Below, piece by piece: positions 1 to 64,000 of a stretch of DNA of 64,000 bases; position 1 is the stretch's first letter; each line of letters begins with the position of its first letter. The notes under the pieces were generated by a model. The model ran no database searches, was not told the DNA's origin, and saw only the letters and a program-made list of their open reading frames with translations. The stretch spans positions 186,001 through 250,000 of the forward strand of contig JAAFJO010000004.1 in assembly GCA_013298145.1 (NCBI GenBank), written 5' to 3'. This stretch comes from Betaproteobacteria bacterium (GTDB lineage Bacteria; Pseudomonadota; Gammaproteobacteria; Burkholderiales; Casimicrobiaceae). The translations under genes and the position numbers were made by a program.

Positions 1-257
1 GCTTGATCGTGCACGAACACGACATCGGCGTCGCCTCTACGTCCCACGTCAAGCGCCTGCCCAGTGCCGAGCGCCACGACCTTCACGTCAATGCCGCTGG
101 CTCGCTTAAAGATCGGCAGGAGGTGACCGAACAACCCTGACTGCTCAGTCGATGTGGTTGAGGCTACGGTGATCGATGCATCTTGTGCGCGCGCCCCGAC
201 GGGCAACGCGAGTAATACACTCGCCGCAGCGACGGAAAAAAAGCTTGTGAGTTTCAT
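1..257 (-). CDS. tupA: Tungstate ABC transporter substrate-binding protein TupA (partial, C-terminus beyond window)
   Basis: Periplasmic oxyanion-binding component of a tungstate importer; only the first 85 codons lie in the window. A Sec signal peptide covers about residues 1-24, ending GARA before QDAS. The mature N-terminus carries VASTTSTEQSGL and, further on, VALGTGQALDVGRRGDAD, matching the TTST and GTGQAL oxyanion-contact regions of TupA-type proteins rather than classical ModA. The ATG overlaps the TGA stop of the upstream ATPase gene as ATGA, so the two are translationally coupled. Tungstate rather than molybdate specificity is inferred from family resemblance. Confidence 0.85.
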   Translation of the reverse strand, partial: MKLTSFFSVAAASVLLALPVGARAQDASITVASTTSTEQSGLFGHLLPIFKRASGIDVKVVALGTGQALDVGRRGDADVVFVHDQ

Positions 258-970
258 ACTCGCTCCACGTTGATGTAATCAATCGCCTCTTGCGAGGCAG
301 GGTTGGCAAAAAAGTCATCGGCGGTGCGGTCTTCAATCACGCGCCCCGCTGACATGAAAACAATGCGAGTAGCCAAACGCTTTGCCTGGCCCCGGTTATG
401 CGTTGCGAAAATTAGCGTGCTCCCTTGTTCGCACATGTCAAGCATTAAGCGCTCAACTTCGTGCACGGCCGCTGGCGCGAGCGAGGCAGTCGCTTCATCT
501 GCGAGTAGCAGCGTCGGCCGCGTCACCCAGGCCCGTGCGAGCGCGAGCTTTTGCTGTTCGCCGCCGGACAGGGCGCGCGCGTAGCGTTGCGAAAGCCCCG
601 TGAGGCCGCATCGACTAAGTGTTTGCATTGAAAGTTGTTCCGCCTCGGTCTCGGCCATACCGCGACTTTTCAGCGCGAACGCGACGTTGTCGAGCACATT
701 TCTGCGCAGAAGCGGCGGCTTTTGGAAGAGCATGGCCTGCAGAGCCACTGGAGGCGATGCAAGCGTTCCCTCGTTCGATGAAATGAGTCCATTGATGAGT
801 CGCAAAAGTGTCGTTTTGCCTGCGCCGTTTGCCCCCAGAAGGGCCACGCGCTCTCCGGGATTTATTTGCAGACTGACACCCCGCAAAATTTCTGTGTCTC
901 CAACACGATAGCGAACGCGCACAAGTTCGACTAGCGCGCTGTTATTTTGCACAGGTGCGGTGCTACGCAT
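254..970 (-). CDS. tupC: Tungstate ABC transporter ATP-binding protein
   Basis: Cytoplasmic ATPase that powers the TupAB importer, 238 residues. Walker A is GANGAGKTT, the ABC signature is LSGGEQQKLALARAW and Walker B is LLLADEAT, followed by the H-loop in IFATHNRGQAK; all are intact. I chose the ATG at 970 (protein starting MRSTAPVQ) over an in-frame start nine codons upstream, because GGAGG lies five bases before this ATG. The start overlaps the tupB stop by 8 nt and the stop overlaps tupA by 4 nt, so tupB-tupC-tupA form one operon. Confidence 0.9.
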   Translation of the reverse strand: MRSTAPVQNNSALVELVRVRYRVGDTEILRGVSLQINPGERVALLGANGAGKTTLLRLINGLISSNEGTLASPPVALQAMLFQKPPLLRRNVLDNVAFALKSRGMAETEAEQLSMQTLSRCGLTGLSQRYARALSGGEQQKLALARAWVTRPTLLLADEATASLAPAAVHEVERLMLDMCEQGSTLIFATHNRGQAKRLATRIVFMSAGRVIEDRTADDFFANPASQEAIDYINVERV

Positions 971-1661
971 AGCGCCTCCGAAGCACTTGTCGCGCATAGT
1001 GCGCGGCGATGTTGATGACGAGCACGATGAAAATCAGGATCAAGCCCAGCGCCAGTGCGAGCGCGAGTTCACCCTTGGACGTTTCCAATGCAATCGCCGT
1101 TGTCATCACTCGCGTGTGGCCCGCAATGTTGCCGCCCACCATCATCACCGCACCGACTTCTGCGATGGCGCGACCGAACCCAGCGAGGAGAAGAACTAGC
1201 AGTGAAAAACGTGTTTCGAAAAGCAATGTTTGCAACGACTGCCAGCGCGACAACGCGAGCGAGGCGAATAGATCCTGGTACTCCTGTTGCGCATCTTCAA
1301 GCACTTGCCGCGCGAGTGCGGCAATGATCGGCGTGACCAAAATCACTTGCGCGAAGATCATTCCGGCAGGCGTGAAAAGCCAACCGAGTGCACCCATCGG
1401 CCCGGTGCGAGAGAGCAACAGATAAACCACCAAACCTACGATCACGGGCGGCAAGCCCAGCGATGCGTTCAGCAAAACAATCATCGGCTCGCGCAGCAGC
1501 GAGCGCGTTTGCACGACCCACGCCGCGAGCGGAAGCGCGATCAACGCACCGATTAGTGCCGCCGCACCGCTTACTTTGAGTGATAACCACACGATGCTCA
1601 TCACCGCCGGGTCAAACGACGAAACGAGCGCTAGCGCTTGCAGAAATGCGTCAGCGATCAT
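963..1661 (-). CDS. tupB: Tungstate ABC transporter permease
   Basis: Inner-membrane permease of 232 residues with about five to six hydrophobic helices. The cytoplasmic coupling loop that contacts the ATPase is visible around residues 125-175, ending in GRAIAEVGAVMMVGGN, a hallmark of TupB/ModB-type permeases. It is the first gene of the tupBCA operon, about 320 bases downstream of the regulator gene that reads in the same direction. The start is supported only by a weak Shine-Dalgarno (AAGCAAGG), but the length fits the family. Confidence 0.88.
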   Translation of the reverse strand: MIADAFLQALALVSSFDPAVMSIVWLSLKVSGAAALIGALIALPLAAWVVQTRSLLREPMIVLLNASLGLPPVIVGLVVYLLLSRTGPMGALGWLFTPAGMIFAQVILVTPIIAALARQVLEDAQQEYQDLFASLALSRWQSLQTLLFETRFSLLVLLLAGFGRAIAEVGAVMMVGGNIAGHTRVMTTAIALETSKGELALALALGLILIFIVLVINIAAHYARQVLRRRYA

Positions 1662-1981
1662 GAACCTTGCTTCAACGGGGATGAGAGGTCAATCGTCCAA
1701 GCGTGCCAGACGCGAACTCACCCTGTGACAAGCGAATCGCCAACGCAGACCACCAAAAATAGCAGAAAAAAAATGCGAGAGAGCACCACAACATCATTCC
1801 TCGCATGATTTTGCAGTAATCCGCAACCTAATGCGCGGCCACGTTTCGAAACCGTGTCTGTATTTACAGCCTATTCGGTCTAGAGCCTTTTTTTAGCGGG
1901 CTACCCTCAAAAAAAATTTTAAAGCGAAAATAGTATGAATCGTTCGCTAGTGCAGACTCGTAGGCTTGAAAAGTTACTTTC
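1662..1981 (-). promoter_or_regulatory. Putative tup operon promoter region, AT-rich
   Basis: This gap of 320 bases separates the oxyanion-sensing regulator from tupB on the same strand, so it should hold the tup promoter and the regulator's target. It is clearly more AT-rich than its surroundings, with runs of A and T at about 1766-1772 and 1905-1920. One CTAG-family repeat lies at 1886-1905. I cannot pick out an operator with confidence. Confidence 0.35.
1886..1905. repeat. CTAG-type intergenic repeat, degenerate copy
   Basis: Contains TTTTTTTAGCGGGCTACC. Read on the other strand, this matches the family pattern CTAGYCC followed by an A/T-rich tail, with TAGCCCGC in place of CTAGCCCC. It is a single half-unit, and its assignment depends on the clearer copies elsewhere in the window. 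Confidence 0.45.
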
Positions 1982-2908
1982 TTATTCGTTCAGCATCACC
2001 TGCCCGTGCCCGGATAAGTCGTAGCCTCGCATGGCTTCAGCGCGTTTCGCGAATGCGGCGCCGCGAGCAAACGTGAAGAGCGCTTGTAGCGGCGGCTCAA
2101 AATAGTCTCGCCGACGGAGCACGAGATCAAAGCGCTCTTCGATGAGCGGTACAAACGCAAGACCGGCCGCGTGCGCAGCGCTTTCGCATGCGAGGCCCAC
2201 GTCGCCCTCGCCATCGCGAATTTTTTGCGCGAGATCGCCGTCGGTAAGCGCTGGCGTGTCGGTGGTGATGAGCTGCGATACGTCAATGCTCTCGCGCTCA
2301 AGCAGATGATTGAGCAGATGAAAACCGCCCGCCTCGGGTTGACGCAATACAACGCGTAGCTTCGACGTTTTGAGTTTTGCCACGCTCGCAACACGCGCCA
2401 CATCAGGCGGGCGAACGATGAGCCCCTGGCGGCGCTTCGCCCATTGAATCACCACCAAGTGCGATCGCGCATAGTGGGCGCGCAAATAGGGCACATTGAA
2501 TTCGCCCGTCAGTGAATCGATGAGATGCGTGCCTGCCGCGACGACGTCGCCATCGGCGACGCGACGGATGCCATCCAAACTTCCGCCCGTCATCATCGCC
2601 AAGCCGGAATGCGATTCGCGCAGCGCCCATTCGAGCAACGGGTCGTGACTGCCGGCCACAATCGGCGCTGCGTCGCGCGTTTTTGCAGGCGAGTACTCGG
2701 TGTTTTGCGCAACCCAGCGGTCAATGAGTTTTTTCGGGAAGAGCCATTTGCCGGTGACTCGACTGGAAGGGATTTTCTTTTCCTTGAGCAAGTCGTAAAT
2801 CGTGCGCTCGCTCACCCGAAGATAGTCCGCCACCTCGGTGGTACTCATCATATCGGGCGCTATCAGGGGGGCGTGTGCCGTCGCTGCTTCGTCGGATCGT
2901 TTAGCCAT
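1982..2908 (-). CDS. HTH transcriptional regulator with molybdate/tungstate-binding (PBP-like) domain
   Basis: A 308-residue one-component regulator. An excisionase/MerR-like helix-turn-helix at about residues 21-66 contains MSTTEVADYLRVSERTIYDLL and a wing ending GKWLFPKKLIDRWV. The rest (about 85-300) resembles a periplasmic binding protein without a signal peptide, starting with the conserved DPLLEWALRESHSGLAMM stretch of the COG1910 family. Such proteins usually adjoin molybdate or tungstate transporters and are thought to sense the oxyanion. Its position directly upstream of tupBCA supports a role in controlling tungstate uptake. The start has no clear Shine-Dalgarno. Confidence 0.85.
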   Translation of the reverse strand: MAKRSDEAATAHAPLIAPDMMSTTEVADYLRVSERTIYDLLKEKKIPSSRVTGKWLFPKKLIDRWVAQNTEYSPAKTRDAAPIVAGSHDPLLEWALRESHSGLAMMTGGSLDGIRRVADGDVVAAGTHLIDSLTGEFNVPYLRAHYARSHLVVIQWAKRRQGLIVRPPDVARVASVAKLKTSKLRVVLRQPEAGGFHLLNHLLERESIDVSQLITTDTPALTDGDLAQKIRDGEGDVGLACESAAHAAGLAFVPLIEERFDLVLRRRDYFEPPLQALFTFARGAAFAKRAEAMRGYDLSGHGQVMLNE

Positions 2909-2916
2909 GGCGCGGA

Positions 2917-3831
2917 TTATGTCTGTGTTGCTGGCGGCTTCTTCACCGGGGTCGCGCTGGCTTTCACGTTGCGCGTCCGCCCGGGTGAGCTCTTTCCACC
3001 AAACGGCCAGCGGACATTCTTTCCAAACCCTTCAGCCACTAGCGCCGCGCCATAGAGCACCAGCGCCCACAACACAAAACAACTCACCATCAGCACCGGA
3101 ATCGCGACAAACGCGCCGTAGAGCGATTTGAGTTGTGCGAGGGTGGCGAAGTGATGCGTAATCACATAGCGTGCGACCTCGATCAAGCCCGTCACTACGA
3201 AAGCAGCGGCAATAGGCGAACGCCACGACTTCACGCCGAACGGCACCCATCGATAGAGCATGGCAAGTGCGGCAATAAGTGGAATCGCAATCGCGAACGG
3301 ATCAAACGCGGAATCAACAAAACCACGCATTGAGGGAATCAAACGCATCAAGAAGTTTTCGAGGAATCGGATGACCCAATAGAGCGCGCCCACCGCAATC
3401 GGAATCAGCACTAGCAACACTAAGCCGCCGCTCGCGAAACTGTACCAGCGTCTACGCGCGCCGCCCCAGATCCGGTCAAAGGCCGCGTTTAGCGCAAGCG
3501 CTTTGAGCAGCAAATCGCCCGCAAAAATCGCGATCGCGACGAGGCCCAAGCCTCGCGCGTTCGCGCGTAAGCGATCCACGGTGGCGATGACCTGTTTCGC
3601 CGCGTCTGGAATCAGGTTGGTGAACAGAAAATCGCGAAACGCAGCGTCCGCGGTGCGCACAATCACGCTTTGCTGCGAGAGCCAAAACAGGATGCCGAGT
3701 ACGGGCAAAAGCGCAAGCAACGAGAGAAACGCGAGATACCCAGCATAGACCAAGCCATCGCCACGGAAAAAGCGCGCAAGTGCGCGAAAAGGCGTCATGA
3801 GGCGGCGCACATCGAATTCGCTTGAGCCCAC
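2917..3831 (-). CDS. YihY/virulence factor BrkB family membrane protein
   Basis: Integral inner-membrane protein of about 304 residues with six hydrophobic segments. It shows family features such as the N-terminal FFRGDGLVYAGYLAFLSLLALLPVL and a central PFGVKSWRSPIAAAFVVTG. The function of the family is unsettled: it was once misread as RNase BN and is now treated as a possible transporter. The tail after about residue 275 is basic and Pro/Thr-rich. The longest start is GTG at 3831; an ATG eleven codons in (MTPFRALARFF) is an equally possible start and sits just before the first helix. The regulator gene begins 8 bases after its stop. Confidence 0.85.
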   Translation of the reverse strand: MGSSEFDVRRLMTPFRALARFFRGDGLVYAGYLAFLSLLALLPVLGILFWLSQQSVIVRTADAAFRDFLFTNLIPDAAKQVIATVDRLRANARGLGLVAIAIFAGDLLLKALALNAAFDRIWGGARRRWYSFASGGLVLLVLIPIAVGALYWVIRFLENFLMRLIPSMRGFVDSAFDPFAIAIPLIAALAMLYRWVPFGVKSWRSPIAAAFVVTGLIEVARYVITHHFATLAQLKSLYGAFVAIPVLMVSCFVLWALVLYGAALVAEGFGKNVRWPFGGKSSPGRTRNVKASATPVKKPPATQT

Positions 3832-3936
3832 GCTCGCGCGAAAGTTAAATTCATCTCAGCCTTAGCCACGAACGCCCTATTGCAACGGGGCAAGCGATTT
3901 ATTTTTGTAGTTTTCAATAGATTAAGTGATGACTTT

Positions 3937-3953
3937 CTAGCCCGCAATTTATT
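3937..3953. repeat. CTAG-type intergenic repeat
   Basis: CTAGCCCGCAATTTATT lies in the 175-base gap between the SDR stop and the BrkB start and fits the family consensus GCTAGYCCNNATWWW. A weaker opposite half (AACTAGGAT) follows at 3955-3963. Confidence 0.55.
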
Positions 3954-4006
3954 TGAACTAGGATCGAATAGTTGATTTCAAAAAAACCGACGAATAAAGC
4001 GCGTTT

Positions 4007-4759
4007 CTACACGTGCTCGCCGCCGTTCACATGAATCTCTGCGCCATTCACGTAGGAGCTTTGCGAGGTACACAGAAAGTAGATGAGCTGCGCCACCTCG
4101 CTCGGTTTACCCAAGCGCTTCATCGGAATTTCTCGCTCGACGATGGCGTCCGTTCCCGGCGAGAGGATTGAGGTGTCAATTTCGCCAGGTGCGATGGCGT
4201 TGCAGCGCACGCCGTGAGGCCCGAAATCGTGCGCCATCTCGCGGGTGAGGGCTGCAAGGGCCGCCTTCGATGTTGCATAGGCGACCCCCGCGAACGGGTG
4301 AACTTTACCGCCCGCGATGGAGGTGACGTTCACCACCGAGCCCTTCGCGACTTTCAGTTCATCAAACAAGCCGCGCGCAAGTAGCGCTGTTGAAAACAAA
4401 TTCACGTTGAACACGTTTTGCCAGGTGGCAATTTCGGTATCGAGCACACCCATGCGTTTGCCGCCCGCAAGCTTCGGCGAAATACCAGCGTTATTCACCA
4501 ATGCCGCCAGCTTGCCGCCGCTCTCGGGCTCAGCGAGCTTTGCTTTCACACGCGCAATCACATCGTCGAAATGGCTCATCTCATTCAGATCGAGCTGAAT
4601 GTGATCTTTCTCACCTTGTGGCCAGGGGCAAATTTTGTCAAACGGCTGGCGCGACACGGTGATCACTCGCCACTCCGCCGCGTGAAAATGCTTCACAGTC
4701 GCGTGACCAATGCCACGAGACGCGCCTGTAAGCAACAGCGTTTTCTTCAGGGATGCCAT
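4007..4759 (-). CDS. SDR family NAD(P)-dependent oxidoreductase
   Basis: Short-chain dehydrogenase/reductase of 250 residues. It has the Rossmann motif TGASRGIGHAT near residue 12, the structural NNAGIS motif, the catalytic Ser in NVTSIAGG and the catalytic YxxxK in YATSKAAL. The C-terminal SSYVNGAEIHVNGG matches classical 250-residue SDRs such as 3-oxoacyl-ACP reductases. The substrate cannot be read from the sequence. It is monocistronic on the minus strand, downstream of the TonB-dependent receptor gene with a gap of about 80 bases. Confidence 0.85.
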   Translation of the reverse strand: MASLKKTLLLTGASRGIGHATVKHFHAAEWRVITVSRQPFDKICPWPQGEKDHIQLDLNEMSHFDDVIARVKAKLAEPESGGKLAALVNNAGISPKLAGGKRMGVLDTEIATWQNVFNVNLFSTALLARGLFDELKVAKGSVVNVTSIAGGKVHPFAGVAYATSKAALAALTREMAHDFGPHGVRCNAIAPGEIDTSILSPGTDAIVEREIPMKRLGKPSEVAQLIYFLCTSQSSYVNGAEIHVNGGEHV

Positions 4760-4840
4760 GCCCCTATTCTACGGACGCAGCGCTGCCGCGTAACGCGCGA
4801 GCGCGAATGAGGCGAAGCGCTCGGCTTCGCGCTCGGGCAG

Positions 4841-7192
4841 CTACAGCCGCATTTCAAGTCGAAGCGCGTAGTTCACATCGGTGCGTGTACTGCTAAACGT
4901 TGTTTGACGAATCGCGCCGTCGAAGTTCACGTTCGTCGTATTCGAATCGAGTGGGGAAATGTTTGAGACTGAAAGTCGCAAACGCGTTGCCGAGCTGAAA
5001 TTCCACACGGCGTAGGTGTCGATAATTCGCTTGGTCGATAGCGTTTGCCGTAGTGTTTCAGTTTGTTGCAGCTCGTACGACGGTGTCCACGAAATATTGC
5101 CGCCTACGGACAAAGGGGAGTTCGGGAAGCGGTAATCAAGTCCAAAGTTTCCAGTGAACCGCGGCTGCGAATCAATGCGATTATCGGGGCCAGGCACACC
5201 GGCGACTTTCGAGTTGTAAATACTCGCGTTCATTTTTACGCTAAGGCGACCTAGATTGCCCAGATCATCGAAGAGTTCATTGAGCCGGAACTTCGCATCA
5301 AGCTCCAAGCCGTACGTGCGCGCTTCGCTGAAATTTTGCGGACGGCTCACGTAACGCGGGTCATTCGCCCAGGATACGCTCTCTAGCGCAGTCACATTTC
5401 GAATCAGATCCTTAATGTCCCGCCCGAAAAGATTGGCGGACATTACGCCCCCCGACTTCAAGTAATGCTCATAGGCCAAATCGATTCCGTTAGCGCGTTC
5501 AGGCTTGAGGTTAGGATTGCCTGCACGATCCGGCGCGGTAAAGAGATTGCCGCCCGGAACGGGATAGCTCAAATTCAGATTGGGACGCGCGGTAAGCTGC
5601 TGCGTGCTGGGTGAGCGATAGCTCTGAGTGAGGCTCAAGCGAATCTGATCACGGCGCGGAGCGGCGAAGCGCCACACGAGATGGCCGAGCGGCGACAGTA
5701 CGCGAGACGTATTCTTGAATTCGTCGCCTGCGGTGGTGCTCTTCGTTTCAATCTGCTCGTAGCGAAGTCCGAGATTAGCGGACCAGTTCGGCGCGGGGTC
5801 CCATTCGTCTTGGACATACAACGCATAGCGCAGCGTGGAGACATCAAACTGCGTGCCGAGTTCTGCGAGTTGCGGCACACCGTTGAGCAGCGTCACCGAA
5901 GTCTCTTGTCGCTTCAATCCTTCGACATCCCAACCCGCGCTAATGGCATGGCTTGGATCGCTCTTTGTGTTGTGCGTGACCTTACCCGCAAAGCTCCAGC
6001 CTTTGTCGCGCACATCGCCGTCTGTGGTCTGTCTGCGAAGGAGCGCGTTGGCTGTGTCAAATTGGTTGATCGCAAGCGCGGTATCTGACCAAAATCGTCC
6101 AAAGCCAAGCCGTACTTCATAGCGGGTTGTTTCGTTGAGTCGCTTATTGAGGTTTGCGTTCAGCCGAGCGAAGTCAAAATTTCCATCGAACTTAAACGCA
6201 CTCTTTGCGTAGGGTGCGCCGGGGCCAATGAATTCGGTGAGCGCTGTCACGCCTTGATTGTCAGAGGTGTTGTGGCCGCCCAGCGCTTGAATCGCGAACA
6301 GTTCGCCGTTACCTAGCCGCCATTGCACGCGTGCATTGCCGAACACGTTTTCGCCACGATCTTCGTTGCGCGCTTGAGTTGCCTCGTCGAGTGTGGTTCG
6401 ACCTTTCGCGGTGTCGAAGTACGTGACACGGCCGTCAGTGTCATTCAATTGTTGGCGTGTTCGGTAGGTGAGCGTGGCACTGTACGTGCCGTTTTGTCCA
6501 AACGAATCGTTGCGCGTGAGCGAGACATCCGGAACGACTTTGCCGCGCTCTGACGCTGCGGCGACGCGTACATCATTGTTGGTTTGCCGCAATGGCTCGC
6601 GAAGAATGATGTTGATGGTTCCTGCTACCGCGCGGGCACCGGTTTCAGCCGTTGGTGCGCGCAAAATTTCGATTCGCTCAACCTGCTCTGGCGAGAGCTG
6701 CTCAATCGAAAAGCCCGGCGGCACGCGCTGACCATCAATCAGAATTTGAGTGAAGCCGCCGCCCATGCCGCGCATCTGCGGCGCACCTGGCCTACCGGGA
6801 CGCCCGCCCGAGGTGACGCCGGGCAGTCGCCGCATCATGTCGCCCAAACTGCTGTCGCCATATTGCTCGATATCTTGACGCGTAATGATGATCTTCGCGG
6901 CGCTTGAGTTTCGACGCTCATCGGTCTCGGTGTTTCGACCTGTCACATCCACACGTTCAACGCGATTGGTACGACTGGCTGGCTCGGCTTTTGCCTCAGC
7001 GGGTGCGGGTGTGTCTGCAGGTGTTGCGGGCGGTACCGCTGCGGGCACGGTGGGCGACGGTGCCGCAGGCGCGGCGGAGGCCGGCGCCGCTGGAGCAGCA
7101 GGCGTTGGGGCTTGCGCATACAGCGTGGCGGTGGCGATAGAGCAAGTGAGCGCGCTTAAAACCGGGCGCAACCGGAGATTCTTGTTCTGCAT
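4841..7192 (-). CDS. TonB-dependent outer-membrane receptor
   Basis: A 783-residue outer-membrane receptor for an unidentified ligand. The signal peptide ends at YAQA (about residue 28). A low-complexity Pro/Ala linker (about 28-72) precedes the plug domain (about 98-210), which shows GDMMRRLPGV, ILIDGQRVPPG and VERIEILRAPTAETG. The rest is a 22-strand-type barrel with many aromatic and Asn/Arg-rich strands. The last residues are RLEMRL, so the usual terminal Phe or Trp is replaced by Leu. No ABC transporter, FecR or extracytoplasmic sigma gene is adjacent, so the ligand is open. The upstream region holds a long palindromic element at 7331-7474. Confidence 0.9.
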   Translation of the reverse strand: MQNKNLRLRPVLSALTCSIATATLYAQAPTPAAPAAPASAAPAAPSPTVPAAVPPATPADTPAPAEAKAEPASRTNRVERVDVTGRNTETDERRNSSAAKIIITRQDIEQYGDSSLGDMMRRLPGVTSGGRPGRPGAPQMRGMGGGFTQILIDGQRVPPGFSIEQLSPEQVERIEILRAPTAETGARAVAGTINIILREPLRQTNNDVRVAAASERGKVVPDVSLTRNDSFGQNGTYSATLTYRTRQQLNDTDGRVTYFDTAKGRTTLDEATQARNEDRGENVFGNARVQWRLGNGELFAIQALGGHNTSDNQGVTALTEFIGPGAPYAKSAFKFDGNFDFARLNANLNKRLNETTRYEVRLGFGRFWSDTALAINQFDTANALLRRQTTDGDVRDKGWSFAGKVTHNTKSDPSHAISAGWDVEGLKRQETSVTLLNGVPQLAELGTQFDVSTLRYALYVQDEWDPAPNWSANLGLRYEQIETKSTTAGDEFKNTSRVLSPLGHLVWRFAAPRRDQIRLSLTQSYRSPSTQQLTARPNLNLSYPVPGGNLFTAPDRAGNPNLKPERANGIDLAYEHYLKSGGVMSANLFGRDIKDLIRNVTALESVSWANDPRYVSRPQNFSEARTYGLELDAKFRLNELFDDLGNLGRLSVKMNASIYNSKVAGVPGPDNRIDSQPRFTGNFGLDYRFPNSPLSVGGNISWTPSYELQQTETLRQTLSTKRIIDTYAVWNFSSATRLRLSVSNISPLDSNTTNVNFDGAIRQTTFSSTRTDVNYALRLEMRL

Positions 7193-7330
7193 TCGATGTG
7201 AGACTTTGAGCGGGTGATTCGGTTCACGCCGAATTCGCCACCTAACGACACTTGGTTCGGGGATTTGTAAGCATTCGTAACAGGCGGTTAAGGTTTAGTG
7301 GCGGCTCGAACGCCGATGCTGTCAACTTAG

Positions 7331-7474
7331 AAGACCTCTGCACAACGTAGCGAGTGCCCGTCAGACGCGGAAAATATTCGAGAAAACACCAGAGCGTACA
7401 GAGGTGCGTAGCTACGTGAGGATTTTTCGCGAATTTTTGACGAACTATCACGGGCTCGGAGTAGTTGTGCAGAC
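7331..7474 (-). repeat. Long palindromic repeat, copy 1 (MITE-like)
   Basis: An element of about 144 bases whose ends are inverted repeats (AAGACCTCTGCACAAC at the left; GTTGTGCAGAC at the right). Its reverse complement aligns over its length with the elements at 62481-62621 and 62799-62953, including the shared inner stretches AAAAATCCTCACGT and GGTGTTTTC. It sits between the receptor start and the small ORF at 7481. It encodes no protein and contains no transposase. Confidence 0.8.
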
Positions 7475-7480
7475 GTACTT

Positions 7481-7705
7481 TTAGTCCGGCGCGCCTAAAA
7501 CGAGCGTCACCGTAATCGGCGAGGTCGTGAAATCGTAGGCCCGCTGAATCACTTTGAAGAAAACAGGCGGCTCGTCGAGCGTCACCCGCATGACATCGCC
7601 CACTTGAGGCATTGACATCCCAGGCTCCGCGTTCGTCGAGAACGTGAATTCGCGCGCTGTGACCAAGCGCTGCGCGGTCGGGGTTAACGTAATCTTTAAG
7701 TCCAT
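7481..7705 (-). CDS. Hypothetical protein, 74 residues
   Basis: Small protein with no signal peptide, membrane helix or family I recognise. It begins MDLKITLTPTAQRLVTARE and alternates short hydrophobic and polar stretches, with a central PQVGDVMRVTLDEPPVFFKV and a C-terminal ITVTLVLGAPD, suggesting an all-beta fold. Codon use resembles neighbouring genes, which is the main reason to accept it. It lies between the palindromic element and the aminotransferase stop, on the same strand as the aminotransferase. No strong ribosome-binding site is visible. Confidence 0.6.
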   Translation of the reverse strand: MDLKITLTPTAQRLVTAREFTFSTNAEPGMSMPQVGDVMRVTLDEPPVFFKVIQRAYDFTTSPITVTLVLGAPD

Positions 7706-7772
7706 ATGCCATTGTAGGAGCGGTTGCCGTCAGGCGTAGGCGGTGCATCACGAGGCCGATTGCACGCCTCGT

Positions 7773-9173
7773 TTATGCGTTTAGCCACGTCGCCGTATCG
7801 TCCAAGGCCTTCTTGAATCGAACCAGCAGTTCTCGAATTTGCGCGTCGGAAATGATGAGCGGCGGCGAAAACGCGATGATGTCGCCCGCCATCACTCGCA
7901 AAATCAAACCGTGTTCCTGTGCTCTGCGCACCAAATACGCGCCGACGCCGCGCTTCGGATCGAACGGTTTGCGCGCTTTCTTATCTTCCGCAAGTTCCAC
8001 GGCTCCGATCAACCCGATGCCGCGCGTATCGCCAATGAGCGGATGATCTGCATAGGCACGGAGCGCGTTTTGAAGCGTTGGCGCGACATGACGCACATGG
8101 TCGAGAATGTTTCGATCCTCATAAATGTTGAGCGTCTCAAGCGCGATCGCACACGCGAGCGGGTGACCCGAGTAGGTGTAGCCGTGTCCAAACACGCCAA
8201 CACTCGCGCTTGCGTCAGCACACGCCTGGAAAATCTTGTTGTTCACGTAGAGCGCTGAGAGCGGCACGTAAGACGCGGTAATCATTTTCGCGACGGTGAG
8301 CATGTCTGGCTCAAGCCGATAGGTTTCGCTGCCGAAACGATTCCCAGTTCTACCGAAGCCCGTAATGACTTCATCAGCGATGAAGAGGATCTCGTATTTC
8401 TTCAGGATCGGTTGGATCTTTTCCCAATAGGTCGGCGGGGGGACGATGACGCCGCCCGCGCCCTGCACGGGCTCGGCAATGAAAGCGCCAATCGTCTCGG
8501 GATCTTCCTTGAGAATGAGCGCCTCCAATTCGTCAGCACATCGCGTGGCGAATTGTTCCGGCGATTCGCCGTCTTTGGCAAACTGATACGGATGCGGACA
8601 GAGCGTGCGCAAGACGCCATCAATCGGCAGATCAAAATGCTGATGCATCGTTGGAATGCCTGACATCGACGCTGCCGCAACAGTCACACCGTGATAGCCC
8701 TTCATCCGGCCAATCACTTTTTTCTTCTTCGGCTTACCGATCGCGTTGTGATAGTAACGAACGAGTTTCATTGCCGTATCGTTTGCTTCGGAGCCTGAAT
8801 TCGCATACACAACGCGACCATCGCGAAGGGCCTCTGTGGGCGCAAGTGCAATCAACCGTTCGCTCAGCTCAGCCACCACATTGTGCGCTTTCCCAGAAAA
8901 CGAGTGGTAATACGGCAACACATCCATCTGTCGTTTCGCCGCTTCGGCGAGGCGCTTTTCGCTGAATCCAAGCGATGCACACCAGAGCCCCGCCATACCC
9001 TCGATATAGCGCTTGCCCGCATCATCAATCACCTCGATGCCGTCACCTGCAACGATTACAAGTGGCGGATCTTTTTCAATCGCGCGAGCATTGGTGTACG
9101 GATGAAAGTGTGTCGCGACATCTTTTTTCGCAAGCGCGGAAATGGGGGCGTTCATGGCTGAAGCTTTAATCAT
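7773..9173 (-). CDS. Class III PLP-dependent aminotransferase (omega-transaminase type)
   Basis: A 466-residue fold-type I aminotransferase of the aspartate-aminotransferase-family, class III branch (relatives act on putrescine, beta-alanine or 4-aminobutyrate with pyruvate as acceptor). Visible motifs are YANSGSEANDTAMK (PLP phosphate contacts), GYHGVTVAA, EPVQGAGG, the Asp in LFIADEVITGFGRTG, and the Schiff-base Lys in TVAKMITASYVPLSA. The N-terminal HFHPYTN and GLWCASLG resemble SpuC-like putrescine-pyruvate transaminases. The exact substrate is inference. The start at 9173 or at an internal ATG at 9155 (MNAPISALAKK) cannot be decided, as neither has a clear Shine-Dalgarno. Confidence 0.88.
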   Translation of the reverse strand: MIKASAMNAPISALAKKDVATHFHPYTNARAIEKDPPLVIVAGDGIEVIDDAGKRYIEGMAGLWCASLGFSEKRLAEAAKRQMDVLPYYHSFSGKAHNVVAELSERLIALAPTEALRDGRVVYANSGSEANDTAMKLVRYYHNAIGKPKKKKVIGRMKGYHGVTVAAASMSGIPTMHQHFDLPIDGVLRTLCPHPYQFAKDGESPEQFATRCADELEALILKEDPETIGAFIAEPVQGAGGVIVPPPTYWEKIQPILKKYEILFIADEVITGFGRTGNRFGSETYRLEPDMLTVAKMITASYVPLSALYVNNKIFQACADASASVGVFGHGYTYSGHPLACAIALETLNIYEDRNILDHVRHVAPTLQNALRAYADHPLIGDTRGIGLIGAVELAEDKKARKPFDPKRGVGAYLVRRAQEHGLILRVMAGDIIAFSPPLIISDAQIRELLVRFKKALDDTATWLNA

Positions 9174-9326
9174 ATTTTTTTGGCGTAATGCAGCATCTTA
9201 CGTCAGCCCAAGCGTTACGGAATCGGGCGCAAAGCACTGACCCCCTCACTTTTATTTGAGTGCGGCGCGAATGCGAGCCACTCGTCGCAGCGTGCGCAGA
9301 CTTGTTAGCTCTTCCTGTAAAAGCTC

Positions 9327-9400
9327 TTTTTATAGGGGCTAGACGGACTTTCTACATTGTTTCAATTTTTTAACTATTTATCATCTAGTCCCAATTTTAT
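9327..9400. repeat. CTAG-type repeat pair forming a hairpin
   Basis: Two inverted half-units, TATAGGGGCTAGA (9331-9343) and TCTAGTCCCAATTTTAT (9384-9400), can pair as GGGGCTAGA/TCTAGTCCC with one G-T wobble around a 40-base AT-rich loop. The right half overlaps the last six codons and stop of the membrane protein gene ending at 9381, so its final residues HKIGTR are repeat-derived. Confidence 0.65.
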
Positions 9401-10022
9401 GGATGCTTAGTTTGTTTAGCTGCTTTCGAAGCGGAAGCTGCCGCCACGCGACTTTGAGATTTCTTTCATCGCCCGCGCATTGCGAGAGCCCGCGTTCGAG
9501 CCGGTAGCCGGAGTCTGCGGCCCGCAAGATTGGCTGCTGTGTCTTGCATCCTTCATGCAACGCTGCTGCAACACGCGCAGCTTCGCTGTCTTCCCTCAAA
9601 GTGCCATATGCCATCGCGTACGCACTGCGCGCCGCGAGAAACGCCAGTGCACTCATCACAAGCCACACCTGCCACGGCGCCGGGCGATGCCCGATGTGGT
9701 GAAGCGCGAAGACGATCAACGCCGCAGTCGTAGCCAAGCCGTGCCGAACAATCTCATTTGAAAAGCGCCGACGCAGTAGCCGTTGCGCAAAGAGCGCACC
9801 GACCGCCCCTGTGGGCACGGCGATCATCCCAATGAAAAAGATGAGCGCACCCGAATACACAATCAAGCCAAGCGCTGGCGTACCTCGGTCGATCGTGATC
9901 ATGCGCATCCAAGCGCCGATTAAGACCAAGCCAATGACGAGGAAATACGATCCGCGAGCCTTGCAGGCTGCAGCGATCGTGTAAAGCATCCGATGGGCTT
10001 GCGTTTGCATCAACCTACTCAC
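9381..10022 (-). CDS. Hypothetical membrane protein in the cre locus
   Basis: A 213-residue protein with about four hydrophobic helices between residues 25 and 140 (for example GSYFLVIGLVLIGAWM and IVYSGALIFFIGMIAVPTGAVGALF), then a soluble tail of about 80 residues. I do not recognise the family. The GTG start overlaps the creD stop as GTGA; an ATG four codons later (MQTQAHRM) has AGTAGG upstream and is a plausible alternative. Coupling to creD suggests an envelope role, but this is only context. The stop and last residues lie in a repeat half-unit. Confidence 0.65.
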   Translation of the reverse strand: MSRLMQTQAHRMLYTIAAACKARGSYFLVIGLVLIGAWMRMITIDRGTPALGLIVYSGALIFFIGMIAVPTGAVGALFAQRLLRRRFSNEIVRHGLATTAALIVFALHHIGHRPAPWQVWLVMSALAFLAARSAYAMAYGTLREDSEAARVAAALHEGCKTQQPILRAADSGYRLERGLSQCAGDERNLKVAWRQLPLRKQLNKLSIHKIGTR

Positions 10023-11482
10023 TCGCTATCAACCACAGCATTCACACGCGATTTCGGATTCACCCGATCAGCAAGCGAGTGCCACTCAACGTTGCGTGTC
10101 AGAAGCATGACTGCAGCAAGCGAAGCAAAGATTAGAAGCGATCCCGCAAGCAACGCATGCTGCTCAGATTGCAACACGACAAAGAGCACGCCGTAAAGCG
10201 CGCCAAGCCCAAGCATGGTCGGAAGCGCGCGAGACCATCCGCCCAGCACTGCGCTCGCATACATGCCAATTACGGCCACACACCCTACAGCAGCAAGCGC
10301 ATAGGCCAGCGCAAAGTTCAGGTGTTCAGAAAGAGAGATCAAAAGCAAAAAGAACACCGCAAGCGCAGCGCCGATCAGGAAATACTGGATCGGGTGAACT
10401 CGCGCGCCCTTCATCACTTCCAGCAAGACAATCCCTACAAAGGTAAGCGCGATGAACAAAAAGGCGTACTTCGTTGCCCGATCCGCGAGCGTGGCCGGAT
10501 TGATTGGATCGATGAAAGAAACGCCGAAAGCCTGTAAGCACGAACTACCCGCAGTTGGCGCAGGCGCGCTCGCAGGTGCTCGCTCCGGCATCGCTGCGTC
10601 TACCGAAGCTGAATAGAAGTCGCTTTCGGATTCACGCGCGACATTGCAGAGTATCGCGCCGCGTGCCAGCCCAGCGCGCGCGGTCGACGCCAGGGAGGAC
10701 ACTGCCCATTTCGCAGTGAAGCCATCCGACTGCACCGTGCGCTCGGTCGGCAAGAATGCGCCTACAAACGAAGGATGCGGCCAGCTCGACTTAACGCCAA
10801 TCGTGTTTTCATTTGCGAGCGGCACGAACGCGAGCGATTCGGTGCCCACTAGCGTGAGCTCAAGCGTCATCTGCGCGCGATTGGCAAGCGCCTGATCGTC
10901 GAGCGGGAGCTTTGCAGCAAAGCCTGATCGAAACGCACGCCCTTCAGTCATCGCTTCTGGCCTAAGCGTGACAGACCCGAGACTTAGCTTGATCGAACGG
11001 ATGCCGCGCGGATCAGAGATGCTGAATTCCGCTTGTGGCACATCGCATTTCACGGCGACCACAGACTCGCGGACCCTTGGCGACTGCAGCTCCGCTAAGT
11101 TGTTCCAATCAAGTCGCGTCGTTGCCACGACGATAAAAGAATTCACTTTGTAGAGCCCGCGGTAGCGAGGCTCAATGTCACTCGTGGCGCTCATGTCGAT
11201 TGACTGCGGCAGAGCACGCAAAGTAACGCTTCTTTCAGCGCGCTCCACTTGCCGCTTTTTATCTACCTCCGTAATGCTTTCGACGGTTTCCGTGCACGCT
11301 CTGGTGAGCACGACCCCCGCAATAGTTTGCGACCCGGCAAGGCTTTTGCGCACACTTTCGACTGCCTGTTGGCGATAGGCGCTTCGCTCGTGCGCGATGT
11401 TGCCGATACGGCTAACGCCAACCATCAAAAGCACGATAACAAACGCGAGCGACAGCGCTTTCAAAACAATTCCGAACTTCAC
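10019..11482 (-). CDS. creD: CreD-family inner membrane protein
   Basis: A 487-residue homologue of CreD (Cet), the membrane protein controlled by CreBC in enterobacteria and linked to envelope integrity and colicin/beta-lactam responses. It has an N-terminal helix (LSLAFVIVLLMVGVSRIG), a large periplasmic domain (about 30-335), then five to six closely spaced helices from about residue 340, starting KYAFLFIALTFVGIVLLEV. HPIQYFLIGAALAVFFLLLISLSEHL, read in two parts, is the conserved CreD segment. It lies about 120 bases downstream of creC in the same direction. Confidence 0.9.
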   Translation of the reverse strand: MKFGIVLKALSLAFVIVLLMVGVSRIGNIAHERSAYRQQAVESVRKSLAGSQTIAGVVLTRACTETVESITEVDKKRQVERAERSVTLRALPQSIDMSATSDIEPRYRGLYKVNSFIVVATTRLDWNNLAELQSPRVRESVVAVKCDVPQAEFSISDPRGIRSIKLSLGSVTLRPEAMTEGRAFRSGFAAKLPLDDQALANRAQMTLELTLVGTESLAFVPLANENTIGVKSSWPHPSFVGAFLPTERTVQSDGFTAKWAVSSLASTARAGLARGAILCNVARESESDFYSASVDAAMPERAPASAPAPTAGSSCLQAFGVSFIDPINPATLADRATKYAFLFIALTFVGIVLLEVMKGARVHPIQYFLIGAALAVFFLLLISLSEHLNFALAYALAAVGCVAVIGMYASAVLGGWSRALPTMLGLGALYGVLFVVLQSEQHALLAGSLLIFASLAAVMLLTRNVEWHSLADRVNPKSRVNAVVDSE

Positions 11483-11601
11483 TTTCTTTTCCTATTGAAC
11501 AAGGCGATAGACGCCAATGTCGCTCCTCAATGTGAGGGAGTGATGAAGTTTGTGAACTGAGCGTGAAGTTGTGTGTCGGGCGTGAAAGCCAAGCGGCGCG
11601 C

Positions 11602-13014
11602 CTAACCTTTAAGCGTAAGCCGCACCTGCGTTGGCTGTCGTGCACTGATTAGCATCAATGTGCCGCCGTGAAGTTCCGCAACTTGCTTTGCAATGGCAAG
11701 CCCAAGACCGCTACTTTTGGGTGATCCATCGGGGCGCGGCGAAGACACGAATCGTTCCCCAATTTTCTCTGCTGCAAAATCTGCAAAGCCTGGCCCCGTA
11801 TCAATGACGTCGATACAGGCGACTTGGTTCATGCGAGAAATGTTGCACTGGATCTTAGCGCCGGGCGACGAGAAGGCAATGGCGTTCTCGATCAAATTGG
11901 TGAGGGCAAGCTCGATTTGCTCGTGGTCGCCGCAGATTTCAACTGACGGATCGGCGTTCAGCTCAATAACCATTCCCGTATGGCGCGATTTCGCGTTCGC
12001 GATGACTTGTTGCACCAGAGAAACCAGCTCAAAAGCATCTGCGTTGATGGGAGTGCTAAGCCCCTCAAGCTTTGACAAGTCAAGTAAGCGATCAACAGTT
12101 CGCTGCATCCGCTCGCTCTGCTCGACAACATTCTGCGCAAATCTTGTTTGATCGGCGATCGGCATCGGTTCTCGTAACAGCTCTCCCGCACCGCGAATTG
12201 CCGCGAGCGGCGATTTGATCTCGTGAGTGAGTGCGCGCACGGTGCTTTCGACATAGCGCTTGCCTTCAAGGCGGTCTCTCATGCCATTCATCGCACGAGC
12301 GAGTTTGCCCAATTCGCCCGGCAACTCCGGAGGCGGCAAGCGTTGCCCGGCTTCTACTTCTTCGGCATAACGCACAAGCTTTCGCACGGCATGCACAATC
12401 CAGAGCGTTGCGGCGACGCCGATCAGAAGCGACAGCCCGATCAGTAACGCGCCACTGGAAAGAATCTTGTTCTCAGCGCGCTCAATGAACGGCCCAACGG
12501 TCGAAGAATTTTTTGCGAGCGTGAGAACACCGATGCGCTGGCCTTGATGAACGATGGGCGCGGCAACGTAGAAAACGCTGGTGCCGTCGTCACGTTCAGC
12601 GTCGCGTGTGGCCCGTGCGCCGTACTCACCGCGCAGCGTGAGCGACACATCTCGCCAGCGGCTGTAGTCTTGGCCGACGGCGATGTTTTCTGAGTCGTAG
12701 CGCACGATGCCCTGCGCGTCTGTGACATAGACGCGAAAGTCAACGCTCTTCTTGGTGAGGCCGGACACTTTCGCGTCAGGCTGTCGCGCGTTGTACGATT
12801 TCATTGCCGCGGCGAATTTTGCGTTCGCAATCGTGCCATCGGCCAATTCGGGCGCTGCCATTTCAGCAAACGCGTTTGCTGAATCGATCATCACTTCTTC
12901 GAGCACATCTCGCACCGAGGGCTTGATCTCGGTAACGAACACGCGCAACACAAAAAAGGTCGCTAGCCCGAGTATCAGAAACACACCAAAGAGAAGTCGT
13001 ATTCCGAGGTGCAC
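11602..13014 (-). CDS. creC: Sensor histidine kinase CreC
   Basis: Membrane sensor kinase partnering CreB. The chosen GTG start (VHLGIRLLFGVFL) begins one base after the creB stop and gives 470 residues, close to the 474 of E. coli CreC; the longer frame would overlap creB by about 60 bases. Order: first membrane helix (about 5-25), periplasmic sensor (about 26-170, with YDSENIAVGQDYSRW), second helix (about 180-200), HAMP, then HisKA with the phosphoacceptor His in LTHEIKSPLAAIRGA, and HATPase motifs NLIENAI, DTGPGFAD and GLGLAIAKQV. Confidence 0.9.
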   Translation of the reverse strand: MHLGIRLLFGVFLILGLATFFVLRVFVTEIKPSVRDVLEEVMIDSANAFAEMAAPELADGTIANAKFAAAMKSYNARQPDAKVSGLTKKSVDFRVYVTDAQGIVRYDSENIAVGQDYSRWRDVSLTLRGEYGARATRDAERDDGTSVFYVAAPIVHQGQRIGVLTLAKNSSTVGPFIERAENKILSSGALLIGLSLLIGVAATLWIVHAVRKLVRYAEEVEAGQRLPPPELPGELGKLARAMNGMRDRLEGKRYVESTVRALTHEIKSPLAAIRGAGELLREPMPIADQTRFAQNVVEQSERMQRTVDRLLDLSKLEGLSTPINADAFELVSLVQQVIANAKSRHTGMVIELNADPSVEICGDHEQIELALTNLIENAIAFSSPGAKIQCNISRMNQVACIDVIDTGPGFADFAAEKIGERFVSSPRPDGSPKSSGLGLAIAKQVAELHGGTLMLISARQPTQVRLTLKG

Positions 13015-13015
13015 G

Positions 13016-13714
13016 TTAAGTGAACTTTGGCGAGATCGAATAGCCCATGCCGCGATGGGTTTCGATCGGATCAAGATCGCTGCGGATTGCTTTGAGTTTT
13101 GCGCGGATCGTCTTCACGTGAGTGTCTACGGTGCGATCGCCGCTTTCCGCGTCGTGGCCCCATACGGTGTCGAGCAGCAAGTCACGAGAGCAGATTCGCC
13201 CGGGCCGTTCGAGTAGCGTTTTCAGCAACAGATATTCGCGGCGGGCGAGCGTGAGCCACTCTCCGGCGAAACAAATCCGCTGCGCGTCTCGGTCGAGTTT
13301 AAACGTCGGGGCGCTACTCCGCGCTTCGCCCGCATCGGACGCGGCGCGCCGGAGAATCGTCTTCACCCGAAGCGATACTTCTCTCGGGGAAAACGGCTTC
13401 GCTACGTAATCGTCGGCCCCTAGTTCAAGTCCCACGATGCGATCAAGCTCCTCGCTACGGGCGGTCAACATGAGGATGGGCAACGCCGCATCGCCGTAGG
13501 TCCCAGCACGTATTTCGCGACACAAATCAAACCCGCTGCCATCTGGCAGCCCGACATCAAGCACGACGAGCCGAGCACGCTTCTCTTGCAGCGCTTGGCG
13601 CGCTTCAGCCAACATGCGCACATGCTGGGTTTCGAAACCATCGGTGGTGAGCGCGTAGGTGAGCGTCTGCGCGATCGCATCTTCGTCTTCAACGATCAAG
13701 ATATGCGGCTTCAT
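13016..13714 (-). CDS. creB: Response regulator CreB
   Basis: OmpR/PhoB-family response regulator, 232 residues from the ATG at 13714 (MKPHILIVEDED), in line with 229 in E. coli. The receiver domain has the acidic pair EDED, the phosphoacceptor Asp in LVVLDVGLPDGSG, the conserved Thr in ILMLTARSEE and the Lys in YVAKPF. The C-terminal winged helix contains LTRREYLLL-like LARREYLLLKTL and GDRTVDTHVKTIRAKL. The frame is open for 26 more codons upstream, but that extension would overlap the lipoprotein gene and lacks family similarity. Predicted to activate creD. Confidence 0.92.
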   Translation of the reverse strand: MKPHILIVEDEDAIAQTLTYALTTDGFETQHVRMLAEARQALQEKRARLVVLDVGLPDGSGFDLCREIRAGTYGDAALPILMLTARSEELDRIVGLELGADDYVAKPFSPREVSLRVKTILRRAASDAGEARSSAPTFKLDRDAQRICFAGEWLTLARREYLLLKTLLERPGRICSRDLLLDTVWGHDAESGDRTVDTHVKTIRAKLKAIRSDLDPIETHRGMGYSISPKFT

Positions 13715-13739
13715 CGCTCGACGAAGGGAGCGCGCGAAC

Positions 13740-14498
13740 TCACGCTTTCCTTGGCATCGCCCGCGCTTGCGCAACGAGTTTGTTATGCGCATCCAGAAAC
13801 GCCGCGGCGATCACTTTTCCTTCATTGGTGATGCCCCAACCGGCCGCGCCGCCCACGACTTTGCCGATTACCAAACCGCCCACACCCAAATCGGTCGCGC
13901 GCGCGGCACCCGTGGCCGCCGCAAGCTGCTCGGTCGTCTCGTTATCCGTGAGCAGCAACACCACTTGCGCCTCTTTGAATTTCACACGGCTGGCGAGCCC
14001 CGCCCAATCGCGGAGCACCGGAATCATTCCAATCAGGCCCGCGATACCGCCACCGGCGTTGTTCTCTGAAAACGTAAGCGACGGCGTGAGCGTCATCTGC
14101 GCGCCGATGCCTTCGCCTTTCTTAGGCACTGTTTCTGCCTTCAAAATGCCTTGGTCTTTGAGTTCCTGCTCACGAATCACACCGCGCAAGCCTGCTGCGC
14201 GATCCACCACTTTGAAGCAGCCACTTTGCTGCATCATCACACGAATAAGCGGCAGCGGCGTAGGCGGCAGCTGATATTGCGAAAGCACGGTGTAGCCGTG
14301 CGGACTCTCAGCCAGCGAAATCGTGCCGATGGGCTCTGAACAAGTCACCAGCTCTTTCGCCGCGTCTTTCGGCCCGGCGGGGCCAGCGCTGCCGCTGACT
14401 TTGCTGCCGCCTTCGCCCAAATCGGTTTGGCGACACGCGGACAAGCTCAAAGCGACAAACGCTACGACGGTGGCGGTGAAAAATGAACGCAAAAACAT
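13740..14498 (-). CDS. Putative outer-membrane lipoprotein, CsgG/HfaB-like
   Basis: A 252-residue lipoprotein: the signal peptide ends in a lipobox at LSLSAC (Cys about 22). The body has elements typical of CsgG-type proteins: a first strand VTCSEPIGTISLAES, the variable segment QQSGCFKVVDRAAGLRGVIREQELKDQG split across residues 90-118, a Gly-rich hairpin (ENNAGGGIAGLIG) and a late Gly-rich stretch VVGGAAGWG. CsgG assembles a secretion pore for curli, but many relatives are of unknown function and no curli genes are here. The stop lies 25 bases before the creB start; whether it belongs to the cre operon is unclear. Confidence 0.6.
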   Translation of the reverse strand: MFLRSFFTATVVAFVALSLSACRQTDLGEGGSKVSGSAGPAGPKDAAKELVTCSEPIGTISLAESPHGYTVLSQYQLPPTPLPLIRVMMQQSGCFKVVDRAAGLRGVIREQELKDQGILKAETVPKKGEGIGAQMTLTPSLTFSENNAGGGIAGLIGMIPVLRDWAGLASRVKFKEAQVVLLLTDNETTEQLAAATGAARATDLGVGGLVIGKVVGGAAGWGITNEGKVIAAAFLDAHNKLVAQARAMPRKA

Positions 14499-14544
14499 AG
14501 GTGGGAACGGGGGCGTAAACTGAGAGGATTGTTATAACTTTAGC

Positions 14545-14705
14545 GCGTCTACATTTTTGATGCAGATGACGCAGATTTGACGCAGTGGAGCGCGGAAATC
14601 CTAGGCATCTACGTAGCGCTTTCTTAGACAAGGAACGCTGCAAGTCAAAGCAGTGAGCACCAATTTGCATCAACTCCTCGTCATTTGCGTCAAGAGAAAA
14701 ATCCT
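14545..14705. repeat. Inverted repeat between lipoprotein and GST promoters
   Basis: The left arm GATGCAGATGACGCAGATTT (14559-14578) and right arm AATTTGCATC plus GTCATTTGCGTCAAG (about 14661-14696) are inverted relative to each other. This resembles the 'CGCAGATGACGCAGAT' intergenic repeat type seen, from memory, in other proteobacteria. It lies between divergently transcribed genes and probably overlaps their promoters. Confidence 0.5.
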
Positions 14706-14736
14706 CAATCATTCACTCTTCATTTGAAAGCTCGTT

Positions 14737-15378
14737 ATGTTGAAACTCTGGGGTCGGAAAAATTCGTCTAACGTGAAAAAGGTCATGTGGACGTGCGCTG
14801 AGCTTGGCGTGCCTTATGAGCGAATCGACATTGGTGGTCCGTTTGGCGGCTTGAACACCGATGAGTACAAAGCGATGAATCCGATGCAGTTGATCCCAGT
14901 GATCGATGACGACGGCTATGTGTTGTGGGAATCGAACGCAATCATTCGCTATCTGAGCGCGAAGCATCCGCACGATCCATTTGCGCCATCGGACGTAAAA
15001 ATTCGCGGGCATGCGGATCGTTGGATGGAATTTCAGAGCACAACGCTCGGGCCTGCACTCGGGCCTGCGTTTGTACAAATCGTTCGCTTCAAGCCGGAAG
15101 ACCGCGACATGAAAATGATCGCAACGAATATCGAAAAAGTCGCCGGGTTGTGGCAACACGTTGATCGCCAACTCGGGCAAACGAAGTGGCTCGCGGGCGA
15201 TAACTTCACGATGGGCGACGTACCGCTCGGCATCCTCATCTACACCTGGGATCAATTGAAATTGGAAGACGTCGGCCTCGCCCAGCATCGAGAAAAACTA
15301 CCGAATCTTTGGCGCTGGTACGAACAGTTGCAGGCGATGAAAAACTATCGCGACATCGTAATGATCGGGTTGACTTAG
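14737..15378 (+). CDS. Glutathione S-transferase family protein
   Basis: A 213-residue cytosolic GST. The thioredoxin-like N-terminal domain (1-80) begins MLKLWGRKNSSNVKKVMW, where the Ser/Asn near residues 10-12 is the expected glutathione-activating site. It contains the cis-Pro loop NPMQLIPVID and the glutathione-binding WESNAIIRYLSAK. The all-alpha C-terminal domain follows, with LAGDNFTMGDVPLGI, the usual N-capping box. Substrate unknown. It stands alone upstream of thyA with a repeat-bearing gap of 190 bases between. Confidence 0.88.
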   Translation: MLKLWGRKNSSNVKKVMWTCAELGVPYERIDIGGPFGGLNTDEYKAMNPMQLIPVIDDDGYVLWESNAIIRYLSAKHPHDPFAPSDVKIRGHADRWMEFQSTTLGPALGPAFVQIVRFKPEDRDMKMIATNIEKVAGLWQHVDRQLGQTKWLAGDNFTMGDVPLGILIYTWDQLKLEDVGLAQHREKLPNLWRWYEQLQAMKNYRDIVMIGLT

Positions 15379-15404
15379 CAATCAGCATCAAGACGTTATC
15401 TCAT

Positions 15405-15477
15405 ATTTATTGCGGGCTAGCAGGATGAAATAGAGTTTCTAGCGTCTATTTGTATTCGTACGATAGCCCTGATATTT
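15405..15477. repeat. CTAG-type repeat cluster upstream of thyA
   Basis: Half-units ATTTATTGCGGGCTAGCA (15406-15423) and the inverted ATAGCCCTGATATTT (15463-15477) can pair through GGGCTA/TAGCCC. A third partial unit TTTCTAGCGTCTATTT lies at 15436-15451. The cluster occupies most of the GST-thyA gap. Confidence 0.6.
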
Positions 15478-15568
15478 CGGGGTGGTAAAGTACTTAGTCG
15501 TTAAAATTTCCTTGCCCGATAGAGGCTACAAATCGATCAGTTTTCACCGCCTGACTAAACTTCTCGAC

Positions 15569-16459
15569 ATGAACTCAGTTGCCGCCCCGAACAACGTGCT
15601 TCCCGCTCTGGAGCAGCCTTACCTCGACCTCCTCGCGCACGTGCGCAAACACGGCGCGCAAAAGGGTGATCGTACCGGCACCGGCACGCTCTCCACTTTC
15701 GGTGCGCAACTTCGCTTCGATCTGCAACGCGGCTTTCCGCTCATCACAACGAAGAAGGTTTTCTGGAAAGCGATCGCGTATGAATTGCTCTGGTTCTTGC
15801 GTGGCGATAGCAATGCGAAATGGCTGCAAGAGCGCGGCGTCACCATCTGGGATGAATGGGCGAAATCTGATGGCGATTTAGGGCCTGTCTACGGCGTGCA
15901 GTGGCGATCATGGCCGACGCCCGATGGCGGCCACATTGATCAAATCGCCGAAGTCGTCAAGCAACTCAAAACCAATCCCGATTCGCGCCGCATCATCGTC
16001 TCCGCCTGGAACGTGAGCGAGCTGTCGAAGATGGCGTTGATGCCGTGCCATGCGTTTTTTCAGTTCTACGTTTCCCCCTCTCCCTCCGGGAGAGGTCGCG
16101 ACGAAGTCGCGGGTGAGGGAAAAGCGCCAAAGGCGCGTCTCTCCTGCCAACTCTACCAACGCAGCGCCGACCTCTTCCTAGGCGTTCCGTTCAACATCGC
16201 GAGCTACGCGCTACTCACGCACATGCTCGCGCAACAATGCGATCTCGACGTCGGCGACTTCATCTGGACCGGCGGCGATTGCCACATTTATTCGAACCAC
16301 TTCGAACAAGTCGATCTACAACTCACCCGCGAACCACTCGCGCCGCCGACGCTCAACATCAAGCGCAAACCCGCTTCGATTTTTGATTACGAGTATGAAG
16401 ATTTTGAAGTGGTCAACTACCAATCGCACGCGGCGATTAAGGCGCCGGTGGCGGTGTAG
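15569..16459 (+). CDS. thyA: Thymidylate synthase ThyA with in-frame repeat insertion
   Basis: Converts dUMP to dTMP with methylenetetrahydrofolate. From the ATG at 15569 the protein is 296 residues (E. coli 264). Motifs: [43 protein letters not shown], the catalytic Cys160 in [51 protein letters not shown] and the C-terminal IKAPVAV. Between FFQFYV and LSCQLYQ, where relatives have a short turn, lie about 20 extra residues (169-189, starting [12 protein letters not shown]). They are encoded by a palindromic repeat found elsewhere in the window. Reading frame and catalytic residues are kept. The frame is open 29 codons further upstream, but that extension is not family-like. Confidence 0.95.
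16070..16136 (+). repeat. Palindromic repeat (CCTCTCCC family) inserted in frame within thyA
   Basis: CCCTCTCCCTCCGGGAGAGG forms a perfect hairpin. It is followed by GTCGCGACGAAGTCGCGGG (a second small inverted pair) and GTGAGGG. The same hairpin-plus-GTGAGGG arrangement occurs in the glc gaps at 25722-25852 and 26882-27003. The element adds about 20 codons with no stop. Confidence 0.8.
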
Positions 16460-16620
16460 TCCAAAAGAAATCGCTGAGCACAGACATCACAGCACTCTGT
16501 GATGTGATCGCGCGACAAGTAGCAGAAGAGTTCGCTCTGCTCAATCGCTCGAATCGCGTGCTCTGCCCTAGTCATGACTTTGGCGCGGACATCACTTCTG
16601 AATTTGAAGGTACTTAACCA
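16460..16620 (+). other. thyA-RCC1 gap with startless reading-frame remnant
   Basis: From 16462 to 16618 one frame is open and looks coding-like (it includes CDVIARQVAEEFALLNRSN and ends EFEGT before TAA), but it has no start codon and no family I recognise. It may be the tail of a gene truncated when the RCC1 segment was joined to thyA. Promoter elements for the RCC1 gene must lie here, but I cannot place them. Confidence 0.3.
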
Positions 16621-19620
16621 ATGTTTACAGCTTTCCGGATTTTTACGCCCTTAGCCCTGTCGCTGCTTACGCTCCTCTCCGCGACGAGCCACGCGAGTCC
16701 GCCAATGATCAGTACTGGCTTGGCGCACTCGTGCGCTCTTGATGTGAATGGCGTAGTCACTTGCTGGGGTTGGAATTACTCTGGGCAACTGGGTGTCGCG
16801 GGTAGCGACGCACTTACCGACGCAAAACACGTCTCCGCAGGCGCATCACATACCTGCCTAACCACGACTGGAGGGGCGGCTAAGTGCTGGGGGGCGGACT
16901 ACGACGGACAGCTTGGCGGCGCTACTGCAGTATCACAGCCTGCGTACGTTGTTCCAGGGCTTGAATCTGGAGTAAAGGAAGTTCAATCGGGTTGGTCGCA
17001 CACATGTGCGCTCATGGACGACGGAAGTGTGAGGTGCTGGGGTCGCAACACACTAGGACAACTTGGAATCGGAGCGGCGTCCGCTTCAGCCTTACCGACT
17101 GCCGTGTCTGGATTGCCTCTGCGCGCCACTCAACTCCGGCTCAGTGCGATGCACACCTGTGCGCTACTTGCGAACGGCGAGCTTTGGTGCTGGGGTACAG
17201 GCATCCCCGTCGTCGGTGTTAGCGACGTCCCAGTGAAGGTCGGCGAAGCCTCCCTCTCGATAGCAAAGCTAAGCCTAGATCAGAACAGAACTTGTTTTGT
17301 TACGACGGGCGGCGCGGGAAGGTGCTGGGGCTACGTGGGCGGCGCATTAATTACGCTGCCCGGCCTCGAGACAAATGTCGTAGAGCTTGTTCGAGGCAAC
17401 CTCAACGCGTGCGCACTTAAGCGAGATGGTTCAGTGTGGTGTGATGGCTACGGCTATTACGGCCTTCTTGGTGCCTCGCGCAGCGGGGAAGATGAACCAA
17501 TGGCCCAGCTCGAGGGAATGCCGGTTGGCGTGATTCAAGTTGGTCTAGGCCAGGATTTTGCATGCGTACTGACCGTATACGGTGGCGTCAAATGTTGGGG
17601 GAAAAACGATCTGGATCAGCTTGGGAGCGTTGGCGACGAGCAGTTCTCTTCGATAACGCCTACCCAAGTTTTGGGTCTACCGGGCGCTGCCGCTTCGCTG
17701 AGCGTTTCTGGCGCTAACGCCTGTGCAAGGCTTACCAGCGGCTTAGTTTACTGTTGGGGTTTGAATAGCAACGGGCAGCTAGGTGATAACACGACCGTGA
17801 ACCGTTCGGTAGCGACGCCAACACGTCCGATCGGTCACTCTTCCAAGCAGATCACGGCAGGTGGTAGAGCCACATGTTCAGCGGGGACTAATGGAGCCGT
17901 AAGCTGCTGGGGCGAGCGATTTGGCTTCGCAGCGATAGATCCCGCCCCAGTCTCATTTAATATCGGTGCAGACCCTAGCACGTTCAATGTTTCCGAGCTT
18001 GCCGTAGAGTTTTCGCATCGCTGCGCCGCCTCACTCGACCGCGTTCGCTGCGGCGGCACGGCGACAAGCACAATCCCAGCAATGCAATCAAGAACGTTGA
18101 TTGACGTAGAGGGCATCGCTGGTGCCGTAAGTTCACTGACGCTCGGAGGCAATACTGCGTGCGCTGTTGTTGACGGCGCCGTGAAGTGCTGGGGAGACAA
18201 CCGCTACGGACAACTCGGCGACGGTACGACGGAGGAGCGAAATACTCCCGTTACACCAATCGGGCTCTCCACGGGCGTTAGGAAAGTCGTGATGAACTCA
18301 TGGCATGCGTGCGCGCTTATGCAGGTGGGCGCTCCAAAGTGTTGGGGATATAACTGGAGCGGACAGCTCGGCGACGGCTCGACCAATGCGGGTTATGAGC
18401 GCGCTATTGCGCCAGTGGTAGCGTCGAAACTTCCTTCGAATGCAACCGACATCGTCGTGGGGAACGGATTCACATGCGCGCTCGCTAGTGGTGCACTTTC
18501 CTGCGTGGGCGAGATACTCCCCGGCGTTCCAGCGCAGCAGATTCTGGGGGTTCCCACTGATATTCGCTTCGTTGCCGCTGGCGGAGTTACGACTTGTGTA
18601 ATTCGAGAAAGTGGTGCTGTCCTATGTTGGGGGGGGAACTTTGGCGGCGTTCTCGGTCGCGGTACGTTCGACTATCGCGCGGTGCCAAACAAATTTGTTG
18701 AAGGGCTTAACGCGCGCGGCGCGATGACCTTAATCGTTAGCAACGCTAGCCCGCGTATTGGTGAGTCGATCACAGCGAATGCGACAGTACCCGGACCAAG
18801 CGTAACGGGATCGGTGCAATTTGACGTAGACGGAGAAACGATTCCGGGTTGTGCTTCGGTTGCCGTTGTCAGTGGCGTGGCGACTTGCACCGCGACTCTC
18901 TCTAAAGCTGGCCCACAGCAGCTTCGTGCGCGCTACGCGGGCTCAGCAACGCTACCCAGTCTAGTAGCAGCGAGAGCCATCGTTGTGACCGGAAATGTAG
19001 CGAGCACGGTTGAGCTTTTGATTCCGAAACTGATCGCACGTGGCGAATCCACATTTGTTCTAATCAGAACGACGGGCGATGCGACCGCAATCCCGACAGG
19101 CGAAGTCGCGGTTAGTGCAGGTGACAAAACCTGCGTTGCACAGCTAGACGCGACAGGGCAAGGGTGGTGCACGTTTACTTTCGACACTCGCCGCGTGGAC
19201 CAAACGGCAAGTGCAGACTATCGTGGCGATGCCCGCTTCCGAGCCGCTACCGCGAGTCAAATCTTCCATGTAGTCGCACAGATGGATATCAATGCCGATG
19301 GTCAAGTCGATCTTTCCGATGCGCTTATGGCGATTAGGCACTCCGCTGGGATGGTAGGCGCTGCGCTGCTCGTGCCTAGCGCGCCCGCTGCGACGCGAGT
19401 CGACGAGAACGATGTCCGAGCAAGGCTTGACACGATGCGATACCGCGGACTTGACATCGATCTCGACGGGGAGGTTTCACTTACCACTGACCTGCTAATC
19501 TTTGTTAGATACCTCAGTGGCTTGCGCGGAAGTGACTTGGTTAGCGGCGCTCTTGGACGGTTCGCACTCCGAAGAAATCCACAAGAGATTGAAGCGCAAC
19601 TTCGTTTTCTTATCGACTGA
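16621..19620 (+). CDS. Secreted RCC1-repeat protein with Ig-like and dockerin-like domains
   Basis: A 999-residue exported protein. The signal peptide ends at SHA (about 25). Residues about 28-690 hold 14 RCC1-like repeats, each with a Cys before and in the 'CALxxxGxVxCWG' core and often closing with GQLG; this would make two seven-bladed propellers. Two Ig-like domains follow (about 700-790 and 795-890), each with a Cys pair. The end (about 893-999) has two Ca-binding loops, DINADGQVDLSDAL and DIDLDGEVSLTTDL, arranged as in a type I dockerin. It is probably a cell-surface or extracellular adhesion or binding protein; the ligand is unknown. The gene lies between thyA and a remnant of a second thyA end, which suggests acquisition. 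Confidence 0.85.
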   Translation: MFTAFRIFTPLALSLLTLLSATSHASPPMISTGLAHSCALDVNGVVTCWGWNYSGQLGVAGSDALTDAKHVSAGASHTCLTTTGGAAKCWGADYDGQLGGATAVSQPAYVVPGLESGVKEVQSGWSHTCALMDDGSVRCWGRNTLGQLGIGAASASALPTAVSGLPLRATQLRLSAMHTCALLANGELWCWGTGIPVVGVSDVPVKVGEASLSIAKLSLDQNRTCFVTTGGAGRCWGYVGGALITLPGLETNVVELVRGNLNACALKRDGSVWCDGYGYYGLLGASRSGEDEPMAQLEGMPVGVIQVGLGQDFACVLTVYGGVKCWGKNDLDQLGSVGDEQFSSITPTQVLGLPGAAASLSVSGANACARLTSGLVYCWGLNSNGQLGDNTTVNRSVATPTRPIGHSSKQITAGGRATCSAGTNGAVSCWGERFGFAAIDPAPVSFNIGADPSTFNVSELAVEFSHRCAASLDRVRCGGTATSTIPAMQSRTLIDVEGIAGAVSSLTLGGNTACAVVDGAVKCWGDNRYGQLGDGTTEERNTPVTPIGLSTGVRKVVMNSWHACALMQVGAPKCWGYNWSGQLGDGSTNAGYERAIAPVVASKLPSNATDIVVGNGFTCALASGALSCVGEILPGVPAQQILGVPTDIRFVAAGGVTTCVIRESGAVLCWGGNFGGVLGRGTFDYRAVPNKFVEGLNARGAMTLIVSNASPRIGESITANATVPGPSVTGSVQFDVDGETIPGCASVAVVSGVATCTATLSKAGPQQLRARYAGSATLPSLVAARAIVVTGNVASTVELLIPKLIARGESTFVLIRTTGDATAIPTGEVAVSAGDKTCVAQLDATGQGWCTFTFDTRRVDQTASADYRGDARFRAATASQIFHVVAQMDINADGQVDLSDALMAIRHSAGMVGAALLVPSAPAATRVDENDVRARLDTMRYRGLDIDLDGEVSLTTDLLIFVRYLSGLRGSDLVSGALGRFALRRNPQEIEAQLRFLID

Positions 19621-19689
19621 ATGCCTAGTCGCTGACAAGTCATGCGTTAACAATTCGCGAGAACAAGTTGGCTCGGATTGACGCCCAGA

Positions 19690-19793
19690 ACATCGACACA
19701 TAGCGCAGGATCGCATCGAATCTTTGTCTCGGAGATTTTGGAGTAGAAAACTATCGATCACACACAGCTATGAAGGCGCCGGTGGCGGTGTAA
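19690..19793 (+). pseudogene. Decayed 3' end of a second thyA
   Basis: The last 59 bases before the TAA (19734-19792) match the 3' end of the intact thyA at about 48 of 59 positions by my count, and the final 20 bases are identical. Translation gives DFGVENYRSHTAMKAPVAV against [19 protein letters not shown] in ThyA. Upstream, weaker similarity reaches about 19690 but with an in-frame TAG and an apparent deletion of several bases. It is a fragment without the catalytic region. The next gene starts 14 bases after the TAA, as would be expected if this was once the functional thyA end. Confidence 0.8.
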
Positions 19794-19807
19794 ATGCGCC
19801 AAAGATC

Positions 19808-20092
19808 ATGTTGGTTGCCTCTCAACCCTACAACGCGCTCAAGTTCGATCCATTGCTTGAATCGCTCACAGAGCGACGGGTGAAGCTTTTCTGTGCCGTG
19901 GGTGTCGACGCGGAACGATGGGGAGAAGCGTTTGATTGGTTGGTCGTCGATCTTCACATTAGGGACGAATCCACCAATGACTACTCGCCGTTAACGTCTT
20001 CGCATCACGATGAGTCACAAGCCGAAGTTGTCGAGTTTGCGAACCTAATTTCTGACGAATTCGGCGCTGAAGTCGAGATTATTCGGGTGTAG
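19808..20092 (+). CDS. Hypothetical protein, 94 residues
   Basis: Small soluble protein from the ATG at 19808 (MLVASQPYNALKFDPLLESL). It has CAVGVDAERWGEAFDWLVVD in the middle and ends EFGAEVEIIRV; alternating strands and helices suggest a compact alpha/beta fold. I do not recognise a characterised family. A longer frame from 19724 is open but runs through the thyA remnant in another frame, so I rejected that start. It probably stood directly downstream of the original thyA. Confidence 0.65.
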   Translation: MLVASQPYNALKFDPLLESLTERRVKLFCAVGVDAERWGEAFDWLVVDLHIRDESTNDYSPLTSSHHDESQAEVVEFANLISDEFGAEVEIIRV

Positions 20093-20217
20093 CCCGGCTG
20101 CTCGCACCCGGGTTCCTCAAGCCCAACGAAGTCACACCTCGTCGCCGCGATGCAGCGAAGCGAAATCGAGGGTAGTCGAATTGAAGTGCCTCGATTCCGC
20201 TAGCGCTTCATGCGAGG
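20093..20217. repeat. Intergenic inverted repeats between convergent genes
   Basis: The gap contains GTAGCCCGG...CCCGGGTT-like and CGAAGCGAAATCGAGG / CCTCGATTCCGCTAGCG inverted pairs, ending close to the ydcH-like stop at 20218. The two neighbouring genes converge here, so these hairpins may act as terminators, but no U-tract is present. Confidence 0.4.
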
Positions 20218-20463
20218 CTACGCCGCCACGGCCATCCGATACAACTGATCTTTGAGGTGGAGCCGCTGCTTCTTCAATGCCTCCAGCGAGTGATCGCTCA
20301 TCGGTGCGACGCCGGTTTCGCTCTTTGTGATGTCAGCATCGACGGCGTCGTGCTGTTCGAGTAAGTGCGCGAAATGTGCATCGCTGTGTCTGAGGCGACC
20401 GATTGCATCGGCGAGATTTGGAAATTCGCGATGAAGGGCGTGGGACAACAGATCTGATTGCAT
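20218..20463 (-). CDS. YdcH family (DUF465) protein
   Basis: An 81-residue helical protein beginning MQSDLLSHALHREFPNL. The C-terminal half has the DUF465 pattern of a long basic helix, LEALKKQRLHLKDQLYRM, after an Asp/Glu-rich turn; E. coli YdcH has LKKQKLQLKDE at the same place. The start is the ATG at 20463, with GGAGAAG nine bases upstream. The frame is open for 59 more codons, but that part is out of family and crosses the helicase start. Its function is unknown. Its start lies 140 bases from the divergent helicase gene. Confidence 0.8.
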   Translation of the reverse strand: MQSDLLSHALHREFPNLADAIGRLRHSDAHFAHLLEQHDAVDADITKSETGVAPMSDHSLEALKKQRLHLKDQLYRMAVAA

Positions 20464-20603
20464 TCGATGGCTTCTCCAAGGTTGGGCCGCGAGAGAGGCT
20501 GCGGCAAAGTTCAATCCTCGGCAGTGTAGGCAGCTCCAATCTTGCGGCACTTGATATAGCGCAAGGCAATGAGTCGTAATCGCGCTGGTGACACAATTCA
20601 TGC

Positions 20604-23264
20604 ATGCCTCCACGCGCGAAATCTCCCCCGCCGATTGCACCCGCGATTTCAGCGTTTTTCGCTGCGCGCGGGTGGGAGCCTTTTCCGTTTCAACGTGAGG
20701 TGTGGGCAGCGCAACGCGACGGCAAAAGCGGTTTGATTCACGCGCCTACGGGGTTTGGGAAGACGTATGCGGCGTTTTGTGGGTTGGTCGCAGCTGACTA
20801 CCTCCCCTTCAAGGGGAGGGCGGGGGTGGGGATGGGGTTCGTCCCTCATTCCGAAGAACCCCATCCCCCTCCCACCTCCCCCTTGAAGGGGGAGGAGAAG
20901 CGCGCACCACCCCTCACCATCCTCTGGATCACCCCACTCAAAGCTCTCGCGGGTGATTCCTATCTCTCGATCAAAGAAGCAGCCGCTGCAATGCGCCCCG
21001 ATTGGACGGTGGGCATTCGCACGGGCGACACATCAAGCGCGGAACGGGCGCGGCAAGATAAGCGCCTGCCCACGGTGTTGCTCACCACGCCGGAATCACT
21101 CGCGCTGCTGCTCAATAAAGCCGATTGGCGAGACCGCGTGAGCGCGCTTCGGGCTGTAGTCGTGGACGAATGGCATGAGCTGCTCGGATCGAAGCGCGGT
21201 GTGTTGCTTGAGCTTTGTCTTGCGCGTTTGCGCAACGCGAAAAAGCCGAGCGCCGACCCACTGATGACATGGGGGATGAGCGCAACGCTCGGCAATCTGG
21301 ATGAGGCGATGCGGGTGCTCATCGGGCCTGATGCTGCGATGCCCGTGGGAAACACCGCGCGGCAAGGCGGCGGTGTGTTGATTTCGGCGAACATAAAAAA
21401 AGACATCGTGATCGATTCCCTCATCCCCGACACGATCGAGCGTTTTCCGTGGGCCGGGCATTTGGGCACGCAGATGGTGAAGCGCGTGGTTGAAAAAATT
21501 GGCGAAGCGAAGAGCACGCTCATCTTCACCAACACGCGCTCGCAGACGGAGCTTTGGTATCAGGCGCTTCTCGACGCAGCGCCCGAACTCGCGGGGCAGA
21601 TTGCGCTGCATCACGGCTCGCTCGATAAGGCCACACGCGACTTCGTGGAAGATGGCATTCGTTCAGGGCTCTTGCGCGCGGTGGTGTGCACGAGTTCGCT
21701 TGATCTCGGCGTCGATTTTCGTCCGGTTGAACAGGTGCTCCAGATCGGCTCGCCGAAAGGCATTGCGCGACTCTTGCAGCGCGCGGGGCGCAGCGGTCAT
21801 CAGCCGGGTGCGAAATCGCGAGTGACAGTGGTTCCCACGCACGCGCTTGAGCTGGTTGAAGCAGCCGCGGCGCGGAAGGCCGCGATGGACGGACGTATCG
21901 AAACTCGCCGTCCGCTCGGTCAACTGGGTGGCGCGGGCCCTGCTCGCGGCGCGTGGCGCGCGCTCGATGTGCTTTCGCAGCATCTGGTGAGCTGCGCGCT
22001 CGGCGGTGGCTTTGATGCCGATGAACTGCGCGCGGAAGTTGAAACCAGCGCGAGCTTCATAAACCTCACCGATGAAGAATGGCAGTGGACGCTTGATTTC
22101 GTCACCAAAGGCGGCGCGTCGCTTTCCGCGTATCCCGATTTTCATAAAGTTACGTTCGACGCGGAAACCAAGCGCTACGTCGTCGCGGATCGAAAGATCG
22201 CGCAGCGCCATCGAACGAATATCGGCACCATCGTTTCCGAAGCGTCCATCAGCGTTCAGTTCCAAGGCGGCGCACGGCTTGGTCACGTGGAAGAGGATTT
22301 CGTCGCTCGATTGAATCCGGGCGATGCGTTTATTTTCGCGGGGCGCGTCGTGGAATTCATTCGCGTGCGCGAGATGACTGCGTATGTGAAACGAGCCACG
22401 AAAAAGCGCAATCTCGTGCCGCGATGGGCAGGCGGAAAAATGCCGCTCACTACGCAGCTTGCAGACGCAACGCGAGCGCTGATCGCGGAGGCAAAAAACG
22501 GTATTTATTCGACGCCGGAAACGCAATGTTGCAAACCGATTTTCGAGCTGCAACACCGTATCTCAGCCGTGCCCGATGAAAAGCGATGGCTCATCGAAAC
22601 CTACAAAGATCGCGAAGGCTGGCACTTGTTTTTCTTCCCTTTCGAAGGGCGGCTCGTGCATCTCGGCTTGGCCACGCTCTTCAGCTATCGCCTCGCGAAA
22701 GACGAAGCGAAGACGTTCTCGATTTCGATGAACGATTACGGCTTTGAACTCGTTTCACCGACTGAACAAACGCTGACGAAAGAAACGTTGCATCAGTTGC
22801 TAGACACGCGAAACGTTGAGGCCGACATCTTGCACGGGCTCAACGCTGCCGAGCTTGCAAAGCGGCAGTTCCGCGAAATCGCCCGCGTCGCCGGACTGAT
22901 CGACCAAGGCTATCCCGGCGCAAATAAGTCGAACAAACAATTGCAGATGAGCAGCGGCCTCTTATTCGACGTATTCACCAATTACGACAGCGCGAATCTG
23001 CTGCTCAAGCAAGCGGTACGCGAAGTGATGGAGCGGCAACTCGAAGCAACGCGTTTGCAAGCGGCGCTCTTGCGACTGCGCGCGAGCGAAGTGCTGCTCA
23101 AACATTGCGAACGCTACACGCCGTTTTCCTTTCCACTAATGGTGGAACGCTTGCGCGAAAAACTATCCACCGAGCAAATTGAAGATCGTGTGGCGCGGAT
23201 GGTGGCGGAGATTGAGGGAGAGGCGACGACTTCGTTCGACTTGCCCCGTAAACGAAAGACCTAG
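20604..23264 (+). CDS. Ligase-associated DNA-damage-response DEXH-box helicase (Lhr-like)
   Basis: An 886-residue superfamily 2 helicase of the type usually paired with an ATP-dependent DNA ligase and an MBL-fold exonuclease, neither of which is in the window. Motifs: Q-motif-like PFPFQREVW, Walker A HAPTGFGKT (46-54), motif Ia ITPLKALAGDS, DEWH box VVDEWHELLGSKRG, GMSATLGN, TLIFTNTRSQTE, DLGVDFRPVEQV and QRAGRSGH, followed by the long Lhr winged-helix/C-terminal region. Residues about 67-100 (LPFKGRAGVGMG to SPLKGEE) are extra relative to the family and are encoded by a palindromic repeat in the linker between motifs I and Ia. No stop or frameshift results. Confidence 0.9.
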   Translation: MPPRAKSPPPIAPAISAFFAARGWEPFPFQREVWAAQRDGKSGLIHAPTGFGKTYAAFCGLVAADYLPFKGRAGVGMGFVPHSEEPHPPPTSPLKGEEKRAPPLTILWITPLKALAGDSYLSIKEAAAAMRPDWTVGIRTGDTSSAERARQDKRLPTVLLTTPESLALLLNKADWRDRVSALRAVVVDEWHELLGSKRGVLLELCLARLRNAKKPSADPLMTWGMSATLGNLDEAMRVLIGPDAAMPVGNTARQGGGVLISANIKKDIVIDSLIPDTIERFPWAGHLGTQMVKRVVEKIGEAKSTLIFTNTRSQTELWYQALLDAAPELAGQIALHHGSLDKATRDFVEDGIRSGLLRAVVCTSSLDLGVDFRPVEQVLQIGSPKGIARLLQRAGRSGHQPGAKSRVTVVPTHALELVEAAAARKAAMDGRIETRRPLGQLGGAGPARGAWRALDVLSQHLVSCALGGGFDADELRAEVETSASFINLTDEEWQWTLDFVTKGGASLSAYPDFHKVTFDAETKRYVVADRKIAQRHRTNIGTIVSEASISVQFQGGARLGHVEEDFVARLNPGDAFIFAGRVVEFIRVREMTAYVKRATKKRNLVPRWAGGKMPLTTQLADATRALIAEAKNGIYSTPETQCCKPIFELQHRISAVPDEKRWLIETYKDREGWHLFFFPFEGRLVHLGLATLFSYRLAKDEAKTFSISMNDYGFELVSPTEQTLTKETLHQLLDTRNVEADILHGLNAAELAKRQFREIARVAGLIDQGYPGANKSNKQLQMSSGLLFDVFTNYDSANLLLKQAVREVMERQLEATRLQAALLRLRASEVLLKHCERYTPFSFPLMVERLREKLSTEQIEDRVARMVAEIEGEATTSFDLPRKRKT
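20801..20897 (+). repeat. Palindromic repeat pair (CTCCCCTTCAAGGGGAG family) in frame within the helicase gene
   Basis: A left hairpin CTCCCCTTCAAGGGGAG with GTGGGGATGGGGTT, then the inverted right half AACCCCATCCCCCTCC and CCCCCTTGAAGGGGG. The same two-hairpin unit occurs between genes at 24378-24480 and 37799-37900. Here it is translated through and its length keeps the frame. Confidence 0.85.
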
Positions 23265-23349
23265 ACGCAAGTTACGATATTTTTCAAGAAATGTGTTAAC
23301 CGCGATTTTCCCCAATGGGAAAGGACGCTCCGTCATAAAGCCCTCTACT

Positions 23350-23437
23350 TATAGGCTGGGTTGAAGAAAGAAACCCGGTAAAGGAGGACAGCGCACAACG
23401 GCGCTGGGTTTCCCAACCCAAGCTGCGGGCAACGGGC
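23350..23437. repeat. TGGGTT/AACCCA hairpin repeat downstream of helicase
   Basis: CTGGGTTGAAGAAAGAAACCC and, 35 bases on, CTGGGTTTCCCAACCCAAGC give two small hairpins built on TGGGTT and AACCCA. This resembles a 'GGGTTGAAGCGAAACCC' intergenic repeat type I remember from other proteobacteria. It fills the gap between the convergent helicase gene and the small ORF at 23481. Confidence 0.55.
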
Positions 23438-23480
23438 TAGGCGCTTAACAGGCCTATGCCGTACCCCGCGTCCGTTGCAC

Positions 23481-23861
23481 CTATGCAGGGGACATGCAAA
23501 TCAAGCGCCAAGCATCATGCTGTTTCCACTCGACAAGATACTTGTGTTTACGCGGCTTGCTCAACGCGGTGACTCGAACTTCAGACCTAGACAACGTGTG
23601 CACGAAATGTTCAATGTCGGACGCCATATACGCACGCAGCGACTCCGTCGTTTCACCATTCGTGGCGTAGTAATCGGCCCAATCTGTCCACACTTCACGC
23701 CCCGACGCTCTCGCAATCGCAAACCATTCGAGTGTGTCGTGCGGAATCGTGACGACGATGGTTAGATGCTCCGTCTTTGAAAGATGCAATTCCCAGGAAG
23801 CCGCTCGTTCATAGACAATTAAGTTGGGCGTAGCGCCCAGGCGTGCGATCAGATCACGCAT
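23481..23861 (-). CDS. Hypothetical protein, 126 residues
   Basis: Soluble protein beginning MRDLIARLGATPNLIVYERA. It is rich in Trp and aromatic residues (SWELHLSKTEHL, EVWTDWADYYATN, EWKQHDAWRLICMSPA) and has no signal peptide or membrane helix. I do not recognise its family. Codon use and the absence of competing frames support a real gene. It lies 69 bases downstream of the thioesterase on the same strand. Confidence 0.6.
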   Translation of the reverse strand: MRDLIARLGATPNLIVYERAASWELHLSKTEHLTIVVTIPHDTLEWFAIARASGREVWTDWADYYATNGETTESLRAYMASDIEHFVHTLSRSEVRVTALSKPRKHKYLVEWKQHDAWRLICMSPA

Positions 23862-23930
23862 GTAAAACTGAACGCTAATTTCAAGCCGCTGGGATTACAT
23901 CTCAGCCTACGAATAACACTGACCCATACC

Positions 23931-24350
23931 CTACTGAATCCGCGCCAACGCCGTACGAATATCCGGCGGCATTGACGCGCTGGTGTTGCTCGCGCGATCC
24001 ACGAACACGTGAACGAAATACGCGGTCGCGCGTGGCTCTTGATCGTTTTTGCCGAAGCAGGCGAGTTCGTAGCGCACGGAGCTGTTGCCCAGTTTCGCGA
24101 CGCGAATGCCAACGTGCACTTCCTCGGGAAACACGAAGCCCTTCTTGTACGTGCATTGCGATTCAACGCAATAGGCGACGACTGGGTCGCGATGAATATC
24201 GAGATCGCCGTACTCGATCAAATACGAATTGATCGCAGTGTCGAACCAGCTGTAATAGACAACGTTATTCACGTGACCGTAAATGTCGTTATCCATCCAG
24301 CGGGTGTGCACAATGTGGAAGTGGGAATAGTTTTCGCGGGTGATGGCCAT
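23931..24350 (-). CDS. Acyl-CoA thioesterase, 4HBT hotdog family
   Basis: A 139-residue hotdog-fold thioesterase of the YbgC/4-hydroxybenzoyl-CoA type. The active-site segment is TRWMDNDIYGHVNNVVYYSWFDTAIN, read as TRWMDND (with the catalytic Asp) and GHVNNVVYYSWFDTAIN. The C-terminal half has VGIRVAKLGNSSVRYELACF and EPRATAYFVHVFVD strands typical of the fold. Substrate unknown. It follows glcF on the same strand after a palindromic repeat and could be co-transcribed with the glc genes. Confidence 0.88.
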   Translation of the reverse strand: MAITRENYSHFHIVHTRWMDNDIYGHVNNVVYYSWFDTAINSYLIEYGDLDIHRDPVVAYCVESQCTYKKGFVFPEEVHVGIRVAKLGNSSVRYELACFGKNDQEPRATAYFVHVFVDRASNTSASMPPDIRTALARIQ

Positions 24351-24377
24351 AGTCGTTTAGCGACTCACGGCTGCTGT

Positions 24378-24480
24378 CCCTCCCCCTTCAAGGGGGAGGC
24401 TAGGAGGGGGATGGTTTTCGGTTCAACTCCAATCAACCGAACCCCATCCCCACCCTAGCCCTCCCCTTGAAGGGGAGGGG
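24378..24480. repeat. Palindromic repeat pair (CTCCCCTTCAAGGGGAG family)
   Basis: Left half CCCTCCCCCTTCAAGGGGG with AGGGGGATGG, right half ACCCCATCCCCACCCTAGCC and CTCCCCTTGAAGGGGAG in inverted orientation. It fills the gap between glcF and the thioesterase; its halves could form one long stem in the transcript. Confidence 0.85.
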
Positions 24481-24486
24481 ATGTGG

Positions 24487-25707
24487 TTAAGCTAGCCGCT
24501 CGTCCAGTAGTTCAATCCAATGTTTCACCGGCAGTGTAGTACCACTTTGAAGATGTGTCATGCAACCGATGTTTGAGGTTGCGATTTGCGACGGCCCCTC
24601 GGCGGTAAGTGACTTTAATTTGCGCGATTTGAGCTCTTCGCTGATCGTAGGCTGCAACACGGAATACGTCCCAGCCGAGCCGCAACACAAATGCGAGTCC
24701 GCGACTGGCAGCAAATCGAAGCCGATGTCTTTGAGCATCGCCTCAACGCCGCCTTTTAATTTCATCCCATGTTGCAGCGTGCAAGGCGGGTGGTACGAAA
24801 TACGATCGCTCGATGCTTTCACTTTCGCTTTCAACTGCGGCCATTCAGCAGCAATCACCTCCGAGACATCTTTCGACAAGGCGGCCACTCGCTTTGCTTT
24901 TTCCGCGTATGCCGCGTCGTGTTGCATGAAATGACCGTAGTCTTTGAGCATTACGGAACAACCCGAGGCCGTGCCCACAATCGCTTCTGCGCCCGCTTCA
25001 ATCAGCGGCCACCACGCATCGATGTTGGCTTTCACTTTGGTAACGGCTTCATCATGCGCATTCAGGTGATGCGAGAGCGCGCCACAACAGCCACCCGCCG
25101 ATACCCATTTCAGCGTAACGCCCGCTTTATCGAGCACCCGCGCCGTCGCGAAATCGATTGACGGCGACATTGCGTTTTGCACGCAGTTATCAAGCACGAT
25201 CATCGTGCGCGCATGTTGCGCCGTTGGCCACGTGCCCGCGTTCCGCAAGGGCTGTACCTTCGCTTTCAACGCGCTCGGCAAGAGCGGGCGAACCGCGCGA
25301 CCAATTTTCATTGCTGTGTTGAACAGCGGCTTGTTCAGGAGCGCTTTGCGAAGCGTGGCGCGCGTTGCCTTTTCAAGCGCCGTACGGCCCACCTTTTCTT
25401 CGACCACCGACCGACCAATGTCTACGAGTCGCCCGTATTGCACACCGCTTGGGCACGCGCTCTCACAATTGCGACAGGTTAAGCAACGATCCAAATGCTG
25501 TTGCGTTTTCTTGGTGGGCTCTGCGCCTTCGAGCACTTGCTTGATGAGATAGATGCGGCCGCGCGGCCCGTCTAACTCGTCACCGAGTACTTGATAGGTG
25601 GGGCAGGTCGCCGTGCAAAACCCGCAGTGAACACAAGAGCGCAGAATCGCATCGGCTTCAATGCCTTGCGGGGTGTCTTTGATGAAGGGGGCTAGGTTTG
25701 TTTGCAT
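24487..25707 (-). CDS. glcF: Glycolate oxidase iron-sulfur subunit GlcF
   Basis: A 406-residue electron-transfer subunit of membrane-associated glycolate oxidase (GlcDEF), which oxidises glycolate to glyoxylate. Two ferredoxin-type [4Fe-4S] motifs lie at about residues 27-90: CVHCGFCTATCPTY and CLTCRNCESACPSG. The C-terminal half has two CCG motifs, GGCCGALSHH and HLCCGSAGTYSVL, typical of the heterodisulfide-reductase-like domain. It is the last of the clustered glc genes, separated from glcE by a repeat-filled gap of 92 bases. Confidence 0.93.
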   Translation of the reverse strand: MQTNLAPFIKDTPQGIEADAILRSCVHCGFCTATCPTYQVLGDELDGPRGRIYLIKQVLEGAEPTKKTQQHLDRCLTCRNCESACPSGVQYGRLVDIGRSVVEEKVGRTALEKATRATLRKALLNKPLFNTAMKIGRAVRPLLPSALKAKVQPLRNAGTWPTAQHARTMIVLDNCVQNAMSPSIDFATARVLDKAGVTLKWVSAGGCCGALSHHLNAHDEAVTKVKANIDAWWPLIEAGAEAIVGTASGCSVMLKDYGHFMQHDAAYAEKAKRVAALSKDVSEVIAAEWPQLKAKVKASSDRISYHPPCTLQHGMKLKGGVEAMLKDIGFDLLPVADSHLCCGSAGTYSVLQPTISEELKSRKLKSLTAEGPSQIATSNIGCMTHLQSGTTLPVKHWIELLDERLA

Positions 25708-25721
25708 ATTCAGCTACGTGT

Positions 25722-25852
25722 TCCCTCTCCCGCAGCGCGGGAGAGGGCTAGGGTGAGGGCGGTTGCACCTTATCAGAATTCGATAAACGACGATTGCCCT
25801 CACCCGCCCTGTCGGGCACCCTCTCCCGCGCTGCTAGAGAGGGAAGGAAACA
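25722..25852. repeat. Palindromic repeat pair (CCTCTCCC family), overlapping the glcE 3' end
   Basis: Left unit CCCTCTCCCGCAGCGCGGGA with GGGTGAGGGC; right inverted unit GCCCTCACCCGCCC with CCCTCTCCCGCGCTGC. The right unit covers the last 15 or so codons of glcE and provides its TGA stop. Confidence 0.85.
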
Positions 25853-26870
25853 CGTTGTACGGATCAAAGCTCGCCTTAATCTTCGCGTGAATGTCTTTCA
25901 GCGGATCAGACAGCGACTGCGCCGCGCTTGCGTGCGTGCTTGCGCCACCGCGCCATACACTCGCGTAGCCGCCTGCACGACTCGCTTGATAGCGAATTTT
26001 CGCGGCACTTGCCTCATCAGCATGAACCCAGCGCAGCGCGCCGCCCCATTCAATCGCTGTTCGCATATCGTCCGTGGCGGGCGCTGTTGATTTGCACGAC
26101 ACACGATGCAGCTCTTTCGCACTCGCGAAGAACGCGTGACGCTGTTCGCGCCAGTCGCGCCACCAATCTACATCGTTCACGAGCGCTTCGCCGCCACGCT
26201 TTTGGACGGCGGTGTTTACCGCAGGCTCCGCCCCTGCAAAGCGAACATGGAGCTTGCCGTCCACCCACGTGGTGGCCGTGATCGGATCGGCCTCGGCATA
26301 CCAGCGATTCATCGCTTCAATGGCGGTCGCAGCATCCATTTCGAACACACGCGTGGCCTGTGCCTTTGGTAGCGGCAAGCACTTAAACGCGACTTCAGTG
26401 ATCACACCTAAGCTTCCAAACGATCCAACGAGCAAGCGCGAAACATCAAAGCCAGCCACGTTCTTCATCACCTTGCCGCCGAAACTCAAGTGATCGCCTT
26501 TACCGTCAATCACTTTTGCGCCGAGCACGAAATCGCGCACCGCACCTGCGTACGCGCGACGCGGCCCGGAAATGCCCGCCGCGACTGTGCCGCCAATCGT
26601 CGAATCGTCGCCAAAGTGTGGTGGCTCAAACGCGAGCATTTGCCCTGCGTCAGCCATCGCCTTTTCAACATCCGCGACGCGTGTGCCGCATTTGACGACG
26701 ATCACAAGCTCCTTCGGATCGTATTCGACGATGCCCGCATGCGAGCGCGTGTCGAGCGTGAGCCCCACGCGCACGGGCGCAAGAAACGATTTGCTGCCGC
26801 TGCCTTTGATGGCGAGTTTTTCACCTTTTGCGGCGGCGGCTTTGATTTGTTGTTGCCAGGTTTCGATCAT
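25800..26870 (-). CDS. glcE: Glycolate oxidase FAD-binding subunit GlcE with repeat-derived C-terminus
   Basis: A 356-residue second FAD-binding subunit of glycolate oxidase. The PCMH-type domain shows YDPKELVIVVKCGTRVADVE, the pyrophosphate contact FGDDSTIGGTVAAGISGPRRAYAG and GKVMKNVAGFDVSRLLVGSFG, each in short pieces. In relatives the protein ends shortly after a DPxxIFNPGR-like motif; here DPYNVFP is followed by SLSSSAGEGARQGG, encoded by a palindromic repeat that also gives the stop. The native tail seems to have been replaced. A Shine-Dalgarno GGAAAGGA precedes the ATG. Confidence 0.88.
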   Translation of the reverse strand: MIETWQQQIKAAAAKGEKLAIKGSGSKSFLAPVRVGLTLDTRSHAGIVEYDPKELVIVVKCGTRVADVEKAMADAGQMLAFEPPHFGDDSTIGGTVAAGISGPRRAYAGAVRDFVLGAKVIDGKGDHLSFGGKVMKNVAGFDVSRLLVGSFGSLGVITEVAFKCLPLPKAQATRVFEMDAATAIEAMNRWYAEADPITATTWVDGKLHVRFAGAEPAVNTAVQKRGGEALVNDVDWWRDWREQRHAFFASAKELHRVSCKSTAPATDDMRTAIEWGGALRWVHADEASAAKIRYQASRAGGYASVWRGGASTHASAAQSLSDPLKDIHAKIKASFDPYNVFPSLSSSAGEGARQGG

Positions 26871-26881
26871 GGTTTTCCTTT

Positions 26882-27003
26882 CCTTCTCCCGCAGCGCGGG
26901 AGAAGGTGCCCGATAGGGCGGATGAGGGCGGCGGTCTTCTATTCACTTTGGATAAAAAACACCGCCCTTACCCTGGCCCTCTCCCGCGCTGCGGGAGAGG
27001 GAA
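26882..27003. repeat. Palindromic repeat pair (CCTCTCCC family) between glcE and the FAD oxidase
   Basis: Left unit CCTTCTCCCGCAGCGCGGGA and GGATGAGGGCGG, right inverted unit CCGCCCTTACCCTGGCC and CTCTCCCGCGCTGCGGGAGA. It ends two bases before the stop of the upstream gene (27005) and abuts the glcE ribosome-binding site. Confidence 0.85.
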
Positions 27004-27004
27004 T

Positions 27005-28408
27005 CTAGTTCATCGGTATGGTCTTGCCCGGATTCATGATGTTGTTCGGGTCGAGCGCCTTCTTAATCGTTCGCATCACATCCACCGCCTCACCATGCTC
27101 TTCCTTGAGCGCATCAAGCTTGTGGATGCCGATTCCGTGTTCGCCGGTACAGGTGCCGCCCATACCGATGGCGATACGCGCGATCTGCGCCGCTGCAGTT
27201 TCCGCTTGCTCACGCTCCTGCGCGTTGTCAGGGTTAAACGATATTTGCACATGAAAATTGCCGTCACCCACGTGGCCGACGATCATGCACGTGAGGCTAG
27301 TCTTCGCGATCTCAGCTTTCGCAGCCGCGATGCAATCGGCCAGGCGTGAAATCGGCACACAACTATCCGTGGCGAATGCTTGATTGCCCGGTTTGTAGGA
27401 CATACCGGCCCAATACGCATCATGTCGCGCTTTCCAGAGCTTGGTGCGGTCTTCGGGTTTGTCAGCGAAGCGGTAGTCGCTGCCGCCGTAGTCTGCCGTG
27501 ATCGATTTCATCTGCTCGATTTGTTCGGCGACGTACGCATCCGTACCATGAAACTCCATAAACAGCGTTGGCTTCGCGGCAAAGCCTTCGAGCTTGCTGT
27601 ATTTGATACAGGCATCCATCTGCACTTCATCGAGAAGCTCGATTCGCGCCATCGGAATGCCCAATTGCATGGCCGTAATGACAACGTTAACTGCATTCGA
27701 TAGTTCATCGAATTGACAGACTGCGGCACTGATGCGCTCCGGTACACCGTAGAGCTTCAATTGAATCTCGGTGATGATGCCGAGCGTACCTTCGCTGCCG
27801 ACGTAGAGGCGCGTAAGGTCGTAGCCTGCGCTCGATTTGCGCGCGCGTGTGCCCGTTTTGATGATTCGTCCGTCGGGGGTGACAACGGTTAAGCCAAGAA
27901 TGTTTTCCTTCATGGTGCCGTAGCGCACAGCGTTTGTGCCGCTCGCGCGCGTAGCGCTCATGCCGCCAAGGCTCGCGTTTGCGCCTGGATCGATCGGGAA
28001 GAAGAGCCCGGTCGACCGAATCTCAGCATTAAGCTGTTCGCGCGTGACGCCCGCTTGCACACGACAATCTAAATCCTCTGCGTTTACCTGCAGAATGTTG
28101 TTCATGCGCGAGAGATCAATGCACACGCCACCATAAAGCGCCTTGAGATGGCCTTCAAGCGACGTACCCGTGCCAAACGCGATCACCGGAATTCGCGCTT
28201 GATTGCAGAGTTTCACGATGCTCGCGACTTCCTCGTTCGTTTCCGGGAATACGACTACGTCGGGAAGACCTGCATCACGCATTCCCTCGCCGTGGCTGTG
28301 ATGTTCGCGAACCGAATGCGAGGTAACGGCACGCTCGCCGAAATCTTTGCGAAGGGCGTCTACAGCAGAAGCGACCGCAGTTTCGCTTGGGCGTTCAAAA
28401 ACCAACAT
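27005..28408 (-). CDS. FAD-linked oxidase, D-lactate dehydrogenase (cytochrome) type
   Basis: A 467-residue FAD-binding PCMH-domain oxidase of the GlcD/D-lactate dehydrogenase family. It has PVIAFGTGTSLEGHL, the pyrophosphate loop DPGANASLGGMSATRASGTNAVRYG, SSAGYDLTRLYVGSEGTLGIITE, and the C-terminal GHVGDGNFH, GGTCTGEHGIGIHK and DPNNIMNPGK. These features, particularly ASGTNAVRYG, fit cytochrome-linked D-lactate dehydrogenases better than GlcD proper, which is present separately at 28743-30200. The ATG at 28408 has AGGAG ten bases upstream; a GTG one codon earlier is less likely. It is embedded in the glc operon, so D-lactate or a related 2-hydroxyacid is the probable substrate. Confidence 0.88.
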   Translation of the reverse strand: MLVFERPSETAVASAVDALRKDFGERAVTSHSVREHHSHGEGMRDAGLPDVVVFPETNEEVASIVKLCNQARIPVIAFGTGTSLEGHLKALYGGVCIDLSRMNNILQVNAEDLDCRVQAGVTREQLNAEIRSTGLFFPIDPGANASLGGMSATRASGTNAVRYGTMKENILGLTVVTPDGRIIKTGTRARKSSAGYDLTRLYVGSEGTLGIITEIQLKLYGVPERISAAVCQFDELSNAVNVVITAMQLGIPMARIELLDEVQMDACIKYSKLEGFAAKPTLFMEFHGTDAYVAEQIEQMKSITADYGGSDYRFADKPEDRTKLWKARHDAYWAGMSYKPGNQAFATDSCVPISRLADCIAAAKAEIAKTSLTCMIVGHVGDGNFHVQISFNPDNAQEREQAETAAAQIARIAIGMGGTCTGEHGIGIHKLDALKEEHGEAVDVMRTIKKALDPNNIMNPGKTIPMN

Positions 28409-28410
28409 CA

Positions 28411-28743
28411 CTAGCTCCTAGTACCTTCTTGAAATTTCGCTGATTTCGCTTCAACAATCATGCAGCCACCAGCGAGGTAGATATAAGTCTTTCCATCTAC
28501 GTCACTCCACCAGTTCGACACATCACCAGCGGCGCGATTCGTCTTTAATTGCTTCAGATCGGCGATGTGAGAAAACGATGTCACTTTTCGAAACGTGAGC
28601 GTTGCTGGCACTCGAATTTGGTCATTTATTGGATCGCGGTAGTACAGAACGTCAACCGTGATTTCACTCTTGTGATAGTCCACCTGAAGGTTCACCAGCT
28701 GCGCATCGTGTAGTTCAATCTCGCGTTTTTGTTGCTTGCGCAT
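28411..28743 (-). CDS. Hypothetical protein inside the glc operon, 110 residues
   Basis: Starts at the ATG that shares a base with the glcD stop (TGATG) and ends two bases before the FAD oxidase start, so it is translated within the operon. The sequence is basic at the start (MRKQQKREIELHDAQL) and then beta-rich, with VDYHKSEITVDVLYYRDP, ATLTFRKVTSFSHI, SNWWSDVDGKTYIYLAGGCMIVE. No signal peptide or known cofactor motif. I do not recognise the family. A link to 2-hydroxyacid oxidation is suggested only by location. Confidence 0.7.
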   Translation of the reverse strand: MRKQQKREIELHDAQLVNLQVDYHKSEITVDVLYYRDPINDQIRVPATLTFRKVTSFSHIADLKQLKTNRAAGDVSNWWSDVDGKTYIYLAGGCMIVEAKSAKFQEGTRS

Positions 28744-30200
28744 CAAAACCTCTCCAAATTTGCAAACGGCATCGGCTTGCCTTGCGACACTTTCATACGA
28801 CCGAACTCGGCGCAGCGATGTAGCGTTGGGACAGCTTTGCCGGGATTCAGCAGCGCGTGTTCATCGAATGCGTGTTTGATTTCGTGCATGCGCGTCAATT
28901 CTTTCGGCGAGAACTGAACACACATCTGGTTGATCTTTTCGATGCCAACGCCGTGTTCGCCAGTGATCGTGCCGCCCACCTCTACACACAGCTCAAGAAT
29001 CTCGGCGCCAAAATCTTCCGCGCGTTGCAATTCTCCTTCTACATTCGCATCGAACATGATCAGCGGATGCAAATTACCATCGCCCGCATGGAACACGTTC
29101 GCGCAGCGCAGGCCGTATTTCTCACTCAAGCGCGCGATTTCATTCAACACACGCGGCAACTCCCTGCGTGGAATGGTGCCATCCATGCAGTAATAATCCG
29201 GCGAGATGCGACCGGTTGCCGGGAACGCATTTTTGCGCCCGCTCCAGTAGCGAAGCCGCTCGGCTTCGTTGTTGGAGACTTTAATGTCGGTTGCGCCCGC
29301 CTTGCGAAGCACTTCGGAGACACGCGCCATCTCATCGGCGACTTCTTCCGGCGTGCCATCGCTTTCGCAAAGAAGAATCGCTGCGGCACTTAAGTCGTAG
29401 CCGGCGTGAACGAAACCTTCGACCGCTTCGGTGGCGATCTGATCCATCATTTCAAGGCCACCGGGAATGATGCCCGCAGCGATGATTTCTCCGACCGCAG
29501 CGCCCGCTGTTTCAACGCTTGCGAAAGAGGCCATCGCCACTTGTGCGAGCTTCGGCTTCGGCGTGAGTTTCACGGTGACTTCGGTAACGATGCCGAGCAA
29601 GCCTTCGCTGCCGATCATGAGCGCGAGCAGATCGTAGCCTGGCGAATCAAGACCATCGCCACCGAGGGTGACGATTTCACCCGTCATCAAAACGACGCGA
29701 AGTTTGCGAATGTTGTGAACGGTCAAGCCATATTTCAAGCAGTGCACGCCGCCCGAATTCTCGGCCACGTTGCCGCCAATCGTGCAGGCAATTTGCGAGG
29801 ATGGATCGGGCGCGTAATACAACCCATGTTGCGCCACGGCTTCCGATATCGCAAGATTACGCACGCCCGGTTGCACGCGCGCCGTGCACGCCAGCGGATC
29901 GACGCTGATGATCTTCATCATCTTCGCAGTCGATAGCAACACCGCATTTGGATCAGGCATCGCACCGCCAGAAAGCCCGGTTCCCGCGCCGCGCGCGACC
30001 ACGGGCACACGATGCGCGTGACAGATTCGCATCACTTCCGCGAGCTGCTTTTCATCCTCAGGCAATGCAACGCATTTCGGCAACGCGCGATACATCGAAA
30101 GACCGTCGCATTCATAGGGCCGCATGTCCTCATCGGCGATTTTCAAGCAATCGCGCGGGAGCACGTTGGCGAGTTCTTCAAAGAGACTGGGCGCTTTCAC
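28743..30200 (-). CDS. glcD: Glycolate oxidase FAD-linked subunit GlcD
   Basis: Catalytic flavoprotein of glycolate oxidase, 485 residues. Motifs: PVVARGAGTGLSGGAMP, PDPSSQIACTIGGNVAENSGG, CLKYGLTVHNI, DSPGYDLLALMIGSEGLLGIVTE, NVFHAGDGNLHP, VGGTITGEHGVGIEK and a final HALLNPGKAVPT, all in the usual order. The GTG start overlaps the regulator's TGA stop (GTGA), so it is the first catalytic gene after the regulator. Together with GlcE and GlcF it feeds electrons from glycolate to the quinone pool. Confidence 0.94.
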   Translation of the reverse strand: MKAPSLFEELANVLPRDCLKIADEDMRPYECDGLSMYRALPKCVALPEDEKQLAEVMRICHAHRVPVVARGAGTGLSGGAMPDPNAVLLSTAKMMKIISVDPLACTARVQPGVRNLAISEAVAQHGLYYAPDPSSQIACTIGGNVAENSGGVHCLKYGLTVHNIRKLRVVLMTGEIVTLGGDGLDSPGYDLLALMIGSEGLLGIVTEVTVKLTPKPKLAQVAMASFASVETAGAAVGEIIAAGIIPGGLEMMDQIATEAVEGFVHAGYDLSAAAILLCESDGTPEEVADEMARVSEVLRKAGATDIKVSNNEAERLRYWSGRKNAFPATGRISPDYYCMDGTIPRRELPRVLNEIARLSEKYGLRCANVFHAGDGNLHPLIMFDANVEGELQRAEDFGAEILELCVEVGGTITGEHGVGIEKINQMCVQFSPKELTRMHEIKHAFDEHALLNPGKAVPTLHRCAEFGRMKVSQGKPMPFANLERF

Positions 30201-30997
30201 TGTGATTCCACCTTTTTGTCATTCATCCGCAAGAGCACGCGATCAATCGCGCGCTGCACATGCGCGTGAGAGAGTCGTTTTGCTCTCGCACCGTCTTGCG
30301 ATTCAATGGCTTTGTAGATCGCGCTGTGGTCGCTTTGACCCACGGCCGCAATGCCGACTCCGTAACCGATATCATCCCAAGTGGCTTTGCGCGAGTTGGA
30401 GAATTGCGCACCCAAGAACTCCACAAACTTTGCAATTTGACTATTGTGGGACGCCTGGGCGATCGCATTGTGGAACGCGTCATCATGCGCTGAACCATCG
30501 CTTCGCGTGGCGACCGATTCCAGCATGGCTTCCAGTGCACTTCGAATATTGGCAAGGTCGGATTCGGTTCGCCGAGCGGCCGCAAGCTCGGCTGCGCCCG
30601 CTTCCACAATTTGGCGCAGTTCGAGAATCTCTAACTCTTGTTTGAGCGGGTCGGTATCGCTATTGGCGTTATCCGTGCGAAACGCTGCGAGCTTGGATCG
30701 TTCAGATACGAACGCGCCTGAGCCTTGCACCGTTTCGATGCGGCCATCGGCGCGCAATCGCGCGAGCGCCTCGCGAATCACAGCGCGAGAAACGCCGAGT
30801 GATTCGCCGAGCGCTTTCTCCGTGGGCAGCTTCTCACCCACTTTCCACAAATTCATATCGAGCTGAAGCAAGAGGCTGTGGTACGCCTCATCTGCGAGGG
30901 AGTTCGGACGCGCAAGCGCAGAGATCACCCCATGATCGGTGAGCGCCGTGGCGGCTTTCGCGATTCCACGCTCAAGCGTAAGGTTGTCTGACAACAT
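30197..30997 (-). CDS. FadR-subfamily GntR regulator of the glc operon (GlcC/LldR-like)
   Basis: A 266-residue GntR/FadR-type regulator. The winged helix (about 38-95) has KLPTEKALGESLGVSRAVIREALARL and GRIETVQGSGAFV in two pieces; an FCD ligand-binding domain follows with ELEILELRQIVEAGAAELAA and the metal/ligand His region FHNAIAQASHN. I chose the ATG at 30997 (MLSDNLTLERG); 30 further codons are open upstream but do not look family-like. A perfect 13-base palindrome overlaps this start. It is the promoter-proximal gene of the glc cluster and is probably its autoregulated regulator. Confidence 0.85.
   Translation of the reverse strand: MLSDNLTLERGIAKAATALTDHGVISALARPNSLADEAYHSLLLQLDMNLWKVGEKLPTEKALGESLGVSRAVIREALARLRADGRIETVQGSGAFVSERSKLAAFRTDNANSDTDPLKQELEILELRQIVEAGAAELAAARRTESDLANIRSALEAMLESVATRSDGSAHDDAFHNAIAQASHNSQIAKFVEFLGAQFSNSRKATWDDIGYGVGIAAVGQSDHSAIYKAIESQDGARAKRLSHAHVQRAIDRVLLRMNDKKVESQ
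30983..30995. promoter_or_regulatory. Candidate FadR-type operator at the regulator's start codon
   Basis: GTTGTCTGACAAC is a perfect inverted repeat with a one-base centre. It fits the TNGTNNNACNA pattern known for FadR-subfamily GntR proteins. It covers codons 2-5 just after the ATG, so binding could block transcription of the whole glc operon. Confidence 0.45.
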
Positions 30998-31321
30998 GAC
31001 AGGGAGTGTAGCGATTTGCTGAAGGCGTCGCAAGCGGTATTTGCCACTGTATGTTGTCTCTGGTGCAGCTTTCACGCTTCCAAACAAAACAACTCTTCGT
31101 TAATAGTCGATTTTGTATTGGACGAAAGATTAATTATCTTATTCCTCTTTCTGTACGAGAACTGGTCGCTAGTCCTTATGTTTACTGGGATTCGACTAAA
31201 AACTGATATGTCAGAACGGACGCGTGGACACAAGAGACGCGCCGCTCTCCACCAGATCGCTCAACCCTCGGCACTGGGCTCAAGCCGAGCCCGCTTCTTT
31301 GCGCTAACGTCAACGCGCCGT
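30998..31321. other. glc regulator upstream region
   Basis: This gap of 324 bases separates the glc regulator start from the hutF stop (same strand). It should contain the glc operon promoter. I see an isolated TTGTC half-site near 31054 and one CTAG-type repeat pair at 31167-31200, and otherwise AT-rich sequence without an ORF. Confidence 0.35.
31167..31200. repeat. CTAG-type repeat pair
   Basis: CGCTAGTCCTTATG followed by the partly inverted TACTGGGATTCGACTA; the halves pair imperfectly as TAGTCC/GGGATTCGACTA. It lies between the hutF stop and the glc regulator. Confidence 0.45.
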
Positions 31322-32668
31322 TCAGTCCGCCTCCGTGTGCACCCACCGCCCGCCGACCATCACTCGGGTGAACGGTGTTACAGGTGACGAGAACACGAGG
31401 GCGTCCAGCGCGAACTCCAGAGGCACGTTTTCGATCGCTGGATCGCGGTACGGTAGCAGCAACAGATCGGCGCGCGCACCCGCCTGAAATCCCCACTTAG
31501 CAACGCCTACTGCATGCGCTCCGCCGCGAAGCGCCGCGCTGTAGAGCCGCTCGGCGGTGGAGGCTATACCCTCGTCAGGCGCTGCGAGTACGTTGCGCCG
31601 CTGCTGAATGAGGCGCTGCCCGTATTCGAGCAACCGAAGCTCCTCACGCCAATCGCGGCACACGTGGCTATCCGATCCGATTGAAAGCGGCACGCCAGCG
31701 CTGAGCCAGCGTTGAACGAGCGCGAGACCGTCGCCCAAATTTGCCTCTGTCGTGGGGCAAATCGAAAGTGAGCTGTTCGTTTTCGCGATCAAGTCAATTT
31801 CAGCTTGGGTCGCGTGGGTACCGTGAACGAGCACCAGCCCCCTCGAAAAGCCTTCAAGCAAACGAAGCTGCTCACAGAGAAACTGCACGGGGCGCATTCC
31901 CGTTACTTTCAAGCAGGCATCGACTTCCGCTTGCTGCTCGGCAATGTGAATGTGGATCGGCCCTGTGGCTTCACGACAAATTTTGGTGAGCGATTCAGGG
32001 GTGACCGCGCGCAGCGAGTGCAGCGCAGCGCCTATCGCGACATGCGGATTTTTCGTGCGCGCCTCACGAGAAAGCCCGCGCTGTGCGCTCAAAACCCAAT
32101 CCGCGTCCGCGCTAAACCGCCTTTGGTCCGGGCGAAGTGCAGTTAGATCAAAGCCGGCTCGCTCATACACCACGGGAAGCAGCGTTAAACCAATGCCCGT
32201 ATCTTCTGCCGCTTCAATCAACGCGCGGCTCATCGCATAGGGATCGGCGTACCGCTCACCGTTAGGTTGGTGATGCACGTAATGAAATTCGCAGACGTGG
32301 GTGTAGCCGCCGCGCAGTAGTTCCCGATACAAACGTTGTGCGATCAGCTTCAATCGCTCGGGCGCCACGGTGAGGGCGACGCCATACATTTGATCGCGCC
32401 AACTCCAGAAATCATCGTCTGCCGCCTCGCGTCGCTCAGCATGACCCACGAAGGCTCGTTGGAAGGCATGGCTGTGTGAGTTGACGAGCGGTGCGATCGC
32501 TGGCGAATCAAGCAACTCGGCGCCGTTTCCCTTCGCAAGTTCCCTCGAAACGTCGCGTTCGATGGTGGCCCAGTTGCCTGCCTCGTCAATGGAAAATAAA
32601 ACGTTTGTGGCCCAGCTGCCCCCGCCACCGCGTGGGAGCCAAGCGGCAGGAACCCAAAGCGATCTCAT
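31322..32668 (-). CDS. hutF: N-formimidoyl-L-glutamate deiminase HutF
   Basis: Amidohydrolase of 448 residues that deaminates N-formimidoyl-glutamate to N-formyl-glutamate and ammonia in the five-step histidine pathway. Metal-site motif NSHSHAFQRAFVGHAE, central HIAEQQAEVDAC and LVHGTHATQAE, and SIGSDSHVCRDWREELRLLEY with the final metal Asp. Its presence with HutG shows that this organism uses the HutF/HutG route rather than direct formimidoylglutamase. Last gene of hutCDIGF; the start overlaps the hutG stop by 4 nt (ATGA). Confidence 0.94.
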   Translation of the reverse strand: MRSLWVPAAWLPRGGGGSWATNVLFSIDEAGNWATIERDVSRELAKGNGAELLDSPAIAPLVNSHSHAFQRAFVGHAERREAADDDFWSWRDQMYGVALTVAPERLKLIAQRLYRELLRGGYTHVCEFHYVHHQPNGERYADPYAMSRALIEAAEDTGIGLTLLPVVYERAGFDLTALRPDQRRFSADADWVLSAQRGLSREARTKNPHVAIGAALHSLRAVTPESLTKICREATGPIHIHIAEQQAEVDACLKVTGMRPVQFLCEQLRLLEGFSRGLVLVHGTHATQAEIDLIAKTNSSLSICPTTEANLGDGLALVQRWLSAGVPLSIGSDSHVCRDWREELRLLEYGQRLIQQRRNVLAAPDEGIASTAERLYSAALRGGAHAVGVAKWGFQAGARADLLLLPYRDPAIENVPLEFALDALVFSSPVTPFTRVMVGGRWVHTEAD

Positions 32669-33477
32669 TCGCGCTCGCTTGCGGCGCGCGTCAGCAGCAT
32701 CGCTGAGCGCAGCAATGCCTGGAGTAACTTCGCTACCCGCTCCGCTTTTAGCTCGTCATACGCAAATGGCGGCGACTCATCCATGTAGCAAGATTGGGCC
32801 ATCTCCATTTGAATCGTATGAAAACCTTCATTGGGTCGACCGTAGTAACGCGTCGTGTAGCCGCCCTTAAATCGCCCATCGAGCACGTAAGTGAATTCTG
32901 TTTGTTGTTTCAAGATATCTATCAGGCCGGTTGCAATTCGCGCAGAGCAACTCGCACCACTCGCTGTTCCGAGGTTCAAATCAGGCAGTGTTCCCTCGAA
33001 CAGCCAGGGAATCCGAGAACGAATGCTGTGCCCATCCCAATGCAACACATAGCCGTGTTTCGCACGTACCCTGTCGAGTTCTGCACGAAGCGCCAGATGG
33101 TAAGGCCACCAATATTTCACACGACGCCGCTCAATCTCAGCGGCTGCAGGCTCGCATCCCTCACGATAGAGCGGCTCACCCGAGAAAAATTTCGTGGGGC
33201 AAAGCTCAGTGTTTGCAGCGCCAGGATACATCGGCGCATCATCGGGCGGTCGATTGAGGTCAATGAGGTAGCGTGAATGAGTGGCGGCGATCACGCTCGC
33301 GCCCATCTGTGCAGCAAACGCGTACAGGCGCGTAAGGTGCCAATCCGTATCTTCCATCGCGAGCGCACGCGGCACATAATGGCCGCGATGGGGGTCAGGA
33401 ATTAAGGTGCCCACGTGAGGCAAGCTCAACACGAGCGGCGTTGTTCCACGCGAAAGAGTGAAAACATCTGCGCTCAT
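32665..33477 (-). CDS. hutG: N-formylglutamate deformylase HutG
   Basis: A 270-residue N-formylglutamate amidohydrolase giving glutamate and formate. It starts with FTLSRGTTPLVLSLPHVGT, has the ATHSRYLIDLNRPPDD segment that binds the metal and substrate, EPLYREG, and a late RYYGRPNEGFHTIQMEMAQSCYMDE region, all in family order. It overlaps both hutI (upstream) and hutF (downstream) by 4 nt. Confidence 0.93.
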   Translation of the reverse strand: MSADVFTLSRGTTPLVLSLPHVGTLIPDPHRGHYVPRALAMEDTDWHLTRLYAFAAQMGASVIAATHSRYLIDLNRPPDDAPMYPGAANTELCPTKFFSGEPLYREGCEPAAAEIERRRVKYWWPYHLALRAELDRVRAKHGYVLHWDGHSIRSRIPWLFEGTLPDLNLGTASGASCSARIATGLIDILKQQTEFTYVLDGRFKGGYTTRYYGRPNEGFHTIQMEMAQSCYMDESPPFAYDELKAERVAKLLQALLRSAMLLTRAASERE

Positions 33478-34706
33478 ACATCAAGGGCTTCGTGTGCCTG
33501 CCCTTTAAGGACGAGCTGATGTAGCGGTGAGTGACCAAAGCGATACACAAGATCACGCGGATGCGATGCGTTCCATGCCACAAAATCTGCTTTCGCGCCC
33601 GCTTCTAGCCTGCCTCGCGCCGCGGGCAAACCCAAGGCGAGAGCAGCGTTCACGGTAAATCCGAGCCATGCCTCGATCGGGGTCATGCGAAACAATGTGC
33701 AAGCCATATTCATCATGAGAAGCGGTGAAAGCGTGGGCGAAGAACCTGGATTGTGATCGGTGGCGAGTGCGATGGGAACACCGCTCGCGCGGAGCTTCTC
33801 AATCGGCGGAAGTTGGGTCTCGCGCAGAAAATAGTAAGCGCCCGGCAGCACTACTGCAACCACGCCAGCGCGCGCCATCGCCGCAATACCGTCGTCACTT
33901 ACATATTCCAGATGATCACACGATAGCGCACCGAATTCGCTCGCGAGCGCAGCGCCGCCCTGATCCGAGAGCTGTTCGGCATGGAGTTTTACCGGTAAGC
34001 CAAGCGCTTTTGCATGCTCAAACACCGTCCGAGTCTGTTCGCGAGAAAAGCCAATCCGCTCGCAGAACACATCGACGGCATCGATCAAATTTTCATCGTG
34101 CAGCTCGCGCATCCATTCGCAGAGTGCAGCAACATACTCATCGCTGCGACCCGCAAACTCTTCGGGCAACGCGTGGGCAGCCAAATAGGTGGTTTTTACT
34201 TCAATGCCTAACGCTTCACCGACCCGTCGCGCAACTCGCAATGATTGGCGCTCGTGCGAAAGCGAAAGCCCATAGCCCGACTTGATTTCTAGCGTAGCGA
34301 TTCCCTCGCGCATGAGCGCGCGGGCGCGTTCACAAGCAAGCGCGAAAAGCTCGTCTTCACTCGCCGCCCTTGTAGCGGCTACGGTAGAGCGAATACCGCC
34401 ACCAGCCCGCGAGATGGCTTCATAAGACGCGCCTTCAAGTCGCAATTCGAATTCATGAGCGCGGTTACCTGCGTAGACCAAGTGGGTGTGGCAATCGATG
34501 AGCGGTGGCGTGACTAGCGCACCTTTTAAGTCAACGGTTCGATCCGCATGCGCAAATTCAAGCGGAAGCGCCGAGCGCTCCCCGAGCCAAGCAATGTGAT
34601 CGCCTTTGGTAACGATAACCGCGTCTTCCACGATCCCCCACGCGTCGTTTTCGCGCGGCGCGAGCGTAGCGACTCGAAGGTTTTGCCACACGCAATGCTC
34701 GCTCAT
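33474..34706 (-). CDS. hutI: Imidazolonepropionase HutI
   Basis: Hydrolyses 4-imidazolone-5-propionate to N-formimidoyl-glutamate. From the ATG at 34706 (MSEHCVWQNLRV) it has 410 residues. Metal-binding PPLIDCHTHLVYAGNRAHEFE, substrate Tyr/His region, KLHAEQLSDQGGA, and ALATDHNPGSSPT with the metal Asp. GGAG lies nine bases upstream of this ATG, and the ATG overlaps the hutD stop as ATGA; the longer frame is not needed. Confidence 0.94.
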   Translation of the reverse strand: MSEHCVWQNLRVATLAPRENDAWGIVEDAVIVTKGDHIAWLGERSALPLEFAHADRTVDLKGALVTPPLIDCHTHLVYAGNRAHEFELRLEGASYEAISRAGGGIRSTVAATRAASEDELFALACERARALMREGIATLEIKSGYGLSLSHERQSLRVARRVGEALGIEVKTTYLAAHALPEEFAGRSDEYVAALCEWMRELHDENLIDAVDVFCERIGFSREQTRTVFEHAKALGLPVKLHAEQLSDQGGAALASEFGALSCDHLEYVSDDGIAAMARAGVVAVVLPGAYYFLRETQLPPIEKLRASGVPIALATDHNPGSSPTLSPLLMMNMACTLFRMTPIEAWLGFTVNAALALGLPAARGRLEAGAKADFVAWNASHPRDLVYRFGHSPLHQLVLKGQAHEALDV

Positions 34707-35251
34707 GATTGCTCCAGTTTGTGGCTCCAAAACGCGAACTGAAAAACTCGCGTTCCGGGTCGCGTGCTTAGTGAGAGCGATGACGTCGGCGAATTCTCGC
34801 CGCTGTTACATACGAGTAATCCTTCGGGCCAGGTAAACGTTCCACAAAGCTGCGGTTTGGATGAATTCACCGAATCACCACCGATCACATGATCACGAAG
34901 AAAGCCATGACCGCGTTCGCGTCGAATCATCACATTCAAGTCACGCGTCGGTCCGTTGAACAAGCGACAATTCCGCGCGGTGTCGCCCTCAAACTTTACA
35001 GGTGAGTCGCCCGCGCGTATCGCTCCAACGCCTTCCAATTCGACACCCTCGCCTTCGAGCACTGCGAAATAGCGCTCCACACCAGAAAACGCGGAAAAAG
35101 GTCCATCGCTTTCAACATCGGCCACACTCACTCGAATTGCCCAATCCGACACGCTCGGCCATGCAAGCAACTCACGCGTCACACCACCGCCGTTTTTCCA
35201 CGGAGTCGCACTCGCTTCGCTGAGTCGAATCTGAAACGGCAAAGTAATCAT
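34703..35251 (-). CDS. hutD: HutD family protein
   Basis: A 182-residue cupin-like protein of the HutD/Ves family. It has TPWKNGGGVTRELLAWP near the start, WAIRVSVADVESDGPFSAFSGVERYFAVLEG in the first barrel and FNGPTRDLNVMIRR later. HutD is found in many hut operons and is thought to set an upper limit on pathway activity, perhaps by binding an intermediate. Four-base overlaps with hutC and hutI place it inside the operon. Confidence 0.9.
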   Translation of the reverse strand: MITLPFQIRLSEASATPWKNGGGVTRELLAWPSVSDWAIRVSVADVESDGPFSAFSGVERYFAVLEGEGVELEGVGAIRAGDSPVKFEGDTARNCRLFNGPTRDLNVMIRRERGHGFLRDHVIGGDSVNSSKPQLCGTFTWPEGLLVCNSGENSPTSSLSLSTRPGTRVFQFAFWSHKLEQS

Positions 35252-36015
35252 GGCGCGAACGCACCTTCAAGACGATAACGATTGGCGGGATGCACAAGGC
35301 GCGCGCAGGTGATCACAGCCGTGCGGTTGTGCGTTCGTCTGGCCACGACTAAGCATGGATCTCGACGCGATATACCGAGGAGTTTTGCTTCGACGGACGT
35401 CGGGAGTGCGGCCTCAACCGCATAGTCTGCTTTCCACAGCGGCGCAACGTCGAAAAGATACTTAGTCGGCGTAATGTGTTCGAAATTGATCGCGAGATAG
35501 TCGGGCACGACATCGGGATTGACAAAGCGATCCTCGCACTGGATGGCGACTTCGTTCTCGTAGTGCACGATCACGCTGTGAAACACAGCCGATCCGACAG
35601 GAAGTTCTAACGCTCGCGCAATAGCGGAGTTTGCCCTCTCTTTTTGAAGAACATGTACGGCTGCGCGATGTGCATGCCCGCGCGCGAGAATCTCTTCGTG
35701 AATGTCGCGTATGGTGAGCGCTGACGAAACGCGATGCAATTCGGCGGCATAGGTGCCTGACCCTTGCCGCCGCTCGACGAGGCCCTCGGCTTCTAGCTCC
35801 TTCAACGCGCGATTCACAGTCATGCGCGCTACGGCAAATCGCCCAATCAAGTCGGCTTCAGACGGCATTTTCTGCCCAGCTTGCCAAGTACCCTTTTCCA
35901 GGCCCGCCTTCAGGTACTCCTTTACTTTCACGTAAGGAGATGGTCGAACCCCGCGCGCTATTGTCGGTTGTCCGCGTGTCGCTGGCTGGGTAGATTTAGA
36001 TGAATTTGGAAGCAC
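35248..36015 (-). CDS. hutC: Histidine utilisation repressor HutC
   Basis: GntR/HutC-type repressor with N-terminal winged helix (KMPSEADLIGRFAVARMTVNRAL and VERRQGSGTY, split by a turn) and a C-terminal UTRA domain (HAAV-like HRAAVHVLQKERANSAIARAL, QCEDRFVNPDVVPDY) that binds urocanate. The open frame reaches a TTG at 36051 that lies in the operator palindrome, so a GTG at 36015 (VLPNSSKSTQ) is preferred, giving 255 residues; no clear Shine-Dalgarno settles it. It heads hutCDIGF and is divergent from hutU. Confidence 0.88.
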   Translation of the reverse strand: MLPNSSKSTQPATRGQPTIARGVRPSPYVKVKEYLKAGLEKGTWQAGQKMPSEADLIGRFAVARMTVNRALKELEAEGLVERRQGSGTYAAELHRVSSALTIRDIHEEILARGHAHRAAVHVLQKERANSAIARALELPVGSAVFHSVIVHYENEVAIQCEDRFVNPDVVPDYLAINFEHITPTKYLFDVAPLWKADYAVEAALPTSVEAKLLGISRRDPCLVVARRTHNRTAVITCARLVHPANRYRLEGAFAP

Positions 36016-36039
36016 GGAGAAAATGCTACTTGCATTAAG

Positions 36040-36051
36040 TTGTCTAGACAA
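36040..36051. promoter_or_regulatory. HutC operator candidate between hutC and hutU
   Basis: TTGTCTAGACAA is a perfect 12-base palindrome, close to the known HutC site type CTTGTATNNACAAG. Its position in the divergent promoter gap would let one bound dimer repress both hutCDIGF and hutUH. Confidence 0.7.
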
Positions 36052-36094
36052 GTAAAAACGCGGTTACCGATTTCACATTTCTCGGAGGCGCGCG

Positions 36095-37798
36095 ATGACG
36101 CACCCTAACCATCCTCCTGTAACAGCGCTGCCTCGCTCCGTGCGCGCGCCGCGCGGAAGCACACTGACTTGTAAGAGCTGGCTCTCTGAAGCCGCCTACC
36201 GCATGATTCAAAACAATCTTGACCCCGAGGTTGCAGAAAATCCAGATGCGCTCGTCGTCTACGGTGGGATCGGGAAAGCAGCGCGCAACTGGGATTGCTT
36301 CGAAGCGATTCTCAAATCCCTGCGCGAGCTCACCGATGACGAATCGCTCCTGATTCAATCTGGTAAACCGGTCGGTGTGTTCAAAACGCATCCCGATGCA
36401 CCGCGCGTTTTGCTGGCAAATTCGAACCTCGTGCCGAAGTGGGCAACGTGGGAGCATTTCAGCGAACTCGATCGCAAGGGCCTGATGATGTACGGCCAGA
36501 TGACCGCTGGCTCTTGGATTTACATCGGCTCACAAGGCATCGTACAAGGGACATACGAAACTTTCGTTGAGGCTGGACGCCAGCACTTCGGTGGCAACCT
36601 CACAGGAAAGTGGTTTTTGACTGCGGGCCTAGGCGGAATGGGCGGTGCGCAGCCGCTCGCGGCGTCGTTCGCAGGGGCGTGTTCGCTCAACATTGAATGC
36701 CAGCAGTCGAGCATCGATTTCCGCTTAAAGACCAAATACGTCGATGAACAAGCAACGAGCATCGACGATGCATTAGAGCGAGTCAAGCGCTATACGAGCG
36801 AAGGAAAGGCGATCTCAATCGCGCTCCTCGGCAACGCTGCGGAAATTCTCCCCGAGCTAGTGCGTCGCGCGAAAGCGGATGGCGTGAAGCCCGATCTGGT
36901 GACTGACCAAACCTCGGCCCACGATCTTGTCAACGGCTATCTGCCTGCAGGTTGGACGTTGCAGCAATGGCAGACCGCGCGGGCCGACGAGTCGCAACAT
37001 GCGCAGCTTCGCGACGCCGCTGCAAAATCTTGCGCGGTTCACGTGCAAGCCATGATCGATTTCGCGGATATGGGTATCCCGACGGTCGATTACGGCAACA
37101 ACATTCGTCAGGTCGCGTTCGATCAGGGCGTTACTCGCGCATTCGATTTCCCTGGGTTTGTTCCGGCCTACATTCGCCCGCTTTTTTGTCGCGGCGTCGG
37201 CCCGTTTCGCTGGGTAGCGCTGTCAGGTGATCCAGAAGATATTCGAAAAACAGACGCCAAGATCAAAGAGCTATTCCCCGACAACCGGCACTTACACCGC
37301 TGGCTCGATATGGCGGGTGAGCGAATTGCGTTTCAAGGATTGCCCGCGCGCATTTGCTGGATCGGTCTGGGTGAGCGGCATCGCGCCGGCCTTGCGTTCA
37401 ACGAGATGGTGAAGCGCGGTGAGTTGAAAGCGCCCATCGTGATTGGTCGCGATCACCTCGATTCAGGATCGGTGTCGTCACCGAATCGTGAGACTGAGGC
37501 AATGATGGACGGATCTGACGCAGTTTCCGATTGGCCACTACTCAACGCGCTGTTGAACACGGCGGGAGGCGCGACCTGGGTATCGCTCCATCACGGCGGC
37601 GGCGTCGGTATGGGTTATTCCCAGCATTCAGGCGTAGTGATCGTTGCTGATGGCACTGAAGCTGCCGCAAAGCGGATCGAACGAGTGCTATGGAACGACC
37701 CGGCAACGGGCGTCATGCGACATGCTGATGCGGGCTATGAGGTAGCGAAGCAGTGTGCGCGTGAGCATGAGCTACGTCTGCCGATGCTAGGAAGGTAG
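36095..37798 (+). CDS. hutU: Urocanate hydratase HutU
   Basis: A 567-residue NAD-dependent enzyme converting urocanate to imidazolonepropionate. N-terminal [47 protein letters not shown] (NAD site), [28 protein letters not shown] and the C-terminal [21 protein letters not shown] all match the family. GGAGG lies eight bases upstream of the ATG. First gene of the plus-strand hut operon. Confidence 0.95.
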
Positions 37799-37900
37799 TC
37801 CCCTCCCCTTCAAGGGAAGGGTTAGGGTGGGGATGGGGTTCGCGCCCCATCCGCCACAAAACCCCATCCCCCTCCTAGCCTCCCCCTTGAAGGGGGAGGG
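37799..37900. repeat. Palindromic repeat pair (CTCCCCTTCAAGGGGAG family) between hutU and hutH
   Basis: It begins directly after the hutU stop: CCCCTCCCCTTCAAGGGAAG and GTGGGGATGGGGTT, then the inverted half AACCCCATCCCCCTCC and CCCCCTTGAAGGGGG. It could fold as a long stem in the hutUH transcript. Confidence 0.85.
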
Positions 37901-37953
37901 ACACTCGGCGGGGATATTGGCCGCACACGACACAGATTTTTGGAAAGCATGGA

Positions 37954-39510
37954 TTGGTCTCATTTGAATTAAACGTTGGTGCATTGACGCTCGACGATCT
38001 GCAAAGCTTGCACGCAGGCACGCACTCGCTCACATTGCCCGCACGCGCACATGACGCGATTGCGAAGAGCTACGCGGTGGTCGCCCGCGCCGCCGCAGGA
38101 GACGATCCGGTCTACGGCGTCAATACCGGCTTCGGAAAGCTCGCATCGAAACGTATCTCACGCGAAGACCTCGCTACGCTCCAGCTCAATTTAATTCGCT
38201 CCCACTCAGTGGGTGTAGGCGAGCCGATGGCGCCCGCGGTCGTGCGCTTAATCCTCGCGCTGAAGGCGGCAAGTCTGGCGCGCGGGCATTCGGGTGTTCG
38301 CCCTATCGTTATCGATACGCTGATAGCGGCCTACAACGCTGGCCTCGTCCCCTACATCCCATCGCAAGGCTCTGTCGGCGCGTCGGGCGATCTCGCGCCG
38401 CTTTCGCACATGACACTAGCGCTTCTAGGCGAAGGCGAGATGCTGGTCAATGGCGCGCGCGTTCCTGCACACGATGCGCTTTTGCGCGCAGGGGTTAAAC
38501 CGCTGACGCTCGAAGCGAAGGAAGGGTTAGCGCTCATCAACGGCACGCAAGTTTCAACCGCGCTTGCGCTGCATGCCCTTATCACCTTCGAACCCGTGCT
38601 CGAAGCCGCATTGGTGGTCGGCGCTCTCACCGTTGATGCGGCGCGTGGCAGTGATGGCCCATTCGATCCTCGCATTCACGAAGTTCGCGGCCAACCGGGG
38701 CAGATCGATGTCGCGAAATACTATCGCGCGCTGCTCGCCGGTAGCGCGATCCGTAAATCGCATGAAGAAAACGATGATCGCGTGCAAGACCCGTACTGTC
38801 TGCGCTGTCAGCCGCAAGTGATTGGTGCATGCCTCGATCAACTGAGGCACGCCGCGCTCGTTTTGGTGCGTGAAGCCAACGCGGTGACTGATAATCCACT
38901 GGTCTTCGCCGATACGAACGAGCTGATTTCGGGCGGTAACTTTCACGCGGAGCCGGTCGCGCTGGCGGCTGATTCCATGGCGGTAGCGATTGCGGAAGTT
39001 GGCGCAATTGCCGAGCGTCGCATCGCGATGCTGATCGACACCGCAGTGTCGCGCTTACCCGCATTTCTAACGCCAGACGCCGGACTGAATTCGGGCTTCA
39101 TGATCGCGCATGTGACAGCGGCCTCGCTCGCGAGCGAAAACAAGTCGCTCGCACACCCTGCGAGCGTCGATAGTTTGCCCACCTCCGCCAATCAAGAAGA
39201 TCACGTGTCGATGGCAACATTCGCAGCGCGTCGCTTACAGGCGATGATCGAGAACACCGCGCATATTCTTGGTATTGAGCTACTCGCAGCCGCGCAGGGC
39301 ATCGATTTCCTTCGACCCCTCAGTAGCTCACCCGCGCTCGAAGCGGCACACGGATTGCTTAGAGCTGAATGTCCGTTTGTAAGCGAAGACCGATACCTTG
39401 CACCTGATATTGAACGCGCCAGTGCGCTTGTGAAACATGGCGCGTTGTCGAAAGTGTTTCGCGCACTACCTGCATCAGCTCATTTACCGCCGCTTTGGAT
39501 ACCAACCTGA
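37954..39510 (+). CDS. hutH: Histidine ammonia-lyase HutH
   Basis: Deaminates L-histidine to urocanate, 518 residues. The MIO-forming Ala-Ser-Gly is in [59 protein letters not shown] and [12 protein letters not shown] are all present. The start is TTG (37954), with GGAAAG eight bases before; the nearby ATG at 37949 is out of frame and stops quickly. A rare start plus an upstream repeat may tune expression relative to hutU. Confidence 0.94.
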
Positions 39511-39570
39511 TCGTCGTGCGCGTAGCATTGACCGACATCGCTTTAGTCTAATTTTTGGGAGGAAACCGTT

Positions 39571-40530
39571 ATGAAGAAACCATTGATCGCTACCGCGATT
39601 ACATCCACCGTTCTCGCGCTCGTAAGCGCGAGCGCCGTCGCACAAGACACGAAAGTTGGCATTGGCATTTCAGGCTGGACGGGCTTTGCGCCGCTTACGC
39701 TTGCGAAAGAGGCTGGCATTTTTAAGAAGAACGGACTGGACGTCACGATCCGGAAGATTCCACAGAAAGATCGCCATCTCGCCATCGCGTCCGGCGATAT
39801 CCAGTGCGCGGCAACTACGGTCGAAACCTGGATCGTGTGGAACGCAAACGGCGTCGCAACGACTCAAATCTTCCAGCTCGATAAGAGTTTCGGTGCCGAC
39901 GGAATGGTTGTGAAACCCGCGATTGCAAAGATCAGCGATCTGAAAGGCAAAACAGTTGCCGCAAGTGCCCCCGGCACGGCGCCATACTTCACGCTCGCGT
40001 GGATGCTCAAGAAGAACGGCCTTTCCACGAAGGACGTAAAGATCGTGAACCTTGAGCCTCAGGCCGCAGCAAACGCCATGATTGCGGGCACAGCCGATCT
40101 TGACGCCGCGATGACCTACGAGCCATTCCTTTCGTCGGTTCGCGCCAAGCCAGAAGCAGGCAAGATCATCGCAACCACGCTCGACTATCCGATGGTGATG
40201 GACACGTTTGGCTGCACGCCGAAATTCCTCGCGGAGAATCCGAAAGCTGCGCAAGCCCTCACGAACTCGTATTTCGAAGCGCTTGAGATGATCAATAAGG
40301 AGCCGCAGAAAAGCTTTGGGATCATGGGCGCGGACGTAAAACAAACTGCCGAGCAGTTTGAGAACAGCCAGAAGTTTTTGCGCTGGCAAGACAAAGCGGC
40401 GAATCAAAAATTCTTCGCAGGTGAGCACGCGGCGTTCAGCAAGGAAGCGGCAGATTTGCTGCTCGAGCTCGGAATCATCAAGCAGATTCCAGATATCTCG
40501 AAATTGGCGGATACGCGATTCATCAAGTAG
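39571..40530 (+). CDS. ABC transporter substrate-binding protein, NitT/TauT type
   Basis: Periplasmic protein of 319 residues: signal peptide to ASAVA (about 24), then VGIGISGWTGFAPLTLAKEAGIFKKNGLDV, read in two parts, and GDIQCAATTVETWI, typical of the SsuA/TauA/NrtA family. The strong Shine-Dalgarno GGGAGGA is nine bases upstream. The ligand cannot be told from sequence. Its place 60 bases after hutH suggests histidine, urocanate or another hut-linked compound. Confidence 0.87.
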   Translation: MKKPLIATAITSTVLALVSASAVAQDTKVGIGISGWTGFAPLTLAKEAGIFKKNGLDVTIRKIPQKDRHLAIASGDIQCAATTVETWIVWNANGVATTQIFQLDKSFGADGMVVKPAIAKISDLKGKTVAASAPGTAPYFTLAWMLKKNGLSTKDVKIVNLEPQAAANAMIAGTADLDAAMTYEPFLSSVRAKPEAGKIIATTLDYPMVMDTFGCTPKFLAENPKAAQALTNSYFEALEMINKEPQKSFGIMGADVKQTAEQFENSQKFLRWQDKAANQKFFAGEHAAFSKEAADLLLELGIIKQIPDISKLADTRFIK

Positions 40531-40774
40531 CGAAGCGAAGTCAAGCCGTCGCCTACAGTAAATGTGTAGGCGCGGGCTTGACCGCGCATGCGTGCGCAGC
40601 TTCGACACTCGCCTTGAGAAGAGACTCGCAACACTGCAGCGCGCACAAACTCACGATGCCACGGCCCGATTTAATGGGACCGAAACCGAAATTAGGCGCT
40701 TTGTCAATAATTCGCTTTATTTGATTGCTAGCCCAATAAAATTGGGCGATCTGACATAACGCTGGGATGCTACT
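40531..40774 (+). other. Gap between ABC binding-protein and permease genes
   Basis: A 244-base gap inside an otherwise compact transporter operon. It contains a CTAG-type hairpin near its 3' end (40720-40752) and no ORF that looks coding. Such hairpins between a binding-protein gene and its membrane partners often stabilise the upstream message. Confidence 0.35.
40720..40752. repeat. CTAG-type repeat, compact hairpin
   Basis: GCTAGCCCAATAAAATTGGG: GCCCAAT and ATTGGGC form a perfect seven-base stem with a three-base loop. It is the tightest version of the family in the window. Confidence 0.7.
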
Positions 40775-41557
40775 TTGAAACCCCTTTCTCCCATTTCTAC
40801 GACGAAGCGCATCACGCTTGGCGTGAGTTTCTTTATGCTCTTTTTTGCCGTGTGGGCGGTCGCGACGTTCGGTGGCTACGTCTCAAAAACATTCCTCGCC
40901 GATCCCATCACGATGGTGAAAAGCGGCTACACGCTGATCACCGAAATGGGTTTTTTGAAGGATATCGGGATGACGGTGTGGCGCGTCGTTGGCGGCTTCT
41001 TGATCGCAGCCGCCATTGCGCTGCCACTGGGCGTGGCGATGGGCGCATACAAGCCGATTGAAGCCTTCTTCGAGCCTTTTGTTTCATTCTCCCGCTACCT
41101 GCCTGCCTCTGCGTTCATTCCGCTTTTAATTTTGTGGGTAGGCATCGGCGAAGAGCAAAAGCTTGCCGTGATCTTCATCGGCTCTTTCTTTCAGCTCGTA
41201 CTCATGATTGCGGTTGTCGTGGGCAACACGCGACGCGATTTGGTTGAGGCGGCGTACACCCTCGGGGCGAGCGATGCGAGTTTGGTCAAACGCGTGTTGA
41301 TTCCGAGCGCCGCACCTGAGATCGCCGAGATTTTGCGCATGGTGCTCGGCTGGGCGTGGACTTACGTAATCGTCGCCGAACTCATCGGCGCATCCAGCGG
41401 CATCGGCTACATGATCACCAATTCACAAGCGCTACTCGCGACCGATCAAATCATCTTTGGCATCATCGTGATTGGGGTGATCGGCCTCGTGAGCGATCTT
41501 CTGTTTAAGTTCGCGAACCAGAGATTCTTTCCTTGGGCTGCGCTGGGAAAGGCGTGA
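40775..41557 (+). CDS. ABC transporter permease, NitT/TauT type
   Basis: Inner-membrane permease of 260 residues with about six helices. The conserved coupling loop is DLVEAAYTLGASDASLVKRVLIPSAAPEI, in two parts, followed by GWAWTYVIVAELIGASSGIGYMI. The frame begins with TTG at 40775 (MKPLSPISTTKR) and no better start is seen before the first helix. The ATPase gene starts one base after its stop. Confidence 0.88.
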   Translation: MKPLSPISTTKRITLGVSFFMLFFAVWAVATFGGYVSKTFLADPITMVKSGYTLITEMGFLKDIGMTVWRVVGGFLIAAAIALPLGVAMGAYKPIEAFFEPFVSFSRYLPASAFIPLLILWVGIGEEQKLAVIFIGSFFQLVLMIAVVVGNTRRDLVEAAYTLGASDASLVKRVLIPSAAPEIAEILRMVLGWAWTYVIVAELIGASSGIGYMITNSQALLATDQIIFGIIVIGVIGLVSDLLFKFANQRFFPWAALGKA

Positions 41558-41558
41558 C

Positions 41559-42344
41559 ATGAGCATCCTATCCATTCGCGGCGTCTCGCGTACTTTCGAA
41601 GCCAAACACCGCGCGCCAACCCTCGCGCTTGAATCCACCAACCTCGAAGTCGCCGAGAACGACTTCATCACTATTCTCGGTCCTTCGGGTTGCGGCAAGA
41701 GCACGCTCCTTCGCATCGTTGCCGGACTTGACCGACAAACTTCCGGCGATGTGCTTTTGGATGGCAAGGTGATCGATGGTCCCGGCGCGGATCGTGGCAT
41801 GGTGTTTCAAAGCTACACCCTGTTTCCGTGGCTCACGGTGTTAGAGAACATCTGCTTCGGTTTGCGCGAACGCGGTCTGCCGCGCGAAGAGCAACTCACG
41901 ATCGCGCATTCGTTTGTAAAGAAGGTTGGGCTCGTTGGCTTTGAAAGTCACTTTCCGAAGCAGCTCTCGGGCGGCATGCAGCAGCGCACCGCGCTCGCCC
42001 GCGCGCTCGCGAACAATCCCCGAATGCTCCTGATGGACGAGCCCTTCGGCGCGCTCGATCACCAAACCCGCGAGCTGATGCAAGAGCACTTGCTCAGCAT
42101 CTGGGAAGCAGAGCGCAAAACGATTCTGTTCGTCACCCACGATATCGACGAAGCCGTTTTCATGGGCTCACGCGTCGTCGTGATGAGTGCGCGTCCTGGC
42201 CGCATCAAGCTCGATCGCGAGATTCCATTCGCACATCCACGCCACTACTCCATCAAAACGACCGCAGACTTTGCTGCGCTTAAAGGCGAGCTCACTGAGC
42301 AAGTGCGCGCGGAAGTGATTGCGTCGCAAGCGCTTGTCGCGTGA
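41559..42344 (+). CDS. ABC transporter ATP-binding protein, NitT/TauT type
   Basis: A 261-residue ATPase: Walker A GPSGCGKST, Q-loop VFQSYTLFPWLTV, signature LSGGMQQRTALARAL, Walker B MLLMDEPFGALDHQTR and the switch His in LFVTHDIDEAVFMG. These are typical of SsuB/TauB proteins. It completes a binding-protein/permease/ATPase set that follows hutUH. Confidence 0.92.
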   Translation: MSILSIRGVSRTFEAKHRAPTLALESTNLEVAENDFITILGPSGCGKSTLLRIVAGLDRQTSGDVLLDGKVIDGPGADRGMVFQSYTLFPWLTVLENICFGLRERGLPREEQLTIAHSFVKKVGLVGFESHFPKQLSGGMQQRTALARALANNPRMLLMDEPFGALDHQTRELMQEHLLSIWEAERKTILFVTHDIDEAVFMGSRVVVMSARPGRIKLDREIPFAHPRHYSIKTTADFAALKGELTEQVRAEVIASQALVA

Positions 42345-42450
42345 GGCATCACCTCATTCGCGCGTAGACTCCATCGCGCGCATCGCCACCGCCGAGGGGA
42401 CGGCAGAGTTCGATCGACGCCTAGCTCGCGCCGCGGTTGAGAGTCACGTT

Positions 42451-42491
42451 CCACAAAAAAGAAAACCCGCAAATGCTTTCGCAGATGCGGG
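42451..42491 (-). terminator. Rho-independent terminator, probably for aceA
   Basis: On the minus strand CCCGCATCTGC ... GCATTTGCGGG forms a stem with a GAAA loop, followed by TTTTCTTTTTT. It lies about 230 bases past the aceA stop. Confidence 0.65.
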
Positions 42492-42593
42492 CCAAGGCTT
42501 CCCTCCTCCTCGAGGAAATCAGCGGCGATTATAGGGTCATGTACATGACCCGCGTCACACGTTCTGTCGTCGCAATGCCGTTCAGCATTTAAT

Positions 42594-42622
42594 AGATAGC
42601 CCTTGTTTTATTGGGGCTAGCG
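42594..42622. repeat. CTAG-type repeat hairpin
   Basis: ATAGCCC, then TTGTTTTATTG, then GGGCTAGC: the six-base arms TAGCCC and GGGCTA enclose a T-rich loop. It lies between convergent genes, near the aceA stop. Confidence 0.65.
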
Positions 42623-42717
42623 ACCGATAAATTTAAGTTTCGCTGGTGTCGTTTTTAAGCACTTTCGCGGGTTTTCCGTAACGCTAACACCCGCGAAGTT
42701 CTTTTGTCTAACCTGCA

Positions 42718-44067
42718 TTAATCGTTTTGTCCAACGGCCATTTTGAGCGCCGGCTTTTGATCGAAGAACTGTTCGTCTTCGGTCGATCCGTGCAATGCAG
42801 TCGTTGAGCTCTTGCCGCCTTGGATCACTTGCGTCACTGCGTCGAAGTAACCCGTGCCCACTTCACGCTGGTGCTTCACAGCGGTGAATCCGCGCTCTGC
42901 TGCCGCGAACTCTGCTTCTTGCAATTCAACGAACGCGCTCATGTTGTTACGTGCGTAGCCGTAGGCCAAGTTGAACATGCCGTAGTTGAGTGAATGGAAG
43001 CCTGCGAGCGTGATGAACTGGAACTTGTAGCCCATTGCACCGAGTTCGCGCTGGAATTTCGCAATCGTTGCTTCGTCAAGATTCTTCTTCCAGTTGAACG
43101 ACGGCGAGCAGTTGTACGCGAGCATTTTGCCTGGGAAGTGCTTGTGAATACCTTCAGCAAACTTGCGAGCGAATTCGAGATCAGGCTTGCCAGTTTCACA
43201 CCAAATCAAATCAGCGTAAGGCGCGTAAGCCAAGCCACGCGACAGCGCTTGATCGAAACCAGGACGCGTCTTGAAGAAGCCTTCAACGGTGCGCTCGCCC
43301 GTGATGTACGGGCGATCGTTTTCATCGATATCGCTTGTCACGAGATCCGCTGCCTCTGCATCGGTGCGCGCGAGAAGTACGGTGGGCGTGCCCATCACGT
43401 CGGCGGCAAAACGTGCTGCCTGCAGTTTTTCGACCGCATCACGCGTTGGCACGAGCACCTTACCGCCCATGTGGCCACATTTCTTCACACTCGCGAGTTG
43501 ATCTTCGAAGTGAACGCCGGAAGCGCCCGCTTCGATCATTGCTTTCATGAGCTCGTAGGCGTTCAACACGCCGCCGAAACCGGCTTCTGCGTCAGCGACG
43601 ATTGGTGCCATGTAATCGATGTCGTTCTTGCCTTCCATCCACTGGATTTGGTCAGCCCGCATCAGCGTGTTGTTGATACGTTTCACCACGCTCGGCACCG
43701 AGTTCGCCGGATAGAGCGACTGATCGGGATACATCTCGCCCGCCAAGTTCGCGTCACCCGCGACTTGCCAGCCGGACAGGTAAATGGCCTTCAGGCCAGC
43801 TTTCACTTGTTGCATCGCCTGGTTGCCGGTCAACGCGCCGAGCGAATTGATGAACGGTTCACTGTTCAAAAGGCTGAAGAGCTTTTCCGAGCCGCGCTTC
43901 GCGATCGTGTATTCGGGCTGCACCGATCCCCGCAGGCGCACCACGTCGGAGGCGCTGTAGTTGCGCGTGATGCCCTTCCAACGCGCATCGCGTGCCCACT
44001 GGTCGGCGAGCTTGGCGGTGGCGGTGGCCATGGCATTTTGTACGTTATCGCGGGATGCTTGATTCAT
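42718..44067 (-). CDS. aceA: Isocitrate lyase AceA
   Basis: Glyoxylate-shunt enzyme splitting isocitrate to glyoxylate and succinate. From the ATG at 44067 ([13 protein letters not shown]) it has 449 residues. The catalytic Cys is in [15 protein letters not shown]; also [22 protein letters not shown] (in parts), [13 protein letters not shown] and [20 protein letters not shown] lies ten bases upstream of the chosen ATG; the longer frame would swallow this site. It complements acs in the window for growth on acetate. Confidence 0.95.
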
Positions 44068-44734
44068 GGTGCGTACCTCTTTCAATCGGTGACGGTTTGA
44101 CTAACAACTGCTGATTTCCGGAGCCCTTCATTGATGCGCTTCCAACTAGCGGAAACATCACAAATCAAACTCTGTTGCTTCGCAGCATAAAACCGCTAAC
44201 GCATGAACGCCACAAGAAGTTGAAAAAAACGTTTCAAAACAATGTGTTGCAATAGCCTTGCAGGATGTGCAAGTTTCCATAAGTCGAAAATCGATTTCAA
44301 ATTGCGCAACGCAACATACGGAACCCCATTCCACATTGTGCGAAAAATGGAAAAACGCTTTTGTTTACGTGGGTTTAGCGGCGATACGCTTCGACGAAAC
44401 AACCCACCGCATTCGCTGCAGCGCACAACCTCCGCATTCGCTGAAAAATAGAAACGCGTTTCACAACGTGTGTTTTAGGATGTGGTGCTGTTGCAACAAA
44501 GACCAAGCGTCGTGCCTCAACAGACTATTGACGCCCCGGCATAGGCTGTCATTCCCGCGAAAGCGGGAACCCACTATTACAAATCGCTAGCGTGCTGCAG
44601 TAACGAGACACTTGCGCACGAGTGGATCCCCGCCTTCGCGGGGATGACAGAGATATTGCACCCGCAGTTGAAATTGCTGCGTGCACTCGCACTCGATAAC
44701 ATCAACTCAATACCAAACACACACACGTTGACAC
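44068..44734. other. aceA upstream region
   Basis: A 667-base intergenic stretch that must contain the aceA promoter. It has several GCGTTTCACAAC/ TTGCGCAACGCAA-like partly symmetric sequences (about 44300-44480) that could be regulator sites, and an inverted repeat pair at 44546-44651. No ORF here looks coding. Confidence 0.35.
44546..44651. repeat. Inverted pair of ATTCCCGCGAAAGCGGGAA-type repeats
   Basis: GTCATTCCCGCGAAAGCGGG with ACCCAC, and about 60 bases later GTGGATCCCCGCCTTCGCGG with GGATGAC in opposite orientation. Each unit is a hairpin, and the two units pair with each other. This unit type is widespread in proteobacterial genomes. Confidence 0.8.
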
Positions 44735-44899
44735 ATGATTCACAAAATCGAACTCATTGATCTCGGCGAGGAAGCATTCCTTCCGCTTCCGAAAGAACTG
44801 CTCACCCGCATGAATCTATCGATTGGCGACGAATTGATCGCGTCGACCACGCAAGATGAAGTAACGCTAACGTTGCCAAGCGCGACTCGCGAAGACTAA
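44735..44899 (+). CDS. AbrB/MazE-like DNA-binding protein, 54 residues
   Basis: Very small protein (MIHKIELIDLGEEAFLPLPK then ELLTRMNLSIGDELIASTTQ) with the swapped-hairpin pattern of AbrB/SpoVT antitoxins: a first strand, LPLPKELL, an Asn/Leu turn, SIGDEL and a last strand EVTLTLPS. Such proteins usually repress a toxin operon, but no PIN, MazF or similar toxin gene is adjacent: the next ORF, 111 bases on, is a membrane protein. It may be an orphan antitoxin or a stand-alone regulator. Confidence 0.65.
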   Translation: MIHKIELIDLGEEAFLPLPKELLTRMNLSIGDELIASTTQDEVTLTLPSATRED

Positions 44900-45010
44900 G
44901 TGCGCTTGGGCGTGAAGTCTTCACCCCACAGGACTTGTATTAATCGCAAGTGAAATTGCCAAAGAATCGTCTGCCGAATGGATTCGCGCAAACATAAAGC
45001 GACAAACTAA

Positions 45011-45424
45011 ATGACCGCATCAAAATTTCGCTTGATCATTTGGCTTTACGTCGCACTCGCGTTCGCAAGCATCGGCGCAGCGTTTTTGCCGAACAGCTTT
45101 TCGCCCGAGCTCGTCGCTGCATACGAAAACGAACCACTGCCTTGGGACGCGGAAAACGAGTGGGCGCTCATTGTTTTCGCTGTGCTGATGCTCGTAGCGT
45201 GGATCGCCGCATTTGTAGGTCTGCTGCTATTGAAGCGTTGGGGACGCACGCTCGCGCTCTACATCACCGCACTCACGCTGATCGCGTCACCGACATTTGG
45301 CCCGACGTTGAGCACCGGACTCGAAACCGCGTTGATTGAAGCAGCCGCGATTTATTGGGGCGCAGTGTTGGCGATCGCGTACTACTCGGATGTACGCGGG
45401 TATTTTCAGAAACGAGAAATTTGA
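45011..45424 (+). CDS. Hypothetical membrane protein, 137 residues
   Basis: Four predicted helices: IIWLYVALAFASIGAAFL, ALIVFAVLMLVAWIAAFVGLLLL, TLALYITALTLIASPTF and an amphipathic segment ending IYWGAVLAIAYYSDV. No recognised family. The region between helices 1 and 2 is acidic (YENEPLPWDAENEW). It lies 54 bases before the LysE-type gene and may be co-transcribed with it. Confidence 0.65.
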   Translation: MTASKFRLIIWLYVALAFASIGAAFLPNSFSPELVAAYENEPLPWDAENEWALIVFAVLMLVAWIAAFVGLLLLKRWGRTLALYITALTLIASPTFGPTLSTGLETALIEAAAIYWGAVLAIAYYSDVRGYFQKREI

Positions 45425-45478
45425 AAACGCGTGGGCACAGGGTGCTCACCCTACAGAACCGTCGAAGGAACAGGTGAA

Positions 45479-46117
45479 ATGAATTTTTCGCAAATCGAAC
45501 TATTTGTCGTGGCGGCGTTAGTCCTACTGCTAACGCCTGGTCCCAGTGTTTTGTACATTGTGACACGTAGTGTTTCTCAGGGCAAAGGCGCAGGCATTGC
45601 GAGCGTACTTGGCGTTCAGCTCGGTGCAATGGTTCACGTTGTCGCGGCGGCACTCGGCATTTCCGCAATTGTTCTGTCAAGCGCAGCGGTATTCGAATTC
45701 GTCAAGTACGCGGGTGCGGCCTACCTCATTTATCTGGGCATTCGCGCACTCACGAAGAAAGCTGAATTGAACGCAACAGAAGTTGAAGCAGCGCCGCTTC
45801 GATCAATCTTCAATCAAGGCATCTGGGTCGCGGCGCTTAACCCAAAGACCGCGATTTTTTTCATTGCGTTTCTACCGCAGTTCGTTGACACAAGCCGCGG
45901 AAACGTGCCAACCCAGCTATTTCTGCTGGGAATGATTTACGTATCAATTTCAGTCGTGGTCGACTCGCTTTATGCGCTACTCGCAGGCGCAATACGTCCG
46001 TGGCTCGTGCGGTCACCAAAGATATGGCAACGTGAGCGACTTGTTTCTGGTTTTGTGTACATCGCGCTCGGGATCATTACCGCGTTAGGCTCGAAGCCAG
46101 CAGCGCAAAAGAATTAA
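45479..46117 (+). CDS. LysE/RhtB family amino acid exporter
   Basis: From the ATG at 45479 (MNFSQIELFVVAAL) 212 residues with six helices. The family signature LLLTPGPSVLYIVTRSVSQGKGAG is present in two parts, as well as AGAAYLIYLGIRAL and NPKTAIFFIAFLPQFVD. AGGTGA precedes the start. The substrate is unknown; relatives export lysine, homoserine or threonine. Confidence 0.9.
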   Translation: MNFSQIELFVVAALVLLLTPGPSVLYIVTRSVSQGKGAGIASVLGVQLGAMVHVVAAALGISAIVLSSAAVFEFVKYAGAAYLIYLGIRALTKKAELNATEVEAAPLRSIFNQGIWVAALNPKTAIFFIAFLPQFVDTSRGNVPTQLFLLGMIYVSISVVVDSLYALLAGAIRPWLVRSPKIWQRERLVSGFVYIALGIITALGSKPAAQKN

Positions 46118-46145
46118 GCGCGGTCAAGCCCGCGCCCACAATTCG

Positions 46146-46276
46146 TTACCCACGGAACGACGTAGCTAAGACAGATCGGATGCAGTGCGAGGCGGGCGTT
46201 CGCGACGTGTACTTTTGTACACGAGCGAGCGCCCAACGAAGCAATGCGCCGATCTGACGACGCTACGTCGTTACGT
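46146..46276. repeat. Long hairpin between convergent lysE-like and fccB genes
   Basis: An imperfect palindrome of about 125 bases with outer arms ACGACGTAGC / GCTACGTCGT, middle arms AGATCGG / CCGATCT, and centre GTGTACTTTTGTACAC. It overlaps the last codons of fccB and contains its TAA. The stretch GATGCAGTGCGAGGCGG recurs with one change at about 60990. Confidence 0.75.
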
Positions 46277-47566
46277 GAGCATGTCGGCCCAGATATTTCG
46301 AGCCCACGAATTCGCATAAACCCCCTCCAGCGCATTCTGCTCCGCAGAAAGCCCGCCACTGCCTTGCACGGTCACCATTGTTTTCTGCGCTGGATCGTAG
46401 CGATGAACGCTCGCGACGTGGACAACATTTTTGTCGTCGATGAAGCTGTAGCAGGTGTTGGCAACCATCGGGGTTTGACTGACGGTACCGCCGGTGAGTA
46501 GCTCAACGATCGCCGCAGCGCACACTTTGCCGTGTTGATTGGCCATATGACCGCTCTTTGGCATCGCGGGTGCAATCTGCAATGCATCGCCAAGGATATG
46601 AACGCCGGGAACGGCGGTTGATTCGTAGGTGAGCCAATCGACTTGGCACCAGCGCTTGTTTGAATTGTTGAGACCATTCGCGGTAGCGATGTTGCCAGCG
46701 CGCATTGGCGGTAGCACGTTCAACACATCGGCTTTCACGTCGTCGCCAAAACTCATTTTGAGCGAGAGCGTGCGCGCATCAACGTCAGTAATCTCTTGGT
46801 TGTTGCGGTATTCAATCAATCCTTTGTATTGACCATTCCACGCTTTCGTGAAGAGCCCTTTCTTCGATACAACGTCTTCGTTCGCATCAAGGATGAGTAC
46901 CTTTGACTTCGGCTTCGCTTGTTGGAAATACCAAGCCACTTGGCATGCGCGCTCATACGGACCCGGTGGGCAGCGATACGGCGCTTTCGGAATGTGAATC
47001 GCGTAGACGCCGCCGTCTTTCATCGCCGTCAACTGATTACGCAGCGCGACAGTCTCGGGCCCGGCTTTCCACGCCGCGAGCACACGGCTTTTTGCTTCGC
47101 CTGTAGCAAGACCTGGCAAGGTTTCGTACATGAAATCGATGCCGGGCGAAAGGATTAGGCGGTCGTATGGAAGGCTTGTGCCATCGGCAAGCGCAAGCGT
47201 TTTCTTTGCGGGATCAAAGCCAGTGGCTTCACCTTTCACGCGACGGATACCATATTTTTCGAGCCCACCGTAACCGATCGTGACATCGGCAAGCTGACGT
47301 GAACCGCCGACCACAAGATTTGATATCGGGCACGAAACAAACGCGTCACCACGCTCTACAAGCGTGACATCGATCTTGCCTTCGCTCCACATCGCGATGT
47401 ATTTAGCTGCGGTTGCGCCACCGAAACCACCGCCAACAACAACGACTTTCGGTTTCGCATTACCGCCGATCGTTGCACAGCCGCCCGCGAAAGCCGATAG
47501 GCCGACCAAGCCGAGCGCACTCGCGCCTTTAACGAGATCGCGACGAGTTTGATTGATAACAGTCAT
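46271..47566 (-). CDS. fccB: Flavocytochrome c sulfide dehydrogenase flavoprotein subunit (FccB-type)
   Basis: A 431-residue periplasmic flavoprotein. The N-terminus has a Tat motif (TRRDLVKGASALGLVG). FAD-binding VVVVGGGFGGATAAKYI follows; VSCPISNLVVGG holds the Cys that binds FAD covalently in FccB, and the redox cysteines appear in YRCPPGPYERAC and NTCYSFID. It oxidises sulfide and passes electrons to the cytochrome encoded just upstream. The final residues and stop fall inside a long palindrome. Confidence 0.9.
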   Translation of the reverse strand: MTVINQTRRDLVKGASALGLVGLSAFAGGCATIGGNAKPKVVVVGGGFGGATAAKYIAMWSEGKIDVTLVERGDAFVSCPISNLVVGGSRQLADVTIGYGGLEKYGIRRVKGEATGFDPAKKTLALADGTSLPYDRLILSPGIDFMYETLPGLATGEAKSRVLAAWKAGPETVALRNQLTAMKDGGVYAIHIPKAPYRCPPGPYERACQVAWYFQQAKPKSKVLILDANEDVVSKKGLFTKAWNGQYKGLIEYRNNQEITDVDARTLSLKMSFGDDVKADVLNVLPPMRAGNIATANGLNNSNKRWCQVDWLTYESTAVPGVHILGDALQIAPAMPKSGHMANQHGKVCAAAIVELLTGGTVSQTPMVANTCYSFIDDKNVVHVASVHRYDPAQKTMVTVQGSGGLSAEQNALEGVYANSWARNIWADMLT

Positions 47567-47581
47567 GATGTGTTCCTCGTC

Positions 47582-47917
47582 TTATTTAGGTTGCTTCGCG
47601 AAGTAATTGGCGATTGCCTCAATCTGTGCGTCCGTATAGCCCTTCGCCAGCTGATGCATGATCGTTGCAGGCAATTTACCGTCGCGATAGTCCTTCATCT
47701 TTTGGATCGTCAACGCGGCCGGGACGCCATTGAGCGAAGGCACTTCGGCCACGCTCTTGCCATTCGTGCCGTGGCAATTCGCGCAGTTCGCAGCGAGATT
47801 GCGTCCGAGATTTTTGTCCGGCGCGGGGCTCGCGGCAGGCGTCTGCGCGAAAGCGAAAGACGCCGCAATTGCGCAAGCAACACCGACCGTACCGCGCGTG
47901 AAGAAAGCTGTATCCAT
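47582..47917 (-). CDS. fccA: Class I cytochrome c, FccA-like subunit
   Basis: A 111-residue exported mono-haem cytochrome: signal peptide to FAQT (about 26), haem motif CANCHGTNGKS, and axial Met likely in ATIMHQLAKGYTDAQIEAIANYF, in parts. It is 15 bases upstream of fccB, as expected for the haem subunit of flavocytochrome c. It is a single-haem version; di-haem FccA is known in other sulfur bacteria. Confidence 0.87.
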   Translation of the reverse strand: MDTAFFTRGTVGVACAIAASFAFAQTPAASPAPDKNLGRNLAANCANCHGTNGKSVAEVPSLNGVPAALTIQKMKDYRDGKLPATIMHQLAKGYTDAQIEAIANYFAKQPK

Positions 47918-48250
47918 CGAAGCACCTCCAAATTAGCTAGGACGATTCTAGGCGCATCAATTCGGCGCAAAACATCGAATCGACCCTATGTTTGTGCGGA
48001 ATCAGTGCAATACACACGGCGGTGATTGTTTGACTCACTTAGCTTGTCGGTGAGCGCGCCGCGAAAGCGATAGCTTTGCCGGTTTGTCGTTTTCTTTATC
48101 AGGACTAGCACGCAGAAAACCGATTTTCGATATCTAAGCTAGACATGCGCTAGCCCCAATTAACTGCGCATAAACTACCAAAGCTGTTCGGAGTTTTGGT
48201 GGCTTCGACCAAGAGGCTCTTGCCTCTGCCCCCGCAGTAGCACGGGATCG
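47918..48250. other. fccA upstream region
   Basis: This 333-base gap runs from the fccA start to the purB stop (same strand). It should contain the fcc promoter. It holds a CTAG-type repeat pair (48091-48164) and a small hairpin AGAGGCTCTTGCCTCT at 48212-48227 that may end the purB message, although no U-tract follows. Confidence 0.35.
48091..48164. repeat. CTAG-type repeat pair
   Basis: TTTCTTTATCAGGACTAGCA and the inverted GCGCTAGCCCCAATTAA. The arms GGACTAGC and GCTAGCCC pair with one mismatch across an AT-rich loop. Confidence 0.65.
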
Positions 48251-49633
48251 CTAGGAGGTGGCTCCGTACTCACGCGCCAGCGTCTCCGCGAGCCCGACAT
48301 ACTTGGCTGGGGTCAGCGCTGCGAGGCTTGCCTTCGCGTCCGCCGGTATCGAGAGTCCATCAATGAACTTCGCAAACGCTTCAGGCGTGACGCGCTGGCC
48401 GCGGGTTAACTCTTTGAGCTGCTCATATGCGCCGGCGACCGCGTAGCGGCGCATCACGGTTTGTATCGGCTCTGCCAGCACTTCCCAATTCTGGTCCAGG
48501 TCCTTCAACATTGCGTCGGCATTCACTTCGAGTTTGCCAATACCTTGCAGCGCAGACACTAGGCCAAGCATGGAGTAGCCGACCGCAACGCCCATGTTAC
48601 GAAGCACCGTTGAATCGGTGAGATCGCGCTGCCAGCGGGAGATGGGCAGTTTCTCCGAGAGGTGCCGCAGCAGCGCATTCGCTAAACCAAAGTTTCCCTC
48701 GGCGTTTTCGAAATCGATCGGATTGACTTTGTGCGGCATCGTTGACGAACCGATCTCGCCCGCTTTCAACTTTTGTTTGAAGAAGCCAAGCGAGATGTAG
48801 CCCCATGTATCGCGACAAAAATCAATCAAGATGGTGTCGATGCGCGCCATGGCATCGAAGAGCTCGGCCATGTAATCATGCGGCTCGATCTGCGCGCTCA
48901 TCGGCTGCCAGGTCAGGCCGAGCGATTCAACGGTTCGCTTAGACAGTGCGGGCCAATCGACATTTGGATACGCTGAGAGATGGGCGTTGTAGTTGCCCAC
49001 CGCGCCGTTCATCTTGGCGCGCAAGGGAACGTTGACGACCCGGGCCCGCGCCGCACGCAAGCGATCAACAAAGAGCGAGATTTCTTTGCCCATGGTCGAT
49101 GGCGTTGCGGCCTGACCGTGGGTGCGAGAGAGCATCGGCATTGCGGCGGTAGCGATCGCCACTTTGCTCAGCGCTGCAACAACGTGATCAAACTGGGAAA
49201 GCCAAGTGTCGAACACGCCGCGCTTGAGCATGAGTGCGTGAGATACATTGTTGACGTCTTCAGACGTACAAGCGAAGTGCACGAATTCAGCGTGCGCGGC
49301 GAGCTCGGGAAGCTTCTTGAATTGTTCTTTGATCCAATATTCAACGGCCTTCACATCGTGATTGGTCGTGGCTTCGATCGCCTTAACGGCGAGCGCTTCC
49401 GGGGGCGAAAACTCAGCGACGATCTTGTCTAAAAACGCGATGGCATCGGCGGATAACGGCGGCAACTCTTCAATTGCCCTTTCGGCCGCGAGTGATTTGA
49501 GCCACGCGAGCTCGACGCGAATGCGCTCGCGTGTCAGTGCAAATTCGCTAAACGAGTCGCTCAGTGCTGCAACCTTCTTTTGGTAGCGGCCGTCGAGCGG
49601 CGAGATTGCGGAGATCGGATCAAGAGATGGCAT
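48251..49633 (-). CDS. purB: Adenylosuccinate lyase PurB
   Basis: A 460-residue enzyme of the fumarase/aspartase superfamily acting twice in purine synthesis (SAICAR to AICAR, adenylosuccinate to AMP). SPLDGRYQKKV at the start, catalytic HGQAATPSTMGKE, signature GSSTMPHKVNPIDFENAEGN and LTDSTVLRNMGVAVGYS fit the E. coli-type branch. Stand-alone gene with housekeeping function. Confidence 0.95.
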   Translation of the reverse strand: MPSLDPISAISPLDGRYQKKVAALSDSFSEFALTRERIRVELAWLKSLAAERAIEELPPLSADAIAFLDKIVAEFSPPEALAVKAIEATTNHDVKAVEYWIKEQFKKLPELAAHAEFVHFACTSEDVNNVSHALMLKRGVFDTWLSQFDHVVAALSKVAIATAAMPMLSRTHGQAATPSTMGKEISLFVDRLRAARARVVNVPLRAKMNGAVGNYNAHLSAYPNVDWPALSKRTVESLGLTWQPMSAQIEPHDYMAELFDAMARIDTILIDFCRDTWGYISLGFFKQKLKAGEIGSSTMPHKVNPIDFENAEGNFGLANALLRHLSEKLPISRWQRDLTDSTVLRNMGVAVGYSMLGLVSALQGIGKLEVNADAMLKDLDQNWEVLAEPIQTVMRRYAVAGAYEQLKELTRGQRVTPEAFAKFIDGLSIPADAKASLAALTPAKYVGLAETLAREYGATS

Positions 49634-49796
49634 AAAACGTCAGCGAAATACGTCTGCCGGAATTCACAGAGTATTCCGAACAAAGTGTTGCGAGGAATAC
49701 GAGAATTATCGCCGCTCGTCGTGGAGTGTGTATTCAAGCGTATGCCGAATGTCATCGCGTGCTAGATTCGTCATCCGGTTGTTGAGTTGTTGAAGC

Positions 49797-50411
49797 ATGA
49801 AACTGTTGTATTCCGTTACCAGCCCCTATGCACGAAAAGTGCGTATCGTGGCTGCAGAAAAGAAACTCGAACTGGAGATCGTTCCGAGCGATCCGTGGAT
49901 CATTAATCCAGAACTGATCGCCGCCAATCCGCTTGGCAAAGTTCCAGCGCTCATCACCGACGATGGCTGGAGCTTGTTTGATTCGCGAGTGATCGTAGAG
50001 TATCTCGATGGGCTCTCTCCAGTTCACCGACTGATCCCCGACGGTTCGCGCGATCGCATTCTGATCAAGCGATGGGAAGCGCTGGCCGATGGTCTGCTGG
50101 ACGCGGCGCTCACCGCGCGGTTGGAATCGATGCGCCCGGATCAGAATGAATCAAGCGCAAAGCAGATCGCACGTCAGCGTGAAAAAATCACCGTGAGCGT
50201 CATCGAGATGTCGCGCGGGCTTGGTGAAGGCACATTCTGCGCAGGTAATGCGTTGAGCCTTGCCGACATCGCGGTGGGCTGCGCGCTGGGTTACCTCGAT
50301 TTTCGATTTCCCGATATCGAGTGGGCGAGCGCCCATCCGAACCTCGCGAAACTCAATAAGAAACTGTCTGCACGCGCATCGTTCAAGTCGACGGAGCCCG
50401 CAACAAAATAG
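49797..50411 (+). CDS. Glutathione S-transferase family protein (YibF-like)
   Basis: A 204-residue GST. N-terminal domain starts MKLLYSVTSPYARKVRIVA, with the Ser/Pro turn of YibF-type GSTs, then ANPLGKVPALITDDG and FDSRVIVEYLDGL. The C-terminal helices include NALSLADIAVGCALGYLDFRFP. Substrate unknown. It is divergent from purB and convergent with the symporter operon, sharing a bidirectional terminator with the latter. Confidence 0.87.
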   Translation: MKLLYSVTSPYARKVRIVAAEKKLELEIVPSDPWIINPELIAANPLGKVPALITDDGWSLFDSRVIVEYLDGLSPVHRLIPDGSRDRILIKRWEALADGLLDAALTARLESMRPDQNESSAKQIARQREKITVSVIEMSRGLGEGTFCAGNALSLADIAVGCALGYLDFRFPDIEWASAHPNLAKLNKKLSARASFKSTEPATK

Positions 50412-50484
50412 CGGTGTACTTTGAAGCACGTAGGCGCAGCAACTTATCGCCTCTCCTCGTTGTTTTGCTAGGGCGAGAGGCAAA

Positions 50485-50514
50485 TAAAAAACCCGCTTGA
50501 CGCGGGTTTTTTAT
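50485..50514. terminator. Bidirectional Rho-independent terminator
   Basis: AAAAAACCCGC, TTGA, CGCGGGTTTTTT (with ATTT beyond): a GC stem with A and T tracts on either side, so it can stop the GST message on the plus strand and the symporter operon on the minus strand. Confidence 0.88.
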
Positions 50515-50550
50515 TTCAAGCTAGCCCAGCTTACGCTGGGCAGCCTTGCC

Positions 50551-52650
50551 TTAGTTAGACGTAGTGTTCATCGTATCGCCGCGCAGGTTCGGATAGCGAA
50601 CATGCTCAACCAATTCTTGAACTTCACGCTTAGGCGCGGGTGTGATCAAGCTCACGATGATGATGATCGCGAAGCCAAGCGGCACACCAAAGACACCGGC
50701 CGAGATCGGCGCAATATCCCACCAAGTATTGTCGGACACTGGCGAGGTGACGCCGAATACGCTACGCATCCAAGGCTGCGTTGTCGCCATGTAATAGAAC
50801 GTGACCACAGTGCCTGCGACCATGCCCAACACAGCGGCAATACCCGTCGTGCGCTTCCAGAAGATGCCCAGCACGAGCGCCGGGAAGAATCCAGCCGCTG
50901 CGAGCGAGAACGCCGCTGACACCAAGAACAAAATGTCCGCGACCTTCAGCGATGCAACGTACGCAGCGAGCAAGGCAACCACCAATAGCAGCGCCTTCGA
51001 CACACCCACACGCGTTGCGGTCGATGCATTTGGATTGATCATCTTGTAGTAGAGATCGTGCGAGAGCGCGTTAGCGATGGTGAGCAGCAGTCCATCAGCC
51101 GTTGAAAGCGCTGCTGCGAGACCGCCTGCGGCGACCAAGCCAGAAATCACGTACGGTAAGCCGGCAATTTCGGGCGTTGCTAACACCACGATATCGCCAC
51201 CAATCGCAATTTCGGCGAGCTGAACAATGCCGTCTTTATTGACGTCAACAATCGATAGCAGCGACGGGTCGACTTTCGACCAGGACGCTACCCACGCCGG
51301 TAACTTCGCGAACTCGGAGCCGACCAACAACGTGTAGACATCGAATTTCACCAATACGGCGAGTGCAGGCGCTGTGAAGTACAGCAAGAAGATGAAGAAG
51401 AGCGACCAGAACACCGAGCTGCGCGCTTCTTTCACGCTAGGCGTGGTGTAGTAGCGCATCAGAATGTGCGGCAGTGCTGCGGTACCGACCATCAAGCAGA
51501 AGATGAGCGCTAGGAAGTTCTTCCGTGCGATGTCTCGGGCTTTGTCGTCTTTCGCGGGGAAAGCCTCGGCGTGGCGAAGCGGCGCATTAGCGCGCGCCTT
51601 CACTGCAGCATCGCGCTTCCAAGCAGCTTCGGCGGCTTTTGCATCCTTTGGATAGCCATCGAGCGACTTCTGGGCTGCAGCAACCACCTCAGGTGCAGCA
51701 TTTGCAGCCTTCGCATCGTCAACCGCTTTTTGCAGGGCCGCCTTCTCGGTGTCATACGACCCCGGGAGCGCTTTGAGCTTCGCCTCAGCCGCAGAAGCGC
51801 GATCAGCGAAGATCTTGCGAACCTCTGCCTCTTTGGCGCCCGCTGGCGTTTTGGCATCGATCAACTCAGCTTCACGCGCGGTCACTTTTTGAAGCACCGA
51901 GCCATACACCAGTTGCGGCAGCGGGATTCCTGTGTGTTTCACCGACAACCAGACAACCGGGATCATGTAGGCGATGATCAGGATGATGTACTGCGCGACT
52001 TGCGTCCAGGTAACCGCTTTCATGCCGCCCAAGAACGAACAGACCAAAATGCCTGCCAAGCCTACAAACACACCCACTTCGAACGACAAACCCGTCAGGC
52101 GAGCGGTGATGAGGCCAACACCGTAGATCTGCGCCACCACGTACACGAAGGAGCAGAGAATCGCGATCAACACGCCGACGAAACGTGCGAGGTTACCGCC
52201 ATAACGCGCGCCTAGGAAATCAGGAATGGTGAACTGACCAAATTTACGCAGGTAGGGTGCAAGGAAGAGCGCCACCAACACGTAGCCACCCGTCCAGCCC
52301 ATAATAAAGGCGAGGCCCGAGTAGCCTTGGAGGTAGAGCGTACCGGCCATACCGATAAACGACGCTGCTGACATCCAGTCTGCGCCCGTTGCCATACCGT
52401 TGAATACCGCTGGTACGCGTCGACCGGCGACGTAGTATTCAGAAGCGTCCGACGTGCGGCTCATTACGCCGATACCCGCGTAGAGAAGCACGGTTGCGAT
52501 CAAGAAAACGTAGCCAATCCACTGGCGGGGCATGCCCATCAGCTCAAGGATCGTCAACGCGATCACGAAGAAAACGAATCCACCTGTGTACCAGGTGTAA
52601 ATCTTTTTCAGCTGCGCGGTAAACGCTTTTTGTGAAGTAGCGCCACTCAT
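50551..52650 (-). CDS. Sodium:solute symporter, VC_2705 subfamily (ActP-like, large subunit)
   Basis: A 699-residue symporter with about 13-14 helices of the SSS fold (GMATGADWMSAASFIGMAGTLYLQ in parts, GTAALPHILMRYYTT, LSTADGLLLTIANALSHDLYYK). Two soluble insertions stand out: a charged, Ala/Lys-rich stretch at about 258-385, predicted coiled coil, and a canonical EF-hand loop DVNKDGIVQLAE near residues 466-477. The start overlaps the DUF4212 stop (ATGA). The substrate is probably acetate or another short acid, given acs and aceA nearby. Confidence 0.9.
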   Translation of the reverse strand: MSGATSQKAFTAQLKKIYTWYTGGFVFFVIALTILELMGMPRQWIGYVFLIATVLLYAGIGVMSRTSDASEYYVAGRRVPAVFNGMATGADWMSAASFIGMAGTLYLQGYSGLAFIMGWTGGYVLVALFLAPYLRKFGQFTIPDFLGARYGGNLARFVGVLIAILCSFVYVVAQIYGVGLITARLTGLSFEVGVFVGLAGILVCSFLGGMKAVTWTQVAQYIILIIAYMIPVVWLSVKHTGIPLPQLVYGSVLQKVTAREAELIDAKTPAGAKEAEVRKIFADRASAAEAKLKALPGSYDTEKAALQKAVDDAKAANAAPEVVAAAQKSLDGYPKDAKAAEAAWKRDAAVKARANAPLRHAEAFPAKDDKARDIARKNFLALIFCLMVGTAALPHILMRYYTTPSVKEARSSVFWSLFFIFLLYFTAPALAVLVKFDVYTLLVGSEFAKLPAWVASWSKVDPSLLSIVDVNKDGIVQLAEIAIGGDIVVLATPEIAGLPYVISGLVAAGGLAAALSTADGLLLTIANALSHDLYYKMINPNASTATRVGVSKALLLVVALLAAYVASLKVADILFLVSAAFSLAAAGFFPALVLGIFWKRTTGIAAVLGMVAGTVVTFYYMATTQPWMRSVFGVTSPVSDNTWWDIAPISAGVFGVPLGFAIIIIVSLITPAPKREVQELVEHVRYPNLRGDTMNTTSN

Positions 52651-52913
52651 TCTTCTTCTCCTTCGGCGACGCCGTACTCTTGATCGAGCTTATTCATGTA
52701 GCGTGCGTAATACCAAATGATGACTACGTAGACGACAAGTGAGCCCTGCGCCCCCATCCAGAAAGCGAATGGCCAGCCCAAGAAATTGAAGCTGAACGTA
52801 TCGCGCGCTAAAAAACCCACCACAAAGGTGACTACAAACCAGATGGCTAACAGAACGGCAGTGAGTCGCAGGTTTCTAGACCAGTACTCACGATGCTTAT
52901 CAGTTAATTGCAT
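52647..52913 (-). CDS. DUF4212 symporter small subunit
   Basis: An 88-residue membrane protein with two helices (LTAVLLAIWFVVTFVVGFLA and GSLVVYVVIIWYYARYM). It starts at the ATG at 52913 (MQLTDKHREYW), with GGAGG eight bases upstream; 21 further codons are open but unsupported. DUF4212 proteins are regularly encoded directly before VC_2705-type symporters and are treated as their small subunit. Confidence 0.9.
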   Translation of the reverse strand: MQLTDKHREYWSRNLRLTAVLLAIWFVVTFVVGFLARDTFSFNFLGWPFAFWMGAQGSLVVYVVIIWYYARYMNKLDQEYGVAEGEEE

Positions 52914-53351
52914 CGATATCCTCCTCGGTTGTTCACAACTCGCATGCGCAACAATCCCCAATGACAGATCGCGCATACGTACCAGCTTCGAAGAGTAGCT
53001 GAGTTTTTGTTCTAAACCTAGCGCGTGTTTACCCGGAATGAAATATGTTTTCTGCTGCGCCGCAGCGTAAGAATCATGTCAGGGAAAAGAAGAGCGCCAG
53101 GGCGGCTTGGCTCAGGGCTACTCTGGCTTGGAGTGCACGAGCAGTATTTACGGTGACAAGCGCAACCTTGGGTCGCGTCAGGTCGGACGGTTGCGTCACC
53201 CACGCGAGTGTGAAGCGCTCGGCCAGAGTCGCGCTCGAATCTCAATCGGCAAACTAGTCTTGCCGCGCGGGCGGCATCGAGTTCCCCCGAAAGTGACGCC
53301 CGCTGGAAAAAAGGAACCGGAGACGCCGCGCTGCAGCACTCGCGAAGGACC
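52914..53351. other. Symporter operon upstream region and unassigned stretch
   Basis: 438 bases. The part next to 52914 should hold the symporter promoter. From about 53100 to 53340 the plus strand has an open frame (53107-53487, with IYGDKRNLGSRQVGRLRHP) that runs into the TPR gene on the opposite strand. It does not look like a normal protein, and I leave it as possible conserved non-coding sequence. Confidence 0.3.
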
Positions 53352-53939
53352 CTACTTCTTCCACCAGCGTTCGATGCCGATCATGATGCCCGTTTCGTCT
53401 TCGAGCACTGCAGCGTTCTTGGGGTCGAACCCCTTTAGCTTGCGCATCTGCTTCTCGCAACGATCGTGGTCGCCCAATCGAAAATAAGCGCGCGCCAGCT
53501 CCATGTGCCCGTAAGGGCTCATCGGCTGCAATTCAACGTTCTTGCGAAGCGGCGCGAGCGCATCGTCATCTCGTTTCAACGCGATAAGCGAGAGCGCCTT
53601 TCCATACCAAGCACGATCTTGCTTTTCGTTTTGCTTGATTGAGCGCTCGAAAGCGGCGATCGCTTCGGTGTGGCGCGAGGCCTCTTGCAACAGGTAGCCT
53701 AAGTTGAACCAGCTATCACTGTCGTCTGGCTTTTGTTGAACGACGCGTTCGAACTCCGAGACGGCTCGTCCATGGTCGCCAGCTTCAGCAAACAGAAACG
53801 CGAGCCGGGCGCGAGTCAGCGTATGTGTCGGATCGGTCGCGAGAATCTTTTCGTATCGCTCAACGGCGATATCGCGCATCTTAAAAACTAGCGCCCAAGT
53901 CGCCGTTTGCGTGTGAAACCAAGTAGAAAAAGCACTCAT
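53352..53939 (-). CDS. Tetratricopeptide repeat protein
   Basis: A 195-residue soluble protein made of about four to five TPRs: VERYEKILATDPTHTLTRARLAFLF, AVSEFERVVQQKPDDSDSWFNLGYLL, AIAAFERSIKQNEKQDRAWYGKAL and ALAPLRKNVELQPMSPYGHMELARAYF mark successive repeats (each quoted in part here by family pattern only). No enzymatic domain is visible. It probably mediates protein-protein contacts; the partner is unknown. Confidence 0.82.
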   Translation of the reverse strand: MSAFSTWFHTQTATWALVFKMRDIAVERYEKILATDPTHTLTRARLAFLFAEAGDHGRAVSEFERVVQQKPDDSDSWFNLGYLLQEASRHTEAIAAFERSIKQNEKQDRAWYGKALSLIALKRDDDALAPLRKNVELQPMSPYGHMELARAYFRLGDHDRCEKQMRKLKGFDPKNAAVLEDETGIMIGIERWWKK

Positions 53940-53983
53940 AAGCGCGGAGTGTATCTGCCGCGCTCACGCGGCAAACCTTATCG

Positions 53984-54277
53984 TCAGAAGCACATCGGAA
54001 GTGTTGGGAAGCGCCCGCACACACGGAGATAAAGCAGCACGAAATACAGCCAAAAAAGCAGAATAAACGCGACTACAGGAACGTGGCGGTCAGCGACCTT
54101 CGCGGGCGTCAGCGCGCGAACGCCCCGCGTTACGGGCGAGGTGAGGAAGCCTAGAAAACGGTAAATCGCATTGTTATGGCGGGCTGGCCAATTAAAGATT
54201 CCCACGACGAACTGCGCGATGTAGAGCAGTCCAATAATGAAAACCATGCCAAAGGCGACTTCGATGAGTGCGTTCAT
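53984..54277 (-). CDS. Hypothetical membrane protein, YggT-like
   Basis: A 97-residue protein with two helices (EVAFGMVFIIGLLYIAQFVV and PVVAFILLFWLYFVLLYL) separated by a basic loop with YRFLGFLTSPVTRGVRALTP. This loop, with its 'R-FLTSPVTR' pattern, recalls YggT-family proteins, whose role is unclear. It is followed after 44 bases by the TPR gene on the same strand. Confidence 0.65.
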   Translation of the reverse strand: MNALIEVAFGMVFIIGLLYIAQFVVGIFNWPARHNNAIYRFLGFLTSPVTRGVRALTPAKVADRHVPVVAFILLFWLYFVLLYLRVCGRFPTLPMCF

Positions 54278-54494
54278 TCAGAGGGGAGCATACTGTGGGT
54301 GACGGAAAGGCAGGATCCCTAACTTCGTCGCAACGGGCGAAGCCAAAATCCAGCTGCGCGAGTGTAGTAGGTGTTGGCCCGGCGCGAGTGCGGGTGAGCA
54401 CGACACTCACTTTGCACGGGCGGGCCGCGGGGAAAAACTCAGCCGCCGCACGGCAAACACGCCGTACGGCCACAGGCTCAGGCGCTCAACGACT

Positions 54495-56474
54495 CTAAAG
54501 ACTCGTTTTGAGTTGTTCCAGGATAGCTGGGTTTTCGAGCGTCGAGATGTCTTGCGTAATCGCTTCGCCTTTGGCAATAGAGCGAAGCAGCCGGCGCATG
54601 ATTTTTCCAGAGCGCGTCTTCGGAAGATTGTCGCCGAAGCGAATATCTTTCGGTTTAGCGATGGGGCCAATCTCCTTCGCCACCCAATCGCGCAGCTCCT
54701 TCGCGAGCTTTGCTGCGCCTTCTTTATCAGTCGGCCGCTGCCCTTTGAGCACAACAAACGCCACGATCGCCTCACCCGTCGTGTCGTCAGGACGCCCAAC
54801 CACTGCAGCCTCGGCAACAAGTGCGCTGTGCGCCACAAGCGCTGATTCGATCTCCATCGTGCCAAGGCGATGACCTGAAACGTTCAGTACGTCGTCAATG
54901 CGGCCCGTGATCCGGAAATTGCCGTGAACCGCATCGCGCACCGCACCATCGCCTGCCAGGTAATAGCCTTTGAGCTCTTCTGGGAAGTACGATTTTTTGA
55001 ATCGCTCGGGATCACCCCAAATGGTACGGATCATCGACGGCCACGGCTTCTTCACAACCAAAATGCCGCCCGCGCCATTCGGCACATCGTTCCCAGTCTC
55101 ATCGACGATGGCGGCCTCAATACCTGGAAGGGCTTGTGTGCAGGAGCCGGGCACGAGCGGGGTTACGCCGGGAAGTGGCGTAATCATGTGACCGCCCGTT
55201 TCGGTTTGCCAGAACGTATCAACGATCGGGCAGCGTTCACCACCAATGTTTTTGTAGTACCACATCCACGCTTCTGGATTGATCGGCTCGCCCACCGATC
55301 CCAGCAAGCGAAGCGAGCTCATGTCGTATTTCACGGGTGCGAAATCGGGCGCTGTTTCCGCAGCTTTGATGAGTGATCGAATCGCCGTTGGCGCGGTGTA
55401 GAAAATCGTGCACTGATGTTTCTGGATCGTTTCCCAGAAGCGGCCAGCGTTCGGATACGTGGGGACGCCTTCAAAGATGATCTCGGTGGCGCCCGTGGCG
55501 AGTGGGCCGTAGCACACGTAGGTATGGCCCGTCACCCAGCCCACATCCGCCGTACACCAAAACACGTCGTTCGGTTTGATGTCAAACGTCCACTTCATGG
55601 TCAGCATCGCGTGAAGCATGTAGCCGCCCGTGGAATGCTGCACGCCCTTCGGCTTACCCGTCGAGCCCGACGTGTACAGAACGAACAGCGGATGCTCGGC
55701 ATCCACCATTACAGGCGGGCAATCATCGCTTTGGCCGCCCTCGACCGCCGCCCAATCAATGTCTTTTGGGCCGTAAGCGACGTTGCCACCCGTGCGTTTG
55801 TAGACCACCGTGTGGCGCACCGCCTCGCAGCCGCCCATCGCATACGCTTCGTCAACGGCAGGCTTGAGCGCGAGCGCTTTACCGCCGCGCATCTGCTCGT
55901 CGGCAGCGATGACGAGCGTTGCCCCGACATCAACAATACGCTCTTGCAAGCTCTTCGCCGAGAACCCACCAAACACCACCGAATGCGTGACGCCAATGCG
56001 CGCGCATGCCTGCATCGCGATGACGGCTTCAATCGACATTGGCATGTAAATAATAGATCGATCACCCTTTTTGTAGCCGAGCGACTTGAGGCCGTTGGCA
56101 AAACGACAAACGCGTTGGTACAACTCGCGATACGTGATGGTGGTGACCTGTCCGCCATCGGCTTCAAAAATGATCGCGGTTTTATCGGCGACCGGTGTGT
56201 TTAGATGTCGATCCAGGCACTGAACAGAAGCGTTTAACTCACCGTCTTCGAACCACTTGAAAAAGGGCGCATTTGTATCGTTGAGCGATTTCGTGAAGGG
56301 CTTTGACCAAATCAAGTTTTCGCGCGCCAGATCGGCCCAAAACCCCGCATGATCGCTTGCCGCTTTCGCCTTCATCGCCGCGAAGTCTTCGGGCTTCACA
56401 TTGGCCTGAGCCGTGAAGGACGCGGGCGGTGGGAACACACGGTTTTCGACTAAAACCGATTCGATCGCTGACAT
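54495..56474 (-). CDS. acs: Acetyl-CoA synthetase Acs
   Basis: Activates acetate to acetyl-CoA through acetyl-AMP; 659 residues from the ATG at 56474 ([11 protein letters not shown]), close to the 652 of E. coli. AMP-binding P-loop [41 protein letters not shown], the hinge [16 protein letters not shown] and the C-terminal [11 protein letters not shown], whose Lys is the usual acetylation site. GGAGAG lies about nine bases upstream of the chosen ATG. The frame is open 40 codons further upstream but unlike the family. Confidence 0.95.
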
Positions 56475-56921
56475 GGTCTTCTCTCCTAAATGTGTAGCGC
56501 GTGGTGCTTCGCCGCGCATCTTCCGATTGAATGTATCACCGCGTTTTTCTTGAGCCCATAGGCGCAAACGCGAAGTTGAGCGCAACACAACCAATCCGAT
56601 TTTGAGCGGGTTGAATGACGCAAAACTGACGCGCCATCGAACATCAACATTCGCTATTTTTCCGAAATTTAATAGAAACTACCGCCTTTTTCTATTAATA
56701 CTTGATTTTCTAATTTTTATACTGTAGCCCCAATTAAATCAGTCTCAAACAGATATTTTTATAGACCAACTGAGCCCCATCTTGCGACGCTGAAGCAATG
56801 CAGTTTAGGAACATCTGCGCTGCGCGAAGCGGGGAACTGCGGGTGCTAAACTGCCGAAAAAAACTAGCAATGTACTTTCGGCGCGCGTCGTTTCGCCTCG
56901 GGGGCGCTGCGCCTTCGCCTC
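56475..56921. other. Divergent acs / yqhA promoter region
   Basis: A 447-base gap between divergent genes that should contain both promoters. Its middle (about 56640-56770) is strongly AT-rich and carries one CTAG-type repeat at 56723-56742. I see no clear operator or ORF. Confidence 0.4.
56723..56742. repeat. CTAG-type repeat half-unit
   Basis: TGTAGCCCCAATTAAATC matches the family with GTAG in place of CTAG. A possible degenerate opposite half, AAACTACCGCC, lies at about 56686-56696. Confidence 0.55.
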
Positions 56922-57587
56922 ATGAGCTCATCTAAATCCCCTGTCACTGCGCGCGCCATGCGCCCGCTCCCCTTCGCAATTTTCGGCAGCCGCTGGTTGC
57001 AGTTGCCCCTCTACATCGGCCTCATCGTCGCGCAGTGCGTGTACGTTTTTCACTTTTGGGTTGAACTCGTTCATCTCGTGCAAGCGGTGTTTGGCGACAA
57101 AGAGGCGCTAAGGATTTTGGTTGAAGCCATCGGCTACGACATCAACATCTACAGCCCGGATGGCAAGACGGTCATTGGCCAAAAAGTGCTGCAGCTAAAC
57201 GAAACGATCATCATGTTGGTCGTCCTCGCGCTGATTGACGTCGTCATGATTTCAAACTTGCTCATCATGGTGATCGTTGGCGGCTACGAAACCTTCGTTT
57301 CGCGAATGAATCTTGAAAATCATCCCGATCAGCCTGAGTGGTTATCGCACGTTAATGCGTCGGTTTTGAAGGTCAAACTCGCAACCGCGATCATCGGAAT
57401 CTCGTCGATCCATTTACTTAAGACATTTATCAACGCGGCCAACTACAGCGAGAAAGTGCTGCTTTGGCAAACGCTGATTCATGTTGTGTTTCTGCTCTCA
57501 GCCATGGCTATCGCTGCGACCGATCGCTTGATGGCCCCTTCTGAGCACGAAGCCAAGGCTCGAGACGGCCGCACCAAAAACGATTAG
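56922..57587 (+). CDS. YqhA/UPF0114 family membrane protein
   Basis: A 221-residue protein with four helices, family UPF0114 (E. coli YqhA). [23 protein letters not shown] begins the first helix, in the family place; [23 protein letters not shown] and [25 protein letters not shown] (parts) are the conserved second half. Function unknown. It may be co-transcribed with fumA, 54 bases downstream. The start could also be the Met at residue 13. Confidence 0.87.
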
Positions 57588-57591
57588 CGAC

Positions 57592-57613
57592 GCGCCGCTG
57601 CAATCAGCGGCGC
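57592..57613. terminator. GC hairpin between yqhA and fumA
   Basis: GCGCCGCTG, CAAT, CAGCGGCGC is a perfect nine-base stem with a four-base loop. No U-tract follows, so it may be a processing or attenuating hairpin and not a full terminator. Confidence 0.45.
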
Positions 57614-57641
57614 TCGATCTCTCGCATCTCCTGGATTACTT

Positions 57642-59177
57642 ATGGCAACCATCATCAAAGCCGCGGACCTTGTCGAAACCATCGCCGGCGCGCTGCAATA
57701 CATCAGCTATTACCACCCCGAGGATTACATCGCGCACCTAGCGCGCGCCTATGAGGGCGAAGCCGCCCCTGCCGCAAAAGATGCGATCGCACAGATTCTG
57801 ACTAACAGTCGGATGTGCGCCGAAGGTAAGCGCCCGCTGTGTCAAGACACAGGCATCGTGAATGTGTTCTTGAAAATCGGCATGGATGTGCGTTTCGAAG
57901 GATTCGAGGGCGCCTACGGAACCCTTGACGATGCCATCAATGAAGGCGTTCGCCGCGCGTACATGCATCCAGACAACAAGTTGCGCGCCTCTGTCGTGGC
58001 CGATCCGCTCTTCTCTCGTGTGAACACGAAAGACAACACGCCAGCGGTTGTCACCATGAAAGTCGTTCCAGGTAACACCCTGGAAATCGATGTGGCGGCG
58101 AAGGGCGGCGGCAGCGAAATGAAGTCCAACTTCGCCATGCTCAAGGCAAGCGATTCGCTGGTGGATTGGGTGCTCAAAACCGTTCCCACCATGGGCGCTG
58201 GTTGGTGCCCGCCTGGAATGCTTGGAATCGGCGTGGGCGGTACGGCTGAAAAAGCCATGGCGATGGCCAAAGAGGTGCTGATGGAGCCAATCGATATGTA
58301 CGATTTGCTCAAACGCGGCCCGAAAGACAAATTGGAAGCGCTTCGTATCGAGCTCTTTGAAAAGGTCAATGCGCTTGGTATCGGCGCGCAAGGTTTGGGT
58401 GGCCTGACCACCGTGCTCGACGTAAAGATTGCGACGTTCCCCACCCACGCGGTAGGCAAATCGGTCGCGATGATCCCCAATTGCGCGGCAACCCGACACA
58501 CCCACGTCGTGATGGATGGCTCCGGACCTGCCTACGCGGAGCCGCCTTCGCTTGATCTTTGGCCAAACGTTAACTGGACGCCAAATCTCGAGCAATCCAA
58601 ACGCGTGGATTTAGACCAGCTCACGCCCGCAGAAGTCGCGAGCTGGAAGCCCGGCCAAACGCTTCTTCTGAACGGAAAAATGTTGACTGGCCGCGACGCG
58701 GCGCACAAACGCATTCAAGACATGCTTGAACGGGGCGAAACGCTCCCCGTCGATTTCACCAACCGCGTGATCTATTACGTGGGTCCGGTAGACCCGGTTC
58801 GCGACGAGGTCGTCGGCCCTGCGGGCCCTACGACGGCGACGCGAATGGATAAATTCACCGAAATGATGCTTGCTAAAACGGGGCTCATCGCCATGGTGGG
58901 CAAAGGCGAGCGCGGGCCCGCTGGTATCGACGCCATTAAAAAACACCGCGCTGCGTACCTTATGGCGGTAGGCGGCGCGGCATACTTGGTCTCGAAAGCA
59001 ATCAAATCTCAACGCGTTCTCGCTTTCGCCGATCTTGGTATGGAAGCCATTTACGAATTTGAAGTCAAAGACATGCCGGTAACGGTAGCGGTGGATTGCA
59101 GCGGCGTGAGCGTTCACCAAACGGGACCGCGCGAATGGCAATCAAAAATCGGCGCGATCCCGGTTGCCGTCGCTTAG
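57642..59177 (+). CDS. fumA: Class I fumarate hydratase (iron-sulfur)
   Basis: A 511-residue [4Fe-4S] hydratase interconverting fumarate and malate. The N-terminal half has KRPLCQDTGIVNVF with the first cluster Cys, GAGWCPPGMLGIGVGGTAEKAM (parts) and PNCAATRHTH; the C-terminal half has GRDAAHKR, YYVGPVDP and GPAGPTTATRMD, then DCSGVSVHQTGPREW. Length and order fit fused two-domain class I fumarases of beta- and gammaproteobacteria. The GGDEF-EAL gene follows after 43 bases. Confidence 0.94.
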   Translation: MATIIKAADLVETIAGALQYISYYHPEDYIAHLARAYEGEAAPAAKDAIAQILTNSRMCAEGKRPLCQDTGIVNVFLKIGMDVRFEGFEGAYGTLDDAINEGVRRAYMHPDNKLRASVVADPLFSRVNTKDNTPAVVTMKVVPGNTLEIDVAAKGGGSEMKSNFAMLKASDSLVDWVLKTVPTMGAGWCPPGMLGIGVGGTAEKAMAMAKEVLMEPIDMYDLLKRGPKDKLEALRIELFEKVNALGIGAQGLGGLTTVLDVKIATFPTHAVGKSVAMIPNCAATRHTHVVMDGSGPAYAEPPSLDLWPNVNWTPNLEQSKRVDLDQLTPAEVASWKPGQTLLLNGKMLTGRDAAHKRIQDMLERGETLPVDFTNRVIYYVGPVDPVRDEVVGPAGPTTATRMDKFTEMMLAKTGLIAMVGKGERGPAGIDAIKKHRAAYLMAVGGAAYLVSKAIKSQRVLAFADLGMEAIYEFEVKDMPVTVAVDCSGVSVHQTGPREWQSKIGAIPVAVA

Positions 59178-59220
59178 CTACTCCGTTCCTATTCGAGTGA
59201 ATTGAGAGAAGACCACTAAC

Positions 59221-60876
59221 TTGAACTTCTTGCAGCAAATTGGGCCGCTTCACCTTGTGGCGCTGATATTCGGTGTGGCTGTGGCATCGCTCCTGTGGTG
59301 GCTCAAGCTGCGGCGGGATTCGCGTTCACTCCAGGCGCTCACAGGCGGCCTTCGCTCGCTTGCTCGCGGTGACTTCTCTGCCGAGGTCGAAGCCAGTGGC
59401 AGCGCTGATTTGCGCGAAACCGTCCGCGCATTTAACGAAACCGCGCACACCCTGACCGAAACACGCGAACGGCTCTCGAGCTACCAGCGCGCACTTGAAG
59501 AGCGTGTGCGTGAGAAAACGAGAGAGCTCAACAGCGCAACCGCGCGCATGTCGCAGATCTCCCAAACCGATGCGATGACTTCGCTGCCCAACCGCTTTTT
59601 GTTTACTCGTAAGCTCGAGGAAATGCTTAAGCGCGCGGCTAACGAAACCTCTCGGGCCGCGGTCTTGTTTGTCGATCTGGACTATTTCAAGGGATTCAAC
59701 GACAGCCTGGGACACGAAACGGGTGACGCAATTTTGCGCACCGTGGCTGATCGCCTGAAAACGGTGGTGCGTCAAGAGGATTTCGTGGCCCGATTTGGCG
59801 GTGACGAGTTCGTTGTGCTTCTACCGAAACTGGGTTTCCAAGACGCTGAAGACAAAGCGGTATCGATTGCCGAAGACATCATGAAGTCGCTCATGCAGCC
59901 ACTCGATGTTGCGGGTTCGCGAATAAACATGCCCGCCTCGATTGGCGTAGCCGTGTATCCACAGGATGGGCGCACTGCGGCTGATCTCATCAAAAACGCC
60001 GACGCGGCGATGATTGCCGCAAAGCAAGCGGGCCGCAACCGCGTGGAGCGATTTGCTGATACCAACGCACAGCCGGTCGCGATGCGTGCCAAGCTCGATG
60101 CCGACATCAGGCGCGGCATTGCAGCGGAAGAGTTTTTCTTGGTGTTCCAGCCGCAAGTTGATATTTCTACAGGCTCGCCCGTGGGCCTTGAAGCGCTGCT
60201 CCGCTGGCGGCATCCGAGCCGCGGCGTCATCGGTCCAATCGATTTCATCACCGCTGCGGAACAAAGCGGCCTCATTCATCAGCTCGGCCAGCGCGCGCTC
60301 GAGATGGCTTGCGAGCAGTTTAAGTTTTGGCAGCAGCGAGATATTTATCCGCGGATTTCGGTCAACGTTTCTGCGCGGCAGCTTGACGATCCGTTCTGGC
60401 TGGAGAGCGTGCGCGAAACCATCGAACAAACCAAGATTCCCGCGCAGTTTCTCGATCTTGAAATCACGGAATCGATGTTGGTGAGTAACCCAGATCGCGT
60501 GATCGAAACGCTCACTGAACTTAACCAACTCGGCGTAACGCTCACGCTCGATGATTTTGGAACGGGCTACTCTAGCTTGAGCTATTTGACCCGCTTACCG
60601 TTTCACACGATCAAAATTGATCGAAGCTTCATGCATGACGTGGAAGTGGCAACCCGAAAGAGCATCGTGCAAGCCATCGTTGCCGTGGCACACAGTCTCG
60701 ACTTGCGGGTCATTGCGGAGGGAGTCGAGTCGCCTCTGCAGCTCTCTATCCTGCGCGACCTTAAAGTCGAAGAAGGCCAGGGCTATTACTTTGCCAAGCC
60801 GCTCGATGCAGCCGACGTAGAAAACTGGTGGACGGGTCAGCTCAGCAGTGTGAGCTCCTCGCTGGCCCGTCCGTAG
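59221..60876 (+). CDS. Membrane GGDEF-EAL protein (c-di-GMP cyclase/phosphodiesterase)
   Basis: A 551-residue signalling protein. One helix (about 8-27), a HAMP-like segment and coiled coil (about 28-115), a GGDEF domain (about 120-280) with RFGGDEFVVLL near 193-203 and an intact RQED inhibitory site five residues before it, then an EAL domain (about 295-545) with EALLRWRHP, ISVNVSARQL, DLEITESML and DDFGTGYSSLSYL. Both active sites look complete, so it could make or break c-di-GMP. It starts with TTG at 59221; there is no periplasmic sensor of any size. Confidence 0.92.
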   Translation: MNFLQQIGPLHLVALIFGVAVASLLWWLKLRRDSRSLQALTGGLRSLARGDFSAEVEASGSADLRETVRAFNETAHTLTETRERLSSYQRALEERVREKTRELNSATARMSQISQTDAMTSLPNRFLFTRKLEEMLKRAANETSRAAVLFVDLDYFKGFNDSLGHETGDAILRTVADRLKTVVRQEDFVARFGGDEFVVLLPKLGFQDAEDKAVSIAEDIMKSLMQPLDVAGSRINMPASIGVAVYPQDGRTAADLIKNADAAMIAAKQAGRNRVERFADTNAQPVAMRAKLDADIRRGIAAEEFFLVFQPQVDISTGSPVGLEALLRWRHPSRGVIGPIDFITAAEQSGLIHQLGQRALEMACEQFKFWQQRDIYPRISVNVSARQLDDPFWLESVRETIEQTKIPAQFLDLEITESMLVSNPDRVIETLTELNQLGVTLTLDDFGTGYSSLSYLTRLPFHTIKIDRSFMHDVEVATRKSIVQAIVAVAHSLDLRVIAEGVESPLQLSILRDLKVEEGQGYYFAKPLDAADVENWWTGQLSSVSSSLARP

Positions 60877-60959
60877 TTTGACCTGATCGCGCCGGTAAGC
60901 CGCGTTCAAGGTGTTGAGGTCCCGCGTGCGCGGGCGGTCAGCTTCGCCAGTGCGCCAGG

Positions 60960-61090
60960 GAAATGCTGAGTAGGTCAGCGTGATGCAGCGCGAGGCGGAT
61001 TAGGACGAGCTGAAAGCCGAAATTCTGAGGCGTCGCAGGGCGAAGTTGAGGAATTTAGGGTTTCAGTTCGCCCAACTCCGACGATGCTCT
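60960..61090. repeat. Long hairpin between convergent GGDEF-EAL and mocA-like genes
   Basis: Contains GATGCAGCGCGAGGCGG, shared with the element at 46146-46276 apart from one base, followed by CTGAAAGCCGAAATTC and GAATTTAGGGTTTCAG, which pair at 14 of 16 positions. TCGCCCAAC also appears in both elements. Like the other copy, it lies between convergent genes. Confidence 0.6.
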
Positions 61091-61131
61091 GCTGTGGATA
61101 GGCACGATTGCTGCCATCGCGCATGACTTAG

Positions 61132-61782
61132 TCAGCGCTCCCCAAGGTCTGTGATCGAGTCAACATCGTGCCAAACGCCGTCATCATCGGTCTCGATTTC
61201 GATAAGGCGACTGCGATTCGCCGCGATGACCGGCTGCGCGCCAAGCTCGCCGTCTAATCGCGTCAGCGCTTCCCAGTGCGCCCGGCCGAATACGACCGGA
61301 TGTCCGACGCGCGCGGAGCTTCGCGACTCCGCACCGGGCAGGGCTGTGCCCTGATAAATCAGCCGAAAAATTCGTGTTTGGCTTTCAGTGTCTAGCAGAC
61401 GTTCATCTGAGGCTAGCCGGCGCAAAGTATCTGTTTTGAGAAATGGCAGATCAGCGAGCTGCACCCACAGCATTTGGGCTGATGGAAAGTTTTCTATTGC
61501 GAATGTTGCACCAAGCGCCATTGAAAACCCCAAGCCACGTGACGGCGTCGGATTCACCACGATCTCAGCGCCTCGCCCGCGAGCGACGCACGCAAGCCGA
61601 CTTGTCGGCTCGCGTACCACGACGATGACCGCATCGCACACGGTCGCGAGCGTTTCCAGCGTGCGCACGCCAATTGAAACGCCGTCGATCGCATGGTCGA
61701 GCTTCGCCCCCTCATAGTCGCCACCAAAACGCGTCCCGGCGCCGGCAGCGAGCAGCAAACCCACGTGTCGGAACGCTTTCAC
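61132..61782 (-). CDS. Nucleotidyltransferase family protein, MocA/MobA-like
   Basis: A 216-residue protein with the GT-A-like NTP-transferase fold: LLLAAGAGTRFGG at residues 9-21, a Lys in EGAKLDHAIDGVSI, and metal-binding LADLPFLKTDTL. This is the MocA-type family that adds CMP or GMP to molybdenum cofactor for hydroxylases, but some members act on sugars. No molybdenum hydroxylase gene is near; the tungstate transporter is 60 kb away in the window. Molybdenum cofactor work is the best guess, not proven. Confidence 0.75.
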   Translation of the reverse strand: MKAFRHVGLLLAAGAGTRFGGDYEGAKLDHAIDGVSIGVRTLETLATVCDAVIVVVREPTSRLACVARGRGAEIVVNPTPSRGLGFSMALGATFAIENFPSAQMLWVQLADLPFLKTDTLRRLASDERLLDTESQTRIFRLIYQGTALPGAESRSSARVGHPVVFGRAHWEALTRLDGELGAQPVIAANRSRLIEIETDDDGVWHDVDSITDLGER

Positions 61783-61877
61783 GGCTTCACGGCTAGCGAG
61801 CGAACGCCACTCATTTCGAATGCGCTTAAAAATTGAGCCATGACCCTAACGAGCAGGCGCTTTGTGCAACGCGGCAC

Positions 61878-62444
61878 TTAAGTTTTCGGCAGCGTCACGC
61901 CAATTTGACCTTGGTATTTGCCGCCGCGATCTTTGTATGAGGTTCCGCAGATTTCATCGCTCTCAAAAAAGAGCACTTGCGCACAGCCTTCGCCCGCGTA
62001 GATCTTGGCGGGTAGCGGCGTGGTGTTGGAAAACTCAAGCGTGACATAGCCTTCCCATTCCGGCTCAAATGGTGTCACGTTTACGATGATGCCGCAGCGC
62101 GCGTAGGTGCTTTTGCCTACGCAAATCGTCAACACGCTGCGCGGGATGCGGAAGTATTCAACGGTGCGCGCCAAAGCGAACGAATTGGGCGGGATGATGC
62201 ACACGTCCCCCTTGAAATCGACAAACGACTTCTCGTCAAACGCCTTCGGATCAACAATCGTAGAGTTGATATTGGTGAAAATCTTGAATTCGTTCGCGCA
62301 ACGAATGTCGTAGCCGTAGCTCGATGTACCGTACGAGACGATTTTTTGTCCATCCACATAGCGCACCTGATCCTCCACAAACGGCTCGATCATGTTGTGT
62401 TGGCTCGCCATGCGACGAATCCAGTGGTCAGATTTGATGCTCAT
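61878..62444 (-). CDS. dcd: dCTP deaminase
   Basis: A 188-residue trimeric enzyme converting dCTP to dUTP, which feeds thymidylate synthesis. [14 protein letters not shown] start, [67 protein letters not shown] (in parts, with the catalytic Glu after EGYVTL) and the C-terminal [13 protein letters not shown] lid match the family. Its 5' flank carries palindromic element copy 2 just 36 bases upstream. Confidence 0.94.
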
Positions 62445-62480
62445 TCGCTTACGCTCGTTTGGTGACTGAACCGAATTCTA

Positions 62481-62621
62481 AAGACCTCTGCACAACTACT
62501 GCGAGCCCGTGATACTTCGTCAAAAATGCATGAAAAATCCACACGTACCTACGTACGCTCCGGTGTTTTCATGCATTTTTTCCTCGTCTGACAGGCTCTC
62601 GCTACGTTGTGCAGAGGTCTT
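62481..62621 (+). repeat. Long palindromic repeat, copy 2 (MITE-like)
   Basis: 141 bases with perfect 16-base terminal inverted repeats (AAGACCTCTGCACAAC / GTTGTGCAGAGGTCTT). Inner arms AAAAATGCATGAAAA / TTTTCATGCATTTTT also pair, around a centre with ACGTACCTACGTACG. The element as a whole could fold as one long stem. Flanks are CTA at the left and AGC at the right; there is no clear target duplication. Confidence 0.85.
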
Positions 62622-62798
62622 AGCTAGGGGAGTAGCTGCATCACAAAACGCCCGCAGCGCCCAAGCGGGTCAGCGGTGTGCCCCTTCGCGCAGTGCGGAA
62701 TCGGGGCGTACGTTGCGTGGCTGGCCGCATTTGTACATGCTTACGTAACGAGGTGTTACATCTTCGCGATTGGAGTCGGATTTCCGCGATAGAGTTGT

Positions 62799-62953
62799 AA
62801 AGACCTCCGCAGAGCTACTGCCAATCCGTGGCAAGCCGTGAAACTTCGTCAAAAATGCATGAAAAATCCTCACGTGCCTTACGTACGCTCCGGTGTTTTC
62901 ATGCATTTTTTGCTCGCCTGACGGGCTCTGGCTACGCTGTACAGAGACCTTTT
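62799..62953 (+). repeat. Long palindromic repeat, copy 3 (MITE-like)
   Basis: About 155 bases, the same orientation as copy 2, with diverged ends (AAAGACCTCCGCAGAGC and GTACAGAGACCTTT) but a well kept centre (TCAAAAATGCATGAAAAATC, GGTGTTTTCATGCATTTTTT). It ends 24 bases before the regulator start codon. Confidence 0.85.
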
Positions 62954-62977
62954 GTAGAAACATCGAGAAAGTGCGCC

Positions 62978-64000
62978 ATGTCCCAGCCCGATCAGGAACT
63001 GATTCGCAGTGAGCTTGAGCGATTGCTTTCGAGCGATTTTCTTCGTCGCTCGCCGAGCCATTTGCGATTGTTACGCTACCTTGTGGACAAGCGGCTTGCC
63101 AATGATGACGGCGCGTTACGCGAAATGTCGATTGGTATCGAAATTTTTCAGCGCGATCCTGCAACGTATGACCCGAAGAATGATCCCATCGTTCGCGTGA
63201 ATGCAAGCCGCCTGCGCGAGCGACTGCTTAAACATTACGCAGCGTTCGATGCGCCGCCACAAGTACGAATCGAGCTGCCAAAGGGGCGCTATGTCCCTGA
63301 GTTCATTGAAATTGGCGCGCGTGAACTCGCCGCGCCGCGTTTGCTGGTTTTGCCGTTTGTGAGCGATCGTGCCGATGACACGCTCGCGACGCTGCTATTC
63401 GAATCAGCGATTAGCGAACTGCAAGGGATTTTGCAGGTGCTCGTTGTGGGTTCACGTTCGGCGCGCGCGGTGGCCGATGCTGCGCCGCTTGAATCCGCGC
63501 GACGCGTCAATGCGCAAGCGGTGTTGTCTTCGCGACTTGTGCGCAGCGGCAGCCCGGCCAGCGGTACAGCGCTCAGCGTCCACACCATGCTGCTTTCTTC
63601 ACCGTACGGGCAGTTGCTCGCCAGTAAACGTTATGAACGTTCGCCAAGCGAGACGGAGGCGCAGTTTGTTGAGCGCGTGAGTCGAGAAATTCGTGAAGGG
63701 AGTTTGCACGCTTTAGTAGACATCCTACCGGGCGAATACACGCTTCCCGTCGCGCGTCGAGGCTTTCGCGATATCCCCAATGCCGCGACAGACGCGTTCG
63801 TCGAAGCGCGCCGCGCGGGCGCACTGGGCACCGCTGAGGGACATCGCGAATCCAGGCGACTACTTGAACTCGCCATCGAAATTGCGCCCGATTTCGCGCT
63901 AGCGCATGCCTATCTTGCGGCGACTATGGGCAACTTGTCGATGTATGAACAAGTGTCACCGGATGAGGCTTGGCGGATCGGCAGCGCAGCATCCAAACGT
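62978..64000 (+). CDS. TPR/TolB-like regulatory protein (partial, C-terminus beyond window)
   Basis: Open from the ATG at 62978 to the window edge, 341 codons without a stop. The first 100 residues have the pattern of an uncharacterised N-terminal domain common in acidobacterial and proteobacterial TolB-like/TPR proteins: SSDFLRRSPSHLRLLRYLVD, LREMSIGIEIFQRDPATYDP, DPIVRVNASRLRERLLKHY and LPKGRYVPEF. A TolB-like segment (about 110-245, LLVLPFVSDRADD) follows, then the start of a helical repeat region (RRLLELAIEIAPDFALAHAY) typical of TPRs. The first part may bind DNA. Function not known. Confidence 0.75.
   Translation, partial: MSQPDQELIRSELERLLSSDFLRRSPSHLRLLRYLVDKRLANDDGALREMSIGIEIFQRDPATYDPKNDPIVRVNASRLRERLLKHYAAFDAPPQVRIELPKGRYVPEFIEIGARELAAPRLLVLPFVSDRADDTLATLLFESAISELQGILQVLVVGSRSARAVADAAPLESARRVNAQAVLSSRLVRSGSPASGTALSVHTMLLSSPYGQLLASKRYERSPSETEAQFVERVSREIREGSLHALVDILPGEYTLPVARRGFRDIPNAATDAFVEARRAGALGTAEGHRESRRLLELAIEIAPDFALAHAYLAATMGNLSMYEQVSPDEAWRIGSAASKR

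What the first reader, a model, noticed from the sequence alone, without database searches (positions are those of the whole stretch)
16070..16136. Palindromic intergenic-type repeat translated inside thymidylate synthase
ThyA carries about 20 extra residues (169-189) directly after the active-site segment [10 protein letters not shown], where homologues have a short turn. The DNA for this stretch is a hairpin unit (CCTCTCCC...GGGAGAGG plus GTGAGGG) that also fills intergenic gaps in the glc operon. Frame and catalytic residues are preserved. Protein-coding palindromic repeats are known mainly from Rickettsia (RPE); a similar process in a proteobacterial essential gene would be unusual. The decayed second thyA end downstream makes the history of this locus more interesting still.
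Basis: partly seen in the sequence, partly recalled or inferred. Interest (0 to 1): 0.72.

Follow-up and report, generated by a model that had tools for sequence, protein, structure and literature searches.

The report
Mobile palindrome translated inside thymidylate synthase
A small, probably mobile DNA palindrome sits in-frame in a surface turn of this bacterium's thymidylate synthase, and it belongs to a kind of repeat that elsewhere brackets an uncharacterised DNA-cutting enzyme gene, which may be what moves it.

Summary
ThyA (CDS 15569-16459) has 22 residues (169-190; 16073-16138) where E. coli ThyA has a 4-residue turn. The DNA is a 46-nt two-hairpin palindromic element (16077-16122). Its family has 28 matches in this genome and 33 in sister G006, which shares the insert; the other 15 genus genomes have 0-6.

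The turn is a recurrent landing site. In the genus it holds four other palindromic inserts, a non-palindromic 25-residue loop, or the plain turn. In the own genome, 12 of 30 copies examined lie in-frame inside six genes: ThyA, MnmG (four), acyl-CoA dehydrogenase (four), GuaA, LysE, GcvP.

New lead: the one DUF559 (Vsr-like nuclease) match in the genome is bracketed by inverted copies of this element and sits in-frame inside MnmG. Bracketing is general: of class-wide DUF559 loci, 23 of 29 have inverted-flank scores >=20, against 19 of 910 random placements. RAYT loci show no such hairpins (0 of 16).

Best reading: the ThyA insert is a nuclease-less copy of a DUF559-associated palindromic element. 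Insertion is well supported; nuclease-driven mobility is inferred. Protein-coding REPs outside Rickettsia are already published.

The parts
15569..16459 (+). thyA CDS (thymidylate synthase, 296 aa with insert); ORF open from 15482
   Evidence: Pfam PF00303; PDB match 1qqq E 4.6e-124; one ThyA match and no ThyX match in own genome
16073..16138 (+). 22 inserted codons ([22 protein letters not shown]) in place of the 4-residue turn
   Evidence: alignment of 48 ThyA sequences, some partial, of 30 and with 1qqq
16077..16095 (+). first hairpin CCTCTCCC-TCC-GGGAGAGG, near constant in the family
16096..16111 (+). second hairpin TCGCGACGAAGTCGCG; stem sequence varies between copies, still pairs over >=4 bp in 21 of 27 parsed copies
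16112..16122 (+). tail GGTGAGGGAAA
16124..16136 (+). small third hairpin GCGCC-AAA-GGCGC, not shared by sister G006
25721..25845 (.). related inverted pair of palindromic repeats
26880..27003 (.). related inverted pair of palindromic repeats
20801..20895 (.). CCCCTTCAAGGGG-type inverted pair
   Evidence: same type brackets DUF559 genes in congeners
24377..24481 (.). CCCCTTCAAGGGG-type inverted pair
37798..37902 (.). CCCCTTCAAGGGG-type inverted pair

Best explanation
The insert is a copy of a small mobile palindromic element: hairpin CCTCTCCC-N3-GGGAGAGG, a variable second hairpin, tail GGTGAGGGAAA, about 46 nt. It landed in-frame in the beta-hairpin turn after the active-site strand of ThyA and is read as a flexible surface loop. 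SHOWN by sequence: the repeat identity, the in-frame position, the sharing with sister G006, palindromic inserts of different sequence at the same turn in congeners, in-frame copies in other housekeeping genes, and bracketing of DUF559 (Vsr-like PDDEXK nuclease) genes by inverted copies of this kind. INFERRED: the full element is a palindrome-DUF559-palindrome cassette whose nuclease cuts or copies the hairpin ends and so spreads both the cassette and nuclease-less copies such as the one in ThyA; selection then keeps only in-frame insertions in turns and linkers. Also inferred: the loop is translated in the cell and ThyA stays active.
For: Insertion. The family is numerous only where this ThyA insert occurs: 28 matches in G000, 33 in G006, 0-6 in the other 15 genus genomes. 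Recurrence at one turn: G001 (two thyA genes, two different inserts), G010, G007+G002. In-frame in MnmG, acyl-CoA dehydrogenase, GuaA, LysE, GcvP; GuaA has about 19 extra residues at the repeat against 5tw7. DUF559: the single own-genome match is bracketed by this family inside MnmG. Genus: inverted-flank score above 26 in 17 of 23 testable loci, maximum 26 in 538 random placements (2 of 25 skipped at contig ends). Class: 23 of 29 score >=20 against 19 of 910; Fisher p 3e-29, though placements within a locus are not independent. C/T-G/A hairpins in both flanks: 11 of 25 genus and 20 of 30 class DUF559 loci, 0 of 16 RAYT loci, 0 of 1400 random placements. Cassettes in-frame in DnaG (3), LipB (3), MnmG (2), hydantoinase B (2), HODM-like (1), with congeners showing empty, repeat-only or cassette states at the MnmG, LipB and DnaG sites. 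ThyA inserts of G000, G006, G001a and G010 match DUF559 brackets above all 79 controls. 8 of 12 in-gene copies but 2 of 18 others are at sites shared with G006 (p 0.004). No ThyX. The AF2 model shows the insert as a loop between strands 162-169 and 190-201.
Against: No movement was observed and no DUF559 activity was tested. No ThyA carrying DUF559 was seen in the genus genomes with a readable turn. DUF559 could be a passenger that homes into palindromes. Six of 29 class loci and six of 23 genus loci fall below the thresholds, and only 3 of 29 class loci exceed the highest random score (37). Four of 17 genus genomes have no DUF559 match, among them G009 with 6 copies of the repeat. Any-flank hairpins are also fairly common at random placements in DUF559 loci (62 of 487, 99 of 608), and RAYT loci have none even at random placements (0 of 305), so their contrast partly reflects a low local background. 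RAYT loci are themselves bracketed, by other REPs (9 of 16 score >=20). The G007/G002 ThyA insert and the 25-residue loops are about at control level and G001b is marginal, so not each insert at this turn can be assigned to this family. In GcvP the repeat gives no net length gain. DUF559 of LipB and of hydantoinase B do not form host-site clades. The AF2 model is shallow (30 sequences) and also weak at residues 148-159.
Confidence: 0.66

Rival explanations
1. The palindromes spread by some other means (RAYT, replication slippage, recombination) and DUF559 is a homing-type nuclease gene that invades palindromes, so it ends up bracketed by split or duplicated copies. ThyA then carries an ordinary REP-like insertion.
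For: Repeats are numerous where DUF559 has a single match; G009 has 6 repeat matches and no DUF559 match. Repeat-only states occur at MnmG, LipB and DnaG sites in congeners. DUF559 of the DnaG site and of the MnmG site each form a clade, as homing genes would.
Against: Genus RAYT loci have no hairpin of this kind in a flank (0 of 16) and several show other REPs. The own genome has one weak Y1_Tnp match, over the cut-off. Bracket families differ between DUF559 loci, yet in most loci left and right match each other.
Confidence: 0.25
2. The loop is an old lineage-specific ThyA loop that happens to look like the repeat.
For: G004, G011, G013 and G015 have a 25-residue loop at the same site; many Burkholderiales have 10-13 residues there.
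Against: The DNA matches dispersed copies in the own genome, best E 3.7e-12. Other congeners have different palindromic inserts at the turn. The 25-residue loop is about at control level against the repeats.
Confidence: 0.03
3. The hairpin acts in the thyA mRNA or DNA (attenuation, stability, supercoiling) and its coding is incidental.
For: Strong RNA fold. The second stem pairs over at least 4 bp in 21 of 27 copies with 13 different sequences.
Against: The same elements sit in unrelated genes and in both orientations. In the first 16 insert codons the only two differences from G006 are synonymous, and one breaks a pair of the first stem; this is too little data to decide.
Confidence: 0.05
4. 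Assembly error or thyA pseudogene.
For: Several relatives are fragmentary assemblies.
Against: Own genome 99% complete in 21 contigs; the same kind of insert in the separate G006 assembly; intact frame and conserved segments; the 106 codons after the insert show 26 synonymous and 5 nonsynonymous changes against G006; no other ThyA or ThyX match.
Confidence: 0.01

Closest known systems
Rickettsia palindromic elements (RPE)
   Same: short palindromic repeats inserted in-frame in unrelated genes
   Different: no sequence comparison made; here linked to a bracketed nuclease gene, in Burkholderiales
REP/BIME and REPtron (RAYT bracketed by REPs)
   Same: palindromes in inverted pairs, a nuclease gene bracketed by them, intragenic copies known (PMC3733652, passages)
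   Different: no GTAG/CGTC tag seen, and DUF559 instead of a Y1 transposase; RAYT loci of the genus show other REPs
TM_ECO / intrastrand triplex motif (PMC4666352)
   Same: C/T arm, two G/A arms, GGGTGAGGG-like third strand, inverted pairs
   Different: second loop is a 13-17 nt stretch, mostly a hairpin, instead of 3 nt; here also inside genes, whereas the paper says always intergenic in E. coli MG1655
Vsr-like homing endonucleases and inteins (recalled, not looked up)
   Same: small nuclease inserted in conserved genes at fixed sites
   Different: no splicing domain or intron seen; the insertion stays in the reading frame

Membership tests
Rickettsia palindromic element | palindrome inserted in-frame in unrelated genes | tested here: met
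   six genes in own genome
Rickettsia palindromic element | sequence homology to RPE families | not tested
   no RPE sequence was compared
GTAG/CGTC REP superfamilies | terminal unpaired GTAG or CGTC tag | tested here: not met
   by inspection of 27 copies parsed with a pattern that starts at CCTCTCCC and ends in GGTGAG.G
REPtron | RAYT (Y1_Tnp) gene bracketed by the same repeat | tested here: not met
   0 of 16 testable genus RAYT loci have this kind of hairpin in a flank; 20 loci fetched, 3 not found by the probe, 1 at a contig edge
TM_ECO | CCCTCNCCC N3-6 GGGNGAGGG N3 GGGNGAGGG | tested here: not met
   second loop is 13-17 nt in the 27 parsed copies against N3
Intragenic site shared by different REPs | different repeats at one site in orthologues | tested here: met
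   ThyA turn; PMC3733652 reports a like case in Xanthomonas recB
Homing endonuclease | cleavage of the empty allele | not testable with these tools
   no enzyme data
DUF559 | Pfam PF04480 over cut-off | tested here: met
   own-genome match 115.9 bits against cut-off 20.6
Thymidylate synthase | PF00303 and active-site PCH segment | tested here: met

The most novel reading that the evidence does not exclude
DUF559 (Vsr-like) genes across Gammaproteobacteria are the autonomous form of a so far unrecognised class of mobile element whose ends are CCCTCTCCC-type (triplex-type) palindromes. These elements insert in-frame into conserved genes (DnaG, MnmG, LipB, ThyA) without splicing, and their nuclease-less copies are the widespread palindromes for which I found no known mobiliser.
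Probability: 0.5. Interest if true: 0.9.

Novelty: new variant of a known kind. Interest (0 to 1): 0.8.

Why it matters
It suggests that palindromic mobile DNA repeatedly adds residues to essential enzymes in one bacterial lineage, with one turn of ThyA holding at least five different palindromic inserts within one genus. It also gives a testable candidate mobiliser for a common repeat kind, and a first role for DUF559, which Pfam lists as of unknown function. If right, it adds a nuclease class and an insertion mode that leaves the element in the protein, unlike inteins and introns.

Tried and rejected
RAYT as mobiliser: not supported for this repeat kind within the genus. Rfam on 15400-20000: one hit, below its gathering score. 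E. coli ycjD as a clean mobility case: the gene is in 3365 of 5426 genomes with a TM_ECO-like copy about 165 nt after its stop, but the one strain without it that I opened has other genes there, so it was dropped. Order-wide loops: 394 of 399 genomes had a ThyA match but the match list was cut; by my reading of the listed lengths (not scripted) none outside the genus gained more than about 13 residues, so longer ones may be missed. Taxonomy below order was not resolved; Burkholderiales rests on L108 (JANXUB010000016.1), which has the contig length and loop of G001:C58. Literature: 9 searches. 'DUF559' gave 14 papers, seen as a listing only; I saw nothing on palindrome bracketing. PMC3733652 and PMC12306157 were seen as passages; PMC4666352 as passages plus sections 16 and 18 whole. 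Most subscription papers are not covered.

Full report
OBSERVATION. ThyA of this Burkholderiales genome has an intact frame. Codons 16073-16138 encode [22 protein letters not shown] between FFQFYV and LSCQLYQRS, where E. coli ThyA has a 4-residue turn. The DNA folds into stacked hairpins (-37.7 kcal/mol, z -3.7). It has 38 other matches in the own genome at E<=10; the best ones are 83-97% identical over 31-53 nt. One ThyA match and no ThyX match were found, so ThyA is probably the only thymidylate synthase. The AF2 model (30 sequences, mean pLDDT 79) places the insert as a low-confidence loop between two strands; residues 148-159 are weak too.

THE ELEMENT. Of 30 copies fetched, 27 fit one pattern: CCTCTCCC-N3-GGGAGAGG, a spacer of 13-17 nt, then GGTGAGGG(AAA). 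In 21 of 27 the spacer contains a stem of at least 4 bp, with 13 different stem sequences, so pairing rather than sequence is kept. Stops appear in 1-14 of 27 copies depending on frame, fewest on the reverse strand. It resembles the TM_ECO triplex motif (PMC4666352, section 16), with the 3-nt second loop replaced by the hairpin.

NOT ONLY THYA. Twelve of the 30 copies lie in-frame inside genes: ThyA (1), MnmG (4), acyl-CoA dehydrogenase (4), GuaA (1), LysE family (1), GcvP (1) (the four MnmG copies share one ORF, as do the four acyl-CoA dehydrogenase copies, by locus coordinates). Of the other 18, L002, L012 and L029 were Pfam-tested: no domain spans the repeat in L002 or L029, and L012 has no match. 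The remaining 15 were not tested. GuaA shows about 19 extra residues at the repeat against 5tw7; GcvP shows no net gain against 9uz6.

THE TURN IS A HOT SPOT. In the genus (G000-G016; G009 had no ThyA match, G002 only a part), the same turn holds: this element (G000, G006); another CCCTCTCCC element (G001, contig C58); a CCCCTTCAAGGGG inverted pair (G001, contig C194); a triple CCTCCCCC repeat (G010); a GAGCTTGTCGAAGGG repeat (G007, G002); a 25-residue non-palindromic loop (G011, G004, G013, G015); or 4 residues (G014, G012, G005, G008, G016, G003). On a thyA tree built without the loop the states are scattered: G010 groups with loop-free G014 (support 100), and G012 with loop-bearing G011 and G004 (93). 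That fits at least five palindromic insertion or replacement events. G001's two thyA genes (88.6% nt identical) may be a duplication or a mixed MAG. Outside the genus, family members with a readable turn have 4 residues, and many other Burkholderiales have 10-13. The repeat family follows the insert: 28 matches in G000, 33 in G006, 6 in G009, 4 in G016, 1 each in G003, G008 and G011, 0 in ten others.

DUF559 CASSETTES. Pfam of MnmG showed a DUF559 domain inside it, with two copies of the element on the left and two inverted copies on the right, one of them incomplete. In the genus 13 of 17 genomes have DUF559, 25 matches in all. Eleven sit in-frame in host genes: DnaG (G011, G004, G001; inserted before the C-terminal tail), LipB (G003, G010, and G005, judged by motif and cut by a contig end), MnmG (G000, G006), hydantoinase B (G013, G003), and a HODM-like gene (G016, host domain shown on one side only). 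Comparing left flank with inverted right flank: mean score 32 over 23 testable loci (2 of 25 skipped at contig ends), against 12.1 over 538 random placements; 17 of 23 exceed the random maximum of 26. Over the class, of 30 loci fetched 29 were testable; mean 27.5 against 11.5; 23 of 29 scored 20 or more against 19 of 910 random placements; 3 of 29 exceeded the random maximum of 37. Hairpins with C/T and G/A arms in both flanks: 11 of 25 genus DUF559 loci, 20 of 30 class loci, 0 of 16 RAYT loci, 0 of 487, 608 and 305 random placements; in at least one flank 22, 27 and 0, against 62, 99 and 0 random. RAYT loci are bracketed by other inverted sequences: 9 of 16 score >=20, against 9 of 493 random. 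Of 6 long class-level ORFs tested, 4 had a host domain: on both sides of DUF559 for an aminotransferase (L281) and a type I specificity subunit (L292), on one side only for L288 (specificity subunit) and L275 (DNA methylase).

SITE STATES. MnmG (12 of 16 loci parsed): cassette 2, repeat-only 4 (G011, G001, G010, G014, judged from translated repeat motifs), neither 6. LipB (19 loci): cassette 3, repeat-only 2 (both G014), linker of 2-17 residues 13, one paralogue without the motif. DnaG tail (11 genomes parsed): cassette 3, repeat-only 1, neither 7. DUF559 domains form a clade for the DnaG site and for the MnmG site, but not for LipB or hydantoinase B (22 sequences). ThyA inserts of G000 (42 against a control maximum of 25), G006 (39, 24), G001a (39, 19) and G010 (47, 34) match DUF559 brackets better than all 79 control windows. 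G001b (26, 23) is marginal, and G007 (15, 14) and the 25-residue loops (16-17 against 16-20) are about at control level; the unrelated G039 loop (15, 12) shows how little small margins mean.

TURNOVER. Regions around all 33 G006 matches were fetched. Of the 30 own-genome copies, 10 have both flanks at a G006 copy: 8 of 12 in-gene copies and 2 of 18 others (Fisher p 0.004; 0.007 after collapsing MnmG and acyl-CoA dehydrogenase copies). In-gene copies persist and the others turn over, as expected for a mobile element that is hard to remove cleanly from a gene.

INTERPRETATION. Shown: insertion, in-frame reading at the sequence level, recurrence, and DUF559 bracketing. Inferred: translation in the cell, that DUF559 moves the palindromes, and that the ThyA copy is a nuclease-less derivative. 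The chief rival is that DUF559 homes into palindromes spread by something else.

KNOWN WORK. Intragenic REPs in proteobacteria are published (PMC3733652, passages), including different REPs at about the same site in recB of two Xanthomonas species. TM_ECO is reported as always intergenic in MG1655, with no association to mobile elements found (PMC4666352, section 18). I saw no paper on DUF559 with palindromes in the searches listed under Tried and rejected.

Noticed in passing
window 16460-20650: G006 has sequence like window 20655-21341 shortly after thyA; here about 4 kb with an RCC1-repeat-like gene (16621-19620, named by eye) and a second, diverged thyA 3' end (19733-19792) intervene, as if a segment was integrated at the thyA end.
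   Followed up: partly
L040 300-820 (G007): A RAYT-like gene lies directly downstream of thyA, with a REP reading GTGGGAGCGGGCTTGCCCGCGA beside it.
   Followed up: no
G001 contigs C58 (L062) and C194 (L037): Two thyA genes with different palindromic inserts in one assembly: duplication or mixed MAG.
   Followed up: no
L224 (G009 MnmG): The MnmG linker carries another repeat-like peptide (GWVERSDTHHPNPL..), perhaps a further translated repeat family.
   Followed up: no
L293 3201-3420 (E. coli MG1655 ycjD): E. coli's DUF559 gene ycjD has a degenerate CCCTCTCCC hairpin over its stop codon and a full TM_ECO-like copy about 165 nt after it; the gene is in 3365 of 5426 genomes.
   Followed up: partly
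L113 and L139 (other Burkholderiales ThyA): Turns reading APSPLAGEPAR and APSTGSGQAK look like short remnants of translated repeats; L113 is not above bracket controls and L139 is by one point only.
   Followed up: partly
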